From the NCBI GenBank assembly GCA_017619835.1, contig JAFZRN010000023.1, positions 53,510 to 117,509 of the forward strand: 64,000 nucleotides of DNA. The letters run 5' to 3'. The notes beneath the pieces were generated by a model that was not told where the DNA came from, ran no database searches, and saw only the letters and a program-made list of their open reading frames with translations. The DNA is from Eubacterium sp. GTDB lineage: Bacteria; Bacillota; Clostridia; Lachnospirales; Lachnospiraceae. Shown here piece by piece: positions 1 to 64,000 of the stretch (the first letter of the stretch is position 1; each line of letters opens with the position of its first letter). The translations under genes and the position numbers were made by a program.

Positions 1-1
1 A

Positions 2-529
2 TCGCTCACATTTGCGCTTGTTTCATTCATAGCTCTGGTGCTTGGATGGGTAACGGGAGGAAAAACGACACAGAGCTTTTTCGAGGTATACAGAAGCCCG
101 ATAAGCTTTGCCTGGTTCATAAGACTTTTCGGCCATGTACTGGGACATTCGAGTCTTGCACACTATGCATCCAATATGACGCTGTTCCTTTTACTCGGAC
201 CAGTGCTTGAGAATAAATACGGAGGTGGAACACTCCTTGAAACCTTCGGTATAGTCGCAGTGATATCCGGACTCATCAATATAATCTTCTTCCCTCATTC
301 GGCACTTCTGGGTGCGAGCGGACTTGTATTCATGATGATAGTACTTGTTTCGGCAGAGGATCTGAGGAGTAAGGAGATCCCAATCTCAATGATCCTGGTC
401 ATCGTAATATACCTTGGTTCCGAGATATGGAACATGGTCGCAGTCCGCGACAATATATCACAGCTTACACATGTTATCGGAGGCCTCTGCGGAGCTGTCT
501 TCGGAGGAATATTAAATTCTAAAAAATAA
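2..529 (+). CDS. Rhomboid-family intramembrane serine protease (5' end outside window)
   Basis: The frame is open from base 2, so the gene starts upstream of the window and the GTG at 38 is internal. Rhomboids cut transmembrane segments of substrates inside the membrane. The visible part begins in a hydrophobic helix, followed by GHSSLAHYASNM, which resembles the conserved HxxxHxxxN helix. The catalytic serine sits in GASG (codon 317-319) and the catalytic histidine in THVIGG (codon 470-472) in the last helix. Both members of the Ser-His dyad are therefore present and the protease is probably active. The product ends shortly after the last helix. It is followed by a strong hairpin terminator, so it is separate from the ATP synthase operon. 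The substrate cannot be told from sequence. Confidence 0.85.
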   Translation, partial: SLTFALVSFIALVLGWVTGGKTTQSFFEVYRSPISFAWFIRLFGHVLGHSSLAHYASNMTLFLLLGPVLENKYGGGTLLETFGIVAVISGLINIIFFPHSALLGASGLVFMMIVLVSAEDLRSKEIPISMILVIVIYLGSEIWNMVAVRDNISQLTHVIGGLCGAVFGGILNSKK

Positions 530-547
530 TTAATTTTTTTATTTTTT

Positions 548-595
548 GAGTGCAGATACAAGTAATATATACTTGTATCTGCACTCTATTTGTTT
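548..595 (+). terminator. Rho-independent terminator between rhomboid gene and atp operon
   Basis: A perfect 17-bp inverted repeat (548-564 with 570-586) has a 5-base ATATA loop. T-rich sequence lies on both sides, so it may work in both directions. The right arm overlaps the candidate -35 box of the atp operon promoter. Confidence 0.8.
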
Positions 596-601
596 TATAC
601 T
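573..601 (+). promoter_or_regulatory. Candidate sigma-A promoter of the atp operon
   Basis: TTGTAT (573-578), a 17-base spacer and TATACT (596-601) lie about 47 bases upstream of atpB. The -35 box lies inside the right arm of the terminator stem. The match is moderate, and position is the main support. Confidence 0.4.
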
Positions 602-647
602 ATATGGATGTTTTTAGAAGTAAAACGTAAGAAAGGAGAATAAGGTT

Positions 648-1502
648 TTGGACAAAGGAAAAAGAACCAGATTCCTTGTAGTTGTAGGTATAGTTCTGGT
701 ACTGCTCCTGGTCGGGATTATCTGTACATATAAGGGAGGCGAACATCGCGAAACCATCAGAGAAGTTATGAAGGATGCTGTTCTTCATGAAGATAACAAA
801 ATCTACTTCTTAGGGATCGCTGTCAATCCCGCTCTTATATCGGCATATGTGGTAACAGCCATAATTCTTTTCATTGCTCTTTTGATCAGAATATTTGCCG
901 TACCGCGTTTCAAGACTGTGCCCGGTAAATTCCAGTCACTTCTTGAGCTGTGGGTAGGATATTTTGATAATCTGGCCAAGACGAACAGTCCGCACCTGAA
1001 CAGTATCCTCGGAGCATATGTATTCGCAGCCGGATCGTATATCTTCATAGGAACTGTATTCGAGCTTTTCGGAGTACAGGGAGTAACTACAGAAGGCTAT
1101 CCGATAGCACTTCCCGCACCGCTGGCTGATATCAACGGAGCGATAGGAATGGGTGTGTTCTCATACTTATTCATTATGTCGGGCGGTATCATAGCAAACA
1201 AGATAAAGGGTGTAGGGCTCACGCTTAAAGAGTTCTCGCTTCCGATATCGATGAGCTTCCGTCTTTTCGGAGCACTCCTGAGTGGTCTTTTAGTTACGGA
1301 ACTTGTATATTATGCCCTGATGCTGAGCTTTGTGCTTCCCGTTATAGTCGGTGTGTTGTTTACACTGATACATGCAGTTGTTCAGGCATACGTACTTACG
1401 ATGCTGACATCAATCTACTACGGAGAAGTATCAGAGGTTCATGAAAAGAAGCCTAAGAAAGAAAAGAAACAGAAAAAGTCCGAGCTGGCTGCCCAGGCTT
1501 AA
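648..1502 (+). CDS. atpB: F1Fo ATP synthase subunit a
   Basis: Membrane stator subunit that forms the ion half-channels next to the c ring. The start is TTG at 648, chosen because AAAGGAG lies about 10 bases upstream; no ATG fits. The essential stator arginine is Arg205 in SFRLFGALLSG, within the penultimate hydrophobic region, and PAPLADINGAIGMG matches the conserved loop before it. The usual RLFGN is RLFGA here, so the sequence is divergent from the E. coli type. The last 20 or so residues are a lysine-rich tail (KKPKKEKKQKK) not typical of the family. It is the first gene of the operon a-c-b-(delta)alpha-gamma-beta-epsilon. Confidence 0.93.
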   Translation: MDKGKRTRFLVVVGIVLVLLLVGIICTYKGGEHRETIREVMKDAVLHEDNKIYFLGIAVNPALISAYVVTAIILFIALLIRIFAVPRFKTVPGKFQSLLELWVGYFDNLAKTNSPHLNSILGAYVFAAGSYIFIGTVFELFGVQGVTTEGYPIALPAPLADINGAIGMGVFSYLFIMSGGIIANKIKGVGLTLKEFSLPISMSFRLFGALLSGLLVTELVYYALMLSFVLPVIVGVLFTLIHAVVQAYVLTMLTSIYYGEVSEVHEKKPKKEKKQKKSELAAQA

Positions 1503-1544
1503 GATTCGGATAAATACTGAAAAAATATAGAAAGAGGTATCAAA

Positions 1545-1904
1545 ATGAAACTAATTAAGAAGACTGTTATAACAATCGCAATCCTTTTTGCAGCATTTGC
1601 ATTTATCTCTGCAGCAGCACCTGCAGCTACAACTTATGCAGCTGAAGAAACTGCCACTACTGAAGAAGCAAAGGATAATTCCACAGGTGCCAAGGCTCTG
1701 GCAGCTGCACTTGCTATCGGACTTGCCGGAGCAGCAGGAACAATAGCTATGGGTCTCGGCCTCAGTAAGTCATCAGAGGGTATTGCACGTCAGCCCGAAG
1801 CAGCTGGTAATATCAGAACAACAATGATTCTTGGAACAATCTTTATAGAGACAGTTGTTATCTATGCACTTATCGTAGCTATCCTTATCATATTCGTCTT
1901 GTGA
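1545..1904 (+). CDS. atpE: ATP synthase c subunit with N-terminal signal-like extension
   Basis: Rotor ring subunit of Fo. The C-terminal 80 or so residues are a standard hairpin of two membrane helices joined by the polar loop ARQPEA. The ion-carrying glutamate is Glu102 in FIETVVIY. At 119 residues it is about 35 longer than usual. The extra N-terminus has a basic start (MKLIKK), a hydrophobic core and AAPAATTYAAEE, exactly like a secretory signal peptide with cleavage expected after about residue 32-33. Compared with the Na+ ring of Ilyobacter, the Gln32 position is Met and Ser66-Thr67 are Thr-Val, while Tyr70 is kept. That favours proton coupling, by inference. The ribosome binding site is AGAGGT. 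Confidence 0.92.
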   Translation: MKLIKKTVITIAILFAAFAFISAAAPAATTYAAEETATTEEAKDNSTGAKALAAALAIGLAGAAGTIAMGLGLSKSSEGIARQPEAAGNIRTTMILGTIFIETVVIYALIVAILIIFVL

Positions 1905-1958
1905 TAAAGCATATAGTAACAGGTCACTAATTAAGTTTATTCATTGAGAGGTAAAAAA

Positions 1959-2435
1959 ATGCCATTAGGAATAGATATAACACAGATATTACTTCATATG
2001 TTTAATGTGGTACTTCTCTTCGCAGGTCTTTATATAATCCTCTATTCTCCTGTAAAGAAATTCATGCAGCAGAGAGAGGACCATTATAAAGAAATGGATG
2101 AGTCGGCTAAAGCGAAGCTTGCGGAAGCTGAACAGAAGAATGCCGAATATGAAGAAAAGCTGAAGAATGTTGATGCAGAGATTTCCCAGCAGAGGAAGAA
2201 GGCATCCATAGATCTTGCGGAAATGAGATCTAACGCGGAAGCAGAAGCAAGAGATTCCGCAAGTAAGATCATCGAAGAGGCCAAGAAGGATGCTGAGAAT
2301 CAGAAGAGAGCTATCGTTCAGTCAGCTAAGAAAGAGATTACAGAGATGGTAGAGGAGGCAACCCGTAAGGTTGTTCTCACCGAAAGCACCAGTGAAGCAT
2401 ATGACATGTTTCTTGATAATGCTGAAAGGAGCTGA
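1959..2435 (+). CDS. atpF: ATP synthase subunit b (peripheral stalk)
   Basis: One N-terminal membrane helix (residues about 5-27), then a long charged coiled coil that is the stator stalk, 158 residues in all. ATG 1959 is preferred over an upstream TTG at 1944 because GAGAGGT sits just ahead of it at 1945-1951 with normal spacing. The C-terminus shows nothing resembling the missing delta N-terminal domain. Only 5 bases separate it from the next gene, the delta-alpha fusion. Confidence 0.92.
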
Positions 2436-2440
2436 AGATA

Positions 2441-4192
2441 GTGGCAGAAGAAAGAAAAACACGTGTCCTGCTCTATGCTCCGACAGAACCTGACGAAACC
2501 CAGAAAGCCAGACTGAATGCATTTGTCGCAAAAAAGCATGAGATTGAAACCGAGCTTCAGTGGATTGAGGACAAATCTCTTGAAAATGGCTTCCGTCTTG
2601 TAGTGGGTGAAGAGGTCTATGACTGGACCAGCGAGGGAAGACTTCATCAGCTCGAAGAAATGCTGAGGGAGATGAAGGTCGAGAAGGTTTCTTCGGGAGA
2701 AGAGCTTATCTCTCTTATGAAGACAAGTGTTCACGAGTGGGAGCCTCAGGTCATTTCAGAAGAAGAAGGCTATGTCGAATCAGTCGGTGACGGGATTGTC
2801 TTTGTTGATGGTCTCAAATCCGTTATGTATGGCGAGATAGTTGTATTTGAATCAGGCGTCAGGGGAATGGTTCAGGAACTGAGACCTGATGATATAGGTG
2901 TAATCCTTTTCGGTGATGATACCGAAGTTACCGAAGGAAGCAGAGTTCTGAGAACAGGAAAAACAGCAGGTATTCCTGTTGGTGAAGGGTTCCTCGGAAG
3001 AGTTGTTGATCCGCTTGGTAACCCGATAGACGGAGAAGGTCCGATAGAATCCGACGGCTACAGAGCTGTCGAGACAGCTGCTCCCGGAATCGTCGAGAGA
3101 CAGTCTGTAGATACACCGATGAACACGGGAATCCTTTCCATAGATTCCATGTTCCCTATAGGAAGAGGTCAGCGTGAGCTCATCATCGGCGACAGACAGA
3201 CCGGAAAGACAGCTATCGCACTTGATACAATACTTAACCAGAAAGGTAACGGAGTTATCTGTATATATGTTGCCATCGGTCAGAAGGCAAGTAGTGTGGC
3301 ACAGCTTGTCGGCACCCTTAAGAAAAAGGATGCCATGGATTATACGATAGTTGTTGCCGCAAATGCATCCGAGACGGCACCTATCCAGTACATCGCTCCA
3401 TATTCCGGAGCTGCACTTGCCGAATACTTCATGTGGAGAGGCAAGGATGTTCTTATCGTGTATGATGATCTGTCAAAGCATGCTATCGCTTACAGAGCTC
3501 TATCACTTCTTCTTGAAAGGTCTCCGGGCCGTGAGGCTTATCCCGGAGATGTATTCTATCTTCATTCAAGACTGCTCGAGAGATCGGCACGTCTTAGTGA
3601 GGAAGCAGGTGGAGGAAGCATTACAGCACTTCCGATAGTAGAAACCCAGGCAGGTGATGTATCGGCATATATCCCTACCAATATCATTTCCATTACAGAC
3701 GGACAGATATTCCTTGAGAGTGATCTCTTCTTCGCTGGACAGAGACCGGCCGTAAATGTCGGACTTTCCGTATCCCGTGTTGGTGGAGCAGCTCAGACCA
3801 AGGCTATGAAGAAGGCTGCAGGAAGCCTTCGTCTCGACCTTGCACAGTATCGTGAAATGGAAATCTTTACGCAGTTCTCCAGTGATCTGGATGATGCGAC
3901 CAAGAGGCAGCTGGCATATGGTCAGGGACTTATGTACCTCTTACGTCAGCCGCAGAATAATCCTTTTAAACCTCATGAGCAGGTTATCATGCTGGTGGTT
4001 GCTACTGCACATATCATGCAGGATCTGCCGGTAGATAAAATTGCCGATTTCAGAACAAAGCTTCTGGAATACTTCCATGAGGAAGAGGATGCACTTTGTA
4101 AACAGATAGATTCAACAGGTCAGCTTTCCGATGAAGATAAACAGACTATAATCGATGCAGCTAATACATTTATGGAAAGCTATAAAAATTAA
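2441..4192 (+). CDS. atpA: ATP synthase delta(C-terminal domain)-alpha fusion
   Basis: At 583 residues it is about 80 longer than a normal alpha. Residues 1 to about 78 are not alpha: [17 protein letters not shown] then [11 protein letters not shown] match the end of delta/OSCP (the E. coli pattern is KIDKSVMAGVIIRAGD then GRLERLADVL). From about residue 82 the protein is a normal catalytic-core alpha subunit. The P-loop GDRQTGKT is at 250-257, Walker B is in DVLIVYDD, and the arginine finger is Arg446 in SVSRVGG. There is no separate atpH in the operon, and the delta N-terminal helical domain is absent. The start is GTG 2441 behind AAAGGAG. The fused domain would place a stalk-binding module on each alpha. 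Confidence 0.93.
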
Positions 4193-4195
4193 AAA

Positions 4196-6489
<2,294 letters not shown>

Positions 6490-6492
6490 AGT

Positions 6493-6903
6493 ATGAAACC
6501 ATTTGATTGCAGGATAATAGAAGCGGATAATACATTTTACGCCGGTAAAATGCTTTCTCTCATAGTCCCGGCTGTAGACGGCGAGTATGGTGTTCTTGCG
6601 ATGCACCAGAACGTGGTAGTTGCCATTATCCCGGGGACGCTTAAGTTTCAGGATGAGGAAGGCGAATGGCATGATGCTATTGTTTCGGACGGCATGATGA
6701 GGATTGAAGACGGAGATGTGCTCATCCTTGTGGATTCTGCCGAGTGGCCTTACGAGATAGATGCTTCAAGGATCAAAGCCAAGGAGGCTGCCGCCAGAGA
6801 GGCGATGCTCCAGAAGAAGAGCGTCCGTGAATATACTCTTGCCGAGTCGAGCTTAAAGAGAGCTATCGCGAGAATGAAATATTTTGATTCGATAAATAAT
6901 TAG
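6493..6903 (+). CDS. atpC: ATP synthase epsilon subunit
   Basis: Rotor foot and regulatory subunit, 136 residues. The N-terminal beta sandwich contains GEYGVLAMHQNVV, close to the usual GxxGxLxxHxP motif. The C-terminal part, rich in Ala, Lys and Arg, forms the two-helix domain that can inhibit ATP hydrolysis. It is the last structural gene of the atp operon, with DUF2752 6 bases further on. Confidence 0.93.
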   Translation: MKPFDCRIIEADNTFYAGKMLSLIVPAVDGEYGVLAMHQNVVVAIIPGTLKFQDEEGEWHDAIVSDGMMRIEDGDVLILVDSAEWPYEIDASRIKAKEAAAREAMLQKKSVREYTLAESSLKRAIARMKYFDSINN

Positions 6904-6909
6904 GATTTT

Positions 6910-7332
6910 ATGTATCAGAAAATGAGCCGCGAGGAGCGGGAAGCAAAATATCATATCAGCCTCTCTAAAGAGGATATCAGAAAAAGAACCATAAGAGATG
7001 TGGTTCTTCTTCTGGTTTTCGGGATAATATATTACTTTATGGTAAAGTATTCGCCGATAACTCCGAGATGCTACTTTAATGAACTGACCGGTCTTAAGTG
7101 TCCGGCTTGCGGAGTCACCAGGATGATCCTGTCCCTGATGCATTTTGATCTAAGAAGTGCATTTAATTATAATCAGTATCTTTTTATAACCAGCCCCTAT
7201 ATGGTTGGTGAAATTATATATCTTTTCTATATCAATGAATCGAAGATTCCGATGAACAGGGTGAATAAGATCATCCTCTATGTCTGGTTGGTGGGTCTGA
7301 TCGTCTTCGGAGTGATCCGGAACCTGATCTGA
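6910..7332 (+). CDS. DUF2752 membrane protein
   Basis: Small membrane protein of 140 residues. The family signature is KCPACGVTRM (CPxCGxTR) after the first membrane segment, followed by SLMHFDLRSAFNYN and further hydrophobic segments. The function of the family is unknown; the Cys pair could bind metal or form a disulfide. It lies 6 bases behind atpC, so it is probably transcribed with the ATP synthase, and a terminator follows at 7401. Confidence 0.85.
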   Translation: MYQKMSREEREAKYHISLSKEDIRKRTIRDVVLLLVFGIIYYFMVKYSPITPRCYFNELTGLKCPACGVTRMILSLMHFDLRSAFNYNQYLFITSPYMVGEIIYLFYINESKIPMNRVNKIILYVWLVGLIVFGVIRNLI

Positions 7333-7400
7333 GGCAAAAACAAAACCCTAGTAAAATAGCCATTTTCGGATGGTATCCAATGGATACTTTTTGCTGAAAG

Positions 7401-7420
7401 GCCCCTTTTGGGGCTTTTTT
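7401..7420 (+). terminator. Terminator of the atp operon
   Basis: GCCCC, TTTT loop, GGGGC, then TTTTTT. A separate 15-base palindrome, GTATCCAATGGATAC, lies just upstream at 7373-7387. Confidence 0.85.
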
Positions 7421-7447
7421 CTATTGAAAAAAATATATCCGGTGATA

Positions 7448-7464
7448 AAGTATAGTTATGAAGG
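7448..7464 (+). repeat. Duplicated upstream element, copy 1
   Basis: The 17-base sequence AAGTATAGTTATGAAGG is identical at 9665-9681, each time about 35 bases before the start of one of the two paralogous secreted-protein genes. It contains a -10-like TATAGT without a good -35 box, so it may be the promoter core. It shows that upstream region and gene were duplicated together. Confidence 0.6.
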
Positions 7465-7497
7465 TTTTTCAAAATTTTTTTTGGGAGGATGATTTTT

Positions 7498-9591
7498 ATG
7501 AGTAAATTGAGGAAGAGATTAGTTTCAATCGTTATCGCCTGCATGATGGTGATAACCCTGGTACCGTTTTCCGGAAGTAAGGTAAATGCAGCGGAAGAAT
7601 ATACGATTGATAAGATATCCATTAATCTTAAGCCGGGAACACTTATCAAGCCGGGATATGATGTTCAAATTCCGGGAGCATTGATAAAAGATACGGATTA
7701 TGAGATAGATGAAGCAAATACCGATGCTGCTTCTAATAAAGGCCTTAAATCCGGAGATATTATAATTGATTCTATCATCTGGGAGATGAAGGAAAATAAT
7801 GGTACATGGGAATCTTATTCAGGTACATTTGAAGTAGGTACTTATAGGATGCATGTGAAAGTAAAAACCAATGCGTATGATGCATATGTGAATCATGTAC
7901 AATATGAAAATGTATACACTTTTGATATGACGAGTGAAGGAGAATCCAGTTTTTACGTGAATGGAAGCAGGTTAGAGACTGATTCTGCTAATATTTCAGA
8001 AAGTGATTTCTATGGTCCGGAGTTTTCCATAACTGAGAGCAGTAAGGCTGAATATGTTCCGGAAAATACTACTGATCCAACTCCAACTCCTACACCTAAT
8101 ACACAGCAGCCTACAGCACAGCCCACAGCTCAGCCTGAAGTTTTATCTACAAAGATTACAGGTGCTCCTACGAATCTGGTTTGCTCACTAACAAATGCTG
8201 ATACAAAAAAGATAAATGTGGAATTCGAGCCTAATCTGGATTGCGGAATAGACACCAGCTGCTATTTAGTTGTTGCTGCTTCGACTGATAATAAGGCTAC
8301 CTGGAAGGAAGTGATCAAGCAGGATCTAACCGGAATTAAAACTTTGAGTCAGAATACTAATGCATTACGTGGAAGTTATAGTTTCAAAATAGAATTGGAG
8401 ACGACATACTATGTAAAGGTATACTATGTTGATTCTGACGGAAAGAAGGGACCGGATTCAAATATCTGTGGACCGTTTGGCCCTGTAGAAGATGAGTCTA
8501 AGATACCGGGTAAAGTAGAAGAGGCATCTAAGGTCGCTCTTAAGGAAACCGGAAATGACGCAGGTGTATTAAAGAAGGGTACAAGCGTTACATTTGAGAG
8601 AGCATTTTATAAGCTTACATTATCCGTAAAGGATATTAAGGGTACAGATGTTACTTTCGCTGTCAACCTGGCACCAAATAAGCCATATGACGCTTATCTA
8701 TTTATGTCACACGGCAGTATCAGTTATAAGGATAAAAAGGGTGATCCTCGTATCGAGTTTTTTATGAACGAAGAAGCAACTATAGATATGTCTAATATAG
8801 AAGTTGGATGTACTAAGATAACAATCCCTGTTACTGCTGAACTTCTTCAGAAATACGATAGAAACCAGAAGAAATATAAGTTCGAGGAAACATTCTACTT
8901 TGATAATGCTCCTCAGACACCTTCACTCGGTGTAACCAAGGCTGATAAGAAGAGCATTACACTTGGTAAGGCATATTCGGCAACAGCTAACTGTACTGAT
9001 TCGGGAACTACCGTTTACTACAAAAAGAAGGGCGCATCTAAATGGAAAGAAAAGTCATTTGCCAAGGGTAAGACTATAAAGCTTACCGGTCTTTCTGCAG
9101 GTACTTCATATCAGATTAAGGCAGTTAACTTCGTAAAGAGTAAAGACAGGAACGGAAAAGTAAAGACTATCAGCAGTAATGAAAGCAACGTAAACATTTT
9201 CAGAACTGCATATAAGTCAAGCCCTAAAGTAAAATCAGTTAAGACATCTAAGGTTAAGCAGAAGACCAAGAAGTTTAATGGTCAGTGGGTTAAGAGCGGA
9301 AATAAATTAAAGTGGCAGAAACCGTATACATTAAATGTTACTACATATAAGCTTACTATAAAGATGAAGTCAAAGCCAACAAATGCAGGCGGAATAGTTG
9401 TTAAGGATCCGGATGGAGTTGTACATATCATCAAGGGAGCAAAGAAAAAATATACGCTTTCAAGCGAGATAAAGGGATTCAAAAAAGGACAGACTGTTAA
9501 GTTTAAGGTTGCGACATTCGGAAACGGCGATAAGGTTGATAATATTACCGGTGTAAGCCCTTATAAGACAATTAATGTTACACTGAGATAG
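7498..9591 (+). CDS. Secreted modular protein with Fn3-like domains (paralogue of the next gene)
   Basis: Unknown function, 697 residues. The signal peptide SIVIACMMVITLVPFSGS ends near KVNA-AEE. An N-terminal beta domain (about 35-185) is followed by a Thr/Pro/Gln linker (about 189-215), an Fn3-like domain (about 218-345) ending GPDSNICGPFGPVE, a middle domain, an Fn3-like domain with SAGTSYQIKAVNF, and a lysine-rich C-terminal beta domain. There is no LPXTG sorting motif, so attachment is probably non-covalent through the basic C-terminus. ATG 7498 is preferred to 7489: GGGAGG abuts 7489 but sits 9 bases before 7498, and the paralogue at 9715 has the same layout. The C-terminal two domains recur in the protein at 39979. 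Confidence 0.85.
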   Translation: MSKLRKRLVSIVIACMMVITLVPFSGSKVNAAEEYTIDKISINLKPGTLIKPGYDVQIPGALIKDTDYEIDEANTDAASNKGLKSGDIIIDSIIWEMKENNGTWESYSGTFEVGTYRMHVKVKTNAYDAYVNHVQYENVYTFDMTSEGESSFYVNGSRLETDSANISESDFYGPEFSITESSKAEYVPENTTDPTPTPTPNTQQPTAQPTAQPEVLSTKITGAPTNLVCSLTNADTKKINVEFEPNLDCGIDTSCYLVVAASTDNKATWKEVIKQDLTGIKTLSQNTNALRGSYSFKIELETTYYVKVYYVDSDGKKGPDSNICGPFGPVEDESKIPGKVEEASKVALKETGNDAGVLKKGTSVTFERAFYKLTLSVKDIKGTDVTFAVNLAPNKPYDAYLFMSHGSISYKDKKGDPRIEFFMNEEATIDMSNIEVGCTKITIPVTAELLQKYDRNQKKYKFEETFYFDNAPQTPSLGVTKADKKSITLGKAYSATANCTDSGTTVYYKKKGASKWKEKSFAKGKTIKLTGLSAGTSYQIKAVNFVKSKDRNGKVKTISSNESNVNIFRTAYKSSPKVKSVKTSKVKQKTKKFNGQWVKSGNKLKWQKPYTLNVTTYKLTIKMKSKPTNAGGIVVKDPDGVVHIIKGAKKKYTLSSEIKGFKKGQTVKFKVATFGNGDKVDNITGVSPYKTINVTLR

Positions 9592-9626
9592 GTTTTTATC
9601 AAGACATCAAAGCTGACAAATATAAT

Positions 9627-9660
9627 ATTGGCGGTTTGGATTATTCCAAACCGCCATATC
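9627..9660 (+). repeat. Shared 3' hairpin, copy 1
   Basis: A perfect 11-bp stem (9630-9640 with 9645-9655) with a TTAT loop. The 34 bases are identical to 12218-12251. Here the hairpin is followed by ATTTAAG instead of a T run, so it may be a weak terminator or an mRNA-protecting stem. Confidence 0.8.
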
Positions 9661-9664
9661 ATTT

Positions 9665-9681
9665 AAGTATAGTTATGAAGG
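9665..9681 (+). repeat. Duplicated upstream element, copy 2
   Basis: Identical to 7448-7464. It lies just downstream of the first copy of the shared hairpin and upstream of the second paralogue. Confidence 0.6.
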
Positions 9682-9714
9682 ATTTTAAAACACTCTTTAG
9701 GGAGGACAATTTTT

Positions 9715-12213
9715 ATGAGCAAATATTGGAAGAGAATAATTTCAATCGTTATCACCTGCATGATGGTGATAACTCTGGTACCATTTGCCGGAAGTAAGGT
9801 AAATGCAACATCTCTTTGGAATATAGGAAAGATTACTTTAAAAATGGCACCGGGATCTCTTATTCAACCTGGATTTGAAGAAGATATTCCTAGCGATGTT
9901 GGTATAAGTTTAGATGAAACTGACGATTCAGCCGATTCTATTGCAATGAGTAATGCAAATATTCAAATTCTCAGATCTTACTGGGCTAAGAAGGATATAG
10001 AGTCCTATTCTGCAGAACAATATACGGGATCTGCTGTAGAGGGTACATACAGAATACGTATACAGCTCAAAATTCCTGAGCAGTCATCAACAGCTCAATA
10101 TAATTTTAGATTTGATAAGGATTCAACAGAGGTATATGTAGACGGTGAAAAATGGGAACTTGCCGCATATTATGATACAGATAGAATAGAATTCTGGGGA
10201 CCTGAATACAAAGTTGAGGAAGGCACTACTGCGGTTTATAAGCCGGAAGTACAGCCGAGCAACGAATCTACAAAGATAACAGGAGCTCCGAAGAACCTGG
10301 TATGCTCGGTAGATGAGAATGATCCGAGACATATCAGAGTGGAATTTGAGCCTGATCTGGAATGTGGTATAGATAAGAACTGCGGTATTGTTATCGCTGC
10401 GTCAACTGATAATCAAGCTACATGGCAGAAAGTAAGAGGCTGGGATTTTGTTAGTGATAATAAAGATCTTAAATGGGATACATATGCACTTAGTGACTGC
10501 ACAGGTTTCGATATGGATTTCGGGAAGACTTACTATGTTAAAGCATACTATGTTGATTCTGAAGGAAAGAAGGGCCCCGATTCAAATATCTGTGGACCAT
10601 TTGGACCTGTAGAAAAAGCCGGTGAGGCAGAAGGACCGGACCCTAATTTCCATATCTATCTTGCATTCGGTGAAAGCAATATGGCCGGTATGGGTCCGAT
10701 AGAAGAAGAGGATCTGGAAGTAGATTATGATTTTATGGTTATGTGCACAACAGATACATATAACTATAATGGAACCGAAAGAGAACTGGGAAAATGGTAT
10801 ACGGCAAAAGCACCGCTTGCTGGCAGTAGATATTTTTTAGGGGTAGCAGATTATTTTGGGCGTAGAATGCTGGAAGAGAAACAAAATAATGATCCGAATG
10901 TTAAAATCGGTATTATAGTTGTTGCTGTTCCGGGCGCACATATCAACTATTTTAATAAAGATTTCGATTTAAGCTCTGAATTATATTATTCGAGTGCAAT
11001 TACGGGATTTATGAAGGACTATGGTGATAATCCATATGGTAGACTTATAGAATGTGCGAAGAAGGCTCAGAAAGACGGAGTGATAAAAGGAATCATAATG
11101 CATATGGGGGAATCAGACCAAAATAACGACAAATTTCCGTCTAATGTAAAAAATGTATATGATAATATTGTTGCAGACCTGGATCTGGCTGATAATACTC
11201 CTTTACTTGCCGGAGAAGTCCTTCGTTCAGGAAATGCTTCAAATGCCAATATGAACATAGCTAAACTTGAGCAGCAAAGCAAAAATTTCCATGTGGTGTC
11301 TTCAGAAGGTTTTCACAATGCTTATGTCGATGGTCAGAATATTCATTTTACTTCTGCGGAGTATAGAGAATTCGGAAAAAGATATGCAGATAAAATGCTG
11401 AAAATTGAAGGATTTGAGAAAAAGACAAGATACACGATCAAGGTTTCTTCTTCAGGAAACGGAGGTGCATATGCATCTCAAGACTGGGGTGTAACCGGAA
11501 AAGATATAAAACTCAGGGCTTTACCTGATAAAGGATATAAGTTTAAAGAGTGGCTGGTTAATTCCGGTGATGTGACTATAGCAGATGATAAGTTTACTGT
11601 GGGAACTAAGAATGTTGAAATACATGCTATATTTGAAAAGATAGAAGAGCCGACGACGAAACCAACAGCAACACCTATGCCGGAACCAACACCAACACTC
11701 TCACCCACACCGGAGGCGACTCCAATACAATCACCTACGGTGGCACCTACTGAAGCACCTGTCGAATATAAGGATGGTGATGAGTATAAGGATGAAGCTT
11801 CTAATACTTCCTATAAGGTGACCTCGACAAAGAAGCTTACTATATCACTGACCGGACTTATCAATAAGAATGCAGCAGAGATAGTAGTACCGGATAAAGT
11901 GACAATTGGAGATAAAACATATAAGGTAACGGAGATTGCACCGAACGCATTTAAGAATAATAAGAAGCTGAAAAAATTCACGATTGGCAAGAATATAGAA
12001 AAGATCGGAAAAAATGCTTTTTACGGATGCAAGAATCTAAAGACAATTAAGATCAAGACATTAAAGTTGAAAAAGAAAAATGTCGGTAAGAACGCATTTA
12101 AAAAGATCAATAAAAAAGCTAGGATCACCGTTCCTAAGAAAAAACTTAAAGATTATAAAAAGATACTTAAAGCAAGAGGTGTTACAGGAAAAAAACAGAA
12201 GATTAAGAAATAA
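9715..12213 (+). CDS. Secreted SGNH/CE6-type carbohydrate esterase with BspA-like LRR tail
   Basis: 832 residues. The signal peptide is nearly the same as that of the gene before it, with cleavage near KVNA. Residues about 30-300 repeat the N-terminal and Fn3-like domains of the paralogue. From about 312 there is a sialate-O-acetylesterase/CE6-like domain: nucleophile Ser321 in AFGESNMAG, GESD at 465-468, and catalytic Asp539 and His544 in DGQNIH. These enzymes remove acetyl groups from xylan or sialic acids. An InlB/bacterial-repeat-like domain (about 560-640), a Pro/Thr linker (642-683) and BspA-like leucine-rich repeats (about 690-800, NAFKNNKKLKKF, NAFYGCKNLKTI) follow. The paralogue at 7498 lacks the esterase, so the domain was gained or lost after duplication. 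RBS is GGGAGG. Confidence 0.85.
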   Translation: MSKYWKRIISIVITCMMVITLVPFAGSKVNATSLWNIGKITLKMAPGSLIQPGFEEDIPSDVGISLDETDDSADSIAMSNANIQILRSYWAKKDIESYSAEQYTGSAVEGTYRIRIQLKIPEQSSTAQYNFRFDKDSTEVYVDGEKWELAAYYDTDRIEFWGPEYKVEEGTTAVYKPEVQPSNESTKITGAPKNLVCSVDENDPRHIRVEFEPDLECGIDKNCGIVIAASTDNQATWQKVRGWDFVSDNKDLKWDTYALSDCTGFDMDFGKTYYVKAYYVDSEGKKGPDSNICGPFGPVEKAGEAEGPDPNFHIYLAFGESNMAGMGPIEEEDLEVDYDFMVMCTTDTYNYNGTERELGKWYTAKAPLAGSRYFLGVADYFGRRMLEEKQNNDPNVKIGIIVVAVPGAHINYFNKDFDLSSELYYSSAITGFMKDYGDNPYGRLIECAKKAQKDGVIKGIIMHMGESDQNNDKFPSNVKNVYDNIVADLDLADNTPLLAGEVLRSGNASNANMNIAKLEQQSKNFHVVSSEGFHNAYVDGQNIHFTSAEYREFGKRYADKMLKIEGFEKKTRYTIKVSSSGNGGAYASQDWGVTGKDIKLRALPDKGYKFKEWLVNSGDVTIADDKFTVGTKNVEIHAIFEKIEEPTTKPTATPMPEPTPTLSPTPEATPIQSPTVAPTEAPVEYKDGDEYKDEASNTSYKVTSTKKLTISLTGLINKNAAEIVVPDKVTIGDKTYKVTEIAPNAFKNNKKLKKFTIGKNIEKIGKNAFYGCKNLKTIKIKTLKLKKKNVGKNAFKKINKKARITVPKKKLKDYKKILKARGVTGKKQKIKK

Positions 12214-12217
12214 TAAA

Positions 12218-12256
12218 ATTGGCGGTTTGGATTATTCCAAACCGCCATATCTTTTT
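12218..12256 (+). terminator. Terminator hairpin, copy 2 of shared element
   Basis: The same 34 bases as 9627-9660 (stem 12221-12231 with 12236-12246), here followed by TTTTT, which makes a proper rho-independent terminator. The T run touches the stop codon of the convergent aquaporin gene. Confidence 0.85.
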
Positions 12257-12965
12257 ATATTTCTGATTTGTTTCCTTCAAGGAATCTGTAGCAGAGTGCT
12301 GCAAGGGCGCCGCCCACGAAAGGTCCGACTATGAATACCCATACAACTGAAAGAGGTTCCGTGTTGCCCTGGATCGCACATACGATAGCTGGGCCGAGGC
12401 TTCTTGCGGGATTAACACTTGTTCCCGTAAGACCGATTCCTATGATGTGAATACCTACAAGAGTAAGGCCGATGATAAGTCCTCCGAATGAACCATGGGA
12501 CTGATTCTTGGATGTTACCCCGAGAATAAGGATAACAAAGAGGAATGTGAGGATTATCTCTACAAGTACTCCGGCTCCTGCATTATCGCCAACTCCGGCA
12601 AGTCCGTTGGATCCGAGAGCTTCGGTCATATCATATACATCGCCCATTGCGAAGATTCCCGAAAGAACGAGAGAACCGGCAATTGCTCCGAGAATCTGAG
12701 CAATTATATAACCGATAAAGTCATTTACGGTCATTCCTCCGCTGATAAGTACACCGATGGAAACGGCAGGATTAACATGTCCGCCGGATATGTTTCCAAC
12801 TCCGTAAGCCATTGCTACGATTGCAAGTCCGAATGCGAATGCTGTAAGGATATATCCACTTCCCAGCTCTGCATCACAGCCAACCAGCATAGCAGTTCCA
12901 CAACCCATAAAAACAAGTGTGAATGTGCCGATGAATTCGGCAAGATACTTTTTGAAACCTTCCAT
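12255..12965 (-). CDS. Aquaporin (MIP family, AqpZ-like water channel)
   Basis: 236 residues with six membrane helices and two half-helices carrying the NPA motifs NPAVS and NPARS. The second motif is followed by Ser rather than the Asp of GlpF (NPARD), and a His lies in the fifth helix (VGIHIIG). Both favour a water channel over a glycerol facilitator, by inference. The start was moved 13 codons inside the longest frame to ATG at 12965 (MEGFKKYLAEF), because AGGAGG lies 8 bases ahead of it. It is transcribed in the same direction as, and 50 bases behind, the large secreted protein gene. Confidence 0.9.
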   Translation of the reverse strand: MEGFKKYLAEFIGTFTLVFMGCGTAMLVGCDAELGSGYILTAFAFGLAIVAMAYGVGNISGGHVNPAVSIGVLISGGMTVNDFIGYIIAQILGAIAGSLVLSGIFAMGDVYDMTEALGSNGLAGVGDNAGAGVLVEIILTFLFVILILGVTSKNQSHGSFGGLIIGLTLVGIHIIGIGLTGTSVNPARSLGPAIVCAIQGNTEPLSVVWVFIVGPFVGGALAALCYRFLEGNKSEI

Positions 12966-13015
12966 ATGTAACCTCCTTGATAAATGAAATTTATAAAGTT
13001 TCATTATATTGATAC

Positions 13016-16000
13016 TTATTTAACCGTAACCTTGATCTTCTTATATACACCGTTCTGGGCATATACATATATATAGCATGTACCCTTTGCCTTAGCCTTG
13101 ATCACACCCTTCTTGCTGACTGTTGCAGTCTTGGTATCTGTGGATTCAAATCTGATAGCAACATGTTTTTTAACTTTTAGTTTCTTGGATACGGGCTTAG
13201 TCGATGCATAGAGAGTCAGCTTCTTACCTTTTTTGATTGTTATATTTGTGGCGGCTTTTTTCTTCTTTCCGGATTTAACTTTTACGGTTACGCTCTTATC
13301 ATTGCCGTTCTTTCCGCCCTTTGTTACAACATGTATCATCTTGGATGTTGAAGCTGCTTTTTCTCCGGCAGAGGTATTGATCACGGCTACAACAATGAAC
13401 TTATAGTATTTGCCTTTTTTCAATCCTTTGCATGTATATTTATTTGTCGTGACCGTATCTAGTTTTTTAATCTTCTTTCCGCAAATGCCTCCGTAGACAA
13501 CATATTTCGAAGCGCTTGATATATTGGTCCACTGAAGACTGATAGAGTTCTTTCCCTGATTTGTGCTTCTAAGCTGAAGTCTTGCGAAATCAGATCCCTT
13601 CGGGTCATTATCCTTTTTGTCTTTCATGATTATCTTTTCAACTGCCTCGGGAGTCGGAAGAGAATTAAGTTTTTCTTCGGCCTTTTTCTTTGCTTCTTCA
13701 ATTTTCTCTTTTGCTTTTTCCAAAGCTTCGGCATCGGATTTATCATCATCCAGAATCTTCTTGGCTTCTTCAATAGCTTTCTTCAGTTCTTCACTGTCCT
13801 CAGGAAGATACTGCGTGGTATCCTCGTCCTCCAGCTCCTTAACCTTTTCTTCGAGAGTATGCTCGGCATATTCCGTTCTCTCGAGGATATCAAATGTCAC
13901 GCCTCTGCTGCCGGTATAGTTGCCTTTTCCGCTTATGGTTATGGTAGCTTTTCCCGGAGCGGTGTTGTTGCTGTATTCGACTGCATATTCTTCTTCGGTA
14001 AGGATATCATTTCCATCTTTTACAGTTACGGCCGGCCTGGATGGTGTACCTTCCACATAAAGCTGTTTCGGAATATCCTCAACGGTTACAGATGAATCTG
14101 ATATATCTTTTTTATTTATTGCAAATGACTTCGTTATGCTGTCTTTGAAGTTACCTTTGCCTGTTATGGTCACCTCGGCTGTACCGACATTTGTATTCGA
14201 ACTGTAGGTGAGTATGTAATCGGTGCCTGCCAGGAGAGCCTTATCACCAAATGTAACTGTCGGTGCAGGCGTCTGAGCTGCCCTGTTATATGTTACATCA
14301 GGTATGTCATCAACGCTGATATTTTCAGAAGTAATGCTGCATGCTCCAATGGTAAATGCTCCGGAAGAAGAATCCGCATATATGCTTCCTGCTTTTGCTG
14401 TGACCACTGCTTCGGCAGTGCCGGCATTTATATTATTCTTGTAAGATACGGTATATGAATCTTCCGGTAAGGCTTCACCATTAAGTGTTACGGTGACAGC
14501 GGGTTTCTTTTCGGTGCCGTCATAGATATATGAAGAGGGCTCAGCTTTTACTACTGCACCGGCTATTGATATACCTTTGATCTCATATGCCTTCGAAACA
14601 GTACCGGTAAACTTGCTATCATCTTTAGCAGTGATTGTAACCTGATAGTTTCCGGGAACAGTTCCGCCATCATTTTCAATTGTATATTCGATATCTTTAT
14701 CGAGAATATAGTCTCCCTGTTTTACGGTGACATTCGGTTTCTGTACATTACCATTATATGTAAATGAATCAGAAGACAGGAAGATCATGTCAGCGGTAAG
14801 AGGACATTTTGTGATCTGGAATGTAATATATTCAGATGTTCCGGTATAATTCCCTTTTCCATGTACCTGTACTGCGGCGGGACCAACGTCATAATTATTA
14901 AGATAAGTAAGATAATAATCTGTTCCGTAGGTAAGTGTCTTATCGCCGTCCTTTACAGTAAGATTCTGGGTTATGGCATTACCTGTATAAGTTTTATCAC
15001 TGACACCGGTAATGGTTGCATTGGAAATGTCCCTGACAGCTCCCTGGGGAGCAGGAGTTCCGACATAAACAGTAATGCTGTTATCAGGAGAGAAATCCTC
15101 GGAAGCTATAGGGATATAATGTATCGAGGTACCTTCTACTTCATAATGAAAATTATCCCACTCCGTCTGTATCAGGTACTCACCTGCTACATCTGCGGTA
15201 AATTTTAGGGTGACAACATCTGACATTGACCTAATACTTGTACGTTCATAATGAATCTGTTCGCTATTTCTAATCACTTTAATATAAATAAAGTTCATAT
15301 TAATTGGTGAACCGGCATAATAATCAGACAAGAAGACTGTTGCCTGGGCGTTTACCGTTATTTCAGTCCCCACAGGATATTCTGTATTATCTTCTGGTGA
15401 AAGAATTACAGATCTACCGCTGCCTGAGGTTACCGGCTCAAGAATCGTAAATGTTCTTGTTACGGAATCCTTGAAATTCCCGATTCCGGTAAAAACTACT
15501 GTAGCAGTTCCGGGATTGATATTATCAGAATATGTCAGGCTATAATCGGTCTCCTGGGAGATTCCGAAACCGTTGTATTTTAAACTCGGATTGGGTTTAA
15601 TCTCTACTCCGGTATAGTTTCGATCTGAAATAGCTGCAATAAAGGCTTTCCTGATGGAAACCGGAAGGATATTAAATGTTTTTGTGACTTCGCCGGAATA
15701 ATTACCGATTCCTTTGATTGTCACAGTTCCCGGAGTACCGACATTAGTATTCTGACCGTAAGAGAGTTCATAATCCGTACCCTTCTCTAAAGTTATACCG
15801 TTATCTATAACCTCGGGTTCCGGTTTGATCTGCTTATTTGTGAAGGAGGCATCCGGTAAAGAGGAAACAGCACTTTCCGGAATCGGTTTTCCGGTAATGC
15901 TGAAGGTCTTATTGGTCGAACCTTTATAGAAAGGAGATTTGCCACTTATTGTTACAGTGGCAGTACCGGCATTAACATTATCAGAATAAGATACTTCATA

Positions 16001-16528
16001 GTCAGTGTCTGACTTCAGCGTTTTTTCACCCAGAGTTACTGTAACATTCTGAGTCTGTTCCTGACCGTTATACACTTTGTCGGTTAAGCCTGATACTTCC
16101 GCACCGGATATATCTTTCCAAACTATTATCGTTTTGGTGTCATCAGGATTTAAATCTTCAAGATTATTTTCATCGGAAGCTTGCACTTCAATCTTATAAT
16201 ATCCTACTTTATCAGGCGTAAAAACAAAAGATGCTTCGCCCCATGATAATTCCTTTTTATCATATAGTATCGATTCACTGGTATTATCTGGATTGATCCT
16301 TGTTACTCTGTAATAGAAATTTCCAAAGCTAAATAAACTGGAACCTTCTACTTTTACTGTTATTTTTTTCCCTGCTTCATGTTCGGAATCTGCTTTAGGT
16401 GATGATATGCTTACTCCGGCAGCATTGACATTAGTCTTTGCTCCGGTCATAACAAACAGAATTGCTGCCATAAAAACAAAGAATTTTATGAATTGCCGTA
16501 ATCTGATAAAATTCTCTTTTCTTTCCAT
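13016..16528 (-). CDS. Large secreted protein with eight MBG-like repeats, Fn3 and Big_2 domains
   Basis: 1170 residues; exact role unknown, probably an adhesin or scaffold. The signal peptide ends near NVNA-AGV (residue 36). An Ig-like domain is followed by three repeats of about 75 residues with the pattern YNG...GTDYELSYSDN...GTATVTI..GNF, then a second Ig-like domain (VILSPEDNTEYPVGTE) and five more repeats. After these come a charged helical stretch (KKAIEEAKKILDDDKSDAE), an Fn3 domain (YVVYGG...GLKKGKYYKFIVVAV) and a lysine-rich Big_2-like C-terminus (DTKTATVSKKGVIKAKAKG). There is no LPXTG motif. GGGGG precedes the ATG. The leader upstream contains a candidate switchable terminator. 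Confidence 0.88.
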   Translation of the reverse strand: MERKENFIRLRQFIKFFVFMAAILFVMTGAKTNVNAAGVSISSPKADSEHEAGKKITVKVEGSSLFSFGNFYYRVTRINPDNTSESILYDKKELSWGEASFVFTPDKVGYYKIEVQASDENNLEDLNPDDTKTIIVWKDISGAEVSGLTDKVYNGQEQTQNVTVTLGEKTLKSDTDYEVSYSDNVNAGTATVTISGKSPFYKGSTNKTFSITGKPIPESAVSSLPDASFTNKQIKPEPEVIDNGITLEKGTDYELSYGQNTNVGTPGTVTIKGIGNYSGEVTKTFNILPVSIRKAFIAAISDRNYTGVEIKPNPSLKYNGFGISQETDYSLTYSDNINPGTATVVFTGIGNFKDSVTRTFTILEPVTSGSGRSVILSPEDNTEYPVGTEITVNAQATVFLSDYYAGSPINMNFIYIKVIRNSEQIHYERTSIRSMSDVVTLKFTADVAGEYLIQTEWDNFHYEVEGTSIHYIPIASEDFSPDNSITVYVGTPAPQGAVRDISNATITGVSDKTYTGNAITQNLTVKDGDKTLTYGTDYYLTYLNNYDVGPAAVQVHGKGNYTGTSEYITFQITKCPLTADMIFLSSDSFTYNGNVQKPNVTVKQGDYILDKDIEYTIENDGGTVPGNYQVTITAKDDSKFTGTVSKAYEIKGISIAGAVVKAEPSSYIYDGTEKKPAVTVTLNGEALPEDSYTVSYKNNINAGTAEAVVTAKAGSIYADSSSGAFTIGACSITSENISVDDIPDVTYNRAAQTPAPTVTFGDKALLAGTDYILTYSSNTNVGTAEVTITGKGNFKDSITKSFAINKKDISDSSVTVEDIPKQLYVEGTPSRPAVTVKDGNDILTEEEYAVEYSNNTAPGKATITISGKGNYTGSRGVTFDILERTEYAEHTLEEKVKELEDEDTTQYLPEDSEELKKAIEEAKKILDDDKSDAEALEKAKEKIEEAKKKAEEKLNSLPTPEAVEKIIMKDKKDNDPKGSDFARLQLRSTNQGKNSISLQWTNISSASKYVVYGGICGKKIKKLDTVTTNKYTCKGLKKGKYYKFIVVAVINTSAGEKAASTSKMIHVVTKGGKNGNDKSVTVKVKSGKKKKAATNITIKKGKKLTLYASTKPVSKKLKVKKHVAIRFESTDTKTATVSKKGVIKAKAKGTCYIYVYAQNGVYKKIKVTVK

Positions 16529-16557
16529 TTAATAATCCCCCTGATCATATGTTTTTA

Positions 16558-16645
16558 TACAAAAAAACCGAAGAAACCATGCGGCAGACTATTCTGTCAC
16601 ATTGTTACTCCGGTTGGGTTTTGGTCATCCCGCTGCATACATAAT
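16558..16645 (-). promoter_or_regulatory. Candidate riboswitch/attenuator in the leader of the 1170-residue protein
   Basis: Read on the minus strand, the RNA can form stem A (16638-16629 with 16588-16579, 9 of 10 pairs with two G-U) or a terminator stem (16615-16604 with 16577-16566, 11 of 12 pairs) followed by a run of U ending at 16561. The 5' arm of the terminator lies inside stem A, and the 3' arm of stem A lies inside the terminator loop. The two either form a pseudoknot or exclude each other, which is the architecture of a transcriptional riboswitch. I did not match it to a known class (c-di-GMP-I core, fluoride, THF and preQ1 motifs are absent). Confidence 0.5.
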
Positions 16646-16719
16646 TATTTTATCATTTATAGGCTGAAAAAGATAGTTTAATTTTTGCATTCATTTTGCT
16701 GTGAAATGTCCTCTTTACG

Positions 16720-16748
16720 TTGACAAAAAAATAAGATAAATATACAAT
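16720..16748 (+). promoter_or_regulatory. Sigma-A promoter of the proline-rich membrane protein gene
   Basis: A perfect TTGACA (16720-16725), a 17-base spacer and TACAAT (16743-16748), about 40 bases upstream of the ATG at 16787. Confidence 0.8.
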
Positions 16749-16786
16749 GAATGAGTAGTAAAAAATTATTATGGAGGTAACAATTA

Positions 16787-17827
16787 ATGGACGATAAGAA
16801 TCAGATGCCCGACCTTGATCTTGGACTGGATGAGAACGTTGATATGTTCGGAAATCCGCTCCCTGTTCAGCCACAGGGTAATCCTTATACACAGCCTGTT
16901 CCCGAACCGGTAGCAGCTCCGATTCCTGAAGCAGTACCAATACCTGAACCGGCAGCAGCTCCAATTCCAGAAGCAGCACCGATTCCTGAGCCGGCAGCAG
17001 CTCCAATTCCAGAAGCAGCACCGATCCCTGAACCGGTACCAGCACCTGAGGCAGCACCAATTCCTGAAGCAGCACCGATACCAGAACCGGTAGCAGCACC
17101 AATTCCAGAGCCGGTAGCAGCTCCAATACCTGAAGCGGCACCGATACCAGAACCGGTAGCAGCACCGATTCCAGAAGCAACACCGATTCCTGAGGCAGCT
17201 CCAGTTCCTGAAGCGGCTCCAGTTCCAGAAGCAGCTCCGATTCCCGAAGCGGCTCCGGCACCGGAAGCAGCACAGCCGGAGGAGAATCCTTACGGAATGC
17301 CTGTTGGCTTTGATCCTAATCCTTATGGACAGCCTGCAGAAGCTGAAGCAAATCAGTATATTCCGGAGAATCCATATGGACAGCCCGCTGATCCTTACGG
17401 ACAGCCTGCAGCAGATTCATATGCTCAAAATGCAGCAGATCCTTACGGACAGCCCGTACAGAATGCTTATGCACAGCAAAATCAGCAGACTCCTTATGGA
17501 CAGCCTGCACAGCAGACTCCTTACGGACAGGGTACATACACCGGAGCACAGAACTACGATACCCCTTCATATTATGGGGATACGCAGCCTGAAGACGGTA
17601 AAGCTACAGGCGGAATGATCTGCTCGATTCTTTCACTTGTGATCTGTTGTCTGGGACTTATCCTTGCACCTATCGGAATGGTACTCAGCAGACAGGCAAT
17701 AAATGCCGGAAATACCGGTGGCAAGGCAAAGGCTGGATGGATTGTAGGAATTATAGGACTGATTCTGAATATTCTGTTAATTGTCGTATATGTTTTCATA
17801 ATCTATTTCGGAGTTAAGGGAATGTAA
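16787..17827 (+). CDS. Proline-rich repeat protein with C-terminal DUF4190-like membrane domain
   Basis: 346 residues. After a short acidic start (PDLDLGLDENVDMFGNP), residues about 37-165 are tandem units of EPVAAPIPEAAPI, then NPYGQPAD-type Gly/Gln/Tyr repeats to about residue 255. The C-terminus has two membrane helices (GGMICSILSLVICCLGLIL and AGWIVGIIGLILNILLIVV) separated by AINAGNTGGKAKA, typical of DUF4190. There is no signal peptide, so the long repeat region is predicted to be cytoplasmic. The proline repeats could act as a spacer or as a partner-binding tail. The ribosome binding site is TGGAGGT. The 3' end overlaps the convergent YolD-like gene by 51 bases. Confidence 0.85.
   Translation: MDDKNQMPDLDLGLDENVDMFGNPLPVQPQGNPYTQPVPEPVAAPIPEAVPIPEPAAAPIPEAAPIPEPAAAPIPEAAPIPEPVPAPEAAPIPEAAPIPEPVAAPIPEPVAAPIPEAAPIPEPVAAPIPEATPIPEAAPVPEAAPVPEAAPIPEAAPAPEAAQPEENPYGMPVGFDPNPYGQPAEAEANQYIPENPYGQPADPYGQPAADSYAQNAADPYGQPVQNAYAQQNQQTPYGQPAQQTPYGQGTYTGAQNYDTPSYYGDTQPEDGKATGGMICSILSLVICCLGLILAPIGMVLSRQAINAGNTGGKAKAGWIVGIIGLILNILLIVVYVFIIYFGVKGM
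16908..17275 (+). repeat. Tandem coding repeats (Pro-Glu-Pro/Ala units)
   Basis: Degenerate short tandem units encoding PIPEA, PIPEP and PVAAP blocks. Third-codon positions vary between units, so the protein repeat is kept more strictly than the DNA. The opposite strand is stop-free here only because of the repeat. Confidence 0.85.
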
Positions 17828-18004
17828 TCTTCCTGTGTTTTCAATCGCCTCTTCGTGGCCCTTAAGGGCTGCGAACGGGGCGAATATTTTTGCCCGCGCC
17901 TCCCGGGACATTTTCGGATGGCGCGCCTCGAAAGCGTCACCGTCATGACGGGGGCGCTCTTTATCTATTATATCTTTATATTCATTTTCGTAGGTTTTTA
18001 TCAT
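17777..18004 (-). CDS. YolD-like small partner of a Y-family polymerase
   Basis: 75 residues. MSREARAKIFAPFAALKGHEE is the family core (related proteins read MSxxxRAxxFAPFAALxGY), always found next to UmuC/DinB-like genes in Firmicutes and thought to be a regulatory or accessory subunit. The start codon overlaps the polymerase stop by 4 bases (ATGA), so translation is coupled. The 3' end runs 51 bases into the convergent gene. Confidence 0.8.
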   Translation of the reverse strand: MIKTYENEYKDIIDKERPRHDGDAFEARHPKMSREARAKIFAPFAALKGHEEAIENTGRLHSLNSEIDYENIYDN

Positions 18005-19380
18005 GATTTATGACCGCCTATCTGTGAATTTCTTTCTATGGTCGTAGCCGCATCAAGAAGATCCGTTCCTTTAAGCATGGCATTTTTTCCGAACTTATCC
18101 TGGATCTCGATCATTGCTTTCTGAAGCTTCTTTTCCTGTTCCTCTTTTTTTACATCGGTGAAGATATCATATTGAACATAAGTACTAGCTTCTTCCCGGA
18201 GACTGTTTGCGGATATTGTGATCCTTCTCACTGTGACATCGGGCTTAACTATCGAATCATAAAAACGAAGAACTCTATCTTTGATGAGATTGGTTGAGCT
18301 TGTGGGTTTTCCAAATGATGCCGTCCCGTGTGACGGAGTCGGAACAAGCCTGCCATAGTAATCGGCATATATCTCACCCTTATAGGTTTCGTTATCTACA
18401 TTTTCTCTATCATAACCGATGGTCAGGGTAAATGAGTCGGAGAGATATCCCTTTCTTACCATACTTAGTACAAGCTGCTCAGTCATTTCACTTACTATGA
18501 TCCTCGCGTCAGCAGTGGAGTAGGGTTCCTTAAGAACCTGTCCGGAGGAAAGTGACTTTGAATCGGTTCTGTAGTTTTTGATATCCTTCATGAGTGTGGG
18601 CTCGATGCCCCATGCATGATCGATAAGTATCTCCGCATCGATTCCGAAAAGCTTATAGAGATATTCCTCGTTATAGAGGCTTTCTCTTGCAAGATCTCCC
18701 ATGGTAAAGATGTTGAGCTTTGCAAGACGTCTTGCCGTTCCGGGACCGATCCTCCAGAAATCGGTGATCGGCTTATGACCCCAGAGAAGTTTTCTGTAAG
18801 ACATTTCATCCAGCTCGGCGATCCTCACACCGTCCTTATCTGCATCCATATGCTTTGCAACTATATCCATTGCAATCTTCGCAAGATACATATTGGTCCC
18901 GATCCCGGCGGTAGCAGTGATGCCTGTCTCACTAAGGACTTTTCTTATCATCGTGATGGCAAGCTCATGAGCTGTCATCCCGTAATTCTTAAGATAGCTG
19001 GTAGCATCGATGAATACTTCGTCAATGCTGTAGACATGTATATCTTCTTCCGAGATATAATCGAGATAGGTGTTATATATCAATGTTGAATAATGAACAT
19101 AAAGAGCCATACGGGGCGGGGCGATTATGAATTCGATTTCCTTCCCGGTTCTCTTCTTTATATCATTAAGGGTTTTCTTTACTTCAAAAAGACGGGCCCT
19201 TCCGGATATGCCATAGGCTTTGAGAGAAGGAGAGACTGCTAGACAGATCGTCTTATCGGTCCTTGATTCGTCGGCCACTACAAGATTAGTGGTAAGAGGA
19301 TCAAGGCCGCGCTCAAAACACTCTACGGATGCGTAGAAGGATTTAAGGTCTATTGCGATGTACTGCCTTTTCTTTTCCAT
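18001..19380 (-). CDS. Y-family translesion DNA polymerase (UmuC/UvrX type)
   Basis: 459 residues. Palm motif YIAIDLKSFYASVE holds the first catalytic Asp and VYSIDEVFID holds the catalytic Asp-Glu pair. GISGRARLFEV and TATAGIGTNMYLAKIA are family signatures, RIGPGTARRLAKL is the helix-hairpin-helix, and the little-finger domain fills the C-terminal third. LKSFYASVE and the VERGLDP-like segment point to the UmuC/UvrX branch rather than DinB. ATG 19380 is preferred over 19431 because GGGAG lies just upstream and conserved sequence starts there. I saw no LexA box in the 90-base upstream region. Confidence 0.9.
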   Translation of the reverse strand: MEKKRQYIAIDLKSFYASVECFERGLDPLTTNLVVADESRTDKTICLAVSPSLKAYGISGRARLFEVKKTLNDIKKRTGKEIEFIIAPPRMALYVHYSTLIYNTYLDYISEEDIHVYSIDEVFIDATSYLKNYGMTAHELAITMIRKVLSETGITATAGIGTNMYLAKIAMDIVAKHMDADKDGVRIAELDEMSYRKLLWGHKPITDFWRIGPGTARRLAKLNIFTMGDLARESLYNEEYLYKLFGIDAEILIDHAWGIEPTLMKDIKNYRTDSKSLSSGQVLKEPYSTADARIIVSEMTEQLVLSMVRKGYLSDSFTLTIGYDRENVDNETYKGEIYADYYGRLVPTPSHGTASFGKPTSSTNLIKDRVLRFYDSIVKPDVTVRRITISANSLREEASTYVQYDIFTDVKKEEQEKKLQKAMIEIQDKFGKNAMLKGTDLLDAATTIERNSQIGGHKS

Positions 19381-19474
19381 AGTGTCTCCCGGACAAATTT
19401 TTATCGAAAATCTATGTACTTTCCGACTCATTTATTATACCATATATATGCAATAAAGAATGAGGTGAAAAAAG

Positions 19475-19657
19475 ATGAATTTACCGAAAGATCCGATTAT
19501 TTTACTCAGCTATATCAATACACAGCTTCGGGATAATTATGCTTCCCTTTCCGAGTTTACAATAAGTCTCGGAGCTGATGAGGAAGATATTAAAAGCCGT
19601 CTTGAAAAGGCCGGCTATATCTATGATGAAGAAACAAACAGGTTTATCAGAAAATAG
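19475..19657 (+). CDS. DUF4250 small protein
   Basis: 60 residues, MNLPKDPIILLSYINTQLRD... ending YDEETNRFIRK, the full length of the DUF4250 family common in Clostridia. It is a small soluble protein probably with helix-turn-helix-like helices; its function is unknown. The ribosome binding site is GAGGTG. It lies 36 bases upstream of the DUF2130 gene in the same direction. Confidence 0.82.
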   Translation: MNLPKDPIILLSYINTQLRDNYASLSEFTISLGADEEDIKSRLEKAGYIYDEETNRFIRK

Positions 19658-19693
19658 AGTTTTATACTCCATATAAAAGTAAAGGAGAATACT

Positions 19694-20959
19694 ATGGAAC
19701 AGATCAAATGTCCTCATTGTGGTGAATATTTTACAATAGATGAATCCGGTTATACAGCGATCGTTAATCAGATAAGAGATAAAGAATTTGAAAAGCAGAT
19801 AGAAAAGAACAGAAAAGAGGTTGAGGAGAAGCAGCAGTCAGCTATTGAAAATGCTGTTCTTAAGGCAGGTGCCGAATCCGAAAAAGAGATATCCAAGCTT
19901 GAAACTCATATAAAAGAGCTGGAGGCTAAGCACGCTCTTGCACTTACCCAAAAAGATTCTGAGATCAAGTCCCTGAAGATGGAAAAGGACAGGGTACTTC
20001 AGGACAGCAAGCGTGCGGTTGAAGATGCCGTAAGGGAAGAAAAAGACAAGGTTAAAGAACTCGAAAATACCATCAAAAGTAATGAACTTAAGTTTTCTCT
20101 TGATCTTAAGAATAAAGATGAAATGCATGAAAAAGAACTTAAGTATAAGGATGAAGAGATAGCAAGGGTAAAGGAGTTCAAGCTTCAGCAATCTACAAAG
20201 ATGGTCGGTGAGAGTCTGGAGAGATACTGTGAAAATGAATTCAACAAGCTGAGAGCTACCGGTTTCCAGAGTGCGTATTTTGAAAAGGATAATGACGCAA
20301 AGACCGGAAGCAAGGGCGATTATATCTTCAAGGATTATTCCGATAATGTTGAATATATCTCCATCATGTTCGAGATGAAGAATGAAAATGATGAGACCAA
20401 GACCAAGCATAAGAATGAGGACTTTTTCAAGGAGCTTGATAAGGACAGAAACGAAAAGGGCTGCGAGTATGCAGTACTTGTAAGTATGCTTGAAAGCGAC
20501 AACGATTTCTATAATACCGGTATAGTGGATGTATCATACAGATATCCCAAGATGTATGTTGTAAGACCGCAGTTCTTTATTCCACTCATTACGCTCCTCA
20601 GAAATGCGGCGATGAATAATCTTGAGGATAAGAAGGCTCTTATGGAGATGCAGAGCAAGAATGTGGATGTATCTACCTTTGAATCATCGCTTCTTGATTT
20701 TAAGGATAAGTTCAGCAGGAACTATGATCTGGCAAACAGAAAATTCAACAGTGCCATAGAAGAGATAGATAAAACCATCCAGCATCTTCAGAAGGTAAAG
20801 GATGAGCTTTTATCTTCGGGAAATAACCTTCGTCTTGCAAATGATAAGCTTGATGATCTGACAATCAAGAAGCTGACAAGAAATAATCCGACTATGAAGC
20901 AGAAGTTTGAAGAGGCCGGAGCAGATGTGGACGGCAAGAAGGATACAAAGAAAGAATAA
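19694..20959 (+). CDS. DUF2130 protein: coiled coil plus possible PD-(D/E)xK nuclease domain
   Basis: 421 residues. The N-terminus has a CPHCG knuckle, then a coiled coil from about 35 to 170, then the conserved DUF2130 domain. Within that domain, GSKGDYIF followed about 18 residues later by MFEMKNE fits the D...ExK spacing of the restriction-endonuclease fold, an inference from motif only. A second helical region covers the C-terminus. The biochemical function of the family is not established. RBS AAAGGAG. Its stop codon overlaps the next start by one base, so the GIY-YIG protein is translationally coupled. Confidence 0.85.
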   Translation: MEQIKCPHCGEYFTIDESGYTAIVNQIRDKEFEKQIEKNRKEVEEKQQSAIENAVLKAGAESEKEISKLETHIKELEAKHALALTQKDSEIKSLKMEKDRVLQDSKRAVEDAVREEKDKVKELENTIKSNELKFSLDLKNKDEMHEKELKYKDEEIARVKEFKLQQSTKMVGESLERYCENEFNKLRATGFQSAYFEKDNDAKTGSKGDYIFKDYSDNVEYISIMFEMKNENDETKTKHKNEDFFKELDKDRNEKGCEYAVLVSMLESDNDFYNTGIVDVSYRYPKMYVVRPQFFIPLITLLRNAAMNNLEDKKALMEMQSKNVDVSTFESSLLDFKDKFSRNYDLANRKFNSAIEEIDKTIQHLQKVKDELLSSGNNLRLANDKLDDLTIKKLTRNNPTMKQKFEEAGADVDGKKDTKKE

Positions 20960-21474
20960 TGATAAATTTTGACAAAATAGACTTTTCATATCTTACATCA
21001 TTATCGGGACCTCGGCTTATCATTGCCGTGGTCCTTCCGGTTCTGATAATAGCAGCGCTTCTTATCACCTTATATTCCATAAATAACAGATCCCTTAAAG
21101 GAATCATTTACAATTCAAAGGAAATATCCGTAAAGAGATTTTTAAGATTAAGGAATATAAAGGGCAAGGGACAAAAGCTTGCTTCGAATAAGATAGATGT
21201 GCCCGGAGTTTATATAATCCATAATCATTCCGAGAGAAAGTATTATGTCGGACAGGCCCAGCATATAGTGAGCAGGGCTAACAGCCATTTTACCGCGAAA
21301 GGAAACGGAAGAGTCTATGCCGACTATGCGAGGGGCGACAGATTCACGATAAGGTTCGTGGCGCTTAAGAAAAGCAGGGCAAAAAACCTCAATGATCTGG
21401 AGAGATATTATATAAAGAAATATAATGCTTCCGAGATAGGGTATAACAGAACGAAGGGGAACAGTCCTAAGTAA
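20959..21474 (+). CDS. Membrane-anchored GIY-YIG domain protein
   Basis: 171 residues. One N-terminal membrane helix (RLIIAVVLPVLIIAALLI) is followed by a GIY-YIG fold: GVYIIHN and YYVGQA are the paired beta strands with both tyrosines, the Arg lies in VSRANSH, the Glu in LERYYIKKY, and the Asn in GYNRTKGN. All residues needed for catalysis appear present, so it may be an active nuclease held at the membrane, with the catalytic domain probably facing the cytoplasm. It overlaps the DUF2130 stop by 1 base. Confidence 0.82.
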   Translation: MINFDKIDFSYLTSLSGPRLIIAVVLPVLIIAALLITLYSINNRSLKGIIYNSKEISVKRFLRLRNIKGKGQKLASNKIDVPGVYIIHNHSERKYYVGQAQHIVSRANSHFTAKGNGRVYADYARGDRFTIRFVALKKSRAKNLNDLERYYIKKYNASEIGYNRTKGNSPK

Positions 21475-21507
21475 TCGATGAAACATGAAATATAGTGATA
21501 TTTATGC

Positions 21508-21536
21508 TTGCGTAACAAACTAAAATCATATATAGT
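21508..21536 (+). promoter_or_regulatory. Candidate promoter of gpmI
   Basis: TTGCGT (21508-21513), a 17-base spacer and TATAGT (21531-21536), about 65 bases upstream of the gpmI ATG. Confidence 0.55.
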
Positions 21537-21600
21537 ATCATGTGGATTTTAAGTTAGAAACCTATAACTCTATATACGGAGTATAAAAAGGAGAAAAATT

Positions 21601-23193
21601 ATGACCAAGAAACCAGTAGTTTTAATGATACTTGATGGTTACGGCGAATCCGATATCCAGGATTCAAATGCTATCTATATGGCTAAGACCCCCGTCATGG
21701 ATAAGCTTAAAGCCGAGTGCCCCTATCAGAGAGGTTTTGCTTCCGGAATGGCTGTAGGTCTTCCCGACGGACAGATGGGTAACTCAGAGGTCGGACATAT
21801 GAACATGGGTTCGGGCCGAATCATTTACCAGGATCTTACTCTTATTACAAAGTTCATCCAGGATGGTGACTTCTTTAAGAATGATGAGCTTCTGCTTGCG
21901 ATCAACAATTGTAAGGAGAAGGGAAGTGACCTTCATCTCTGGGGACTTCTTTCAGACGGTGGTGTTCACAGCCACAATACACATCTTTATGCAATCCTTG
22001 AGCTCTGCAAGAAGGAGGGCCTTGAGAATGTTTACATTCATCCTTTCTTCGATGGAAGAGATACACCTCCCGCTTCAGGTAAGGATTATCTTCAGGAGCT
22101 GGTGGATAAGACAGTTGAGATCGGCGTAGGTAAGGTTGCTTCACTCAGCGGACGTTACTACGCAATGGATAGAGATAATAACTGGGACAGAATCCAGAAG
22201 GCTTATGACAGTCTTGTTCTCGGTGAGGGAATCAAGGCAACCGATCCCGTTCAGGCTATGCAGGAATCATATGATAACGGAGTTACAGATGAGTTTGTGA
22301 TCCCTACTGTTATCACTGATGAAGCAGGCGAGCCTCTTTCAGTTGTTAAGGACGGCGATAGCGTTATCTTCTTTAACTTCCGTCCCGACAGAGCCCGTGA
22401 GATCACCAAGGCATTCTGTTTCTCAGATGAAGACATTGCGGCTCAGCCCGGTGATGCAGATGATACAAAGTGCATCAAGTATCTTAAGAGGGCAAATGGT
22501 TTCCTGAATATAACATACGTATGCTTCAAGGACTATGACGAAACTATTCCCAATAAGTATGTTGCTTTCAAGAAGCAGGAGATTAAGAATACATTTGGCG
22601 AATACCTTGCAAAGCTCGGTATGAAGCAGCTCAGACTTGCCGAGACAGAGAAATATGCACACGTTACTTTCTTCTTCAATGGCGGACTTGAGGAGCCTAA
22701 TGAAGGTGAGGAGAGGATCCTTGTTAATTCGCCTGCTGTAGCAACCTATGATCTTCAGCCCGAGATGAGCGCACCCGAAGTCGGAAAGAATCTTGTTAAG
22801 GCTATAAAGAGCGGCGAGTATGATGTTATCATCATCAACTTCGCTAACCCCGACATGGTTGGTCATACCGGAGTTCTCGAGGCAGCCATCGCAGCTGTTG
22901 AGACAGTAGATAAATGTGTAGGCGACGCAGTAGAAGCAGTTAAGGAAATGGACGGAGTTCTCTTTATCTGTGCTGACCACGGTAATGCTGAGCAGATGAA
23001 GAACTATGAGACAGGTGAGCCTCACACGGCACATACCACCAATCCGGTTCCTTTCATCCTTTATAACTATGATGAGAATTATACATTAAGAGAAGGCGGA
23101 AAGCTCTGTGATATAGTTCCCACACTTCTTGAGGTAATGGGACTTGAGCAGCCTGCAGAGATGACAGGTGAGTCACTTCTCGTTAGAAAATAG
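21601..23193 (+). CDS. gpmI: 2,3-bisphosphoglycerate-independent phosphoglycerate mutase
   Basis: Interconverts 3- and 2-phosphoglycerate in glycolysis and uses two Mn2+ ions. MILDGYG carries the first metal ligand and MGNSEVGHMNMGSGR the catalytic serine. FFDGRDTPP, GRYYAMDRD, FRPDRAREI, NFANPDMVGHTG and CADHGNAE are all present. At 530 residues it is slightly longer than the usual 510 or so. It appears to be a single-gene unit with its own promoter, ribosome binding site (AAGGAG) and terminator. Confidence 0.97.
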   Translation: MTKKPVVLMILDGYGESDIQDSNAIYMAKTPVMDKLKAECPYQRGFASGMAVGLPDGQMGNSEVGHMNMGSGRIIYQDLTLITKFIQDGDFFKNDELLLAINNCKEKGSDLHLWGLLSDGGVHSHNTHLYAILELCKKEGLENVYIHPFFDGRDTPPASGKDYLQELVDKTVEIGVGKVASLSGRYYAMDRDNNWDRIQKAYDSLVLGEGIKATDPVQAMQESYDNGVTDEFVIPTVITDEAGEPLSVVKDGDSVIFFNFRPDRAREITKAFCFSDEDIAAQPGDADDTKCIKYLKRANGFLNITYVCFKDYDETIPNKYVAFKKQEIKNTFGEYLAKLGMKQLRLAETEKYAHVTFFFNGGLEEPNEGEERILVNSPAVATYDLQPEMSAPEVGKNLVKAIKSGEYDVIIINFANPDMVGHTGVLEAAIAAVETVDKCVGDAVEAVKEMDGVLFICADHGNAEQMKNYETGEPHTAHTTNPVPFILYNYDENYTLREGGKLCDIVPTLLEVMGLEQPAEMTGESLLVRK

Positions 23194-23204
23194 ATAAGTT
23201 TTTT

Positions 23205-23237
23205 AAGTCCCCGATTAGAAAAATCGGGGACTTTTTT
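23205..23237 (+). terminator. Terminator of gpmI
   Basis: A perfect 12-bp stem (23205-23216 with 23222-23233), an AGAAA loop and T tract. Confidence 0.92.
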
Positions 23238-23352
23238 GATTATTTATTATTTTTTTTTGATAAATTATTCAGATTTAGATTTCTTGTTACATATATATTT
23301 CATGTGTGTTATCATTATGCTATCTTACTATGTATTTATGAAGGAGAAAGGT

Positions 23353-24936
23353 ATGAAACAGATAATCGAATCAGGAAAAACAGCGATAGGAATCGAGTTC
23401 GGTTCAACAAGGATCAAGGCAGTCATGGTAGACCTTGACGGAAAGCCCATAGCAGAAGGTGGACACGGCTGGGAGAATCAATATGAAAACGGCGTATGGA
23501 CCTACAGCCTTGATATGATCTGGGACGGCTTAAGAGATGCATATGCCGGTCTTGTTGAGGACGTTAAGCAGAAATACGGCGCCACGCTTAAGACAACAAG
23601 TGCTATCGGCTTCAGTGCGATGATGCATGGCTACATGGCATTTGATAAAGATGAGAATCTTCTGGTTCCCTTCAGGACCTGGAGAAATACCATCACAGAG
23701 CAGGCAGCCGCAGAACTTACAAAGGAGTTCGGCTTCAACATCCCTCAGAGATGGAGCATCGCTCATCTTCATCAGGCAGTTCTGAATAAGGAAAGCCATG
23801 TCGGTGACATCACATTCTTTACGACTCTGGCAGGCTACATCCATTGGATGCTCACAGGCGAGAAGGTTCTCGGGATCGGTGATGCTTCCGGTATGTTCCC
23901 TATCGATAGCAGAACAAGAAATTATAACGAGGAATACCTCGACAAATATGATGCACTTATCTCCGGCTACGGCTTTGACTGGAAGATAAGAGATATCCTT
24001 CCTAAGGTTCTGGTTGCAGGAGAAGCTGCAGGAACACTTACTCCGGAAGGCGCCGCAAAGCTCGACCCGACAGGTAACCTTGAGGCAGGTATTCCACTTT
24101 GTCCTCCTGAAGGTGATGCAGGAACGGGAATGGTCGCTACAAACAGCGTAGCTGTCCGTACCGGAAATGTCTCCGCAGGAACCTCCGTTTTCGCAATGGT
24201 TGTTATGGAGCATGCTCTTAAGGAAGTACATGAGGAGATAGATGTTGTTACTACACCCGTTGGTGATGACGTTGCCATGGTACACTGCAACAACTGTACC
24301 TCCGATATAAATGCATGGGCTGAGATCTTCAGACAGTTTGCCGAGAAGATCGGTGCCGATATCGATACAAATAAGCTTTATACAACACTCTTTAACGTAG
24401 CTCTCGAAGGAGCTCCCGACTGTGGCGGCGTAAACGGCTTTAACTATTTCTCGGGTGAGCCGGTTACAGGCTTCGATGAAGGCAGACCTGTAGTCGTAAG
24501 AAACATAAATGCGGACTTCAGTCTTGCTAACTTCATGAGACATAATCTCTATGCTGCAGTAAGTACACTTAAGTACGGACTTGATATTCTTATAAAGGAT
24601 GAAGGTATAGAATTTGATAAGCTCTACGGACATGGCGGATATTTTAAGACAAAGGAAGTTGGACAGAGGATAATGTCAGCTGCAACAGGCGGCCCCATCA
24701 CTGTTATGGAAACAGCCGGTGAAGGCGGAGCATGGGGTATAGCTATACTTGCACTCTTCCTTGAAAGATCAAAAGATATGTCGCTCTCAGAGTATTTAAA
24801 TGATATAATCTTTGCCGGACAGGAAGGCGTTACCGTTACAGCTTCACCTGAAGAGGTTGCGGGCTTTGATGAATATATGAAGGTATTCACCGGAATACTT
24901 CCCGTTGAAAAAGAAGCAATAAATAATCTTAAATAA
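23353..24936 (+). CDS. FGGY-family carbohydrate kinase, probable L-ribulokinase
   Basis: 527 residues. [16 protein letters not shown] is the N-terminal phosphate-binding loop, ASGMFPID and [22 protein letters not shown] are conserved FGGY segments, and [21 protein letters not shown] is the C-terminal sugar/ATP site. The substrate is inferred from the adjacent araD: phosphorylation of L-ribulose. It is not of the classic AraB type, so another ketose or polyol is possible. ATG 23353 is preferred over the longer frame from 23236 because AAGGAG is at the right distance and the extra N-terminus has no family match. It starts 119 bases after the gpmI terminator. Confidence 0.8.
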
Positions 24937-24952
24937 CAAAAAGGATAAGATA

Positions 24953-25648
24953 ATGTTAGAAGAACTTAAGAAAAAAGTATATGAAGCCAATATGGAACTC
25001 CCGAAAAGAGGCCTTGTAACCTATACATGGGGAAATGTCAGCGAGATCGACAGGGAGTCGGGACTCTTCGTAATAAAGCCGAGCGGAGTCAGCTATGAGA
25101 AGATGACACCGGATGATATGGTCGTAATGGATCTTGAGGGTAATAAGGTTGAGGGTGATTTAAGACCTTCATCCGATACAGCCACACATCTTGAGCTTTA
25201 TAAGAGATATGAGGAAATAGGAGGAGTGGTTCATACCCATTCCACGGAAGCTACTTCCTGGGCTCAGGCCGGAAGATCGATACCTCTTTACGGAACAACT
25301 CATGCTGATTACTTCTATGGTGAGATCCCCTGTGCAAGAAATCTTACACCGGAAGAGATAGAAGAAGCTTATGAGAAGAATACCGGTCTTGTGATAATCG
25401 AGACATTTGAAAAAAGAGGACTAAACCCCATGTACACACCCGGAGTGCTCTGCACAAATCATGGTCCTTTTACCTGGGGTAAGGATGCTGCAGAAGCGGT
25501 ACATAATGCGGTTGTACTTGAAGAGGTTGCCAAGATGGCACTTAAGACGGAGCTCATCAATCCTGATGTAAAACCGGCTCCGGACTGTATAAGAGATAAA
25601 CACTTTTTCCGTAAGCATGGAGCAAATGCATATTACGGACAGGGATAA
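24953..25648 (+). CDS. araD: L-ribulose-5-phosphate 4-epimerase
   Basis: 231 residues; converts L-ribulose 5-phosphate to D-xylulose 5-phosphate with a Zn2+ ion. [11 protein letters not shown] and [11 protein letters not shown] bind phosphate, [14 protein letters not shown] carries the two metal histidines, the third is in TNHGPFTWG, and [11 protein letters not shown] is the typical active-site stretch. It lies 16 bases behind the kinase gene and 5 bases before the response regulator, so catabolism and regulation are probably transcribed together. Confidence 0.93.
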
Positions 25649-25653
25649 ATGAA

Positions 25654-27285
25654 ATGAGTATGATAAAGGTCTTTTTGGTAGAAGATGAATATGCCATTCG
25701 CGAAGGTATTAAGAAATCCGTGAACTGGGAACAGAGCGGCTTTACACTTGTCGGAGAAGCAGGTGACGGAGAGGTCGCATTTCCCAAGATATTAAAATCA
25801 AAACCGGATATTCTTATTACCGATATTCGCATGCCCTTTATGGACGGACTCGAACTCTCGAAGCTTGTGAAAAAGGAGCTTCCCGATATCAGGATCATCG
25901 TACTTAGTGGATATGATGACTTTAATTATGCCAAGGAAGCCATAAGCATCGGCGTTGAGGAATATATCCTTAAACCTGTTTCGGGTGAAAACCTGATGAA
26001 GGAGCTTGATAAGGTTGCCGAGGAGATAAGAAAAGAAAAGCTCGAAAAGGAAGCTAAGGAAAAGTACCTTAGAGACCGTGAAGAGATCCGCCTTCTTGAA
26101 AGAAGCCGGTTCATAAGAGATATGATCGACGGAAGAGTTTCAATGCAGGAATCTCTTTCAAGGGGTAAGGAGCTCGGGATCGATATCACGGCTGCATGCT
26201 ATGCGATAGTTCTTCTACAGGTATTTCCGAAAAGTGCCGGCTCGGGCGATATGAATGAGTATTCGGGAGTCAATGAAAAGATATATAACAGTATCAAGGA
26301 AATGTATGAAGACTCCGATCATGCCTATATGTATGAGCAGGTAGGTGATGTGTTCTGCTTCCTTGAAAAGGCAGATTCAAAGGAAGATCTGGACTTAAAT
26401 ATTAAAAGCGGAATTGAAAATATAAAGGAATTCATGAATGGCTATGAAGATAAGATGTTCTTCATTTCCGTGGGAAAGACCGTTGAAAGGATAAGGGACG
26501 TAAATGCTTCCTATCTTGATGCAAACAGAAGATTTGCGGAAAGATATATGTGTGATGAAAGTCATATCTTCTATGAGACGGACAGCAGCAGAGTAATTGA
26601 TATCAATAAAGTCGATATCAGCCTTCTTTCAAAGAAGACGATATACAGCTTCCTTAAAAATGGTACTCTGTCCGAGATCGATAACCTGATTCTTGAATAT
26701 TTTGAAAGCATAGGTAAGGACACGGTAGAGTCCGTCATGCTGAGGCAGTATATCCTTGTGGAAGCACTGATAAGCTCCGTTACTTTCCTTGAGGAGCTGG
26801 GAGTCGGTAAAGACAGAAGCACCGAGATGCTGGGCGAGCTCAGTAATCCGCTCACCTTTGTCGAGACCTCGGAAAGTGCCAAGGGATATCTCAAGAGCCT
26901 GCTCGAGCTGATGATAGGATACAGGAATCAGCTTTCCGATAAGAAGTATACGGAGATAATCGATAAGGCCAAGAACTATATCAAAGATAACTATCAGAAT
27001 GAGGATATGTCGCTTCAGTCGGTAGCTTCCTCAGTAAATGTAAGCTCGAACCATTTCAGCGCCATTTTCAGAAAAGAGACCGGCGAGACCTTTATAGATT
27101 ACCTGACTGCAGTCAGGATGGAGAAGGCAAAGGAGCTTCTGATATGTACTTCGATGAAGACCTCCGAGGTCGGCTTCGAGGTCGGCTACAGAGACCCGCA
27201 TTACTTCAGCTATATCTTTAAGAAGTCGGCGGGAATGTCACCAAAGGAATACAGAAGAATTAAGAAGGAAAATGCCCAGAACTAA
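25654..27285 (+). CDS. YesN-type response regulator with AraC HTH output
   Basis: 543 residues. The receiver domain (1-120) has the acidic pocket VEDE, phosphorylation site Asp57 in LITDIRMP, Thr/Ser and Lys in VLSGYDD and YILKPV. A central linker domain (about 150-430) is typical of YesN proteins. Two AraC-type helix-turn-helix motifs are at the C-terminus (DMSLQSVASSVNVSSNHFSAIFR and KTSEVGFEVGYRDPHYFS). It overlaps the sensor kinase gene by 14 bases. The likely target is the promoter region at 29868-29937 ahead of the ABC importer. Confidence 0.92.
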   Translation: MSMIKVFLVEDEYAIREGIKKSVNWEQSGFTLVGEAGDGEVAFPKILKSKPDILITDIRMPFMDGLELSKLVKKELPDIRIIVLSGYDDFNYAKEAISIGVEEYILKPVSGENLMKELDKVAEEIRKEKLEKEAKEKYLRDREEIRLLERSRFIRDMIDGRVSMQESLSRGKELGIDITAACYAIVLLQVFPKSAGSGDMNEYSGVNEKIYNSIKEMYEDSDHAYMYEQVGDVFCFLEKADSKEDLDLNIKSGIENIKEFMNGYEDKMFFISVGKTVERIRDVNASYLDANRRFAERYMCDESHIFYETDSSRVIDINKVDISLLSKKTIYSFLKNGTLSEIDNLILEYFESIGKDTVESVMLRQYILVEALISSVTFLEELGVGKDRSTEMLGELSNPLTFVETSESAKGYLKSLLELMIGYRNQLSDKKYTEIIDKAKNYIKDNYQNEDMSLQSVASSVNVSSNHFSAIFRKETGETFIDYLTAVRMEKAKELLICTSMKTSEVGFEVGYRDPHYFSYIFKKSAGMSPKEYRRIKKENAQN

Positions 27286-28750
27286 AGTTAAAAAAAGTAA
27301 GATTCAGTCTAAGCTGATTCTGTATATATGGATCTGTGTTATCCCGCTCATCGTTCTTTTTGCCGTAGCAGTCACAAGGCTCTTCAGTTATTATCAGAAG
27401 TATGATCTTCTGGTACGTAACATTACAAGTGCAAATGAGTTCAATATGAGCTTTAAGGATTCGATGGATGAGATGATGTACCGGATAATCACGGGCTCGG
27501 CCAACTGGACCGATTCCGAGAAAAAGCTCGAGGGCGAGAATCCGGACGAATACATAGATCAGGCAACAAAGCATTTTACAGAGCTGAGAGAAAGGACCAC
27601 CGAGGAAAACGTACGGTCCGATCTCGATGCTCTTATTAAGCTTCTCGGGATACTCCGCGAGAGAACTGATGATATCCTGAAAAATGTCGAGGAAGGCGGA
27701 CATTATGACGAGAACATGGAAATGCTCGACATGAACATCCGCACCCTTACCTCTCTTATCCAGGAAGATATTCAGGTATATATCTATGATGAGGCTACCA
27801 ACATGGAGCAGCTTCGCCGGGAGGTTGCCGCAAGTCTCCTTACGACCATCAGGATACTGGTGGGAATGCTGATAATAATCATCGCATTTATCTACTTTAT
27901 ATCAAGAAGACTTTCCAGAAGAATCACAGAGCCCATCACCGAGCTTGCCGAGATGACTGAAAAGTTCGCCGGCGGAGATTTCTCGGTTTCCTATCATCCG
28001 GGTACCGATGACGAGATGAGCACTCTTGCCGAAAGCTTTAACAGCATGGTTAAAGAGATAGAGACGCTTATCGAAGGCATCCATAAGGAGCAGGAAAATG
28101 CAAAGGATGCCGAGCTGAGGCTCCTTCAGGAACAGATCAATCCTCACTTCCTATATAATACACTCGATGCTATCATATGGATGACGGAAGCAGGAGAAAA
28201 CCAGAAGGCCATCCAGGTCATCCAGGAGCTTTCGAGCTTCTTCAGGATATCTCTCAGCAAGGGCCAGAGTGAGATTACGATAAGTGATGAAAGAGAGCAT
28301 GTTAAGAGTTATCTCGAGATCCAGAGATACCGTTATCAGGATATAATGGATTATGAGATAGAATTTGATGAGGAGATTCTCGATTATCATATCCAGAAGC
28401 TTACTCTTCAGCCTATAGTCGAAAATGCGCTCTATCACGGTATAAAGAATAAGAGAGGAAAAGGTCTTATCAAGGTTACCGGAAAGATAGATCAGGGTGA
28501 TATCGTATTCACTGTATGTGATGATGGTATCGGAATGAAAGAGGACGAGCTTGAGAGGCTTAAGAGACTGATATCCGGTGAAGAGGATATCGTAGTAAAG
28601 ACCGGTGAAAGCGTCAGAAACCAGAATGGTTTCGGAATGGCAAATGTCGAGAAGCGAATAGAAAAGAATTACGGAAGACAGTACGGTATCAAGGTAGACA
28701 GCAAATATATGGAAGGCACGGTCGTGACAGTCCGTATTCCAATGGTATAA
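27272..28750 (+). CDS. YesM-type sensor histidine kinase
   Basis: 492 residues. Membrane helix 1 is at about 14-38, an extracytoplasmic helical sensor domain follows to about 190, then membrane helix 2 and a HAMP domain (RRLSRRITEPITELAEM). The His_kinase domain has LLQEQINPHFLYNTLDA with phospho-accepting His292. The HATPase_c domain shows PIVENALYHGI (N box), CDDGIGM and GFGMANVEKRI. This family pairs with YesN regulators and senses sugars, often through a partner binding protein. The next gene, 3 bases on, encodes such a protein. Confidence 0.93.
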   Translation: MPRTKVKKSKIQSKLILYIWICVIPLIVLFAVAVTRLFSYYQKYDLLVRNITSANEFNMSFKDSMDEMMYRIITGSANWTDSEKKLEGENPDEYIDQATKHFTELRERTTEENVRSDLDALIKLLGILRERTDDILKNVEEGGHYDENMEMLDMNIRTLTSLIQEDIQVYIYDEATNMEQLRREVAASLLTTIRILVGMLIIIIAFIYFISRRLSRRITEPITELAEMTEKFAGGDFSVSYHPGTDDEMSTLAESFNSMVKEIETLIEGIHKEQENAKDAELRLLQEQINPHFLYNTLDAIIWMTEAGENQKAIQVIQELSSFFRISLSKGQSEITISDEREHVKSYLEIQRYRYQDIMDYEIEFDEEILDYHIQKLTLQPIVENALYHGIKNKRGKGLIKVTGKIDQGDIVFTVCDDGIGMKEDELERLKRLISGEEDIVVKTGESVRNQNGFGMANVEKRIEKNYGRQYGIKVDSKYMEGTVVTVRIPMV

Positions 28751-28753
28751 AAA

Positions 28754-29824
28754 ATGATAAAGAGATATTTTAAAACAGAAAAAAAGATAATGGCGCTCCT
28801 GCTTGCCGGACTGCTTATTCTTTCTTCGGGCTGCGGTAAAAAGGAAGTGGAGACCACAGAAGAAAAGCAGACCTTTATAACAGTAGGTTTTTCACAGCTT
28901 GGAGCGGAGTCCGACTGGAGAGTAGCCAATACGGAATCCATGAGAGGAAGTCTCACGAGACAGGCGGGCTTTGATCTTATATTCGATGATGCCCAGCAGA
29001 AGCAGGATAAACAGATCATGGCCATAAGAAAGTTCATCCAGCAGGAGGTTGACTGTATACTTCTTGCGCCGGTTACGGAAACGGGATGGGATACGGTCCT
29101 TCAGGAAGCCAAGGACGCAGAGATACCTGTTGTAATAGTAGACCGAATGGTTGATGTAGAGGATACAAATCTATATACGGCATGGATCGGTTCGGACTTT
29201 TCAAAGGAAGGCGAAGTTGCCTGTGAATGGCTTAATGAATTTGCGATAAGAAATGATATTGCTCCCGAAGAGCTTCGTATAGTTGATCTCCAGGGTACAC
29301 TCGGAGCTACAGCTCAGATAGGACGTACCAGCGGTCTTGAAAAGGCTGCTGCCAAATACGGCTGGACCATTCTCGATATGGTCCCTGCTGACTATACTCA
29401 GGCAAAGGGTAAGGAAGTTATGCAGAGACTCCTCAGCGAGCATGAGGATATAAATGTAGTCTATGCCGAAAATGATAACGAAGCGATAGGTGCCATAGAA
29501 GCGATAGAAGAATCCGGAAGAACTGCGGGTACTGATATTAAAAACGGGGAGATCCTTGTGATATCCTTCGATGCCGCAAAATCCGGACTTACAAAAGTAA
29601 TGGAAGGAAAGATCGCGCTCGACGTGGAATGTAATCCTCTCCAGGGCCCTGAAGCAGGCAAGATAATAAAAGCCGTTTATAATGGAAATGAATTCAATAA
29701 ATATACCTATGTAAATGAAAATGCTTTCTCCTGTACAGACATTGTAAAAAGCGTATCTTATAAGGATGGGGAGTATAATATCACAAAGCTTACTCAGGAG
29801 ATAATCAACAGAAGAGAGTATTAG
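28754..29824 (+). CDS. Periplasmic-binding-protein-like lipoprotein, probable sugar sensor for the kinase
   Basis: 356 residues. The lipobox LSSGC puts the lipidated Cys at residue 27. The mature part is a type 1 (ribose/galactose) binding fold: TVGFSQLGAESDWRVANTES, CILLAPVTETGWDTVLQEAK, DRMV, and VYAENDNEAIGAIEA. It is clearly paralogous to the binding protein at 30037 but lies directly behind the kinase gene and upstream of the importer promoter. I infer that it presents sugar to the kinase, not to the importer. It could equally be a second transport receptor. Confidence 0.88.
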   Translation: MIKRYFKTEKKIMALLLAGLLILSSGCGKKEVETTEEKQTFITVGFSQLGAESDWRVANTESMRGSLTRQAGFDLIFDDAQQKQDKQIMAIRKFIQQEVDCILLAPVTETGWDTVLQEAKDAEIPVVIVDRMVDVEDTNLYTAWIGSDFSKEGEVACEWLNEFAIRNDIAPEELRIVDLQGTLGATAQIGRTSGLEKAAAKYGWTILDMVPADYTQAKGKEVMQRLLSEHEDINVVYAENDNEAIGAIEAIEESGRTAGTDIKNGEILVISFDAAKSGLTKVMEGKIALDVECNPLQGPEAGKIIKAVYNGNEFNKYTYVNENAFSCTDIVKSVSYKDGEYNITKLTQEIINRREY

Positions 29825-29867
29825 GATAAAAAATCAAACATTTAATAAAAAATCAAAAAAAAGAATA

Positions 29868-29937
29868 CATTTTATGTAAAATGAGTATCTTGATAAAGTA
29901 AATATTTGAAATTATTTCAAAAGATACTCCGTATAAT
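29868..29937 (+). promoter_or_regulatory. Promoter and palindromic operators of the sugar importer operon
   Basis: TATAAT at 29932-29937 is a perfect -10 box, but the base stretch 17 upstream is not a -35 box, which suggests an activator. Just upstream are three nested symmetric elements: CATTTTATGTAAAATG (29868-29883), TTGAAATTATTTCAA (29906-29920), and GAGTATCTT/AAGATACTC (29883-29891 and 29921-29929), the last ending 2 bases before the -10 box. The YesN-type regulator of this locus is the obvious candidate ligand. Confidence 0.6.
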
Positions 29938-30036
29938 AACCCTTTATATTCTGATATATTTTAACCATGGAAATTGCCGGACGGTTCTTGATCCGGTAGG
30001 TAAAATTTTTATTATGAATATGGAGGGTTTTTATTC

Positions 30037-31059
30037 ATGAAGAGATTTGGTAAAAAAATTCTTGCAACTATTGTTGCTGCAACCATGGTGATCGGAATGA
30101 CAGCATGTGGAGCAGGTTCAGGTACAGCTAATACTGATTCAGCTAAAACAGATACAGCTAGCAGTGATTCAGGAAGCAAGGGCAACATCAAAGTTGGTAT
30201 CATCAACAACGATCCTAACGAGTCCGGATATCGTACAGCTAACGATAAGGATCTCAAGGCTATGTTCTGTGCAGAGAATGGCTATGATGCTTCTTTCGCA
30301 TACAGCCTTAAGAACGATGAGCAGATAACAGCAGCTCAGAAGTTCATCCAGGACGGAGTTGATTATCTTCTCCTTTCAGCAGCTGATACATCAGGTTGGG
30401 ACAGCGTACTTAAGGATGCACAGGATGCAGGAATCCAGGTAATCCTTTTTGACCGTACAATTGATGCAAGTGACAGCCTTTATGCAGCTTCTATCGTTTC
30501 CGATATGGACAAGGAAGGCGAGCAGGCAGCTACATGGTTAAAGGATCAGAACCTCGGCGAGTATAACATCATCCACCTTCAGGGTGTTATGGGTTCAGCT
30601 GCTCAGCAGGGTAGATCAGGAGCTCTTGATACTCTTGCAAAGGAAAATGGTTGGAAGATAGTTACACAGCAGACAGCTGAGTGGAATGCAGAGAAGGCTC
30701 AGCAGATCGTTCAGTCAGTTATCGACTCAGGTGAGAAGTTCAACGTTATCTATGCAGAGAACGACGATATGGCTAAGGGTGCTGTAGAGGCACTTGACAA
30801 GGCTAACATCTCTCACGGTGTTGGTAAGGACGTAGTAGTTATGGGATTTGACTGCAACAAGTGGGCACTTGAAGAGCTCCTTGCTAAGAACTGGAACTAT
30901 GACGGACAGTGCAATCCTTTCCAGGCTAAGTACATCGACGAAGTTATCAAGCAGCTTGAAGCTGGTCAGACACCTGCAGAAAAGACTATCATAATGGAAG
31001 AGAAGGGCTTTGACGCAACTACTATTACACAGGAAGATGTAGATAACTACGGTATCTAA
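30037..31059 (+). CDS. ABC importer sugar-binding lipoprotein (furanose type)
   Basis: 340 residues. The lipobox GMTAC gives lipidated Cys24. A Ser/Thr/Asp-rich linker precedes a type 1 binding fold (VGIINNDPNESGYRTANDKD, FIQDGVDYLLLSAADTSGWD, LFDRTID, VIYAENDDMAKGAVEAL, GQCNPFQAKYIDEV). The arrangement of binding protein, double ATPase and two permeases is that of the E. coli YtfQ-YtfR-YtfT-YjfF galactofuranose and Shewanella AraUVWZ arabinose systems. With an araD-type kinase/epimerase pair nearby, arabinose in furanose form is the likely substrate, by inference. The RBS is GGAGGGT. Confidence 0.92.
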   Translation: MKRFGKKILATIVAATMVIGMTACGAGSGTANTDSAKTDTASSDSGSKGNIKVGIINNDPNESGYRTANDKDLKAMFCAENGYDASFAYSLKNDEQITAAQKFIQDGVDYLLLSAADTSGWDSVLKDAQDAGIQVILFDRTIDASDSLYAASIVSDMDKEGEQAATWLKDQNLGEYNIIHLQGVMGSAAQQGRSGALDTLAKENGWKIVTQQTAEWNAEKAQQIVQSVIDSGEKFNVIYAENDDMAKGAVEALDKANISHGVGKDVVVMGFDCNKWALEELLAKNWNYDGQCNPFQAKYIDEVIKQLEAGQTPAEKTIIMEEKGFDATTITQEDVDNYGI

Positions 31060-31073
31060 TCCAATAAGCATTA

Positions 31074-31101
31074 GGGGTGCGGCACTCGGTTGTTGCACCC
31101 C
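31074..31101 (+). terminator. Intra-operon stem-loop after the binding-protein gene
   Basis: An 11-bp stem (31074-31084 with 31091-31101, two G-U pairs) with a CTCGGT loop, without a long T run. Such stems usually protect the binding-protein mRNA or cause partial termination, giving more binding protein than ATPase and permease. Confidence 0.6.
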
Positions 31102-31143
31102 ATCTTTACTTGTTGGAGTTTGACTATTAAAAGAGGTGAAGCA

Positions 31144-32697
31144 GTGAAAGATAAGGCAGTATTGGAATTACATGATATCCATAAGAGCTTTCCCGGCGTA
31201 CGTGCACTTCAGGGAGTAGACTTTACTCTGTGTGAAGGCGAGATACATGCTCTCATGGGTGAAAACGGTGCAGGAAAATCCACACTGATCAAAGTAATAA
31301 CCGGCGTTTACGGTAAGGACGAAGGTAAGGTATATCTGAGAGGCTTTGACGGAGAGGTCAATATCCATTCTCCTCAGGACGCACAGAACAAGGGTATAAG
31401 TACCGTGTATCAGGAGATAACACTTTGTCCCAATCTTACTGTAGCCGAGAATATGTTCATAGGAAGAACCAAGGGCAGTATTACAAACTGGAAGCAGATG
31501 AACCAGGATGCAGACAGGATCCTTAAATCCCTGGATATCCCGGCAAAGGCTACCCAGCAGCTGGCAAGCTGTTCACTGGCTGTTCAGCAGATGGTTGCCA
31601 TCGCAAGAGCTGTTGATATGGAATGTAAGGTTCTTATCCTTGATGAGCCTACTTCATCTCTGGATGAAACGGAAGTACAGAAGCTTTTCGGTCTTATGAG
31701 AGACCTCAAGGCCAAGGGTGTAGGAATAATATTTGTTACACATTTCCTTGATCAGGTTTATGAGGTTTGTGATAAGATTACGGTCCTCAGAGACGGCAAA
31801 CTGGTAGGCGAATATGAGATCAAAGATCTCCCGAGAGTTCAGCTCGTATCCAAGATGCTCGGTAAAGAACTGGATGACCTTTCGGATATCAAGGGTGATA
31901 CAAAAACTCTCGATGAAGAAGAAGGTGCTGCACCTGTATTTGAGGCAGAAGGCCTCGTAAGTGATGCAGGTATCAAGCCTTTTGATTTCTTCATTAAGAA
32001 GGGCGAGGTCAACGGTTTCACGGGTCTTCTCGGATCCGGCCGAAGTGAGTGCGTAAGAGCAATCTTCGGTGCCGACAGAGTGCTGGGCGGTAAGGTTAAG
32101 AAGAACGGTAAGGATATCAAGATCCAGAAACCGCTCGATGCCATGAAGCAGGGAATCGCATATCTGCCCGAGGACAGAAAAGTTGATGGTATAATCGGTG
32201 ATCTCTCCGTAAGAGAGAATATCATCCTGGCAGCTCAGGTACTGAGAGGATTCGGGAAGCCATTTTCCAAATCAGAAACCTATAAGCTTGCGGATGAATA
32301 TATCAAACTGCTTGATATAAAGACTGCATCGGCTGATACTCCGATAAAGTCGCTTTCCGGTGGTAATCAGCAGAAGGTTATTGTAGCAAGATGGCTGCTT
32401 ATGCATCCCGAATATCTTATCCTTGATGAGCCTACACGTGGTATCGATGTAGGAACCAAGGTTGATATCCAGAAGCTGGTTCTAAAGCTTGCTTCTGAAG
32501 GAATGAGTATCACATTCATCTCATCTGAAACAGATGAGATGCTGAGAACCTGTTCGAGACTCATAGTTATGAGAGACAGAAAGGTTGTAGGAGAACTTAA
32601 GGGTGATGATCTAACCCAGAGCGGAATAATGAAGACGATCGCAGGACAGTCTGAAAAGGCTGAAGAAATCAAGGAGGGAGGTGCCGAGAGTGAGTAA
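31144..32697 (+). CDS. Sugar ABC importer ATPase with two nucleotide-binding domains
   Basis: 517 residues. The first domain has Walker A GENGAGKST and Walker B VLILDEPTSSLD, with a weak signature (CSLAVQQ). The second has the degenerate Walker A GLLGSGRSE usual for this family, signature LSGGNQQKV and Walker B LILDEPTRGID. This tandem layout is typical of RbsA/MglA/YtfR. GTG 31144 is preferred over an earlier frame start at 31090, because AGAGGTG lies just ahead and the longer N-terminus would be read through the hairpin. It overlaps the next gene by 8 bases. Confidence 0.93.
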   Translation: MKDKAVLELHDIHKSFPGVRALQGVDFTLCEGEIHALMGENGAGKSTLIKVITGVYGKDEGKVYLRGFDGEVNIHSPQDAQNKGISTVYQEITLCPNLTVAENMFIGRTKGSITNWKQMNQDADRILKSLDIPAKATQQLASCSLAVQQMVAIARAVDMECKVLILDEPTSSLDETEVQKLFGLMRDLKAKGVGIIFVTHFLDQVYEVCDKITVLRDGKLVGEYEIKDLPRVQLVSKMLGKELDDLSDIKGDTKTLDEEEGAAPVFEAEGLVSDAGIKPFDFFIKKGEVNGFTGLLGSGRSECVRAIFGADRVLGGKVKKNGKDIKIQKPLDAMKQGIAYLPEDRKVDGIIGDLSVRENIILAAQVLRGFGKPFSKSETYKLADEYIKLLDIKTASADTPIKSLSGGNQQKVIVARWLLMHPEYLILDEPTRGIDVGTKVDIQKLVLKLASEGMSITFISSETDEMLRTCSRLIVMRDRKVVGELKGDDLTQSGIMKTIAGQSEKAEEIKEGGAESE

Positions 32698-33748
32698 GAA
32701 AAAACAGACATTCAATAAACAGCTGCTTATTCCTCTTGCAGCCCTTATAGCGCTTGCGCTTTTCAATCTTATATATGATCCTTCGTTTTTCAAGATCTCA
32801 CTTGGAACAAACAGTATCGGTAATCCGGTTCTTTCGGGATACCTTATAACCATACTTGATTACGGCTCAGAGCTTGCGATCCTTGCAATAGGAATGACTC
32901 TTGTAACCGCTGCATCAGGCGGACAGGACATAAGCGTGGGCGCCGCAATAGCAATTGCGGGAAGTGTTATCCTGAGAGTGCTCTGCGGATCGAATTCAAG
33001 ACCCGAAACACTTCAGGCTCCCATCATAGTAGCATTCCTTGTAGCCTGTGTGGTTGCAATGCTGTTCGGAGCATTTAATGGTATATTGGTTGCTTACTTT
33101 AAGATCCAGCCGATGGTTGCGACACTGATTCTGTTTACTGCAGGACGTTCGATAGCAGCCTGGATCAACAATAACGAGCTTCCTATAATCAGCGAACCCT
33201 CATTCGGATATTTCGGAGGATATATTCCCGGAATTCCCATTCCGACTCCGTTCTTCATCGCGATGGCCTGCGTTATAGTGATCATGCTCGTACTTAAATT
33301 CACAACTCTCGGACTTTATACACAGTCCGTAGGTATAAACGGAAATTCTTCAAGACTTAACGGTATCAATCCGGAATTCATTAAGTTCCTTTCATTCGTG
33401 ATACTGGGTCTCTGTGTTGCAGTAGCCGGACTTATCAAGGTAAGCCGTCTCTCAACCATCAATTATTCCGTTATCGCCAAGGATATAGAGATGGATGCGA
33501 TCCTCGCAGTAGCTCTTGGCGGAAATGCACTCAGTGGCGGTAAGTTCAACATGACAGCCTCTATCTTAGGTGCATATGTAATTCAGTTTCTGACAACCAC
33601 GCTTTATAAGCTGAATGTTAACTCGGAAGCACTCTCGGCTTATAAGGCAGTAGTAGTAATAGTGCTCGTTGTTCTGAGTACACCGGTAGTCAGGAAGAAA
33701 CTATCACAGCTCTGGGAGAAGATAGCTCCGAAGAAGGAGGTGGCTTAA
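32690..33748 (+). CDS. Sugar ABC importer permease 1 (YtfT-like)
   Basis: 352 residues with eight or more membrane helices. GMTLVTAASGGQDISVGA is the BPD_transp_2 signature, and MDAILAVALGGNALSGGKFNM is the EAA-like loop contacting the ATPase. The start GTG 32690 is favoured over GTG 32681: the GGAGG runs up to 32681 and gives 8-base spacing only to the second. It overlaps the ATPase stop (GTGAGTAA). Confidence 0.92.
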   Translation: MSKKKQTFNKQLLIPLAALIALALFNLIYDPSFFKISLGTNSIGNPVLSGYLITILDYGSELAILAIGMTLVTAASGGQDISVGAAIAIAGSVILRVLCGSNSRPETLQAPIIVAFLVACVVAMLFGAFNGILVAYFKIQPMVATLILFTAGRSIAAWINNNELPIISEPSFGYFGGYIPGIPIPTPFFIAMACVIVIMLVLKFTTLGLYTQSVGINGNSSRLNGINPEFIKFLSFVILGLCVAVAGLIKVSRLSTINYSVIAKDIEMDAILAVALGGNALSGGKFNMTASILGAYVIQFLTTTLYKLNVNSEALSAYKAVVVIVLVVLSTPVVRKKLSQLWEKIAPKKEVA

Positions 33749-33749
33749 G

Positions 33750-34811
33750 ATGGAAAACAAAAAGAAAGCTACCGGTTTTTCGGCAAAATTCATGGGATGG
33801 TTCGGAAGGACCAGTGATACGAATCTTCTTCTCACAATCACGATAGTAGTATTTTTCCTGATGTACATCGGAGCAATACTGTTCCAGGGACAGGGATTCC
33901 TCAAGCCCCAGACATTTTTCAACCTGCTGAACAGTAATGCCGCATTAATAATAACCTCCTGCGGCATGAGCCTGGTTATGATATGCGGAGGAATCGATAT
34001 ATCGGTCGGTGGAGTGGTAGCACTCGTAAGTATGAGCTGTGCGGTATATCTTGACTTCCATAACGGAAGCATTCCGGGGGCCATCGGAATTGCACTTCTC
34101 ATCGGACTTGCTTTCGGTCTGGTTCAGGGATTCCTCGTTGCATATCTTGACATCCAGCCGTTTATCGTAACACTTGCGGGAATGTTCTTTGCAAGAGGTA
34201 TGACCACCATCGTTCATACCGCACCCTTCAATGTTGAAAATGAGCTCTTCGTTGCATTAAAGGATACGAGAGTGATAGTTCCGGGCTTCGGTTCGGTCAA
34301 CAAGCTCGGTAAGTATGTAAATGCTTACGTAGAGATCGGTGTTATAGTTGCGATAATCGTAGTAATAACTCTGTTCATAGTTTTAAGATGGACAAAACTA
34401 GGACGTTCATTCTATGCAGTAGGTGGAAACAGTCAGAGCGCACTTATGCTCGGTATCAATGTAAGAAGGACAAAGTTCCTCTCACATCTGATATGCGGCA
34501 TCCTTGCAGGAGTAGCAGGATTTGTATACTTCATGCATGTAGGATCGGGCTCTGCATCTCACGCATCCGGTATGGAAATGAATGCCATCGCATCATCCAT
34601 CATAGGTGGTACCATGCTGACGGGTGGTGTCGGAAATATAATCGGAACACTCTTCGGTGTTCTCTCACTTGCGACGATCCAGAATATAGTTTCATCAGCC
34701 GGTCTTGACCAGGCATGGTGGACAGGAATCACTATCGCAGCTATGCTCTGTCTCTTCCTTGTGATCCAGAGTATAGTAATGGCAAAGAAAAAGAAACTTT
34801 TAACCAAATAA
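33750..34811 (+). CDS. Sugar ABC importer permease 2 (YjfF-like)
   Basis: 353 residues, homologous to the preceding permease: SCGMSLVMICGGIDISVGGVVAL, and ASSIIGGTMLTGGVGNIIGT as the ATPase-contact region. The pair probably forms a heterodimeric channel with one double ATPase. AAGGAGGTGG precedes the ATG, 1 base after the upstream stop. It is the last gene before a strong terminator. Confidence 0.93.
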   Translation: MENKKKATGFSAKFMGWFGRTSDTNLLLTITIVVFFLMYIGAILFQGQGFLKPQTFFNLLNSNAALIITSCGMSLVMICGGIDISVGGVVALVSMSCAVYLDFHNGSIPGAIGIALLIGLAFGLVQGFLVAYLDIQPFIVTLAGMFFARGMTTIVHTAPFNVENELFVALKDTRVIVPGFGSVNKLGKYVNAYVEIGVIVAIIVVITLFIVLRWTKLGRSFYAVGGNSQSALMLGINVRRTKFLSHLICGILAGVAGFVYFMHVGSGSASHASGMEMNAIASSIIGGTMLTGGVGNIIGTLFGVLSLATIQNIVSSAGLDQAWWTGITIAAMLCLFLVIQSIVMAKKKKLLTK

Positions 34812-34823
34812 ATCCTCTTTGAG

Positions 34824-34855
34824 CCGGTCAGGTACTTGCCTGACCGGTTTTTTTT
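34824..34855 (+). terminator. Terminator of the sugar importer operon
   Basis: A 9-bp stem CCGGTCAGG/CCTGACCGG with TACTTG loop and eight T residues. Confidence 0.93.
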
Positions 34856-34948
34856 CTATATACTGAAAAAAGTTTTATTTTTTTGCAACACTTTACCGCG
34901 AAATAAACACTGTATAGACAGAACCTTACGAAAGGAGAATATCAGGCA

Positions 34949-35473
34949 ATGATAGATAGAGATAAATTTGCAGAGCTCTATAAAGAAGTATATCGTGAGC
35001 TCTACAAAACAGCGCTTTATCGTCTCGGTGTGCCCGAGGATGCTGAAAATGTTGTCAGCGATACGGTGCTGGATGCATATGCCGGACTTGATAAGCTAAG
35101 AGATGAATCGGCTTTTCGCGCATGGATATTCAAGATTCTGTCTAACAAGATCAACAGGGTTTTAAGAGAATATGTTACGAGGCGCGAGCATGAAGCATAT
35201 CTTAGTGATGATAGTATAGATGCTCTTCCGACAGCCGGAAATGTGATCCAGGCTGCAGAGGACAAAACTCTCGTACAGCAGGCATTTACCATTCTCTCCG
35301 AGGAGGAAAGAGAGATTGTTACAATGTCGGTTTTTGGTGAGCAGAGCAGTGCTGAGATTGCAGACAGTATGAAGCTTAACCGCAATACCGTAAGATCAAA
35401 GTACAGCAGGGCGCTGACCAAGATGAGAGAATATTTAGATCGCGGAGGTGACATGTATGGACAGAAGAGATAA
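34949..35473 (+). CDS. ECF-type sigma factor
   Basis: 174 residues. Region 2 (NVVSDTVLDAYAGLDKLRD then FRAWIFKILSNKINR) and region 4 (AFTILSEEEREIVTMSVFGE, AEIADSMKLNRNTVRSKYSRA helix-turn-helix) are present, and region 3 is absent, as in extracytoplasmic-function sigmas. AAAGGAG precedes the ATG. The downstream gene overlaps by 17 bases and encodes a membrane-anchored protein, the usual position of an anti-sigma factor. TGCAACA at 34884-34890 may be an autoregulated ECF -35 element, but I could not settle the -10. Confidence 0.9.
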   Translation: MIDRDKFAELYKEVYRELYKTALYRLGVPEDAENVVSDTVLDAYAGLDKLRDESAFRAWIFKILSNKINRVLREYVTRREHEAYLSDDSIDALPTAGNVIQAAEDKTLVQQAFTILSEEEREIVTMSVFGEQSSAEIADSMKLNRNTVRSKYSRALTKMREYLDRGGDMYGQKR

Positions 35474-37670
35474 CGAAATATTCGAAAATGATATTAAGAG
35501 TGAACTTATGAATGATGATATTAAGATCCCCGATTCCATAAAACCCGAAAGCATAGAAAAAAGGATCGCGCTAATGACTCCCGAAGAGATGAAGAAAAGG
35601 AAGAACAGTGTGGATGTTCCTTATCAGAATGCTTCAGGTGATAAAGAGTCAGAGAAAAAGGATAAGAATAAAAAGATCAGAAGAGTTGTTCTTCCGATAG
35701 TTCTTGCTGCAGCACTGATCCTTATGTTCGGTCTCGGAATGAAGGTCGGCGGTAGGAACAGGATCAAAACTGCTGATCCTGTCCTGAAGGATGAAGCGGT
35801 TACCGACAGCATGGTGGAGACTGACGAAGAAGTTGCCCGAGAGGAATCGGCAGCCGAAAATGATGTTGATGATGACGAAGAAGAATCCGAAAAGAAATCA
35901 TTTTTCGAAAAGAAGACAGATAATTATGACAAGGCTTATGAAGCATTAAAGGCCTGCTCTGATTATGCTGAGAATATGATCGAGAATTACTCTTTTGATT
36001 TAGATGGTGCGGTTACAACCCAGGGCGGCAGAAGGACATTCAGCGCAACAAATGATGCGGCAGAGGATAGTATCGGAATTCCTCAGGGAGAACTAAAGCA
36101 GGCTGAAGGCACGCCGTTAACCCAGGCTCAGTCGGGCTCATCAAATGTGGTTCCGGAATTCACGGATACAAATGTAAGGACCGAAGGTGTAAATGAGTCG
36201 GATATCGTTAAGACTGACGGCCAGTATATCTACAGCTATGATTACAGTACCGAGCATATCCGTATCTTCAAGGTTAAAGACGGTGATATGGAAGAAGTCG
36301 GTTATATAAATACTCTCAGTACAGAGATCAGTAATTCCGAGATGTATATATCGGGTGACAGACTTATCTATGTGGGCTGGGATGAATCCTATGACGATGG
36401 TTCAAAGCTTAGGACAGCTGTTGCCATATATGACATCAAGGATAGAAAGAATCCCGAGCTTATTAAGAGGATAACTCAGGATGGTACATATTATTCATCG
36501 AGACTTGTGGATGACTATCTCTATATCTTCTCACGGAAGTCGGTTGCTCTCGATAAGCTTTCAAAAAGAAAATATGAGACATTCATTCCCGAGATTGACG
36601 GAGAGCTTATCGGTAATGACAAGATCTTTGTTCAGGATGATTGTTTTGTGGACAGCTATGTAGTAATATCCGCAATTGATATCAACAAGGGTAAGGTTAA
36701 GGATCGTCTCGGGCTTCTGGCAGGAAGTGACAAACTCTATGTCAGCACCGATAATATCTACCTGACTGACAGGCTTTTCAGATGGAATATCTTCAGATAT
36801 GACAATGATACCAATATAGCAAAGATATCCTACAAAAACGGAAAGCTTAAGTTTGGCTGTAAGGGCAGCATTCAGGGATATATCAAGGATGACTACTGCA
36901 TAGACGAATATAAAGATCACCTCAGAGTAGTATCTACATACTTTGATAACTCCGAGGAGGCTAACGGACTCTTCGTATATGATGAGAACCTTAAAAAGAA
37001 AAGCGTGATAAAAGGACTTGCTCCGAATGAGACGATAAAGTCTGCAAGATTCATGGGTGATACAGCATACTTTGTAACCTTCAGACAGACAGATCCTCTG
37101 TTTGCGGTAGATCTTTCAGATCCCGAGAATCCAAAGATCACCGATTATCTGAAGATACCCGGTTTCTCGGAGTACCTTCATCCATATTCTGACGGACGTC
37201 TTCTCGGTATCGGTTATGATGCCGATGAGAATACCGGAAGAACAGAATGCCTTAAGCTTACGATGTTTGATGTATCGGATCCGACGGATATAGAAGAACT
37301 TGATACAATGTATCTGGATGAATATTCATATGCCAGTGTATTTGGAAACAGGAAGGCTCTTATGTTTGACAGCCGTGACGGACTCTTCGGATTTGGTGCA
37401 GAAACGAGCTGGGATATTAGGAAAAACTGGGATCTTGAAGGCGATTACCAGATAGGATCTTTCTATAACATCTATGACTATGATGAAGAAAAGGGCTTTG
37501 TAAATAAACTTGAATATAGTCTTTCGGATGATGATCAATTCTATTCATCTGCGGATATATATGATACGAGAGGAATCATCATAGGCGACTACTTCTATCT
37601 TGTACAGGACGGAGATAAGCTTACGAGTTTTGATACGGAAAAATTCGAAGTGAAAAATCAATTGAACTAA
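35457..37670 (+). CDS. Membrane-anchored beta-propeller protein, putative anti-sigma partner
   Basis: 737 residues. Residues 1-76 are charged and predicted cytoplasmic, 77-97 form one membrane helix (VLPIVLAAALILMFGLGM), then an acidic linker, and from about 235 a beta-propeller domain of the PF09826 type begins with FTDTNVRTEGVNESDIVKTDG and continues to the C-terminus (ISAIDINKG, LFAVDLSDPENP). The start is ATG 35457, with GGAGG 8 bases ahead, instead of GTG 35448, which overlaps that site. Overlap with the sigma gene and topology suggest the cytoplasmic N-terminus binds the sigma factor while the propeller senses the outside. This is inference; no ZAS zinc motif is seen. Confidence 0.85.
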   Translation: MDRRDNEIFENDIKSELMNDDIKIPDSIKPESIEKRIALMTPEEMKKRKNSVDVPYQNASGDKESEKKDKNKKIRRVVLPIVLAAALILMFGLGMKVGGRNRIKTADPVLKDEAVTDSMVETDEEVAREESAAENDVDDDEEESEKKSFFEKKTDNYDKAYEALKACSDYAENMIENYSFDLDGAVTTQGGRRTFSATNDAAEDSIGIPQGELKQAEGTPLTQAQSGSSNVVPEFTDTNVRTEGVNESDIVKTDGQYIYSYDYSTEHIRIFKVKDGDMEEVGYINTLSTEISNSEMYISGDRLIYVGWDESYDDGSKLRTAVAIYDIKDRKNPELIKRITQDGTYYSSRLVDDYLYIFSRKSVALDKLSKRKYETFIPEIDGELIGNDKIFVQDDCFVDSYVVISAIDINKGKVKDRLGLLAGSDKLYVSTDNIYLTDRLFRWNIFRYDNDTNIAKISYKNGKLKFGCKGSIQGYIKDDYCIDEYKDHLRVVSTYFDNSEEANGLFVYDENLKKKSVIKGLAPNETIKSARFMGDTAYFVTFRQTDPLFAVDLSDPENPKITDYLKIPGFSEYLHPYSDGRLLGIGYDADENTGRTECLKLTMFDVSDPTDIEELDTMYLDEYSYASVFGNRKALMFDSRDGLFGFGAETSWDIRKNWDLEGDYQIGSFYNIYDYDEEKGFVNKLEYSLSDDDQFYSSADIYDTRGIIIGDYFYLVQDGDKLTSFDTEKFEVKNQLN

Positions 37671-37762
37671 TATAATTGCGCCATTTTACTCCCGGAATAT
37701 ATGCAAAATAACCTAGGGAATTAAAGGTTTTTAAGGCATTTTCACGAAATTTATTTTGCTCC

Positions 37763-37791
37763 TTACATTTAAAAATCTACTGTGTTACAAT
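37763..37791 (+). promoter_or_regulatory. Candidate promoter of the CarD-family gene
   Basis: TTACAT (37763-37768), a 17-base spacer and TACAAT (37786-37791), preceded by TGTGT. The 200-base gap between the propeller gene and carD holds no other clear element. Confidence 0.5.
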
Positions 37792-37874
37792 TGCTTTACA
37801 CGTTACAGATCAAAGTAGGGAACAGTAGGTTAATAGTATTAGTTGAAAGGATAGAATTCAGGGAGCATTGATAT

Positions 37875-38378
37875 ATGTATAACGTGGGAGATTATATCAT
37901 ATACGGGAGTAACGGAGTTTGTAAGATCACGAATATCGGACCAATGAAAATGGCGGGTGCAGTTAAGAATAAACTGTACTATACCATGGTGCCCTGTTAT
38001 ATCAGGGACAGTGAGATATTCACACCTGTGGATAACGACAGAGTCGTTATGAGACGGGTTATGTCTAAAAGCGAGGCTGAAGATTTTATTGACAGCATTG
38101 ATGATATTGAAAACCTTGAGATAATCGAGGAGAAAAGGCGCGAGCTTGAGTATAAGCAGGCGGTACTTACCTGTGATCCGAAGATACTTGTGGAGCTGAT
38201 CAAGACCATAAACCTTCGTGTTCAGGAACGAACGGCGGAAGGGAAAAAAGTAACGGCTTCGGATGCCAAGTACTTCCATATCGCGGAGGAAAGCCTTTTC
38301 GGAGAGCTGGCCATCTCACTTGAGATGGAAAAGGATGCAGTAAAGGATTATCTGAAAGATAGAACGCTACTAGTATAA
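37875..38378 (+). CDS. CarD/CdnL-family RNA polymerase-binding regulator
   Basis: 167 residues. The N-terminal RNA-polymerase-interacting domain begins MYNVGDYIIYGSNGVCKITNI and contains YYTMVPCY and TPVDNDRVVMR; the C-terminus is a helical DNA-contacting domain. Members stabilise open complexes at rRNA and other promoters. It is a single-gene unit with a candidate promoter upstream and a terminator immediately after. Confidence 0.9.
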   Translation: MYNVGDYIIYGSNGVCKITNIGPMKMAGAVKNKLYYTMVPCYIRDSEIFTPVDNDRVVMRRVMSKSEAEDFIDSIDDIENLEIIEEKRRELEYKQAVLTCDPKILVELIKTINLRVQERTAEGKKVTASDAKYFHIAEESLFGELAISLEMEKDAVKDYLKDRTLLV

Positions 38379-38382
38379 AAAG

Positions 38383-38407
38383 GAGCAGGCTGGCGCCTGC
38401 TCTTTTT
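38383..38407 (+). terminator. Terminator of the CarD-family gene
   Basis: GAGCAGGC, TGGC loop, GCCTGCTC, then TTTTT. Confidence 0.92.
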
Positions 38408-38445
38408 ACTGAAAAGCCCTCCCTTTGGGAGGAAAGAGGAATAAG

Positions 38446-39852
38446 ATGAAAAAGATGAAAAAGAATGACATCTATGAGATAACAATCGAAGATATGACTG
38501 AAGAGGGTGCCGGCATCGGCCACATCGATGGTATGGCGGTATTCGTAAAGGATACAGCTGTTGGAGACAAAGCTAAGATCAGGATAGTAAAGACCAAGAA
38601 GACCTACTGCTTCGGAAGACTGGAGGAACTCATAACTCCTTCACCCTATAGAGAAGTACCTCCATGCCCTGTGGCAAGACAGTGCGGAGGCTGCACTTTG
38701 CAGCATATGACCTACGAAAAGGAACTGGAGCTTAAGAAGGACAGAGTCATAGGATGCATTAAGCGTATTGGCGGTGTGGATAATGCCGAAGAGCTCTTTG
38801 AAGGAATCCATGGTCTGCAGGAGAGAGCAGATGGCTGCTACAGATACCGTAATAAGATGCAGTTTCCGATAGGAATCGATAAGGAAGGTCATATAGTGAC
38901 CGGCTTCTATGCCGGAAGGACTCACTCCATTATCCCGGTAGACGACTGTCTTATCGGACATCCGGTTAATTCATTTATAACAAAGGCAGTGATCTCATGG
39001 GCTGAAAGATATAATGTACCGGCATACGATGAAAAAACCTGTAAGGGTATCCTTCGCCATGTTCTTACAAGGATAGGCTTTAAGACCGGCGAACTCATGG
39101 TCTGCATGGTTATAAATGCCAAAGAGCTTCCATACAGTGAAGAGCTTCTAAGCTATCTCACTAAAGCAGTAGAGGACTATGGCGGGAACATTAAACTTAC
39201 TTCGGTGATCTGCAATATCAACAGGGAGAATACTAACAGGATCCTCGGTGATAAGGAATATACAATATATGGAAAAAGCTATATAGAAGATCTTATAGGA
39301 GATGTCCGCTTCAGGATCTCGGCTCAGTCCTTCTATCAGGTTAATCCTTATATGACGGAACAATTATATGATAAGGCTCTGAAATATGCTTCCCTTTCGG
39401 GAACGGAAAAGGTCTGGGATCTGTATTGCGGTATAGGAACCATTTCCCTCTTCCTTGCAAAGAAGGCCGGGAAGGTTTATGGAGTTGAGATAGTACCCGA
39501 AGCAGTAAAGGATGCAAAGGAAAATGCTTCTCTTAACGGGATAGAGAATGCGGAGTTCTTTACGGGAAAGGCCGAGGAGCTGGCGAAGGAGCTTGAGGAA
39601 AGAGCGGATGTTGTGGTAGTGGATCCTCCGAGAAAGGGCTGCGACGCCGAACTCATAAATACCATAATCGATATATCTCCGGAGAGACTGGTCTACGTTT
39701 CATGTGATCCGGCAACTCTTGCAAGAGATATAAAACTCCTTAAAGAGGGTGGATTTGAACTGATGAGATTCTCGGTCCATGATCAGTTTTCACGTGGCAT
39801 GAACGTAGAAACTGTGTGCCTTCTGAAAAAGTATCCAATGGATACCAGATAA
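38446..39852 (+). CDS. rlmD: 23S rRNA (uracil-C5)-methyltransferase, RlmD type
   Basis: 468 residues; methylates a uracil of 23S rRNA using SAM. An N-terminal TRAM domain (YEITIEDMTEEGAGIGHIDG), the iron-sulfur cysteines in PPCPVARQCGGCTLQHM plus one in VDDCLIGHP, SAM site VWDLYCGIGTISLFLA, VVVDPPRKGCD, and catalytic Cys in LVYVSCDPATLARD are seen. ATG 38446 was chosen behind AGAGGA in preference to an upstream TTG at 38425 that overlaps GGGAGG. In Firmicutes a single enzyme may modify two positions (RlmCD), so the target could be double. Confidence 0.93.
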   Translation: MKKMKKNDIYEITIEDMTEEGAGIGHIDGMAVFVKDTAVGDKAKIRIVKTKKTYCFGRLEELITPSPYREVPPCPVARQCGGCTLQHMTYEKELELKKDRVIGCIKRIGGVDNAEELFEGIHGLQERADGCYRYRNKMQFPIGIDKEGHIVTGFYAGRTHSIIPVDDCLIGHPVNSFITKAVISWAERYNVPAYDEKTCKGILRHVLTRIGFKTGELMVCMVINAKELPYSEELLSYLTKAVEDYGGNIKLTSVICNINRENTNRILGDKEYTIYGKSYIEDLIGDVRFRISAQSFYQVNPYMTEQLYDKALKYASLSGTEKVWDLYCGIGTISLFLAKKAGKVYGVEIVPEAVKDAKENASLNGIENAEFFTGKAEELAKELEERADVVVVDPPRKGCDAELINTIIDISPERLVYVSCDPATLARDIKLLKEGGFELMRFSVHDQFSRGMNVETVCLLKKYPMDTR

Positions 39853-39978
39853 GTGAATAAGCGGTCTTCAGGCTGATTTTGAAGCAAAGTGCAGAGATAG
39901 TCAAATTCTCGATATTTACAATCAAAATATCACATGAGATAATGCGTTTTGTAATAAAATATAGTGAAGGAGACTATT

Positions 39979-41742
39979 ATGAAGAAATTACTAAAAGCAA
40001 CAATATTAACCCTTCTTCTGGCAGTCATGGTCATGGCATTCCCCGGAAGAGCAAACGCAGAGATCTCAAAAGATGAGGAGCCTGTATATAATCCCGGAAA
40101 CAACATCATCACCAAAGTTACTTATGCGGAAAATACTGATGGGTCAATAAAGGTTACCGCTTATTTCAACTGGGCTTCCGTAAAACCATATACAGATTTT
40201 ACAATTTATATAGCCGACAGCAGTGGTAAGATCATATCTACTGAAGCAGCAAAAAGCGGAACAGATTTCACTATAGGAGATTCATCTACACCGATCACTT
40301 ATTCAGTAAAATATAAATTTAAGGCAAGCACAAAGTACTATATCGCAGGTTATGCTGATTCAAAGGGTCTTTCAGATTCAGCAATTGCTAAGGACCTGGT
40401 TGATATTACTACCCCCGATATAGTTATTAATCCTTATAAGAATATTGATACGATCAGCATGAGCGAGGACTATAAGGAATATAGCGGAACAATCTATGCA
40501 GCTGCAGGAGGCAAAGACAGATACTATATATATAAGCTTGATGCTACTGCGGATGCTGTTATAGAGTTAGCTGACTTCACTTACAGCACTCAGGATGTGG
40601 AACTTATCCTTCTTAAGATGAACTCGGCACCGGCAAGTTCAAGTGATATTACCAATAAAGATAATATTGTATACACGGCAAATTACAATAATAAGAAAAT
40701 GCTGGAAAAGTATCCTATAAACAAAGGTACTTATTATATAGCTATGCATGGTCCTGATAAATCTACTTATAAGCTCAAGCTTAAGGTCAGAAAATACAGA
40801 CATGCACAGGTTAAATGGTCTATTAAAGAGGGACCTCTTGATTCGACATTTAAACAGAATCAGGATCTCCATGTTACGTTTGAAATAACAAATAAAGATT
40901 CTGATGCATACTTAAGTCCTGCATACTCTTGGTCAGCTCAGGGACATAACGAGAATAGTACTATAACCGTATCAGATAACGGTAAAAAGGGCGAATTCAT
41001 TGTAGTAACAAAATCATTTCCTTATGTAAGCACGGTAAAGGTTACTGTATGTGAACTTAATCCAAATCCTCAAGAAGGTAAGGTATCAGACACTACGTGC
41101 TATACTCTTGATATAACTACCGGTATGGCCATGACAGAAATAGCTATTCAGTCAGGCCCTGATTATATCGAATTCCCTGACTTCAGAAGTCCTCAGTTTA
41201 GTCAGGACGGCAGCACAAAGATCAATGTATACCTTAAGTCCGGCAGCAAATGGAAGAAGAAATTCACAGTTGATGCAGGTTCAAGAACCCCTAAGAAGAT
41301 CAAGAAGCTTAAACCAAAGAAGAAATATCAGGTAAAGGTTGAGCTTGTTAAGACAATTAAAGACGGAAAACAGGTTAAGACTTCAAAGGTTTATAAGGTC
41401 AAGACAGGTCCGAAGATCACTCCTGCCATTAAATCAGCTAAAATAGATAAGGTATGGAATGATAAGGTATGGGTACCGGGACATTTCAACTCTTCAGGTC
41501 GTTGGGAGAAAGGCTACTACAGCAACAACAAGTACTATACCATGACAATTACACTTAAGAAAAAGCTTAAGGGCTGCAAGGGTATCTATGTTAACGGTAA
41601 GAGCGTAAAAGGAACAGGTACAACATTTACTGTTACAGTTGCTCATAGCGATCCGCCTTCAAAGGTAACCGTAAAGGGATATACAGATAATAAATTCTAT
41701 GGATTTACCAAAGCTTCAAAGGCAACCAAAGTATCAAGATAG
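39979..41742 (+). CDS. Secreted protein with PPC-like and Fn3-like domains
   Basis: 587 residues of unknown function. The signal peptide KATILTLLLAVMVMAFPG ends near RANA-EIS. A first beta domain covers about 35-150. Residues about 165-285 resemble a pre-peptidase C-terminal (PPC) domain (YKEYSGTIYAAAGGKDRYYI, KGTYYIAMHG). Then come an Ig-like part, an Fn3-like part (KKIKKLKPKKKYQVKVELV) and a basic C-terminal domain. The last two match in order and spacing the end of the secreted protein at 7498. No sorting motif is seen. ATG 39979 is preferred over GTG 39964 because GAAGGAG lies between them. Confidence 0.82.
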   Translation: MKKLLKATILTLLLAVMVMAFPGRANAEISKDEEPVYNPGNNIITKVTYAENTDGSIKVTAYFNWASVKPYTDFTIYIADSSGKIISTEAAKSGTDFTIGDSSTPITYSVKYKFKASTKYYIAGYADSKGLSDSAIAKDLVDITTPDIVINPYKNIDTISMSEDYKEYSGTIYAAAGGKDRYYIYKLDATADAVIELADFTYSTQDVELILLKMNSAPASSSDITNKDNIVYTANYNNKKMLEKYPINKGTYYIAMHGPDKSTYKLKLKVRKYRHAQVKWSIKEGPLDSTFKQNQDLHVTFEITNKDSDAYLSPAYSWSAQGHNENSTITVSDNGKKGEFIVVTKSFPYVSTVKVTVCELNPNPQEGKVSDTTCYTLDITTGMAMTEIAIQSGPDYIEFPDFRSPQFSQDGSTKINVYLKSGSKWKKKFTVDAGSRTPKKIKKLKPKKKYQVKVELVKTIKDGKQVKTSKVYKVKTGPKITPAIKSAKIDKVWNDKVWVPGHFNSSGRWEKGYYSNNKYYTMTITLKKKLKGCKGIYVNGKSVKGTGTTFTVTVAHSDPPSKVTVKGYTDNKFYGFTKASKATKVSR

Positions 41743-41763
41743 AAAATAATAATATCAAATCAA

Positions 41764-41798
41764 AAACACGGCGTTTTTAGTCAGACGCCGTGTTTTTT
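41764..41798 (+). terminator. Bidirectional terminator between convergent genes
   Basis: An 11-bp stem (41764-41774 with 41785-41795), with A tract on the left and T tract on the right, so it serves both the secreted protein gene and the minus-strand Cys-rich gene, whose stop codon lies in the loop. Confidence 0.9.
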
Positions 41799-41987
41799 CA
41801 TTATATCATCAATGAGTTCTTCCTTTTTGCCGCAGTCACATTTTTTGTTAAGGCTTTTCAGAAGCTTTTTGCTGCAATGAGCATGGTCGGGGCAGCTTCC
41901 GCAGGTGCCGTTTTTATATAGGTATATGCAGGCCATGGTTACCAGAAGAACGATAACTATCAGAGCTATGGCAGTTGAAACATTCAT
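41781..41987 (-). CDS. FeoB-associated-type Cys-rich membrane protein
   Basis: 68 residues. One N-terminal membrane helix (TAIALIVIVLLVTMACIYLY), then a cysteine-rich tail: CGSCPDHAHC and CDCG. This matches the small proteins normally encoded behind feoB in Firmicutes, probable electron or iron handlers for ferrous iron uptake. Here there is no feoA or feoB within the window, so it is an orphan copy. GAGAGG precedes the ATG. A symmetric site upstream may be a metal-regulator operator. Confidence 0.8.
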   Translation of the reverse strand: MNVSTAIALIVIVLLVTMACIYLYKNGTCGSCPDHAHCSKKLLKSLNKKCDCGKKEELIDDIMKKHGV

Positions 41988-42013
41988 ATCATTTTCCTCT
42001 CATAAACTATATA

Positions 42014-42029
42014 GTTAGTTATGTCTAAC
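42014..42029 (-). promoter_or_regulatory. Candidate operator upstream of the Cys-rich protein
   Basis: GTTAG (42014-42018), 6 bases, CTAAC (42025-42029): an inverted repeat 26 bases from the start codon. The half-sites resemble those of DtxR/MntR-type metal regulators (GTTAG-N-CTAAC), but the spacing is wider than their consensus. Confidence 0.35.
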
Positions 42030-42084
42030 CATGCTTATGATAATACAGATTTTCGAGACTGTCAAGGCTCTTTAAGTATACAGA

Positions 42085-42564
42085 TTACTGTACGATTTTT
42101 CCGTATTTCATTACCTGTACATGATCTGCATGCTTCTTTATAAGATTTATAACATCATCGAAGCTCTGTCCGACTCTGATATCGAATTGTACATACCCAT
42201 ATTCTTTTAAAGGTTTCTTTGAAGGCGTAAGGTACTTGCCCTTCATGGGTTTTTGGTTCTCATCCAGAATGCTGAGCTGATCAGATGAAACCCTGACATT
42301 CGACATTTTCATTTTAGAAGTAGTGATAGCTACATAGCTTATCTCACTTAAATTCCATACTTTATATCCGACAAGTGATCCGGATGGAAGATAATGAATA
42401 AGTTCACCCTTATCCGTAATATAATAATCCCCATAAGAATCAACTATCGTATTTTCCTTTTCAAACCTGGCTTTGAATTTCTTATTGCTGTTTTTATCAG
42501 CAATAATACATAGTACCAAAATAACAATAAAACCTACAACTAATGCAATACCTAATCCTGACAT
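42085..42564 (-). CDS. Hypothetical single-pass membrane protein
   Basis: 159 residues. N-terminal membrane helix LGIALVVGFIVILVLCIIA, then a soluble domain with DSYGDYYITDKGELIHYLPSG and a C-terminal FDDVINLIKKHA. I do not recognise a family. ATG 42564 was chosen with AAGGAG 8 bases ahead; the frame remains open for 20 more codons upstream without a ribosome binding site. It is transcribed away from thrS. Confidence 0.7.
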   Translation of the reverse strand: MSGLGIALVVGFIVILVLCIIADKNSNKKFKARFEKENTIVDSYGDYYITDKGELIHYLPSGSLVGYKVWNLSEISYVAITTSKMKMSNVRVSSDQLSILDENQKPMKGKYLTPSKKPLKEYGYVQFDIRVGQSFDDVINLIKKHADHVQVMKYGKIVQ

Positions 42565-42767
42565 ACTTTTTCTCCTTCTACTAAAAAAATAAGTTCCCCA
42601 TAAAATTATGGTTAAATGATGCATTTAAGATTTAACATCACTATCTGGATAGTAAACTATCACTGATAATTGATATATCATAATCTTTAGATGAGTGTCA
42701 AATTGTTAAGGTATTTTGAATCATATAATTTAAAGTGAAAACCCCAAACTTTGAGTAAATAAAAAAT

Positions 42768-42797
42768 GTGACAAAGACGTTCTTTTGGAGTATAATA
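42768..42797 (+). promoter_or_regulatory. Promoter of thrS
   Basis: GTGACA (42768-42773), an 18-base spacer and TATAAT (42792-42797). The leader to the thrS start is about 55 bases. I looked for a T-box in it and found no room or motif for one. The rest of the 297-base gap from 42565 shows nothing further. Confidence 0.65.
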
Positions 42798-42861
42798 GGT
42801 AGCGATAGCGCCCATATGTAGCGTAAAATATTTTTTATTTATATACACAAGGAGAAACAAC

Positions 42862-44673
42862 ATGGATAAGGACGAGAAGATGGAATACTTTTTGAGTGTT
42901 TACAGACATTCTCTTGCACACATAATGGCAAAGGCTGTTATGGAGATTTTCGGTAAGGAGAATGTACAGATTGCAATAGGACCGCAGATTGATGACGGTT
43001 TCTATTATGATTTTATGCTGCCTCGAACTATCACAACAGATGATTATAAAACGATAGAAGATAAGATGCGTGATATTCTTAAGCGTCGTGAGGACTGGGT
43101 ATGTAAGGAGGTTTCCAAGGAGGAAGCCCTTACAATATTCGCGGGCCAGAAATATAAGGAAGAGCTTATCAACGATCTTCCCGACGGTGAGAAGATCACA
43201 GTTTATTATACAGGTGATGATTTTGTGGATCTCTGCCGCGGACCTCATATCTCCAATTCCCAGGAGCTTATGAATACCGCATTCAAGGTTAAGTCTGCAT
43301 CAGGTTCATACTGGAGAGGTGACGAGAATAATGATTCTCTTCAGCGTATCTACATGTATGCATTCCCGAATAAGCAGGAGCTGAAGGCTCATCTTGATTT
43401 CGTGAAGGAAGCTATGGAGAGAGACCACAAGAAGATCGGTCCCGAGCAGGAACTCTTCATGTTTGATGAGAGCGCTCCCGGTATGCCTTACTGGCTCCCG
43501 AGAGGATTCAAGATGTATAATGCCATCCTTTCCTTCTGGAGAGAGCTTCATGAGAAGCATGGCTATCAGGAGATCCTTGCTCCCGTTATGAATCATAAGA
43601 GACTTTGGGAGACTTCGGGTCACTGGGGACATTATAAGGAAAATATGTTCCTCATCACTACCGCAAATGTTGATGATGAGACAGATGAAGAGGTTATCGA
43701 TACGGATGTTCAGTATGCTATCAAGCCTATGAACTGTCCTAATGCCATAAATGTTTATAAGAACGGACTTCACAGCTATAAGGAGCTGCCTATACGTTAC
43801 AGTGAGACTCAGGTCATTCACAGACGTGAGAAGAGCGGTGAGCTGAACGGACTCTTCAGAGTTCAGATGTTCCATCAGGATGATGATCATACCTTCCTTA
43901 CAGAAGAAATGATAGAGGACGAGATCGGTGATATCATGGATATCGCAAAATATATCTATGAGACATTCGGACTTACATATGCCGCAGAGCTTTCTACAAG
44001 ACCGGATGACTTCATGGGTGCTCCGGAGCTCTGGGATGCAGCTGAGGATTCACTAAAGAGGATCCTTGATAAGAAGTACGGTGAAGGCGGCTATGAGATC
44101 AACGAAGGCGACGGAGCTTTCTATGGTCCCAAGATCGACCTTAAGATGAAGGATTGCATTGGTCGTGAGTGGCAGATGGGAACCATCCAGCTTGACTTCC
44201 AGCTTCCTCTTAACTTTGACTTAAGATATGTTGCTCAGGACGGAAGCCAGAAGAGACCTGTTATGATACATAGAGCTATCTTTGGTTCATTTGAAAGATT
44301 CATCGGAATCCTTATTGAGAACTTCAAGGGTGTATTCCCGTTCTGGATGTCACCTTTCCAGGTTGGTATCGTACCTATAAGACCCGAGCATAATGATTAT
44401 GCTAAGGAAGTTTATGATGCACTTCTGGATGCAGGCATCCGTGTTGAAGCAGATTACTCTGATGAGAATATGAAGACCAAGATAAAAGGCTTCAAGAAAT
44501 ATAAGGAACCTTACATCCTTGTACTCGGTGATAAGGAAGCCGAGGAAAAGACTGTTTCCGTAAACGTAAGAGGAAACAAACAGATGAACAATGTTCCGCT
44601 TGATGATTTCATCGAACTCTGCAAGAAGCAGATCAAAGAAAGAACACTTGAACTTATTGATTCAGTAGAATAA
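42862..44673 (+). CDS. thrS: Threonyl-tRNA synthetase lacking the TGS domain
   Basis: 603 residues against about 640 usual. The protein begins almost directly at the editing domain, RHSLAHIMAKAV (HxxxH). The catalytic domain has PVMNHKRLWETSGHW (motif 1), MNCPNAINVY (zinc Cys), RYSETQVIHRREKSGELNGL, and motif 3 VMIHRAIFGSFERFIGIL; the anticodon-binding domain is at the C-terminus. The N-terminal TGS domain of about 60 residues is missing. The ribosome binding site AAGGAG at 42850-42855 and an in-frame check show no upstream extension that would restore it. Confidence 0.96.
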   Translation: MDKDEKMEYFLSVYRHSLAHIMAKAVMEIFGKENVQIAIGPQIDDGFYYDFMLPRTITTDDYKTIEDKMRDILKRREDWVCKEVSKEEALTIFAGQKYKEELINDLPDGEKITVYYTGDDFVDLCRGPHISNSQELMNTAFKVKSASGSYWRGDENNDSLQRIYMYAFPNKQELKAHLDFVKEAMERDHKKIGPEQELFMFDESAPGMPYWLPRGFKMYNAILSFWRELHEKHGYQEILAPVMNHKRLWETSGHWGHYKENMFLITTANVDDETDEEVIDTDVQYAIKPMNCPNAINVYKNGLHSYKELPIRYSETQVIHRREKSGELNGLFRVQMFHQDDDHTFLTEEMIEDEIGDIMDIAKYIYETFGLTYAAELSTRPDDFMGAPELWDAAEDSLKRILDKKYGEGGYEINEGDGAFYGPKIDLKMKDCIGREWQMGTIQLDFQLPLNFDLRYVAQDGSQKRPVMIHRAIFGSFERFIGILIENFKGVFPFWMSPFQVGIVPIRPEHNDYAKEVYDALLDAGIRVEADYSDENMKTKIKGFKKYKEPYILVLGDKEAEEKTVSVNVRGNKQMNNVPLDDFIELCKKQIKERTLELIDSVE

Positions 44674-44684
44674 AGGACTAAATC

Positions 44685-45161
44685 ATGCTTGATGAAGAAA
44701 AGATAAAATTGATGACTAAGATCACCATATATGAGAAGAACGAGGACATTAATGACCTTGAGCTTGCCAGATATTATAAAGAAGACTATGTCAAATATGG
44801 CTGTCTCAAGACACTGATAGCGACGACCGTATGCTACTGGCTTTGTGTTGCAGTTTATGTTCTGATCCATTTTGAGAAGGTCCTGAATGATATCAATACA
44901 ATGGATTATTTCAGGGTAATATCTCTTCTGATGGGTGGATATATCGTATCCATGATCGTATTCTATATTTATGCTTTTGTGGTATATAATTATAAATATT
45001 CCAAGGCCAAGCACGGAATTATCAAATACAACAGAAACCTCACCAAGCTGATAAAGCTTTATGAAAAGGATGAAGCGCATGATGAGGTACTAAAGGGCAA
45101 GGTCAAGGTTTATTCTATGATAGGCGGAGATATGGAGGAAGATAATGAGTCAACTTATTAA
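44685..45161 (+). CDS. Conserved two-helix membrane protein of unknown function
   Basis: 158 residues. A charged N-terminus (LARYYKEDYVKYGCLK) precedes two membrane helices (LIATTVCYWLCVAVYVLI and GGYIVSMIVFYIYAFVVY), followed by a charged cytoplasmic tail. No family was recognised. It lies 11 bases behind thrS and overlaps the next gene by 17 bases, in a row leading to cdaA, so it may serve envelope or c-di-AMP functions, by position only. Confidence 0.75.
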   Translation: MLDEEKIKLMTKITIYEKNEDINDLELARYYKEDYVKYGCLKTLIATTVCYWLCVAVYVLIHFEKVLNDINTMDYFRVISLLMGGYIVSMIVFYIYAFVVYNYKYSKAKHGIIKYNRNLTKLIKLYEKDEAHDEVLKGKVKVYSMIGGDMEEDNESTY

Positions 45162-46149
45162 GATTAAAAACGCTATACGTTCTTTTCTCAGAAAACAGGA
45201 TGAGATATTCTCACCGATATTCAGGTTTGTATGGTTTCTCATGGTTTTCATGTCTCTGCAGAAGCTTTTTCACTATTCGGATCTCGGATCAAAGAGAGAA
45301 GTGACTTTCCTTCTTGCCGTACTTTCGGCACTGCTTCCCGATACATTCATGTTTCTGATAACGGGAGTATTGATAGGACTGCATTGCTTTTCGGTGTCGC
45401 TTGAAGTAGGAGCGGTATTCCTGGTCATTTATATTCTGATGTACTGTGTGTATATCCGTTTCTTCCCTAAGTATGCCTATGCAATGTTTATAGTTCCGCT
45501 TTTCTATATATTGGGAATTCCTTATGCGGCTCCGATAGCAGTTGCACTTATCGCTGGAATCGGTGGAATGGTACCTGCAGTCATGGGTGTCGTACTTTAC
45601 TTCTTCTCACAGTGTGTATCCGATGTTTCAAGACTTCTTGCAACTGAGGATCTGGAAAATGAGATCGAAGCCTTCAAGATGCTTTCGGACGTACTGCTCC
45701 ATAATAAGGAAATGTTCGCGGCTATGATAATATTTGCGGTTACTGTACTTGTGATAGCAATTCTTGCCAAGTTCAGCTATCCGTATGCAATCTACATTGC
45801 GATCGCTGCCGGAGTCATCGTCAATATATTTGCTGCAATCCTTGCAGGCTATATCATCGGCGAAGATGTTCCGCTTAACATGGTAATGATGAACAGTCTT
45901 ATCGGAATACTGCTATCCTTTGTGATAAGGATCGGACAGGGACTACTGGATTACGGACATACCGAACGGGTTCAGTTCGAGGACGACGACTATTTCTACT
46001 ATGTCAAAGCTGTTCCGAAATTTGACTCCGAGAAGAAACCGAAGCCTGGTAAAAAGGAAGCAAAACAGGCGGCAAAACAGGCGGCAAAAACTGTAACTAA
46101 ACCTATAACTCAGGAAGATGTGATAGAAGAATTACCGGCTGACAGATAA
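45145..46149 (+). CDS. Polytopic membrane protein upstream of cdaA
   Basis: 334 residues. About eight membrane helices cover residues 25-270, with a charged segment LLATEDLENEIEAFKMLSDVL in the middle, and a cytoplasmic tail (GKKEAKQAAKQAAKTVTKP). The function is unknown; it resembles ABC-permease-like proteins often annotated in Lachnospiraceae next to cdaA. It overlaps the gene before it, and is 10 bases from cdaA. Confidence 0.75.
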   Translation: MSQLIKIKNAIRSFLRKQDEIFSPIFRFVWFLMVFMSLQKLFHYSDLGSKREVTFLLAVLSALLPDTFMFLITGVLIGLHCFSVSLEVGAVFLVIYILMYCVYIRFFPKYAYAMFIVPLFYILGIPYAAPIAVALIAGIGGMVPAVMGVVLYFFSQCVSDVSRLLATEDLENEIEAFKMLSDVLLHNKEMFAAMIIFAVTVLVIAILAKFSYPYAIYIAIAAGVIVNIFAAILAGYIIGEDVPLNMVMMNSLIGILLSFVIRIGQGLLDYGHTERVQFEDDDYFYYVKAVPKFDSEKKPKPGKKEAKQAAKQAAKTVTKPITQEDVIEELPADR

Positions 46150-46159
46150 GGGGTAGCCT

Positions 46160-47032
46160 ATGGAAAACATATGGGCCATTATCAAGTCCCAGCTCGGCGG
46201 GATATATTTTCCCGATATCGGCTGGTCAGACATACTTGATATCTTTATAATTGCATATGTTCTCTATAATCTGTTGTTATGGATTAAGACGAGTCGCGCA
46301 TGGACCCTTTTAAAGGGCATACTTGTTGTGGCTCTGTTTCTGGTTATAGCGGTAATTTTCCGATTCAATACGATCCTCTGGATCGCACGTAACCTTATAA
46401 ATGTTTTCCTTATTGCGATAATCATTCTGTTCCAGCCCGAGCTGAGAAGGGCGCTGGATGAGCTTGGCCGCAAGAAAATCATTTCCAGATTCTTGTCATT
46501 TGATAACAGAAAAGCAGATGATTCGAGTCTCAGTGAAAAGTCTATCTATGAACTGGTTAAGACTTCTCTTCAGCTTTCAAAGGATAAGACCGGAGCTCTC
46601 ATCGTTATCGAGCATGAGACACCTCTCGGTGAATTCATCAACACGGGTATTGCTATCGACGCAACCCTTTCACAGCAACTTCTCGTCAATATATTCGAGA
46701 AGAATACACCTCTCCATGACGGAGCAGTGATCATTAAGAACAACAGAGTTGTTGCGGCAACCTGTTACCTTCCGCTGACCGAAAGACATGATGTGGATAA
46801 GGTTCTCGGAACCAGACACAGAGCAGGTCTCGGAGTCAGTGAATCATCAGACAGTATGACCATTATTGTTTCCGAGGAAACAGGCGGCATATCTGTTGCT
46901 TATAAGGGCGCACTCTATCAGGATCTTGATGAGGACGGCCTCAGAAAGCAGCTCACCAAGCTCAGGGTGAAGGAAGAAAAGACCTCCGGAACGAAGGTTC
47001 TAAAGATGGGAGGTAAGAAGAATGCCGAATAA
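46160..47032 (+). CDS. cdaA: Diadenylate cyclase CdaA
   Basis: 290 residues; makes the second messenger c-di-AMP from two ATP. Three membrane helices are in the first 90 residues, then the DAC domain with LHDGAVII (DGA motif) and GTRHRAGLG (RHR motif), both needed for catalysis. IIVSEETGGIS is also conserved. It overlaps cdaR by 11 bases. The usual third gene glmM is not in the window; a sirtuin follows instead. Confidence 0.96.
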   Translation: MENIWAIIKSQLGGIYFPDIGWSDILDIFIIAYVLYNLLLWIKTSRAWTLLKGILVVALFLVIAVIFRFNTILWIARNLINVFLIAIIILFQPELRRALDELGRKKIISRFLSFDNRKADDSSLSEKSIYELVKTSLQLSKDKTGALIVIEHETPLGEFINTGIAIDATLSQQLLVNIFEKNTPLHDGAVIIKNNRVVAATCYLPLTERHDVDKVLGTRHRAGLGVSESSDSMTIIVSEETGGISVAYKGALYQDLDEDGLRKQLTKLRVKEEKTSGTKVLKMGGKKNAE

Positions 47033-48269
47033 GATGAAAAAGGGAATCTTTAATCATATATGGCTGAAGCTCCTTTCACTTTCGCTTGCGTTTATCCTCT
47101 GGTTTGTAGTAATGAATGTTGAGGACTCGGCTATCTCCAAGACCATCTATGACATTCCTGTCCAGATGAATAACGGGGATACTATCCTTAAGAGCGGAGG
47201 AGTTTATGATATCACGGAAGGTGAGACTGTAAGCATAGTTGTCAAGGGACCGAGATCGATAGTAGAGTCTCTCGATGCATCAAGCTTTACTGCAACTGCG
47301 GATCTGTCACATCTGTCTGTTACCAATTCCACCAACATCATTGTTAAGCCCAATAATATAGTGGACAGCAGATCCAGACTTTTGACGATAACTCTTCTGA
47401 ATGAATATGTTACGCTTTCCATCGAGGAAGAAACAGAAAAGAGTATTCCGGTCAAGGTCATCACTACCGGAAATGTCAAGTCAGGACATGCGCTTGGAAG
47501 TGCAGCTACTTCGCCTAATATGATCACCGTAAAAGGACCCGAATCGGTTCTTACGAAGATCGTTGAAGCAAGAGCGGTTGTGGATGTCAGCAATGCGGAA
47601 GAGGATATAGTTGATACCGTAAAGGTCGGATGTATAGACGGATACGGTTCAGCAGTCCAGAAGGATAATGTTTCTCTTTCGATTGAAAAGGTAAGAGTAT
47701 CGATCCCCGTTTACAGGACTAAGACGGTTCCGGTTGTCATCAAGACACAGGGCAGTCCGAAGGATAACTACAGTGTGAGAAGTATCAACTTTGAGCCATC
47801 CACAGTCATCATAACAGGTGAAAACGGTAAGCTTGCACAGATACAATCTCTCGAGATTGATGATATAGCCGTAGATGGTGCTAACAGTACAATAGAAACC
47901 AACGTAGCCATTTCCGATTATCTGCCTTCAGATGTATATATCGCTGATGATACTACCGAGATCGCGGTAAGTGTCGAGATCGCGAAGGTTATAACCAAGG
48001 AGATCCAGCTGAACTCCTCGTCTATTACGATGAACGGAAAGAACAGTGAGTATGAGTATCAGATAGTAAGACCGATCTCCTTTAAGATCAAGATCACGGG
48101 CTTCCAGGATGAGCTTAATAATGTAAGTGCCGATACCTTCAATCCGAGAATATCTCTTGCGGATATGAATCCGGGAGAGCATGAGGTTCCGATCGTATTT
48201 GATATTTCAGATAAGTTTAAGATCAGTGAAAATTATTTTGTAATAGTTAATATTACCAAGCCTCAGTAA
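47022..48269 (+). CDS. cdaR: CdaA regulator CdaR (YbbR repeats)
   Basis: 415 residues. One N-terminal membrane helix (IWLKLLSLSLAFILWFVVMN) is followed by several YbbR domains on the outer face, recognisable by IPVQMNN, VKGPRSIVESL, IPVKVITTG, and VKGPESVLTKIVEARA. It binds CdaA through the membrane and modulates its activity. GGGAGG precedes the ATG. Confidence 0.93.
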   Translation: MPNKMKKGIFNHIWLKLLSLSLAFILWFVVMNVEDSAISKTIYDIPVQMNNGDTILKSGGVYDITEGETVSIVVKGPRSIVESLDASSFTATADLSHLSVTNSTNIIVKPNNIVDSRSRLLTITLLNEYVTLSIEEETEKSIPVKVITTGNVKSGHALGSAATSPNMITVKGPESVLTKIVEARAVVDVSNAEEDIVDTVKVGCIDGYGSAVQKDNVSLSIEKVRVSIPVYRTKTVPVVIKTQGSPKDNYSVRSINFEPSTVIITGENGKLAQIQSLEIDDIAVDGANSTIETNVAISDYLPSDVYIADDTTEIAVSVEIAKVITKEIQLNSSSITMNGKNSEYEYQIVRPISFKIKITGFQDELNNVSADTFNPRISLADMNPGEHEVPIVFDISDKFKISENYFVIVNITKPQ

Positions 48270-48280
48270 GGAGGATGCAT

Positions 48281-49060
48281 ATGATCACAGATACAGAAGG
48301 AATTAAGAAATTACAGGATGCAATTGATGAATCCAATTACATAGTATTCTTCGGTGGAGCAGGAGTCTCAACGGAAAGCGGTATCCCCGACTTTAGAAGC
48401 CAGGACGGACTTTATGCTCAGAAGTATAAATACCCGCCCGAAGAGATCGTCAGTCATACATTTCTTGTGAGAAAGACCGAAGAATTCTTCGAGTTCTACA
48501 AGGATAAGATGCTGGCACCGGATGCCAAGCCGAATGCTGCTCATAAGAAGCTGGCAGAGCTTGAGGCATCGGGAAAGCTGAAGGCTGTCATTACACAGAA
48601 TATCGACGGTCTTCATCAGGCTGCAGGCAGTAAGGAAGTACTGGAGCTTCATGGTTCGGTCTTAAGAAATTACTGCACGAAATGCGGCAAGACTTACAGT
48701 AGCACACCGGAAGATGTAAATGCCGGGATCAAGTATGTGCTGGCAAGCGAGTCTGTTCCGAGATGTAACGCGGTAGTAGACGGAAAGGTCTGCAACGGTC
48801 TCGTACGTCCCGATGTAGTCCTCTATGAAGAAGGACTTGATAACGATGTGATATCCAGAGCAATCTATCACATCTCAAAGGCCGACATGCTGATAATCGG
48901 AGGAACATCCCTTGTGGTATATCCGGCTGCAGGCTTTATAAGCTATTTCCATGGTAAGCATCTTGCCGTACTGAATATGGCTTCAACTTCAAGAGATGCG
49001 GAAGCCGACATAGTAATACGTGAAAAAATAGGAGAAGTATTCTCCCAGATAAAAGCATAA
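48281..49060 (+). CDS. cobB: NAD-dependent protein deacylase (sirtuin)
   Basis: 259 residues. [16 protein letters not shown] binds [11 protein letters not shown] and catalytic His in LELHGS follow, and two zinc Cys pairs are CTKC and [19 protein letters not shown] and NMASTSRD complete the Rossmann fold. ATG 48281 is preferred to ATG 48275 because AAGGAGG (48268-48274) directly touches the earlier codon. Confidence 0.94.
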
Positions 49061-49074
49061 ATGGAGGAAATAAA

Positions 49075-50310
49075 ATGTTTGATTTTGAGGAAATCGTCAA
49101 GGTAGACCCCGAGGTGGCGTCAGCAATGACAGACGAGCTTAATCGTCAGAATGATAACTTAGAGCTGATCGCTTCCGAGAACATCGCATCTAAGGCAGTT
49201 ATGGCAGCTATGGGCAGCCATCTGACCAATAAGTATGCAGAGGGATATCCGGGAAAGAGATACTACGGCGGCTGCGAATATGTTGACGTTGTAGAAGATC
49301 TTGCAAGAGAAAGAGCTAAGGAGCTTTTCGGAGCTGAGTATGCAAATGTGCAGCCTCACTCAGGTGCTCAGGCTAACATGGCTGTCTTCTTCGCAACACT
49401 TCAGCCGGGTGATACATTTATGGGAATGAACCTTGATCACGGCGGACACCTCACTCACGGTTCACCGGTAAATATGTCAGGTAAGTACTTTAATTGTGTG
49501 CCCTACGGAGTAAATGACGAGGGACGCATCGATTATGATAATGTTCTTTCAATCGCAAAGGAAGCTCGTCCAAAGCTTATCGTTGCCGGTGCTTCGGCAT
49601 ATGCAAGAGAGATTGATTTCAAGAAGATGCGTGAGATCGCTGATGAGGTTGGAGCAATCCTCATGGTTGATATGGCACATATCGCAGGTCTTGTGGCAGC
49701 AGGCTATCATATGAGCCCTATCCCTTATGCAGATATCACTACAACTACAACTCATAAGACACTTCGCGGTCCCAGAGGAGGACTTATCCTCTGCAGCGAA
49801 GAAGTTAATGCAAAATATAATTTCAATAAGGCTATATTCCCCGGAATCCAGGGCGGACCTCTTATGCATGTTATCGCAGGTAAAGCTGTCTGCTTCAAGG
49901 AAGCTCTGTCTCAGGATTACAAGGAATACATGGGAAGAGTTGTTGAGAATGCAGCTACACTTGCAGAAGCTCTTATTGAAAGAGGATTTGATATTGTTTC
50001 AGGCGGTACTGATAATCACCTTATGCTTGTTGACCTTAAGAGACTTGGTCTTACAGGTAAAGAGGTTGAGAAGTATCTCGATTCAGTTCATATCACAGTT
50101 AACAAGAACACAGTTCCTAATGATCCTCAGTCTCCTTTCGTAACAAGCGGTATCAGAGTAGGTACTCCTGCAGTTACAACAAGAGGAGCAGTAAAGGAAG
50201 ATATGTATACGATCGCCGATGCATTTAAGGCAGCTATCCTTGATAAGGACAGCGCTAAGGCTGAAGCACTCGTAAAATCTATAACAGATAAATACCCTTT
50301 ATATAAATAA
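49075..50310 (+). CDS. glyA: Serine hydroxymethyltransferase
   Basis: 411 residues; interconverts serine and glycine with tetrahydrofolate, PLP-dependent. [14 protein letters not shown] is the N-terminal signature, [11 protein letters not shown] and [12 protein letters not shown] the PLP site, and the Schiff-base Lys lies in [28 protein letters not shown]-like [14 protein letters not shown] is near the end. GGAGG precedes the start. ftsH begins 5 bases after the stop. Confidence 0.97.
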
Positions 50311-50315
50311 TTACT

Positions 50316-52730
50316 ATGGAAGAAAATAACAATAACAATAATAACAACAATAATAATGATAATAAGCGTCCCGGCGGTTTTAATAACACTATCGCCATTG
50401 TGATAATCACACTGGTGCTGTCAATCATTTTCATCATGGCACTGAATAATTACAGATCTTCCGGAGAGAAGGAAGTATCCTATGACAAGTTCATCAAGAT
50501 GGTTGATGAAGGTACTGTAAAGGATGTCAAGATCTACGAGAAGAAGATAAAGTTCACACCGGATGAAAAGGATACCAAGACCCAGAACGTTACTTATTAT
50601 GTTATTAGAACAGATGACTATGATCTGATCAACAGGCTCGAAAAGTCAAATGTAAAGTTCACTGCAATTGATGAAGGCGGAAATGCCATCCTCGGACAGG
50701 TTCTTTACTATGTACTTTTCTTTGCGGTAATGTACTTTATCACCATGATGATATTCAGAAGAGTATCAAGTGGTGCCGGCGGATTTATGAACGTCGGAAA
50801 GTCAAATGCCAAGCTTTATGATATGACCAAGAATACAGGCATCACATTCAAGGATGTTGCCGGAGAAGAGGAAGCAAAGGAATCCCTTACCGAGATGGTT
50901 GACTTCCTTAGACAGCCCGGAAGATATCTTGAGATCGGTGCAAAGCTTCCAAGAGGTGCTCTGCTTGTTGGCCCTCCGGGAACAGGAAAGACACTTCTTG
51001 CCAAGGCCGTTGCAGGTGAGGCGGGTGTGCCGTTCTTCTCAATGTCAGGTTCCGAATTCGTGGAAATGTATGTCGGTGTCGGTGCATCAAGAGTAAGGGA
51101 TCTGTTCCATCAGGCGACTCTTAAAGCGCCATGTATCATCTTTATCGACGAGATAGATGCGATAGGAAGAAGCCGTGATACAAGACATATGGGTGGAGAC
51201 TCCGAGCGTGAACAGACACTTAACCAGCTCCTTTCCGAAATGGATGGTTTTGATACTTCAAAAGGTATTATAATCCTTGCGGCTACAAACAGACCTGAGG
51301 TTTTGGATAAGGCACTTCTAAGACCGGGACGATTTGATAGAAGAGTAATTGTTGAGGAACCGGATCTTAAAGGACGTGAGGATATTCTCAGAGTTCATGC
51401 AAAAGAAGTTAAGATTGATGAAACAGTTGATTTTCATGAGATTGCACTTGCAACCAGCGGTTCTGTTGGTGCCGATCTTGCAAACATTATAAATGAAGCT
51501 GCTCTTACTGCGGTAAGAAAGGGCAGAAAATTTGTTTCACAGGATGATCTTCTTGAATCAATCGAGGTCGTATTTGCAGGTAAGGAGAAGAAGGATAAGG
51601 TTCTCAGTGAAAGAGATAAGAGAATCACAGCTTATCATGAGATAGGACATGCGCTCCTTACAGTGCTTCAGAAGCATACAAATCCTATTCAGAAGATTAC
51701 CATTGTTCCGAGAATGATGGGATCACTTGGCTATGTATGGCATACTCCTGATGAAGAGAAAAATCATATGACTCAGGCTGAGATGGAAGCGCAAATAGTT
51801 ATTACAATGGGTGGACGAGTTGCAGAGTCTCTCAAATTCCCTTCGGTTACTTCCGGAGCTGTTCAAGATATTGAAGATGCAACCAAGTATGCACGTACAA
51901 TGGTAACAATGTATGGTATGTCTGAGAAGCTGGGAATGGTTCAGTATGAGGCCATCACTGGTGAATATCTGGATAAGAGAAGAGTGCTTTTGTGTTCAGA
52001 TGAAACAGCTACAAAGATAGATGATGAAGTAAGAAGTATTATCGGTCGTGCATATAAGAAGGCTTATGATCTGTTGAGTCAGCATCTTGATCTTATGGAT
52101 AAGCTGGCTGATTATCTTGTAGAGCATGAGACTATTTCTGGTGAACAGTTTATGACGATATATAACGAGATAACCGGAAGTGATCTTCCTATTACGAGAC
52201 AGCTGGACAGTAAGGGATATGCAATAGATTCAGAAGAGCTTTACGATATCGGTATAGTAAATCCAGGTACTTCAGAAGATTATTCGGCTTCGGATTATTT
52301 CAAAGCTCCAAAGCTGAAAAAACAGAAGAAGGTAAAGGTAACGGATAAGGAAAAAGCTCTAAAAAAAGCTAAGAAGGAAAAAGAGAAGCTTGCAAAGAAA
52401 GAGAAAGCGGCTAAGAAAATGGAAGATAAACGTCGCGTTTTTACAAGCCCGGCATTCAATAAAAAGCGTGAAGAGCTTCTGAATGATTCCGAAGAAGATG
52501 ATGAGGAAACTCCTGAGATATTATCAGGTGAGATGGTTTCCCATGTTGTTGGCGGAGCGACACTTGCTCCCGAAACTTCGGATGACATTAAAACTCCGGA
52601 AACTTCCGAAGCCCCGACTGTTGAGGAGCCTAAGTCAGGTGAGAATCCTGCAGGTGATAACGGTTCGGATGATACCCCAAATGGTGGAAATGAGCCGAAG
52701 GAAGGCCAGATGCCCTGGGAACAGGAATAA
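50316..52730 (+). CDS. ftsH: ATP-dependent zinc metalloprotease FtsH with poly-Asn start and long acidic tail
   Basis: 804 residues against about 610-650 usual. Two membrane helices flank a small outer domain; the AAA module has [19 protein letters not shown] and the second-region RPGRFDR. The zinc site is HEIGHA with the third ligand in SGAVQDIED. Two additions stand out: eleven consecutive Asn (residues 4-14) before helix 1, and about 150 C-terminal residues of lysine-rich then acidic Pro/Glu/Thr-rich sequence. No Shine-Dalgarno is visible ahead of the ATG, so translation may depend on glyA. Confidence 0.95.
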
Positions 52731-52756
52731 GCTTTGATCTTAAGTAAAACATAGTA

Positions 52757-52785
52757 TGCCACCCGGTGTAAGCCGGGCGGCATTT
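52757..52785 (+). terminator. Probable weak terminator after ftsH
   Basis: TGCC/GGCA and CCCGG/CCGGG stem with one A-C mismatch and a TGTAAG loop, followed only by TTTACTTG. Confidence 0.5.
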
Positions 52786-52787
52786 AC

Positions 52788-52816
52788 TTGTAAATACATA
52801 TGGCATGTGTTATAAT
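52788..52816 (+). promoter_or_regulatory. Promoter of tRNA-Thr
   Basis: TTGTAA (52788-52793), a 17-base spacer and a perfect TATAAT (52811-52816), 20 bases upstream of the mature tRNA. Confidence 0.8.
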
Positions 52817-52835
52817 CTCGTAGTCGTTAATTTTT

Positions 52836-52908
52836 GCTTCTGTGGCGTAGTTGGTAGCGCAATTGATTCGTAATCAATAGGTCACGGGTTCGAGTCCCGT
52901 CAGGAGCT
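52836..52908 (+). tRNA. tRNA-Thr (anticodon CGT)
   Basis: All arms close: acceptor GCTTCTG/CAGGAGC (one T-G pair), D stem GCGT/GCGC, anticodon stem ATTGA/TCAAT with loop TTCGTAA giving anticodon CGT (codon ACG), T stem ACGGG/CCCGT with loop TTCGAGT. The discriminator is T and CCA is not encoded. Confidence 0.96.
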
Positions 52909-52914
52909 TTTTTC

Positions 52915-52956
52915 AAACAGTCATATATCACTTTTAGGTGGTTCGACTGTTTTTTC
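52915..52956 (+). terminator. Terminator after tRNA-Thr
   Basis: AAACAGTC (52915-52922) pairs with GACTGTTT (52945-52952) around an inner CAC/GTG element; a T run follows. Confidence 0.75.
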
Positions 52957-52989
52957 TTTCTAAATCATTTTGAGAAAAAGGATAAAAAT

Positions 52990-53583
52990 ATGGAATACAA
53001 TTTCTTCGCAATCATATCAAGAATGAAATATATAGACAGATGGGCACTTATGAGAAACTCACATAACGAGAACCTCAGTGAGCACAGCCTTGAGGTTGCA
53101 ATGATCGCCCATGCACTCTGCGTTATCGGGAATGTAAGATATGAAAAAAAACTCGATGAAGATAAGGCGGCGCTGGTAGGCCTCTATCATGATTCATCAG
53201 AGATAATAACCGGCGATATGCCTACTCCGGTTAAGTATTATAATCCCGACATAAGGGATGCATATAAGCAGGTGGAATCCATTGCGGAATATAAGCTTCT
53301 CGAAAAGCTTCCTGCAGACTTAAGACCTGCTTTTGAATCTATCTATAAGTCTGACAATACTCCCGATGAAAAGTATATGAGAAGACTTGTAAAAGCAGCT
53401 GATAAGATATCTGCATATATCAAGTGTATCGAAGAAGAAAAAGCCGGTAACGGTGAGTTTAAAACAGCAAAAACGGCAATAGAAAAAAGCCTTTCCAAGC
53501 TGAAGGAGGAACTCCCCGAGGTTCGGGATTTTGTAAATGAGTTCCTGCCTGCATACGGAAAGACTCTTGATGAATTGACCTAG
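52990..53583 (+). CDS. HD-domain 5'-deoxynucleotidase, YfbR type
   Basis: 197 residues. NLSEHSLEVAMIAHAL and GLYHDSSEIITGDMPTPVKY hold the HD metal ligands and the segment that distinguishes YfbR-like enzymes, which dephosphorylate deoxynucleoside 5'-monophosphates with divalent metal. KAADKISAYIKCIEE contains the last Asp ligand. AAAGGA precedes the ATG. It converges on the methyltransferase gene with a 1-base gap. Confidence 0.9.
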   Translation: MEYNFFAIISRMKYIDRWALMRNSHNENLSEHSLEVAMIAHALCVIGNVRYEKKLDEDKAALVGLYHDSSEIITGDMPTPVKYYNPDIRDAYKQVESIAEYKLLEKLPADLRPAFESIYKSDNTPDEKYMRRLVKAADKISAYIKCIEEEKAGNGEFKTAKTAIEKSLSKLKEELPEVRDFVNEFLPAYGKTLDELT

Positions 53584-53584
53584 G

Positions 53585-54487
53585 CTATTTTTTCGTCCAT
53601 CTTGCGGATGAACCGCAGGGAAGGATAAGTCCGTTATCTCTTACGGGAAGACCGATATCCTCGGCCTCGACTTTACCGCTGTGAGTTTTGGATATGATCG
53701 AAGAAACCATATAACTCATTACCGCAGGTGAAAGCCCTGTCGTATACATGTTTATGAGATAGAGTACTGCATCATCGGCAAGTATCTGATCAGTCTTCTG
53801 GATCAGTTCATAGATACAGTCCTCTAATTTCCATAGTTCACCCTTGGGTCCCCTTCCATAGGAAGGCGGATCCATTATTATTGCGTGATACTTATTACCG
53901 CGTCTTATCTCTCTTTCAACGAATTTCATGCAGTCATCTACGAGCCATCTTATCGGAGCTTCAGAAAGACCGGAGCTTGCGGCATTTTCCTTTGCCCAGG
54001 TGACCATGCCCTTGGATGCATCTACGTGAGTTACCTTCGCACCTGCTGCAGCAGCGGCAAGAGTAGCTCCGCCTGTATAGGCAAACATATTGAGGACCTT
54101 GATCTCGCGTCCTGACTTTACCTCATCCGAGATTATCCTGAACATCCAGTCCCAGTTGGCAGCCTGCTCCGGGAAAAGTCCGGTATGCTTAAAGGCGAAA
54201 GGCTTAAGATTAAATGTCAGCGTATCAGTTCCGTTGATCGTAGTATCGGGAAGCTGATAATGGATCTGCCATTCTTCGGGAAGATTCATGAATTCCCATT
54301 CACCGCCGCCTTTTTTGCTTCGATGATAATGGCCATTCAGCTTCTTCCACTCGGGAGCAGTTCTTTTGGTCTTCCATATGACCTGAGGATCCGGTCTCAG
54401 CAGGATGTATTTACCCCACCTTTCAAGCTTTTCGCCTTCGCTCGAATCCAGCACCTCATAATCCTTCCATCTATCTGCAATATACAT
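53585..54487 (-). CDS. SAM-dependent RNA methyltransferase, RlmI-like
   Basis: 300 residues. SAM-binding motif VLNMFAYTGGATLAAAAAG, acidic end VTHVDASKGMV, and catalytic-type IIMDPPSYGRG are typical of the RlmI/PF10672 group that forms m5C in 23S rRNA. FKHTGLFPEQAANWDWM is conserved in the group. The usual N-terminal PUA domain is missing, so the exact target is uncertain. AAAGGA precedes the ATG. Confidence 0.85.
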   Translation of the reverse strand: MYIADRWKDYEVLDSSEGEKLERWGKYILLRPDPQVIWKTKRTAPEWKKLNGHYHRSKKGGGEWEFMNLPEEWQIHYQLPDTTINGTDTLTFNLKPFAFKHTGLFPEQAANWDWMFRIISDEVKSGREIKVLNMFAYTGGATLAAAAAGAKVTHVDASKGMVTWAKENAASSGLSEAPIRWLVDDCMKFVEREIRRGNKYHAIIMDPPSYGRGPKGELWKLEDCIYELIQKTDQILADDAVLYLINMYTTGLSPAVMSYMVSSIISKTHSGKVEAEDIGLPVRDNGLILPCGSSARWTKK

Positions 54488-54509
54488 ATAAGAAATCCTT
54501 TCTCATTGC

Positions 54510-54538
54510 TTGATGATTACATCGAATCAGAGTATACT
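54510..54538 (+). promoter_or_regulatory. Candidate promoter of the CobW-family gene
   Basis: TTGATG (54510-54515), a 17-base spacer and TATACT (54533-54538), 36 bases upstream of ATG 54575 in the divergent intergenic gap. Confidence 0.6.
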
Positions 54539-54574
54539 ACATGAGAGTTATATGTGTCAAAAGGTACTGATCAA

Positions 54575-55531
54575 ATGATAAAAGCAGATCTTGTGACCGG
54601 ATTCTTAGGCTCCGGTAAGACAACATTTATAAAAGAATATGCAGCCTTCCTTGTAAGAAAAGGTCATAAAGTAGCAATCATAGTTAATGACTATGGTGCG
54701 ATCAATGTGGACCGCCTTCTTCTTGAGGAGGCTCTCGGTGATATGTGTCATCTGGAGATGGTGATCGGGGGAGATGTGGATTGTGCCCGCCGCCGTCTTA
54801 AAACCAAGCTAATCGCTATGGCAATGTCCGGCTATGAGCATGTCATAGTGGAGCCTTCAGGTATCTATGATGTGGATGAATTCTTTGATCTTATATATGA
54901 TGAACCTCTGGACAAATGGTATGAAATGGGAAATGTTTTGACCATAGTCGACGCAGCTTTAGACCCGGATATGAGCCTTAAGTCAAGGTATTATCTTGCT
55001 TCCCAGGTGGCTAAGGCCGGAACGGTCATCATAAGTAAGGTTGACATAACGTCGGTCAAGCCACAGGTTCTAAAGGACAGGATAAAGGATTATCTGAACT
55101 CATGTCTCGGGGATTTCAACTGTGTCCGCAGGATAAAGGATGTATATCTCTGGGAACGGGGGCATGAAAATGATTCCGATTTCGAAGCCATTTCCAGGTC
55201 CGGCTATCACTCAGGAGAGATGGTAAAACTCCCAATCGATGAAAAGAGCAGCTTTGATTCATTGTTTTACTTTCATGTAAGATCGAACCCGGATATGATT
55301 GAAGATACCATCACAAAAATGTTTGATGATGGCGCCCTCGGCCACATCTTAAGGCTAAAGGGATTCCTTCATGATAAGACCGGTGAAGGCTGGCTTGAGA
55401 TAAATGCCACCCGTCAGGGGGTGACCATCCAGCCAATCTCTGTCGGTCAGGAGCTATTCATCGTGATCGGCGAAAACCTGAACCATGAAGCCATCGGCAG
55501 CTATTGGGATGATTACAGAAATACATTGTAG
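54575..55531 (+). CDS. CobW/P47K-family GTPase without the CxCC metal motif
   Basis: 318 residues. Walker A GFLGSGKTTF, IIVNDYGAINVD, HVIVEPSGIYDVDEFFD and ISKVDIT give a G3E GTPase of the COG0523 type, which supplies metals to target enzymes. The metal-binding CxCC that normally follows IENEFGxxxxD is absent; the corresponding place reads VIGGDVDCARRR with one Cys. The C-terminal CobW_C domain is present but divergent. GTG 54554 upstream is unlikely because AAAAGG fits ATG 54575. It could therefore be a metal-independent branch. Confidence 0.85.
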   Translation: MIKADLVTGFLGSGKTTFIKEYAAFLVRKGHKVAIIVNDYGAINVDRLLLEEALGDMCHLEMVIGGDVDCARRRLKTKLIAMAMSGYEHVIVEPSGIYDVDEFFDLIYDEPLDKWYEMGNVLTIVDAALDPDMSLKSRYYLASQVAKAGTVIISKVDITSVKPQVLKDRIKDYLNSCLGDFNCVRRIKDVYLWERGHENDSDFEAISRSGYHSGEMVKLPIDEKSSFDSLFYFHVRSNPDMIEDTITKMFDDGALGHILRLKGFLHDKTGEGWLEINATRQGVTIQPISVGQELFIVIGENLNHEAIGSYWDDYRNTL

Positions 55532-55608
55532 GTCCCGATAGGCATAATGCATAAAAAATATTGTGCAATATGCTACTAATTAAATGTAGTATTTGTGCAT
55601 AAATCATG

Positions 55609-55673
55609 TATAATCTTAATTGAGAGGTTACGTGAGTATTAAGACCTGGTTTATTCCGTATCAGGTCTTTTTT
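55609..55673 (+). promoter_or_regulatory. Promoter and attenuator-like leader of the giant surface protein gene
   Basis: TATAAT at 55609-55614, with no good -35 box, would start a leader of about 70 bases. Inside it is a complete terminator: AAGACCTG (55641-55648) pairs with CAGGTCTT (55662-55669) and a T run follows, before AGGAGG and the ATG at 55691. Readthrough must therefore be controlled or the gene is kept low. Confidence 0.6.
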
Positions 55674-55690
55674 AATCAGGAGGTTAAAAG

Positions 55691-58600
55691 ATGAGAGTGA
55701 AGGTTTTGAGAAAAATAATGGTCACTATGGTGGCTGCTTTTTTTGTGCTTGCAGTTCCCATGGTGGGTGGCGTGAATGCCGAAGAAGAACTCCCCGTGGC
55801 TGATAAGTCTAAGGGAGTTACTTATTGGTATAATGATGAGGGAAAAGTTATTGGATATGACCTTAACGGTAATTCTGCGATCATTGAAGCTTCATCCGAT
55901 CACTACAATATCACGATTGATAAGAATTCCAATGGTGCTATCGATTCGGGTGAGTCCAAGGTCAGTCTTCCGAAGCCAGTGGACCAGGGGCAGGAAGGCG
56001 GCGAAGCTTCAACTGAGCTTGATCCGGAAATACCAATATATGGTTCTGTTAATTCTACGGTAAATGATTCCGTAAGAATCACATTTACCGGAAATACTTC
56101 TCATGATAATGCAGTATATGGAACATATGGCTCCAGGATAACCGGTGATCTGATATTTACTATAAACGATTCAGAAACGCCTGTTTCTTTTTATGGTGCA
56201 TATAGTAGTACCGTAGAAGGGAATGTGGATATTGAACTTAAAAAAGCATCTATAAAACAGATTTTTGGAATAAGTACTGAAACAACGGTCGGTGGTGATT
56301 TTACTTTTGTTTCAGATAAGAATTGTTCATTTGTTGGAAACTCATATATAACCAATTATAAATGTTCTATTGATGGAAATGCAGATATAAATATAAAGAA
56401 CAAATATGAGGATTATGACAAGGAAAACTGGCATTCTCTATATGGATTAAACTATACAAGTGTAGCAGGTGATTTGAATATAGAGATTACCGGAGGAATT
56501 CTCAGATATATTTATGCAATAAATAATTATTATTACGTAAGTGATCCGGAATATACGATTGGCGGAGAAACAAATATCAATATCCATGATATAGATACTG
56601 GTTTTACAGAAACAATCACAGATGAGGTGACCGGTTACACCAGTATTAACACATTTTATGGGGGGATATACGGGATAAATTATGGAAATAATAATGGAGA
56701 TGTGACCGTTAATCTTAAAAATATAGATTCCGGAACCAGTAGTGTATATGGAACATATGCTAATGCTGTTAATGGTGACAATATAACTATTAATATAGAT
56801 AATGTTAAAGCCGGTAGTTTATACGGTATGAATAATATCAGGGGCAATGTTAATGAAGCGAATGTGGATATAACTAATTGTGAAGCTGGAAATATCAATG
56901 GCATTTACAGAGCTGCTATTGATGTAGATTCAGTTGATGTAACTATAGATAAATGTTCTTCCAAGAGTAGTATATATGGTATTTACGCCCACGATAATGT
57001 ATATAATTATTCTGAAGGGAAAGATATTCCAAGTTACCTTGGAGATTCAGATGTATCAATATCCGTATCAAATTGCAGCACGGGAGCCTATACATATTAT
57101 GATGGCAATATAGATGGTTATAGTTGTGGAAGTATATATCTGGGATATGGTTATTCTGATGGACAGAGGGATTTTTGTGGCGGAGATGTCATATTGAACT
57201 CATCTGATAATGAGTCCTATAATTTTTATGGTTTTTGTGGTGGGAAAATAGGAGGAAATCTGACATTTACATCAACCAATGACAAAACAATATCATATAG
57301 CTATACAAGTGTATATGGATACACCAACAATGGACGAGGAAGTTTTTATGGTCTTAATAGTAATACTACAATAAAAGGATCAGCAACTGTTGATGTAAAT
57401 GATGCGGAATTACAGTATACATATCTTTTAGATGCTTCTGCTGAAAAGGGAATAACGGCTAATATTTCGAATTGTACAGTTAAAGCTTCAAGTTTTTATA
57501 TATATAGTGATTGGAATGGATACGAGAAAAAGAATAATGCAACAGTCACGTTATCAGATGTAGTATTTCAGGATTATTATGATGACGAAGGAAAGCTTTG
57601 CAGTACTTATATTGCTAATGCCGTAAGGGGAACCGGAATAGTTGATGTTACAATAGATGATACTTGCATATTGCCTTCACAATATGAAATAAGCGCAAAT
57701 ACCAGAGAGAGCAATGCGGAATGTTTTATCAGAACTCCCGATGCACTTTACATTGGTGGAAAAGTTCAGATTACTGATGAGCTTATCAGGGATTATGATA
57801 CTATAGGTTTTTCGTACTTTAACAATATAATTGAAAAATCGATTTCTGATAAAAAACTGTCATTTAATTTTTCTAATACGTATATTCCTAAAAATGTAAA
57901 TATCACATCTTCCGATGTCATTGACGCAAGATATTCCAGCTTTTTGATTGAAGGAACTCTGGACGGGGAGTTTTATGAATATTCTCAGGAAGAGCAGAAT
58001 AGTTATTATGGTCAAACAATTGCTCAGAATAATCATTTTTATATGAATGGTGGAACCTGCAGTACTATTCCCGAAAAAGCTAATGTTTATTATCCTATTA
58101 CTGTTTCAAACAATAATGAGATAATGGGTAGTGTTTCTATAGAAAATGGAACGTATCAGAATAGCTTAAATGAGGATATTGTATTCGGTAAAACATCTAA
58201 TAATGTAGGATTCAGAGTGACTCCTAAAGAAGGTTTTGAAATCAAGAACGTAACACTGGAATTCGGAGGCGCCAATTCTTCAACGTCTCTTTCTGAAACA
58301 CAGTATGAAAAATACACTGATTATACCTTTAAAATGTCTTCAAAACCGGCTGCTATCAGTGTTGTTTTTGTTGAGAAAAAAATATCCATTGGAAAAACTG
58401 TTCAGGATCCCGTAGCAGTGATCGGAAAAACATATACTGCTGATGATCCCTTATATGATTTTGATTCGATTATGGTATCAAATGATTCAGATGTCGGTGA
58501 ACTGATTGTTGGCATTTCTTCCAATGCGGGAAATGCTCTTCCTTCAGGACTGACTCTTCAGAACAGAAAAATCGTTGGTACATATTCAGGCGATGTAAAT

Positions 58601-61600
58601 ATTGAAGGTACAGACGTTAAGTTTGATATCACTACAAGAAACGGTAGCAAGGGAAATGTTACGCTGAATATAAAAACAGTAAATAAAAAAGAAGACGCAG
58701 AGGGCTCTTCTATCGGAAGAGTAACTTTGGATACAGTAAATAAGATAGTTAACCTTTATGGTAATTCTGTAGTAATAGAAGAAGTCGAAGGTGAAGGTAC
58801 CTGCATCTTTATGGATGATGATCAGGATGGTGTAGCTGATTCCACCATTCCTGCATTAAGAGGAGAGCTTTCACAGTATACACTTGCATGTCTTGTAGGT
58901 GCTAAGACCGACAAGAGTATTTCCGTAATTATGAAAGGCGGAGTTTTTGCAGGAGTAAAGGGCTTTATCAACTCTATCCAGACAATTGGAGAAGGAGCAG
59001 AAAAAGGATTATATATTGATATTCAGGGTGGTTCTGTCGGAGATATATATGCTCTTGAAACATCCACTACGGATTCGGAAATATATATTGGAGTTGCAAA
59101 AGGAATTGGTGGAAATGTTTCCGGATATGCAGGTTATTCAAATTATCGTTCATGTAAGGGAATTCTAATGGTATCAGCCGGTGAGGCGACAACAGCCGGT
59201 ACATATCATATGGATTCGGATGCTGAGTTTAAGTCTCTTACCTGCGCTGACCAGATATCAAGTGATTATAATACTCCATATTTTATCATTTCAGAGAATA
59301 AAGAAGTTAAGATTAAAGATGAGCTTTATATCGACAGTTATGCAGGAATATTTGTTCACGGAAGGCTGACTGCACCGGGTTTTGTGTCTCTATATGGAAG
59401 GCTTATAATAGCAAAAGAAGGTTCTTTAAACAGTGAATATGAAATAGCGGGAGTATACTATCCATACACATGTGAGTCTAATCTGAAAAATACCACTATG
59501 AAACCAAACTATTATCTGGAATTCAAAAATGGTGATGTAACAGATACATATATTAGGTGTGGATATGGTATTTATTTTTCATTGACGCAGCCTGCAGGAT
59601 ATACAGTAAAGTATAAGATTAATGATGGTGAATATTTTGAAACTACCAGTACTTCATTCAATAGTACACCTCCAATATGTCCAATAAATGTAAAGTTGGA
59701 GTACACTCCTAAGCAGATAGAGATCAGTAAGGTGTTTACTCAGGCTAAAGGAATGTTAAATAATGAGTATACAAAGGAGAACCCTCTCTTTGATTATACT
59801 GTTATGCCTATTAAGAATGATACTGTAGCAGATTATTCGGATATGGAAAAACCGAAATATGAAATAATAAGCGGAAAACTTCCTCAGGGGCTTACTTTGG
59901 AAGATGGAAAGGTGTTTGGAACACCTACAAAGCTTGAAGGAGGAATAGTTGTTGTTTCTGTAACAGGTCTGAATGGGACTAAGACCGATATATCAATTGA
60001 ATATACTATAGAATCAACAGTTACATATGAGGATATCAATGATAAGATAACGTACGATGGTTATGATATGGACCTGAATGGAACATCTGTTGTGATGCTT
60101 CCGGATTATGAAGACGGTTCAAAGGTTAATATCTATATGGATGCAAATCATGATGGTGTTGCAGATAATTCTAATCCATATATTTATAATGGCTCTTCAG
60201 CTATAAGTCTTGGCGGATGTCCTCTATATGGTTATACCAATAATGAAGAACCATTAAACAGTGATCTCAGTATTTATATATATGGCGGAAGCTTTGGAAA
60301 TGTATATGGTGTAATGGGATATTATGGTGAATCAGTAATCGTAAACGGAGACGTCACTTTGAATATAAGTGGCGGTAACATCTCATATAATTCGTATGCT
60401 GTATGTAATGGAGAAGCAAAAAACGCAACCTATATCGCTACCGGTGGATCATTCGCATATAATGTGTCGGCAGCATATAATTCTAAAATCAGCGAAGATG
60501 TCAACTTTGAGTTTTCTCATAATGCAAAGTACTATAACGATGGTTACTATGCAAATAATTATCTGACTCCGACTAATGGTAGTGAGGTTGGAAATGATGT
60601 AAATGTAACAATTGGATTTTCATCAACCGGTACAGTTGGATTAACAGGACGTTATCCTAAATACTTTGGTGTGTATAAGACCAAGGTTGGAGGAGATGTT
60701 GATTATAATATCATAGGTAATTTCTCTACGCCTTACAATTATAGTTATCTTCGACTGGTATCAGAAAACACAGTTGTAGAAGGTGATGTAAATGTTGACT
60801 GGCAGAATGGTACAGTAACGGGACCGAATAAGAATACCGACTGTACAATCATTTACAATACTGAGGTAAAAGGTGATCTAAATGTGAATGTTGCCGGTTG
60901 TCCTGCCAGCAGTAGCAGATTATATGCTCTGGCAGACTCCAAAGTTAATAATCTATATTGGAATGGCCCGGATTGTAAATCAATTGTAACTACTACAATG
61001 ATCAAAGATGGTGACAGTATCAGTAAAATTCTCGGAAACGGATATATGCTTAATGGTAATACTTTGGAGATATCCGGAAATGAGACATTAGATAAGGATT
61101 TTGCCGGAGCCAACTTAAAGGTATATCAGAATTCAATACTTACCATTAAGGAAAATGTTAGTGTATCTCTTTCGAATGCTCTGACCAGTTATGGACATGT
61201 AATAAATCAAGGTTCTATTAATCTGGCTTCTATGGTGATTGGAAATAATAACGGAAAACCCGGAAAGGTAACCAATAAGGGTATCATTGCCAGCCCGGTA
61301 AATTACTACGATTATTTGAATATATATGCTAATGGTGAGCTTTATAACGAAGGAACAATGACCTTTAATGGTGAAGCATACATTTATGGTACTTTCAATA
61401 ATCTAAGTACGGGAAATGCTACATTTAAAGCCAGAATATATACGGAAGAAGATATAACTCCAACAATAAAAAATAGTGGGATTCTGACAACAGATCATTA
61501 TTTTTCAATCTTTACGTCATTTGAAAACAGTGGAAAGCATGTGGCAAATTATAACGGCGGTCTGATCATACAGGAAAATGCATCATATATAAATAAAGAT

Positions 61601-64000
61601 GGAGGAATCCTTGAACTAAATAATAAGATTTCAAACAGCGGATATATTGCCAATTATGGAAGCATAATTCAGAATTACAATAATGATAACAATTCGACAT
61701 TCATAGGAAAGATATATAATGCCGGAGAATTAAAACTTGGACTTAGTGAGACAAATCAATATTATAAGAATTATGTTTCAAACAGTTCGCTTTACTATCC
61801 CGTAACAGCAGAATATCCGGAGGATATCTTCGGAGGAATAACACTCGGAACAGAAAACTGTCCTGTATCGGGAGATACCAATGCATATGCAAAAGCAGGA
61901 GCAGATCTTTCTGTTACATTTGATTCACCTGCTGATGGATATACAGTTGAAGATATCAAGAAAGTATATATCGGTGATGAGGAAATGAGTTCAAGCGGAG
62001 GCGGCACATTTGTTGGAAAGATGCCTATGCAGCCTTCAGTGGTAACCGTGGAAATGAAGGTCGGTGATGGTTCTCAGATAACGCTCAATCCGGATTCGAC
62101 TTCGTTTTCAGGTCTTCAGGTTGGTAAGGCAATCGAAGAAATCGATCTGACTAAGATAGTCATATCAAATGACGCTGATGTGGAAGGAAGAAGTGTAAGA
62201 TATACAGAAAGTACAAGATATCCTCTTCCTAAGGGATTAAAGGTTGTTGATGGTAAGATTACCGGAACTCCTGCTATAGCCAGTGAAACTGAGCAGACAT
62301 CAAAGATCATAATCACAGGAAAGAATTACAGCAGAGCAGAATATACGATCACATTTGGGGCTATAGAAAAGGGAGTGCCTGTATTCAAGATGCCTAAACC
62401 TTTTGGATATTCGGGATATCTGTTGAAAAATGTATATATGGATGAGTATCAGAATCAAGGTACTTACAGCTGGGATCCTGCAGAAAAACCTGAGCAGACT
62501 GTTATTGATGAAAAGGCTATTAACGAGGAGACATTTAAGCTGTTCTTTACACCATCGGATATAGCAAATTATGATTGGACCAAGGTTGAAAATGAACAAG
62601 TGTCATGGAATAGCAGCGCCTCTAGGCTGGAGATTGACATTTTGGTCACACTTTATCAGAGTCTTCCTGAATATGAGGTTCCTGAATATGTTAATGCTGT
62701 ATATGGGCAGACGCTGGCAGATGTTGAACTTCCTTCAGATGATAATGGTAAATTTGAATGGATGGAATCCGGTAAATCTGTGGGTAAAGTCGGCCAAACA
62801 TATTTCCTTGCCAAGTATGTTCCGTTCGATCAGAAAAGATATAGAACACAAAATAATATTGCGATTCTCGTTGTAGTATCAAAAGCTGAGAAGTATGCAA
62901 CATTATTCAAAACATTTGAAGCTGCAAATGGTGATACTATAGGAGATATTACGCTTCCTGCTTCAGAGGAAGGCAAGTTTGTCTGGGTATCTGAAGATAC
63001 AATGAATATATATTCTAACAGACTATACAGGGTAGTATTCATTCCTGATGATACGACTAATATCACATGGAGAGTAAGTCCCGAAGATGCAGCAAATGAT
63101 GCATATGTAAGTGCTACATATGGCGGAATAGTATTTAATGTAAGAGCAGTGGGAGATGATCTTGAGGAAGATCCTTCGGGTGGAGATATTGAGCCGACAC
63201 CGACACCTACTGAAACACCTACCGAAACACCATCGATAGTACCTACTGAAACACCAGAGGTATCTCCTTCGAAGGAGCCTACAACTGAGCCTTCGATTGT
63301 GCCTACAACAGAACCTACATCTGTACCTACGTCTGAACCTTCAACAGTTCCGACTACAGCTCCGACAGAGACTCCTGCACAGCCGACACCAACACCGGGA
63401 GCGGCTCCGGGAACGGTACTTACTCCTTCGGACAGTAAGGATAACTTTAAGGCTGTAGATAGCAGTGCACTTAGTGCAGATGATGAGGATCCCGATGAGG
63501 CAGATGAGGTTTCCGACGATGATATCGAAGGACCGTTTGCCGTATATACAGGTCCGGCCAATAAGAACGTAACATCAGTTACTGTTCCGGATACGATCAC
63601 GGTTGGCGGAGTGACCTATAAAGTTATTGAGATTTCCGATAGTGCTTTTGCAGGCTGCAAGAAGCTTAAGAAGGTTGTGATCGGAAACAATGTAAGAGTT
63701 ATCGGTAAGAACGCATTTTCGGGATGCAAGAGTCTTGCAACCGTAACCTTTAAGGCAACTTCACATGTGAAGAATATCAAGGATAATGCTTTCAAGGGCT
63801 GCGTTGCACTTAAGAAGATAACTATTCCTGCATCAGTTAAGTACATAAGAAATAATGTTTTCAGCGGATGTACCAAACTGCAGACAGTTACATTTGCCAA
63901 GAAGTCCAAACTGAGACGTATCGGCAAGAAGGCGTTCTTCAACTGTAAGAGCATGAAGTCCATGAAGCTTACAAGCGTGAAGCTTAAGAAGGTGGGCTCC
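55691..64000 (+). CDS. Giant modular surface protein (3' end outside window)
   Basis: I read 2770 codons without a stop to the window edge. The signal peptide MVTMVAAFFVLAVPMVGG ends near VNA-EEE (residue 30). Three successive modules each start with a calcium-loop-like motif: DKNSNGAIDSGE (77-88), DDDQDGVADS (1042-1051), DANHDGVADN (1484-1493). Long Asn/Gly/Tyr-rich stretches of short repeats (GDVxVNI, SVYGTY) suggest a beta-solenoid. Each module ends in a putative Ig-like segment with LPxGL (about 903-997, 1350-1440, 2137-2223). A Pro/Thr/Glu linker covers about 2500-2575, then an acidic stretch and BspA-like leucine-rich repeats (NAFSGCKSLATV, NAFKGCVALKKI) to the edge. The A+T-rich codons differ from neighbours. 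Probably an adhesin or cell-surface scaffold. Confidence 0.85.
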   Translation, partial: MRVKVLRKIMVTMVAAFFVLAVPMVGGVNAEEELPVADKSKGVTYWYNDEGKVIGYDLNGNSAIIEASSDHYNITIDKNSNGAIDSGESKVSLPKPVDQGQEGGEASTELDPEIPIYGSVNSTVNDSVRITFTGNTSHDNAVYGTYGSRITGDLIFTINDSETPVSFYGAYSSTVEGNVDIELKKASIKQIFGISTETTVGGDFTFVSDKNCSFVGNSYITNYKCSIDGNADINIKNKYEDYDKENWHSLYGLNYTSVAGDLNIEITGGILRYIYAINNYYYVSDPEYTIGGETNINIHDIDTGFTETITDEVTGYTSINTFYGGIYGINYGNNNGDVTVNLKNIDSGTSSVYGTYANAVNGDNITINIDNVKAGSLYGMNNIRGNVNEANVDITNCEAGNINGIYRAAIDVDSVDVTIDKCSSKSSIYGIYAHDNVYNYSEGKDIPSYLGDSDVSISVSNCSTGAYTYYDGNIDGYSCGSIYLGYGYSDGQRDFCGGDVILNSSDNESYNFYGFCGGKIGGNLTFTSTNDKTISYSYTSVYGYTNNGRGSFYGLNSNTTIKGSATVDVNDAELQYTYLLDASAEKGITANISNCTVKASSFYIYSDWNGYEKKNNATVTLSDVVFQDYYDDEGKLCSTYIANAVRGTGIVDVTIDDTCILPSQYEISANTRESNAECFIRTPDALYIGGKVQITDELIRDYDTIGFSYFNNIIEKSISDKKLSFNFSNTYIPKNVNITSSDVIDARYSSFLIEGTLDGEFYEYSQEEQNSYYGQTIAQNNHFYMNGGTCSTIPEKANVYYPITVSNNNEIMGSVSIENGTYQNSLNEDIVFGKTSNNVGFRVTPKEGFEIKNVTLEFGGANSSTSLSETQYEKYTDYTFKMSSKPAAISVVFVEKKISIGKTVQDPVAVIGKTYTADDPLYDFDSIMVSNDSDVGELIVGISSNAGNALPSGLTLQNRKIVGTYSGDVNIEGTDVKFDITTRNGSKGNVTLNIKTVNKKEDAEGSSIGRVTLDTVNKIVNLYGNSVVIEEVEGEGTCIFMDDDQDGVADSTIPALRGELSQYTLACLVGAKTDKSISVIMKGGVFAGVKGFINSIQTIGEGAEKGLYIDIQGGSVGDIYALETSTTDSEIYIGVAKGIGGNVSGYAGYSNYRSCKGILMVSAGEATTAGTYHMDSDAEFKSLTCADQISSDYNTPYFIISENKEVKIKDELYIDSYAGIFVHGRLTAPGFVSLYGRLIIAKEGSLNSEYEIAGVYYPYTCESNLKNTTMKPNYYLEFKNGDVTDTYIRCGYGIYFSLTQPAGYTVKYKINDGEYFETTSTSFNSTPPICPINVKLEYTPKQIEISKVFTQAKGMLNNEYTKENPLFDYTVMPIKNDTVADYSDMEKPKYEIISGKLPQGLTLEDGKVFGTPTKLEGGIVVVSVTGLNGTKTDISIEYTIESTVTYEDINDKITYDGYDMDLNGTSVVMLPDYEDGSKVNIYMDANHDGVADNSNPYIYNGSSAISLGGCPLYGYTNNEEPLNSDLSIYIYGGSFGNVYGVMGYYGESVIVNGDVTLNISGGNISYNSYAVCNGEAKNATYIATGGSFAYNVSAAYNSKISEDVNFEFSHNAKYYNDGYYANNYLTPTNGSEVGNDVNVTIGFSSTGTVGLTGRYPKYFGVYKTKVGGDVDYNIIGNFSTPYNYSYLRLVSENTVVEGDVNVDWQNGTVTGPNKNTDCTIIYNTEVKGDLNVNVAGCPASSSRLYALADSKVNNLYWNGPDCKSIVTTTMIKDGDSISKILGNGYMLNGNTLEISGNETLDKDFAGANLKVYQNSILTIKENVSVSLSNALTSYGHVINQGSINLASMVIGNNNGKPGKVTNKGIIASPVNYYDYLNIYANGELYNEGTMTFNGEAYIYGTFNNLSTGNATFKARIYTEEDITPTIKNSGILTTDHYFSIFTSFENSGKHVANYNGGLIIQENASYINKDGGILELNNKISNSGYIANYGSIIQNYNNDNNSTFIGKIYNAGELKLGLSETNQYYKNYVSNSSLYYPVTAEYPEDIFGGITLGTENCPVSGDTNAYAKAGADLSVTFDSPADGYTVEDIKKVYIGDEEMSSSGGGTFVGKMPMQPSVVTVEMKVGDGSQITLNPDSTSFSGLQVGKAIEEIDLTKIVISNDADVEGRSVRYTESTRYPLPKGLKVVDGKITGTPAIASETEQTSKIIITGKNYSRAEYTITFGAIEKGVPVFKMPKPFGYSGYLLKNVYMDEYQNQGTYSWDPAEKPEQTVIDEKAINEETFKLFFTPSDIANYDWTKVENEQVSWNSSASRLEIDILVTLYQSLPEYEVPEYVNAVYGQTLADVELPSDDNGKFEWMESGKSVGKVGQTYFLAKYVPFDQKRYRTQNNIAILVVVSKAEKYATLFKTFEAANGDTIGDITLPASEEGKFVWVSEDTMNIYSNRLYRVVFIPDDTTNITWRVSPEDAANDAYVSATYGGIVFNVRAVGDDLEEDPSGGDIEPTPTPTETPTETPSIVPTETPEVSPSKEPTTEPSIVPTTEPTSVPTSEPSTVPTTAPTETPAQPTPTPGAAPGTVLTPSDSKDNFKAVDSSALSADDEDPDEADEVSDDDIEGPFAVYTGPANKNVTSVTVPDTITVGGVTYKVIEISDSAFAGCKKLKKVVIGNNVRVIGKNAFSGCKSLATVTFKATSHVKNIKDNAFKGCVALKKITIPASVKYIRNNVFSGCTKLQTVTFAKKSKLRRIGKKAFFNCKSMKSMKLTSVKLKKVGS

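Follow-up and report, generated by a model that had tools for sequence, protein, structure and literature searches.

In the accepted picture, an F-type ATP synthase has a single peripheral stalk and a single a-subunit, and the size of the c-ring alone then sets the ratio of ions to ATP. The window analysed here, a stretch of 64,000 nucleotides from a gut (rumen-type) bacterium, begins with the genes of an atp operon, arranged a, c, b, fused gene, gamma, beta, epsilon, and in the fused gene a part of the delta-subunit stands in front of alpha. This raises the question of how many stalks and a-subunits such an enzyme holds. If an enzyme in nature did hold two or three a-subunits, it would break the rule that only the c-ring counts, and estimates of ATP yield would then change for many gut anaerobes. 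In addition, the window shares its design with an enzyme that was recently engineered to run at a low voltage across the membrane (Ueno et al. 2025, PMC12229609). This engineered twin gives a benchmark for stoichiometry and balance pmf, and the natural version is available in sequenced isolates, which makes the question directly testable.

The fused gene and its operon

The gene following atpF (Table 1) encodes an alpha-subunit with the delta (OSCP) C-terminal domain (CTD) in front, and the delta N-terminal domain (NTD) is missing. The sequence-only reading had described a delta C-terminus fused to the N-terminus of alpha and had put forward a comparison of the N-terminal residues with the OSCP profile; both the Pfam profile and a family-level hhalign comparison agree with that description. 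Pfam OSCP matched residues 1-100 with 27.0 bits (cut-off 22.3) at residues 5-75 and profile positions 101-172 of 172, and the whole fused protein with 23.3 bits at residues 6-75. The N-terminal parts of 106 fused genes aligned with the canonical delta-CTD with a probability of 97.4% (E 1.3e-11, 74 columns), and the control alignment with the delta-NTD gave 0.8%. The NCBIfam delta models matched the fused protein weakly, with their C-terminal ends only and below their whole-protein cut-offs. Since the single sequence of the window reached 23.8% (E 8e-4) against the canonical delta-CTD, the certainty of the assignment comes from the family profile.

The alpha part is complete, including its N-terminal helix, because the TIGR00962 (atpA) match (749.1 bits, cut-off 484.45) covers residues 87-581 and starts at model position 5. 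This helix is kept although its usual partner, the delta-NTD, is missing. The stop codon of atpF (2433-2435) is followed by five bases and then by the GTG at 2441, with AAAGGAG nine bases 5' of the GTG. In atpF itself, an in-frame TTG is present at 1944 besides the ATG at 1959. A lost stop codon or dropped bases could also produce such a frame as an artefact of sequencing or assembly, but this explanation is refuted, and its probability is negligible, since the same architecture recurs in 59 of 61 congeners and in three isolates, one of which is a single 3.19-Mb contig. The fused gene also looks functional.

Table 1. Features of the atp operon in the window (positions of the whole stretch)
Feature	Positions	Strand	Evidence
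atpB, subunit a	648..1502	+	Pfam ATP-synt_A, 57.7 bits
atpE, subunit c, with N-terminal extension of ~50 aa	1545..1904	+	Pfam ATP-synt_C, residues 52-115
atpF, subunit b, 158 aa from ATG 1959	1959..2435	+	Pfam ATP-synt_B, 48.6 bits
Shine-Dalgarno AAAGGAG of the fused gene, within the end of atpF	2425..2431	+	duplex with 16S tail, -13.6 kcal/mol
Fused delta-CTD/alpha gene (atpHA), 583 aa, GTG start	2441..4192	+	ORF, Pfam, NCBIfam
Delta (OSCP) C-terminal domain, residues 5-75	2453..2665	+	Pfam OSCP 101-172/172, hhalign
Linker, residues 76-88	2666..2704	+	phmmer alignment; ends by eye
Alpha N-terminal helix region, residues 89-104	2705..2752	+	alignments including 9jc1; ends by eye
Alpha beta-barrel, nucleotide-binding and C-terminal domains	2753..4189	+	PF02874, PF00006, PF00306
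atpG, gamma	4196..5104	+	PF00231
atpD, beta	5101..6489	+	TIGR01039, 809.5 bits
atpC, epsilon, including C-terminal helical domain	6493..6903	+	PF02823, PF00401

No delta-NTD was found by Pfam and hhalign in the fused gene, the operon or the rest of the genome, which bears out the earlier statement that this domain is missing. The fused C-terminal part is the only OSCP (PF00213) match in the genome at E ≤ 10 (assembly 93% complete, 44 contigs), and within these bounds there is no trace of a separate full-length atpH, which the sequence-only reading had named as evidence that would speak against it. A delta-NTD hidden in b was rejected, as the b of the window gave hhalign 0.1 and 0.2% against two delta-NTD profiles and 0.1-0.8% against delta-NTD or whole-delta profiles. 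In some congeners PF00213 seemingly runs from b into alpha across one TAA (profile 28-71 to 170-172); in the inspected loci L086-L092, b and alpha are simply two frames three bases apart. A free delta-NTD encoded elsewhere would give alpha3 back its usual cap. Sister full fusions, described below, have divergent NTDs (hhalign 89.6% against the canonical NTD), so that a free NTD could escape PF00213, and the assembly is 93% complete; even so, we regard this explanation as very improbable, given the lack of any further match in the window's own genome and given the one-contig relative G302, where the fused gene is the sole OSCP match under E 0.1 and the one other match has E 0.117.

Distribution and history of the fusion

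In the genus, a delta-CTD match of the fused type was observed in 59 of the 61 genomes at E ≤ 1, with 7 of the 59 scoring under the Pfam cut-off. The operons of 36 of the 59 were inspected, and in every one of the 36 the delta-CTD and alpha share a reading frame; in G306 the fused frame is present and alpha is broken further on. The remaining two congeners are G321 (71% complete), without a match, and G322, with a full delta only. A full-length delta is present in 23 of the 61 congeners, beside the fused gene in 22 and alone in one.

The fusion extends well beyond the genus. In the family sample, 125 of 397 genomes matched the N-terminal query and at least 72 have a stop-free fused frame (≥570 residues over the match), 40 of which were read as loci; the other matches are deltas standing alone (160-200 residues), frames with interruptions, or contig ends. 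This answers the survey of Lachnospiraceae atp operons that had been suggested from the sequence. Among the matches listed for the order sample (295 genomes), at least 33 are fused, in three family codes, and the phylum sample (398 genomes, E ≤ 1e-12) yielded seven fused genes, three of them in further family codes (G989, G997 and G805) with a Pfam delta-CTD and no NTD (profile 102-171, 101-171 and 104-172, respectively). The relatives that bear a name, also 33 in number, are filed as 'Eubacterium sp.', as Lachnospiraceae (uncultured or cultured) or as unplaced Bacillota or Clostridiales, and several of them are titled after ruminant gut sites.

Three architectures were observed. Among 139 fused frames (with repeats), an NTD was detected by HMM in 17 and none in 122. 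L071 and L072 (OSCP profile 19-171 and 23-172), from other Lachnospiraceae, hold the full delta-NTD, delta-CTD and alpha in one frame; L128, L132 and others are also full fusions of this kind. Since these keep the delta-NTD, fusion is not always accompanied by loss of the asymmetric cap, and since the threefold axis should not have space for three delta-NTDs at once, the stoichiometry of the full fusions is also a puzzle. In L215 and others, a 173-residue delta of the same subtype lies just before a separate alpha.

A quick, unrooted tree of 104 alpha cores, from which gain and loss cannot be read off, contains 57 delta-CTD-alpha rows, 13 full fusions and 34 plain alphas as classified by HMM, with no NTD detected in L068, L226 and L234. 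The three states share one clade of 78 rows (SH-aLRT 98), within which the window lies in a clade of 43 rows (100) that is delta-CTD-only, with a delta-NTD in 0 of 43. The delta-NTD is missing also in fused lineages apart from this clade, and the delta-CTD state needs 7 changes on the tree, at least 5 of them forced by the starred branches. Unfused alphas are nested inside the fused clade, indicating that the trait comes and goes. A single origin for all fused alphas was rejected (best such tree 85 log units worse, p-AU 0.027, for a group named after the tree was seen), and an origin of the far L225/L226 fusions apart from the Lachnospirales clade found no support (p-AU 0.496).

One relative goes further. 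On contig G068:C33 (L234, 1129-3489; L243, 2629-4989), one open frame of 787 residues encodes b with its membrane helix (ATP-synt_B match), delta-CTD (OSCP profile positions 54-171) and alpha; the operon runs a, c, [b-delta-alpha], gamma, beta, epsilon. Of the starts in the first 240 codons of this frame, codon 10 alone has a ribosome site at or below -6 kcal/mol. This triple fusion comes from one genome and one contig; if real, it would tie an own b to every alpha, which is hard to fit with one stalk.

Sockets, stalks and the engineered counterpart

For the number of sockets, the in-frame start codons of 108 unique fused genes were scored by pairing with the 16S tail, with ≤ -7 kcal/mol taken as a strong ribosome site and 14-50 codons before the barrel as the internal region. 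The upstream start has a strong site in 94 of the 108 genes. A strong internal site was found in 3 of 108, compared with a background of 11.6% for same-size windows inside alpha, and in 25 of 108 the internal region lacks ATG, GTG and TTG altogether; the upstream search window is wider than the internal one and favours the upstream start somewhat, and the internal value is still under background. In the window, in-frame ATGs are present at 2660 (M74), 2672 (M78) and 2717 (M93). GAGGGAG lies directly against M78, too close for a usual ribosome site, and for M93 the GGGAG at 2695-2699 is as the sequence-only reading had described it in finding no good internal site. Among 114 unique fused genes, Met occupies the aligned positions in 27 (M74), 10 (M78) and 22 (M93). 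Internal initiation at these three positions as a general mechanism was rejected on both ribosome sites and Met conservation.

Internal initiation, or proteolysis of the linker, could supply a pool of free alpha and so allow one fused and two plain alphas with a single stalk. The three ATGs and the possible exposure of a variable linker speak for such a pool, but it appears rather improbable in view of the start-site and Met counts and of the linker, in which no conserved motif was seen in the alignment of fused genes. The internal start that had been offered as a source of free alpha is accordingly disfavoured, and cleavage, offered beside it, found no sequence support, the linker varying in both length and sequence. 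With strong sites upstream and few internal ones, every alpha probably carries a stalk socket, that is, three delta-CTDs per F1, in line with the three stalk-binding domains that had been proposed at the outset.

Among PDB chains, 9jc1 matches residues 1-125 best (E 8e-7). In the phmmer alignment (residues 17-125 of the fused protein, 15-122 of 9jc1), domain, linker and helix are co-linear, and the one gap is a single residue in the linker, which is longer by that residue in the fused protein. When the query is cut to residues 1-100, the natural PS3 delta (6n2y_I, E 0.0033) comes first, ahead of 9jc1 (E 0.067); 9jc1 is favoured as the match because it alone holds both the delta-CTD and the alpha parts. 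According to Ueno et al. 2025 (PMC12229609), 9jc1 is an engineered Bacillus PS3 FoF1, the delta-deltaN-alpha fused enzyme, in which the delta-NTD was removed and the delta-CTD fused to alpha; as many as three stalks were obtained, and each carries an a-subunit. By cryo-EM it is a mix of one, two and three stalks with an average of about two, its H+/ATP ratio is 5.8 versus 3.0 and its balance pmf 68 versus 133 mV, and the authors conclude that the delta-NTD limits the number of stalks to one (PMC12229609). As in 9jc1, the delta-CTD of the window is joined to the alpha N-terminus, the delta-NTD is gone and the alpha helix is kept; unlike the window, whose operon keeps the epsilon helical domain, 9jc1 is artificial and has the epsilon C-terminal domain deleted. 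The same source reports the natural fusion in Acidaminococcus fermentans and in UniProt G4Q3K6 and A0A1I2C5T3, with the multi-stalk state awaiting verification; by its description these are also delta-CTD-alpha proteins without the delta-NTD, belonging to organisms other than that of the window.

The locus encodes an F-type ATP synthase with a delta-CTD socket built into alpha, and we consider it reasonably likely that this enzyme can hold as many as three b2/a units. All three alphas would carry a socket; with no delta-NTD on the threefold axis the symmetry would stay unbroken, so that up to three b2 dimers could dock, each holding one a-subunit around one c-ring. The ion/ATP ratio would rise with the number of a-subunits and the enzyme would balance at a lower membrane potential, making ATP at low pmf or pumping more ions per ATP against a small gradient. 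There is probably room for two or three side-stalks in the window's enzyme, and a multi-stalk state is likely, although we infer the step from sockets to stalks. Among the options that had been named for the odd stoichiometry, a stator built differently is the best supported, by 9jc1 and its paper.

Several findings weigh against the multi-stalk reading, namely the fusions that keep the delta-NTD (17 of the 139 frames, 13 of the 104 tree rows), the unfused alphas inside the fused clade, and the average of about two stalks even in the engineered enzyme (PMC12229609). Three sockets could also be present with only one b2/a assembled, the supply of a and b or packing around the c-ring being limiting, which would leave two sockets unoccupied and the ion/ATP ratio at its usual value. 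One a gene and one b gene in an ordinary operon order, with a single PF00119 match for subunit a in the genome (E ≤ 0.01), fit this, as do the one-stalk particles in the engineered mixture. That mixture nevertheless averages about two, and the delta-NTD, held to enforce a single stalk, is in none of the 43 rows of the window's clade; we therefore see a single b2/a as unlikely, though a serious alternative to the multi-stalk enzyme.

Other known systems share some traits with the multi-stalk candidate. The full fusions L071 and L072 lie in the same alpha clade (SH-aLRT 98) and have delta and alpha in one frame; unlike the window, they and the other full fusions keep the delta-NTD. In N-ATPases a delta-CTD-like domain is likewise carried by a neighbour, and the domain of the window matches TIGR03321 at 173-243; it ends subunit b there and starts alpha here, and the gene order, as given in PMC5709465, differs. 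Membership in the N-ATPases was rejected, since alpha scored 601.6 against TIGR03324 (cut-off 750.5) and b 42.1 against TIGR03321 (cut-off 224.7; positions 4-137 of 246 only). The mycobacterial b-delta fusion (PDB 7jg5_d; PMC5709465) also fuses a stalk subunit to delta, with delta joined to b rather than to alpha. That gene-order study of F1Fo describes delta/b fusions and the N-ATPase, and a survey of rumen Butyrivibrio (PMC4478896) counts F0F1 subunits, with the word 'fusion' occurring 0 times. In the open-licence PMC literature, one earlier report of natural delta/alpha fusions was found, that of Ueno et al. 2025, so that, as far as found, the window is a natural counterpart in Lachnospirales of a kind first noted in 2025. 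The breadth of the fusion, the full delta-alpha fusions, the repeated changes of architecture and the one b-delta-CTD-alpha fusion are added here and were not found described.

Ion type and physiology

The canonical F-type c of the congeners reads GIGQG...ETTGLY, which we take to be Na+-type, and the fused-type c of the window's clade lacks that Q in the operons listed, which we take, from the Na+-site positions, to be H+-type. By these motif positions in its c-subunit, the enzyme of the window is probably H+-type. The extension of about 50 residues on subunit c is signal-peptide-like by eye and then acidic; it is common to the listed operons of the main delta-CTD-alpha clade and absent in the unfused, full-fusion and other delta-CTD-alpha lineages listed.

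No rnfC was found over cut-off in the window's genome, and PF00346, the family that includes the Ech large subunit, had no match there and was present in 2 of 61 genomes of the genus. With neither rnfC nor an Ech-like 49-kDa subunit, low-gear H+ pumping is at least as likely as synthesis, and the enzyme may mainly pump in this organism; at low pmf, pumping and synthesis alike would be well served by a high ion/ATP ratio. Across the genus, a full delta and rnfC occur together in 19 of 61 genomes, with 4 having delta only, 4 rnfC only and 34 neither (Fisher p 1.8e-8, uncorrected for relatedness or genome incompleteness). Nearly all of the genus has the fused enzyme, and the canonical enzyme, Na+-type by its c motif, tracks rnfC; perhaps two F-type enzymes serve two ions in the congeners.

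The wider proposal built on these results, to which we give even weight for and against, is that an F-type enzyme with several stalks arose naturally in Lachnospirales and was repeatedly rebuilt there, with as many as three b2/a units around one rotor and an ion/ATP ratio two to three times the normal one. It would be the sole F-type enzyme in the window's genome, would stand beside a separate Rnf-associated enzyme in congeners, and would have stalk, socket and alpha in one chain in one relative.

The window's genome contains one F-type beta. A V/A-type ATPase, with A and B genes at G000:C30:24607-27137 (NF003220, 928.7 bits; NF003235, 778.9 bits), is a second kind of rotary ATPase on another contig. 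Around the atp operon, window positions 7489-9591 encode a secreted-looking protein of 700 residues with a threonine/proline-rich stretch and no Pfam match at E ≤ 0.01, a Rhomboid-family protein (38-529; PF01694, 59.5 bits) lies just 5' of the operon, and a DUF2752 protein (6910-7332; PF10825, 62.4 bits) follows directly after atpC.
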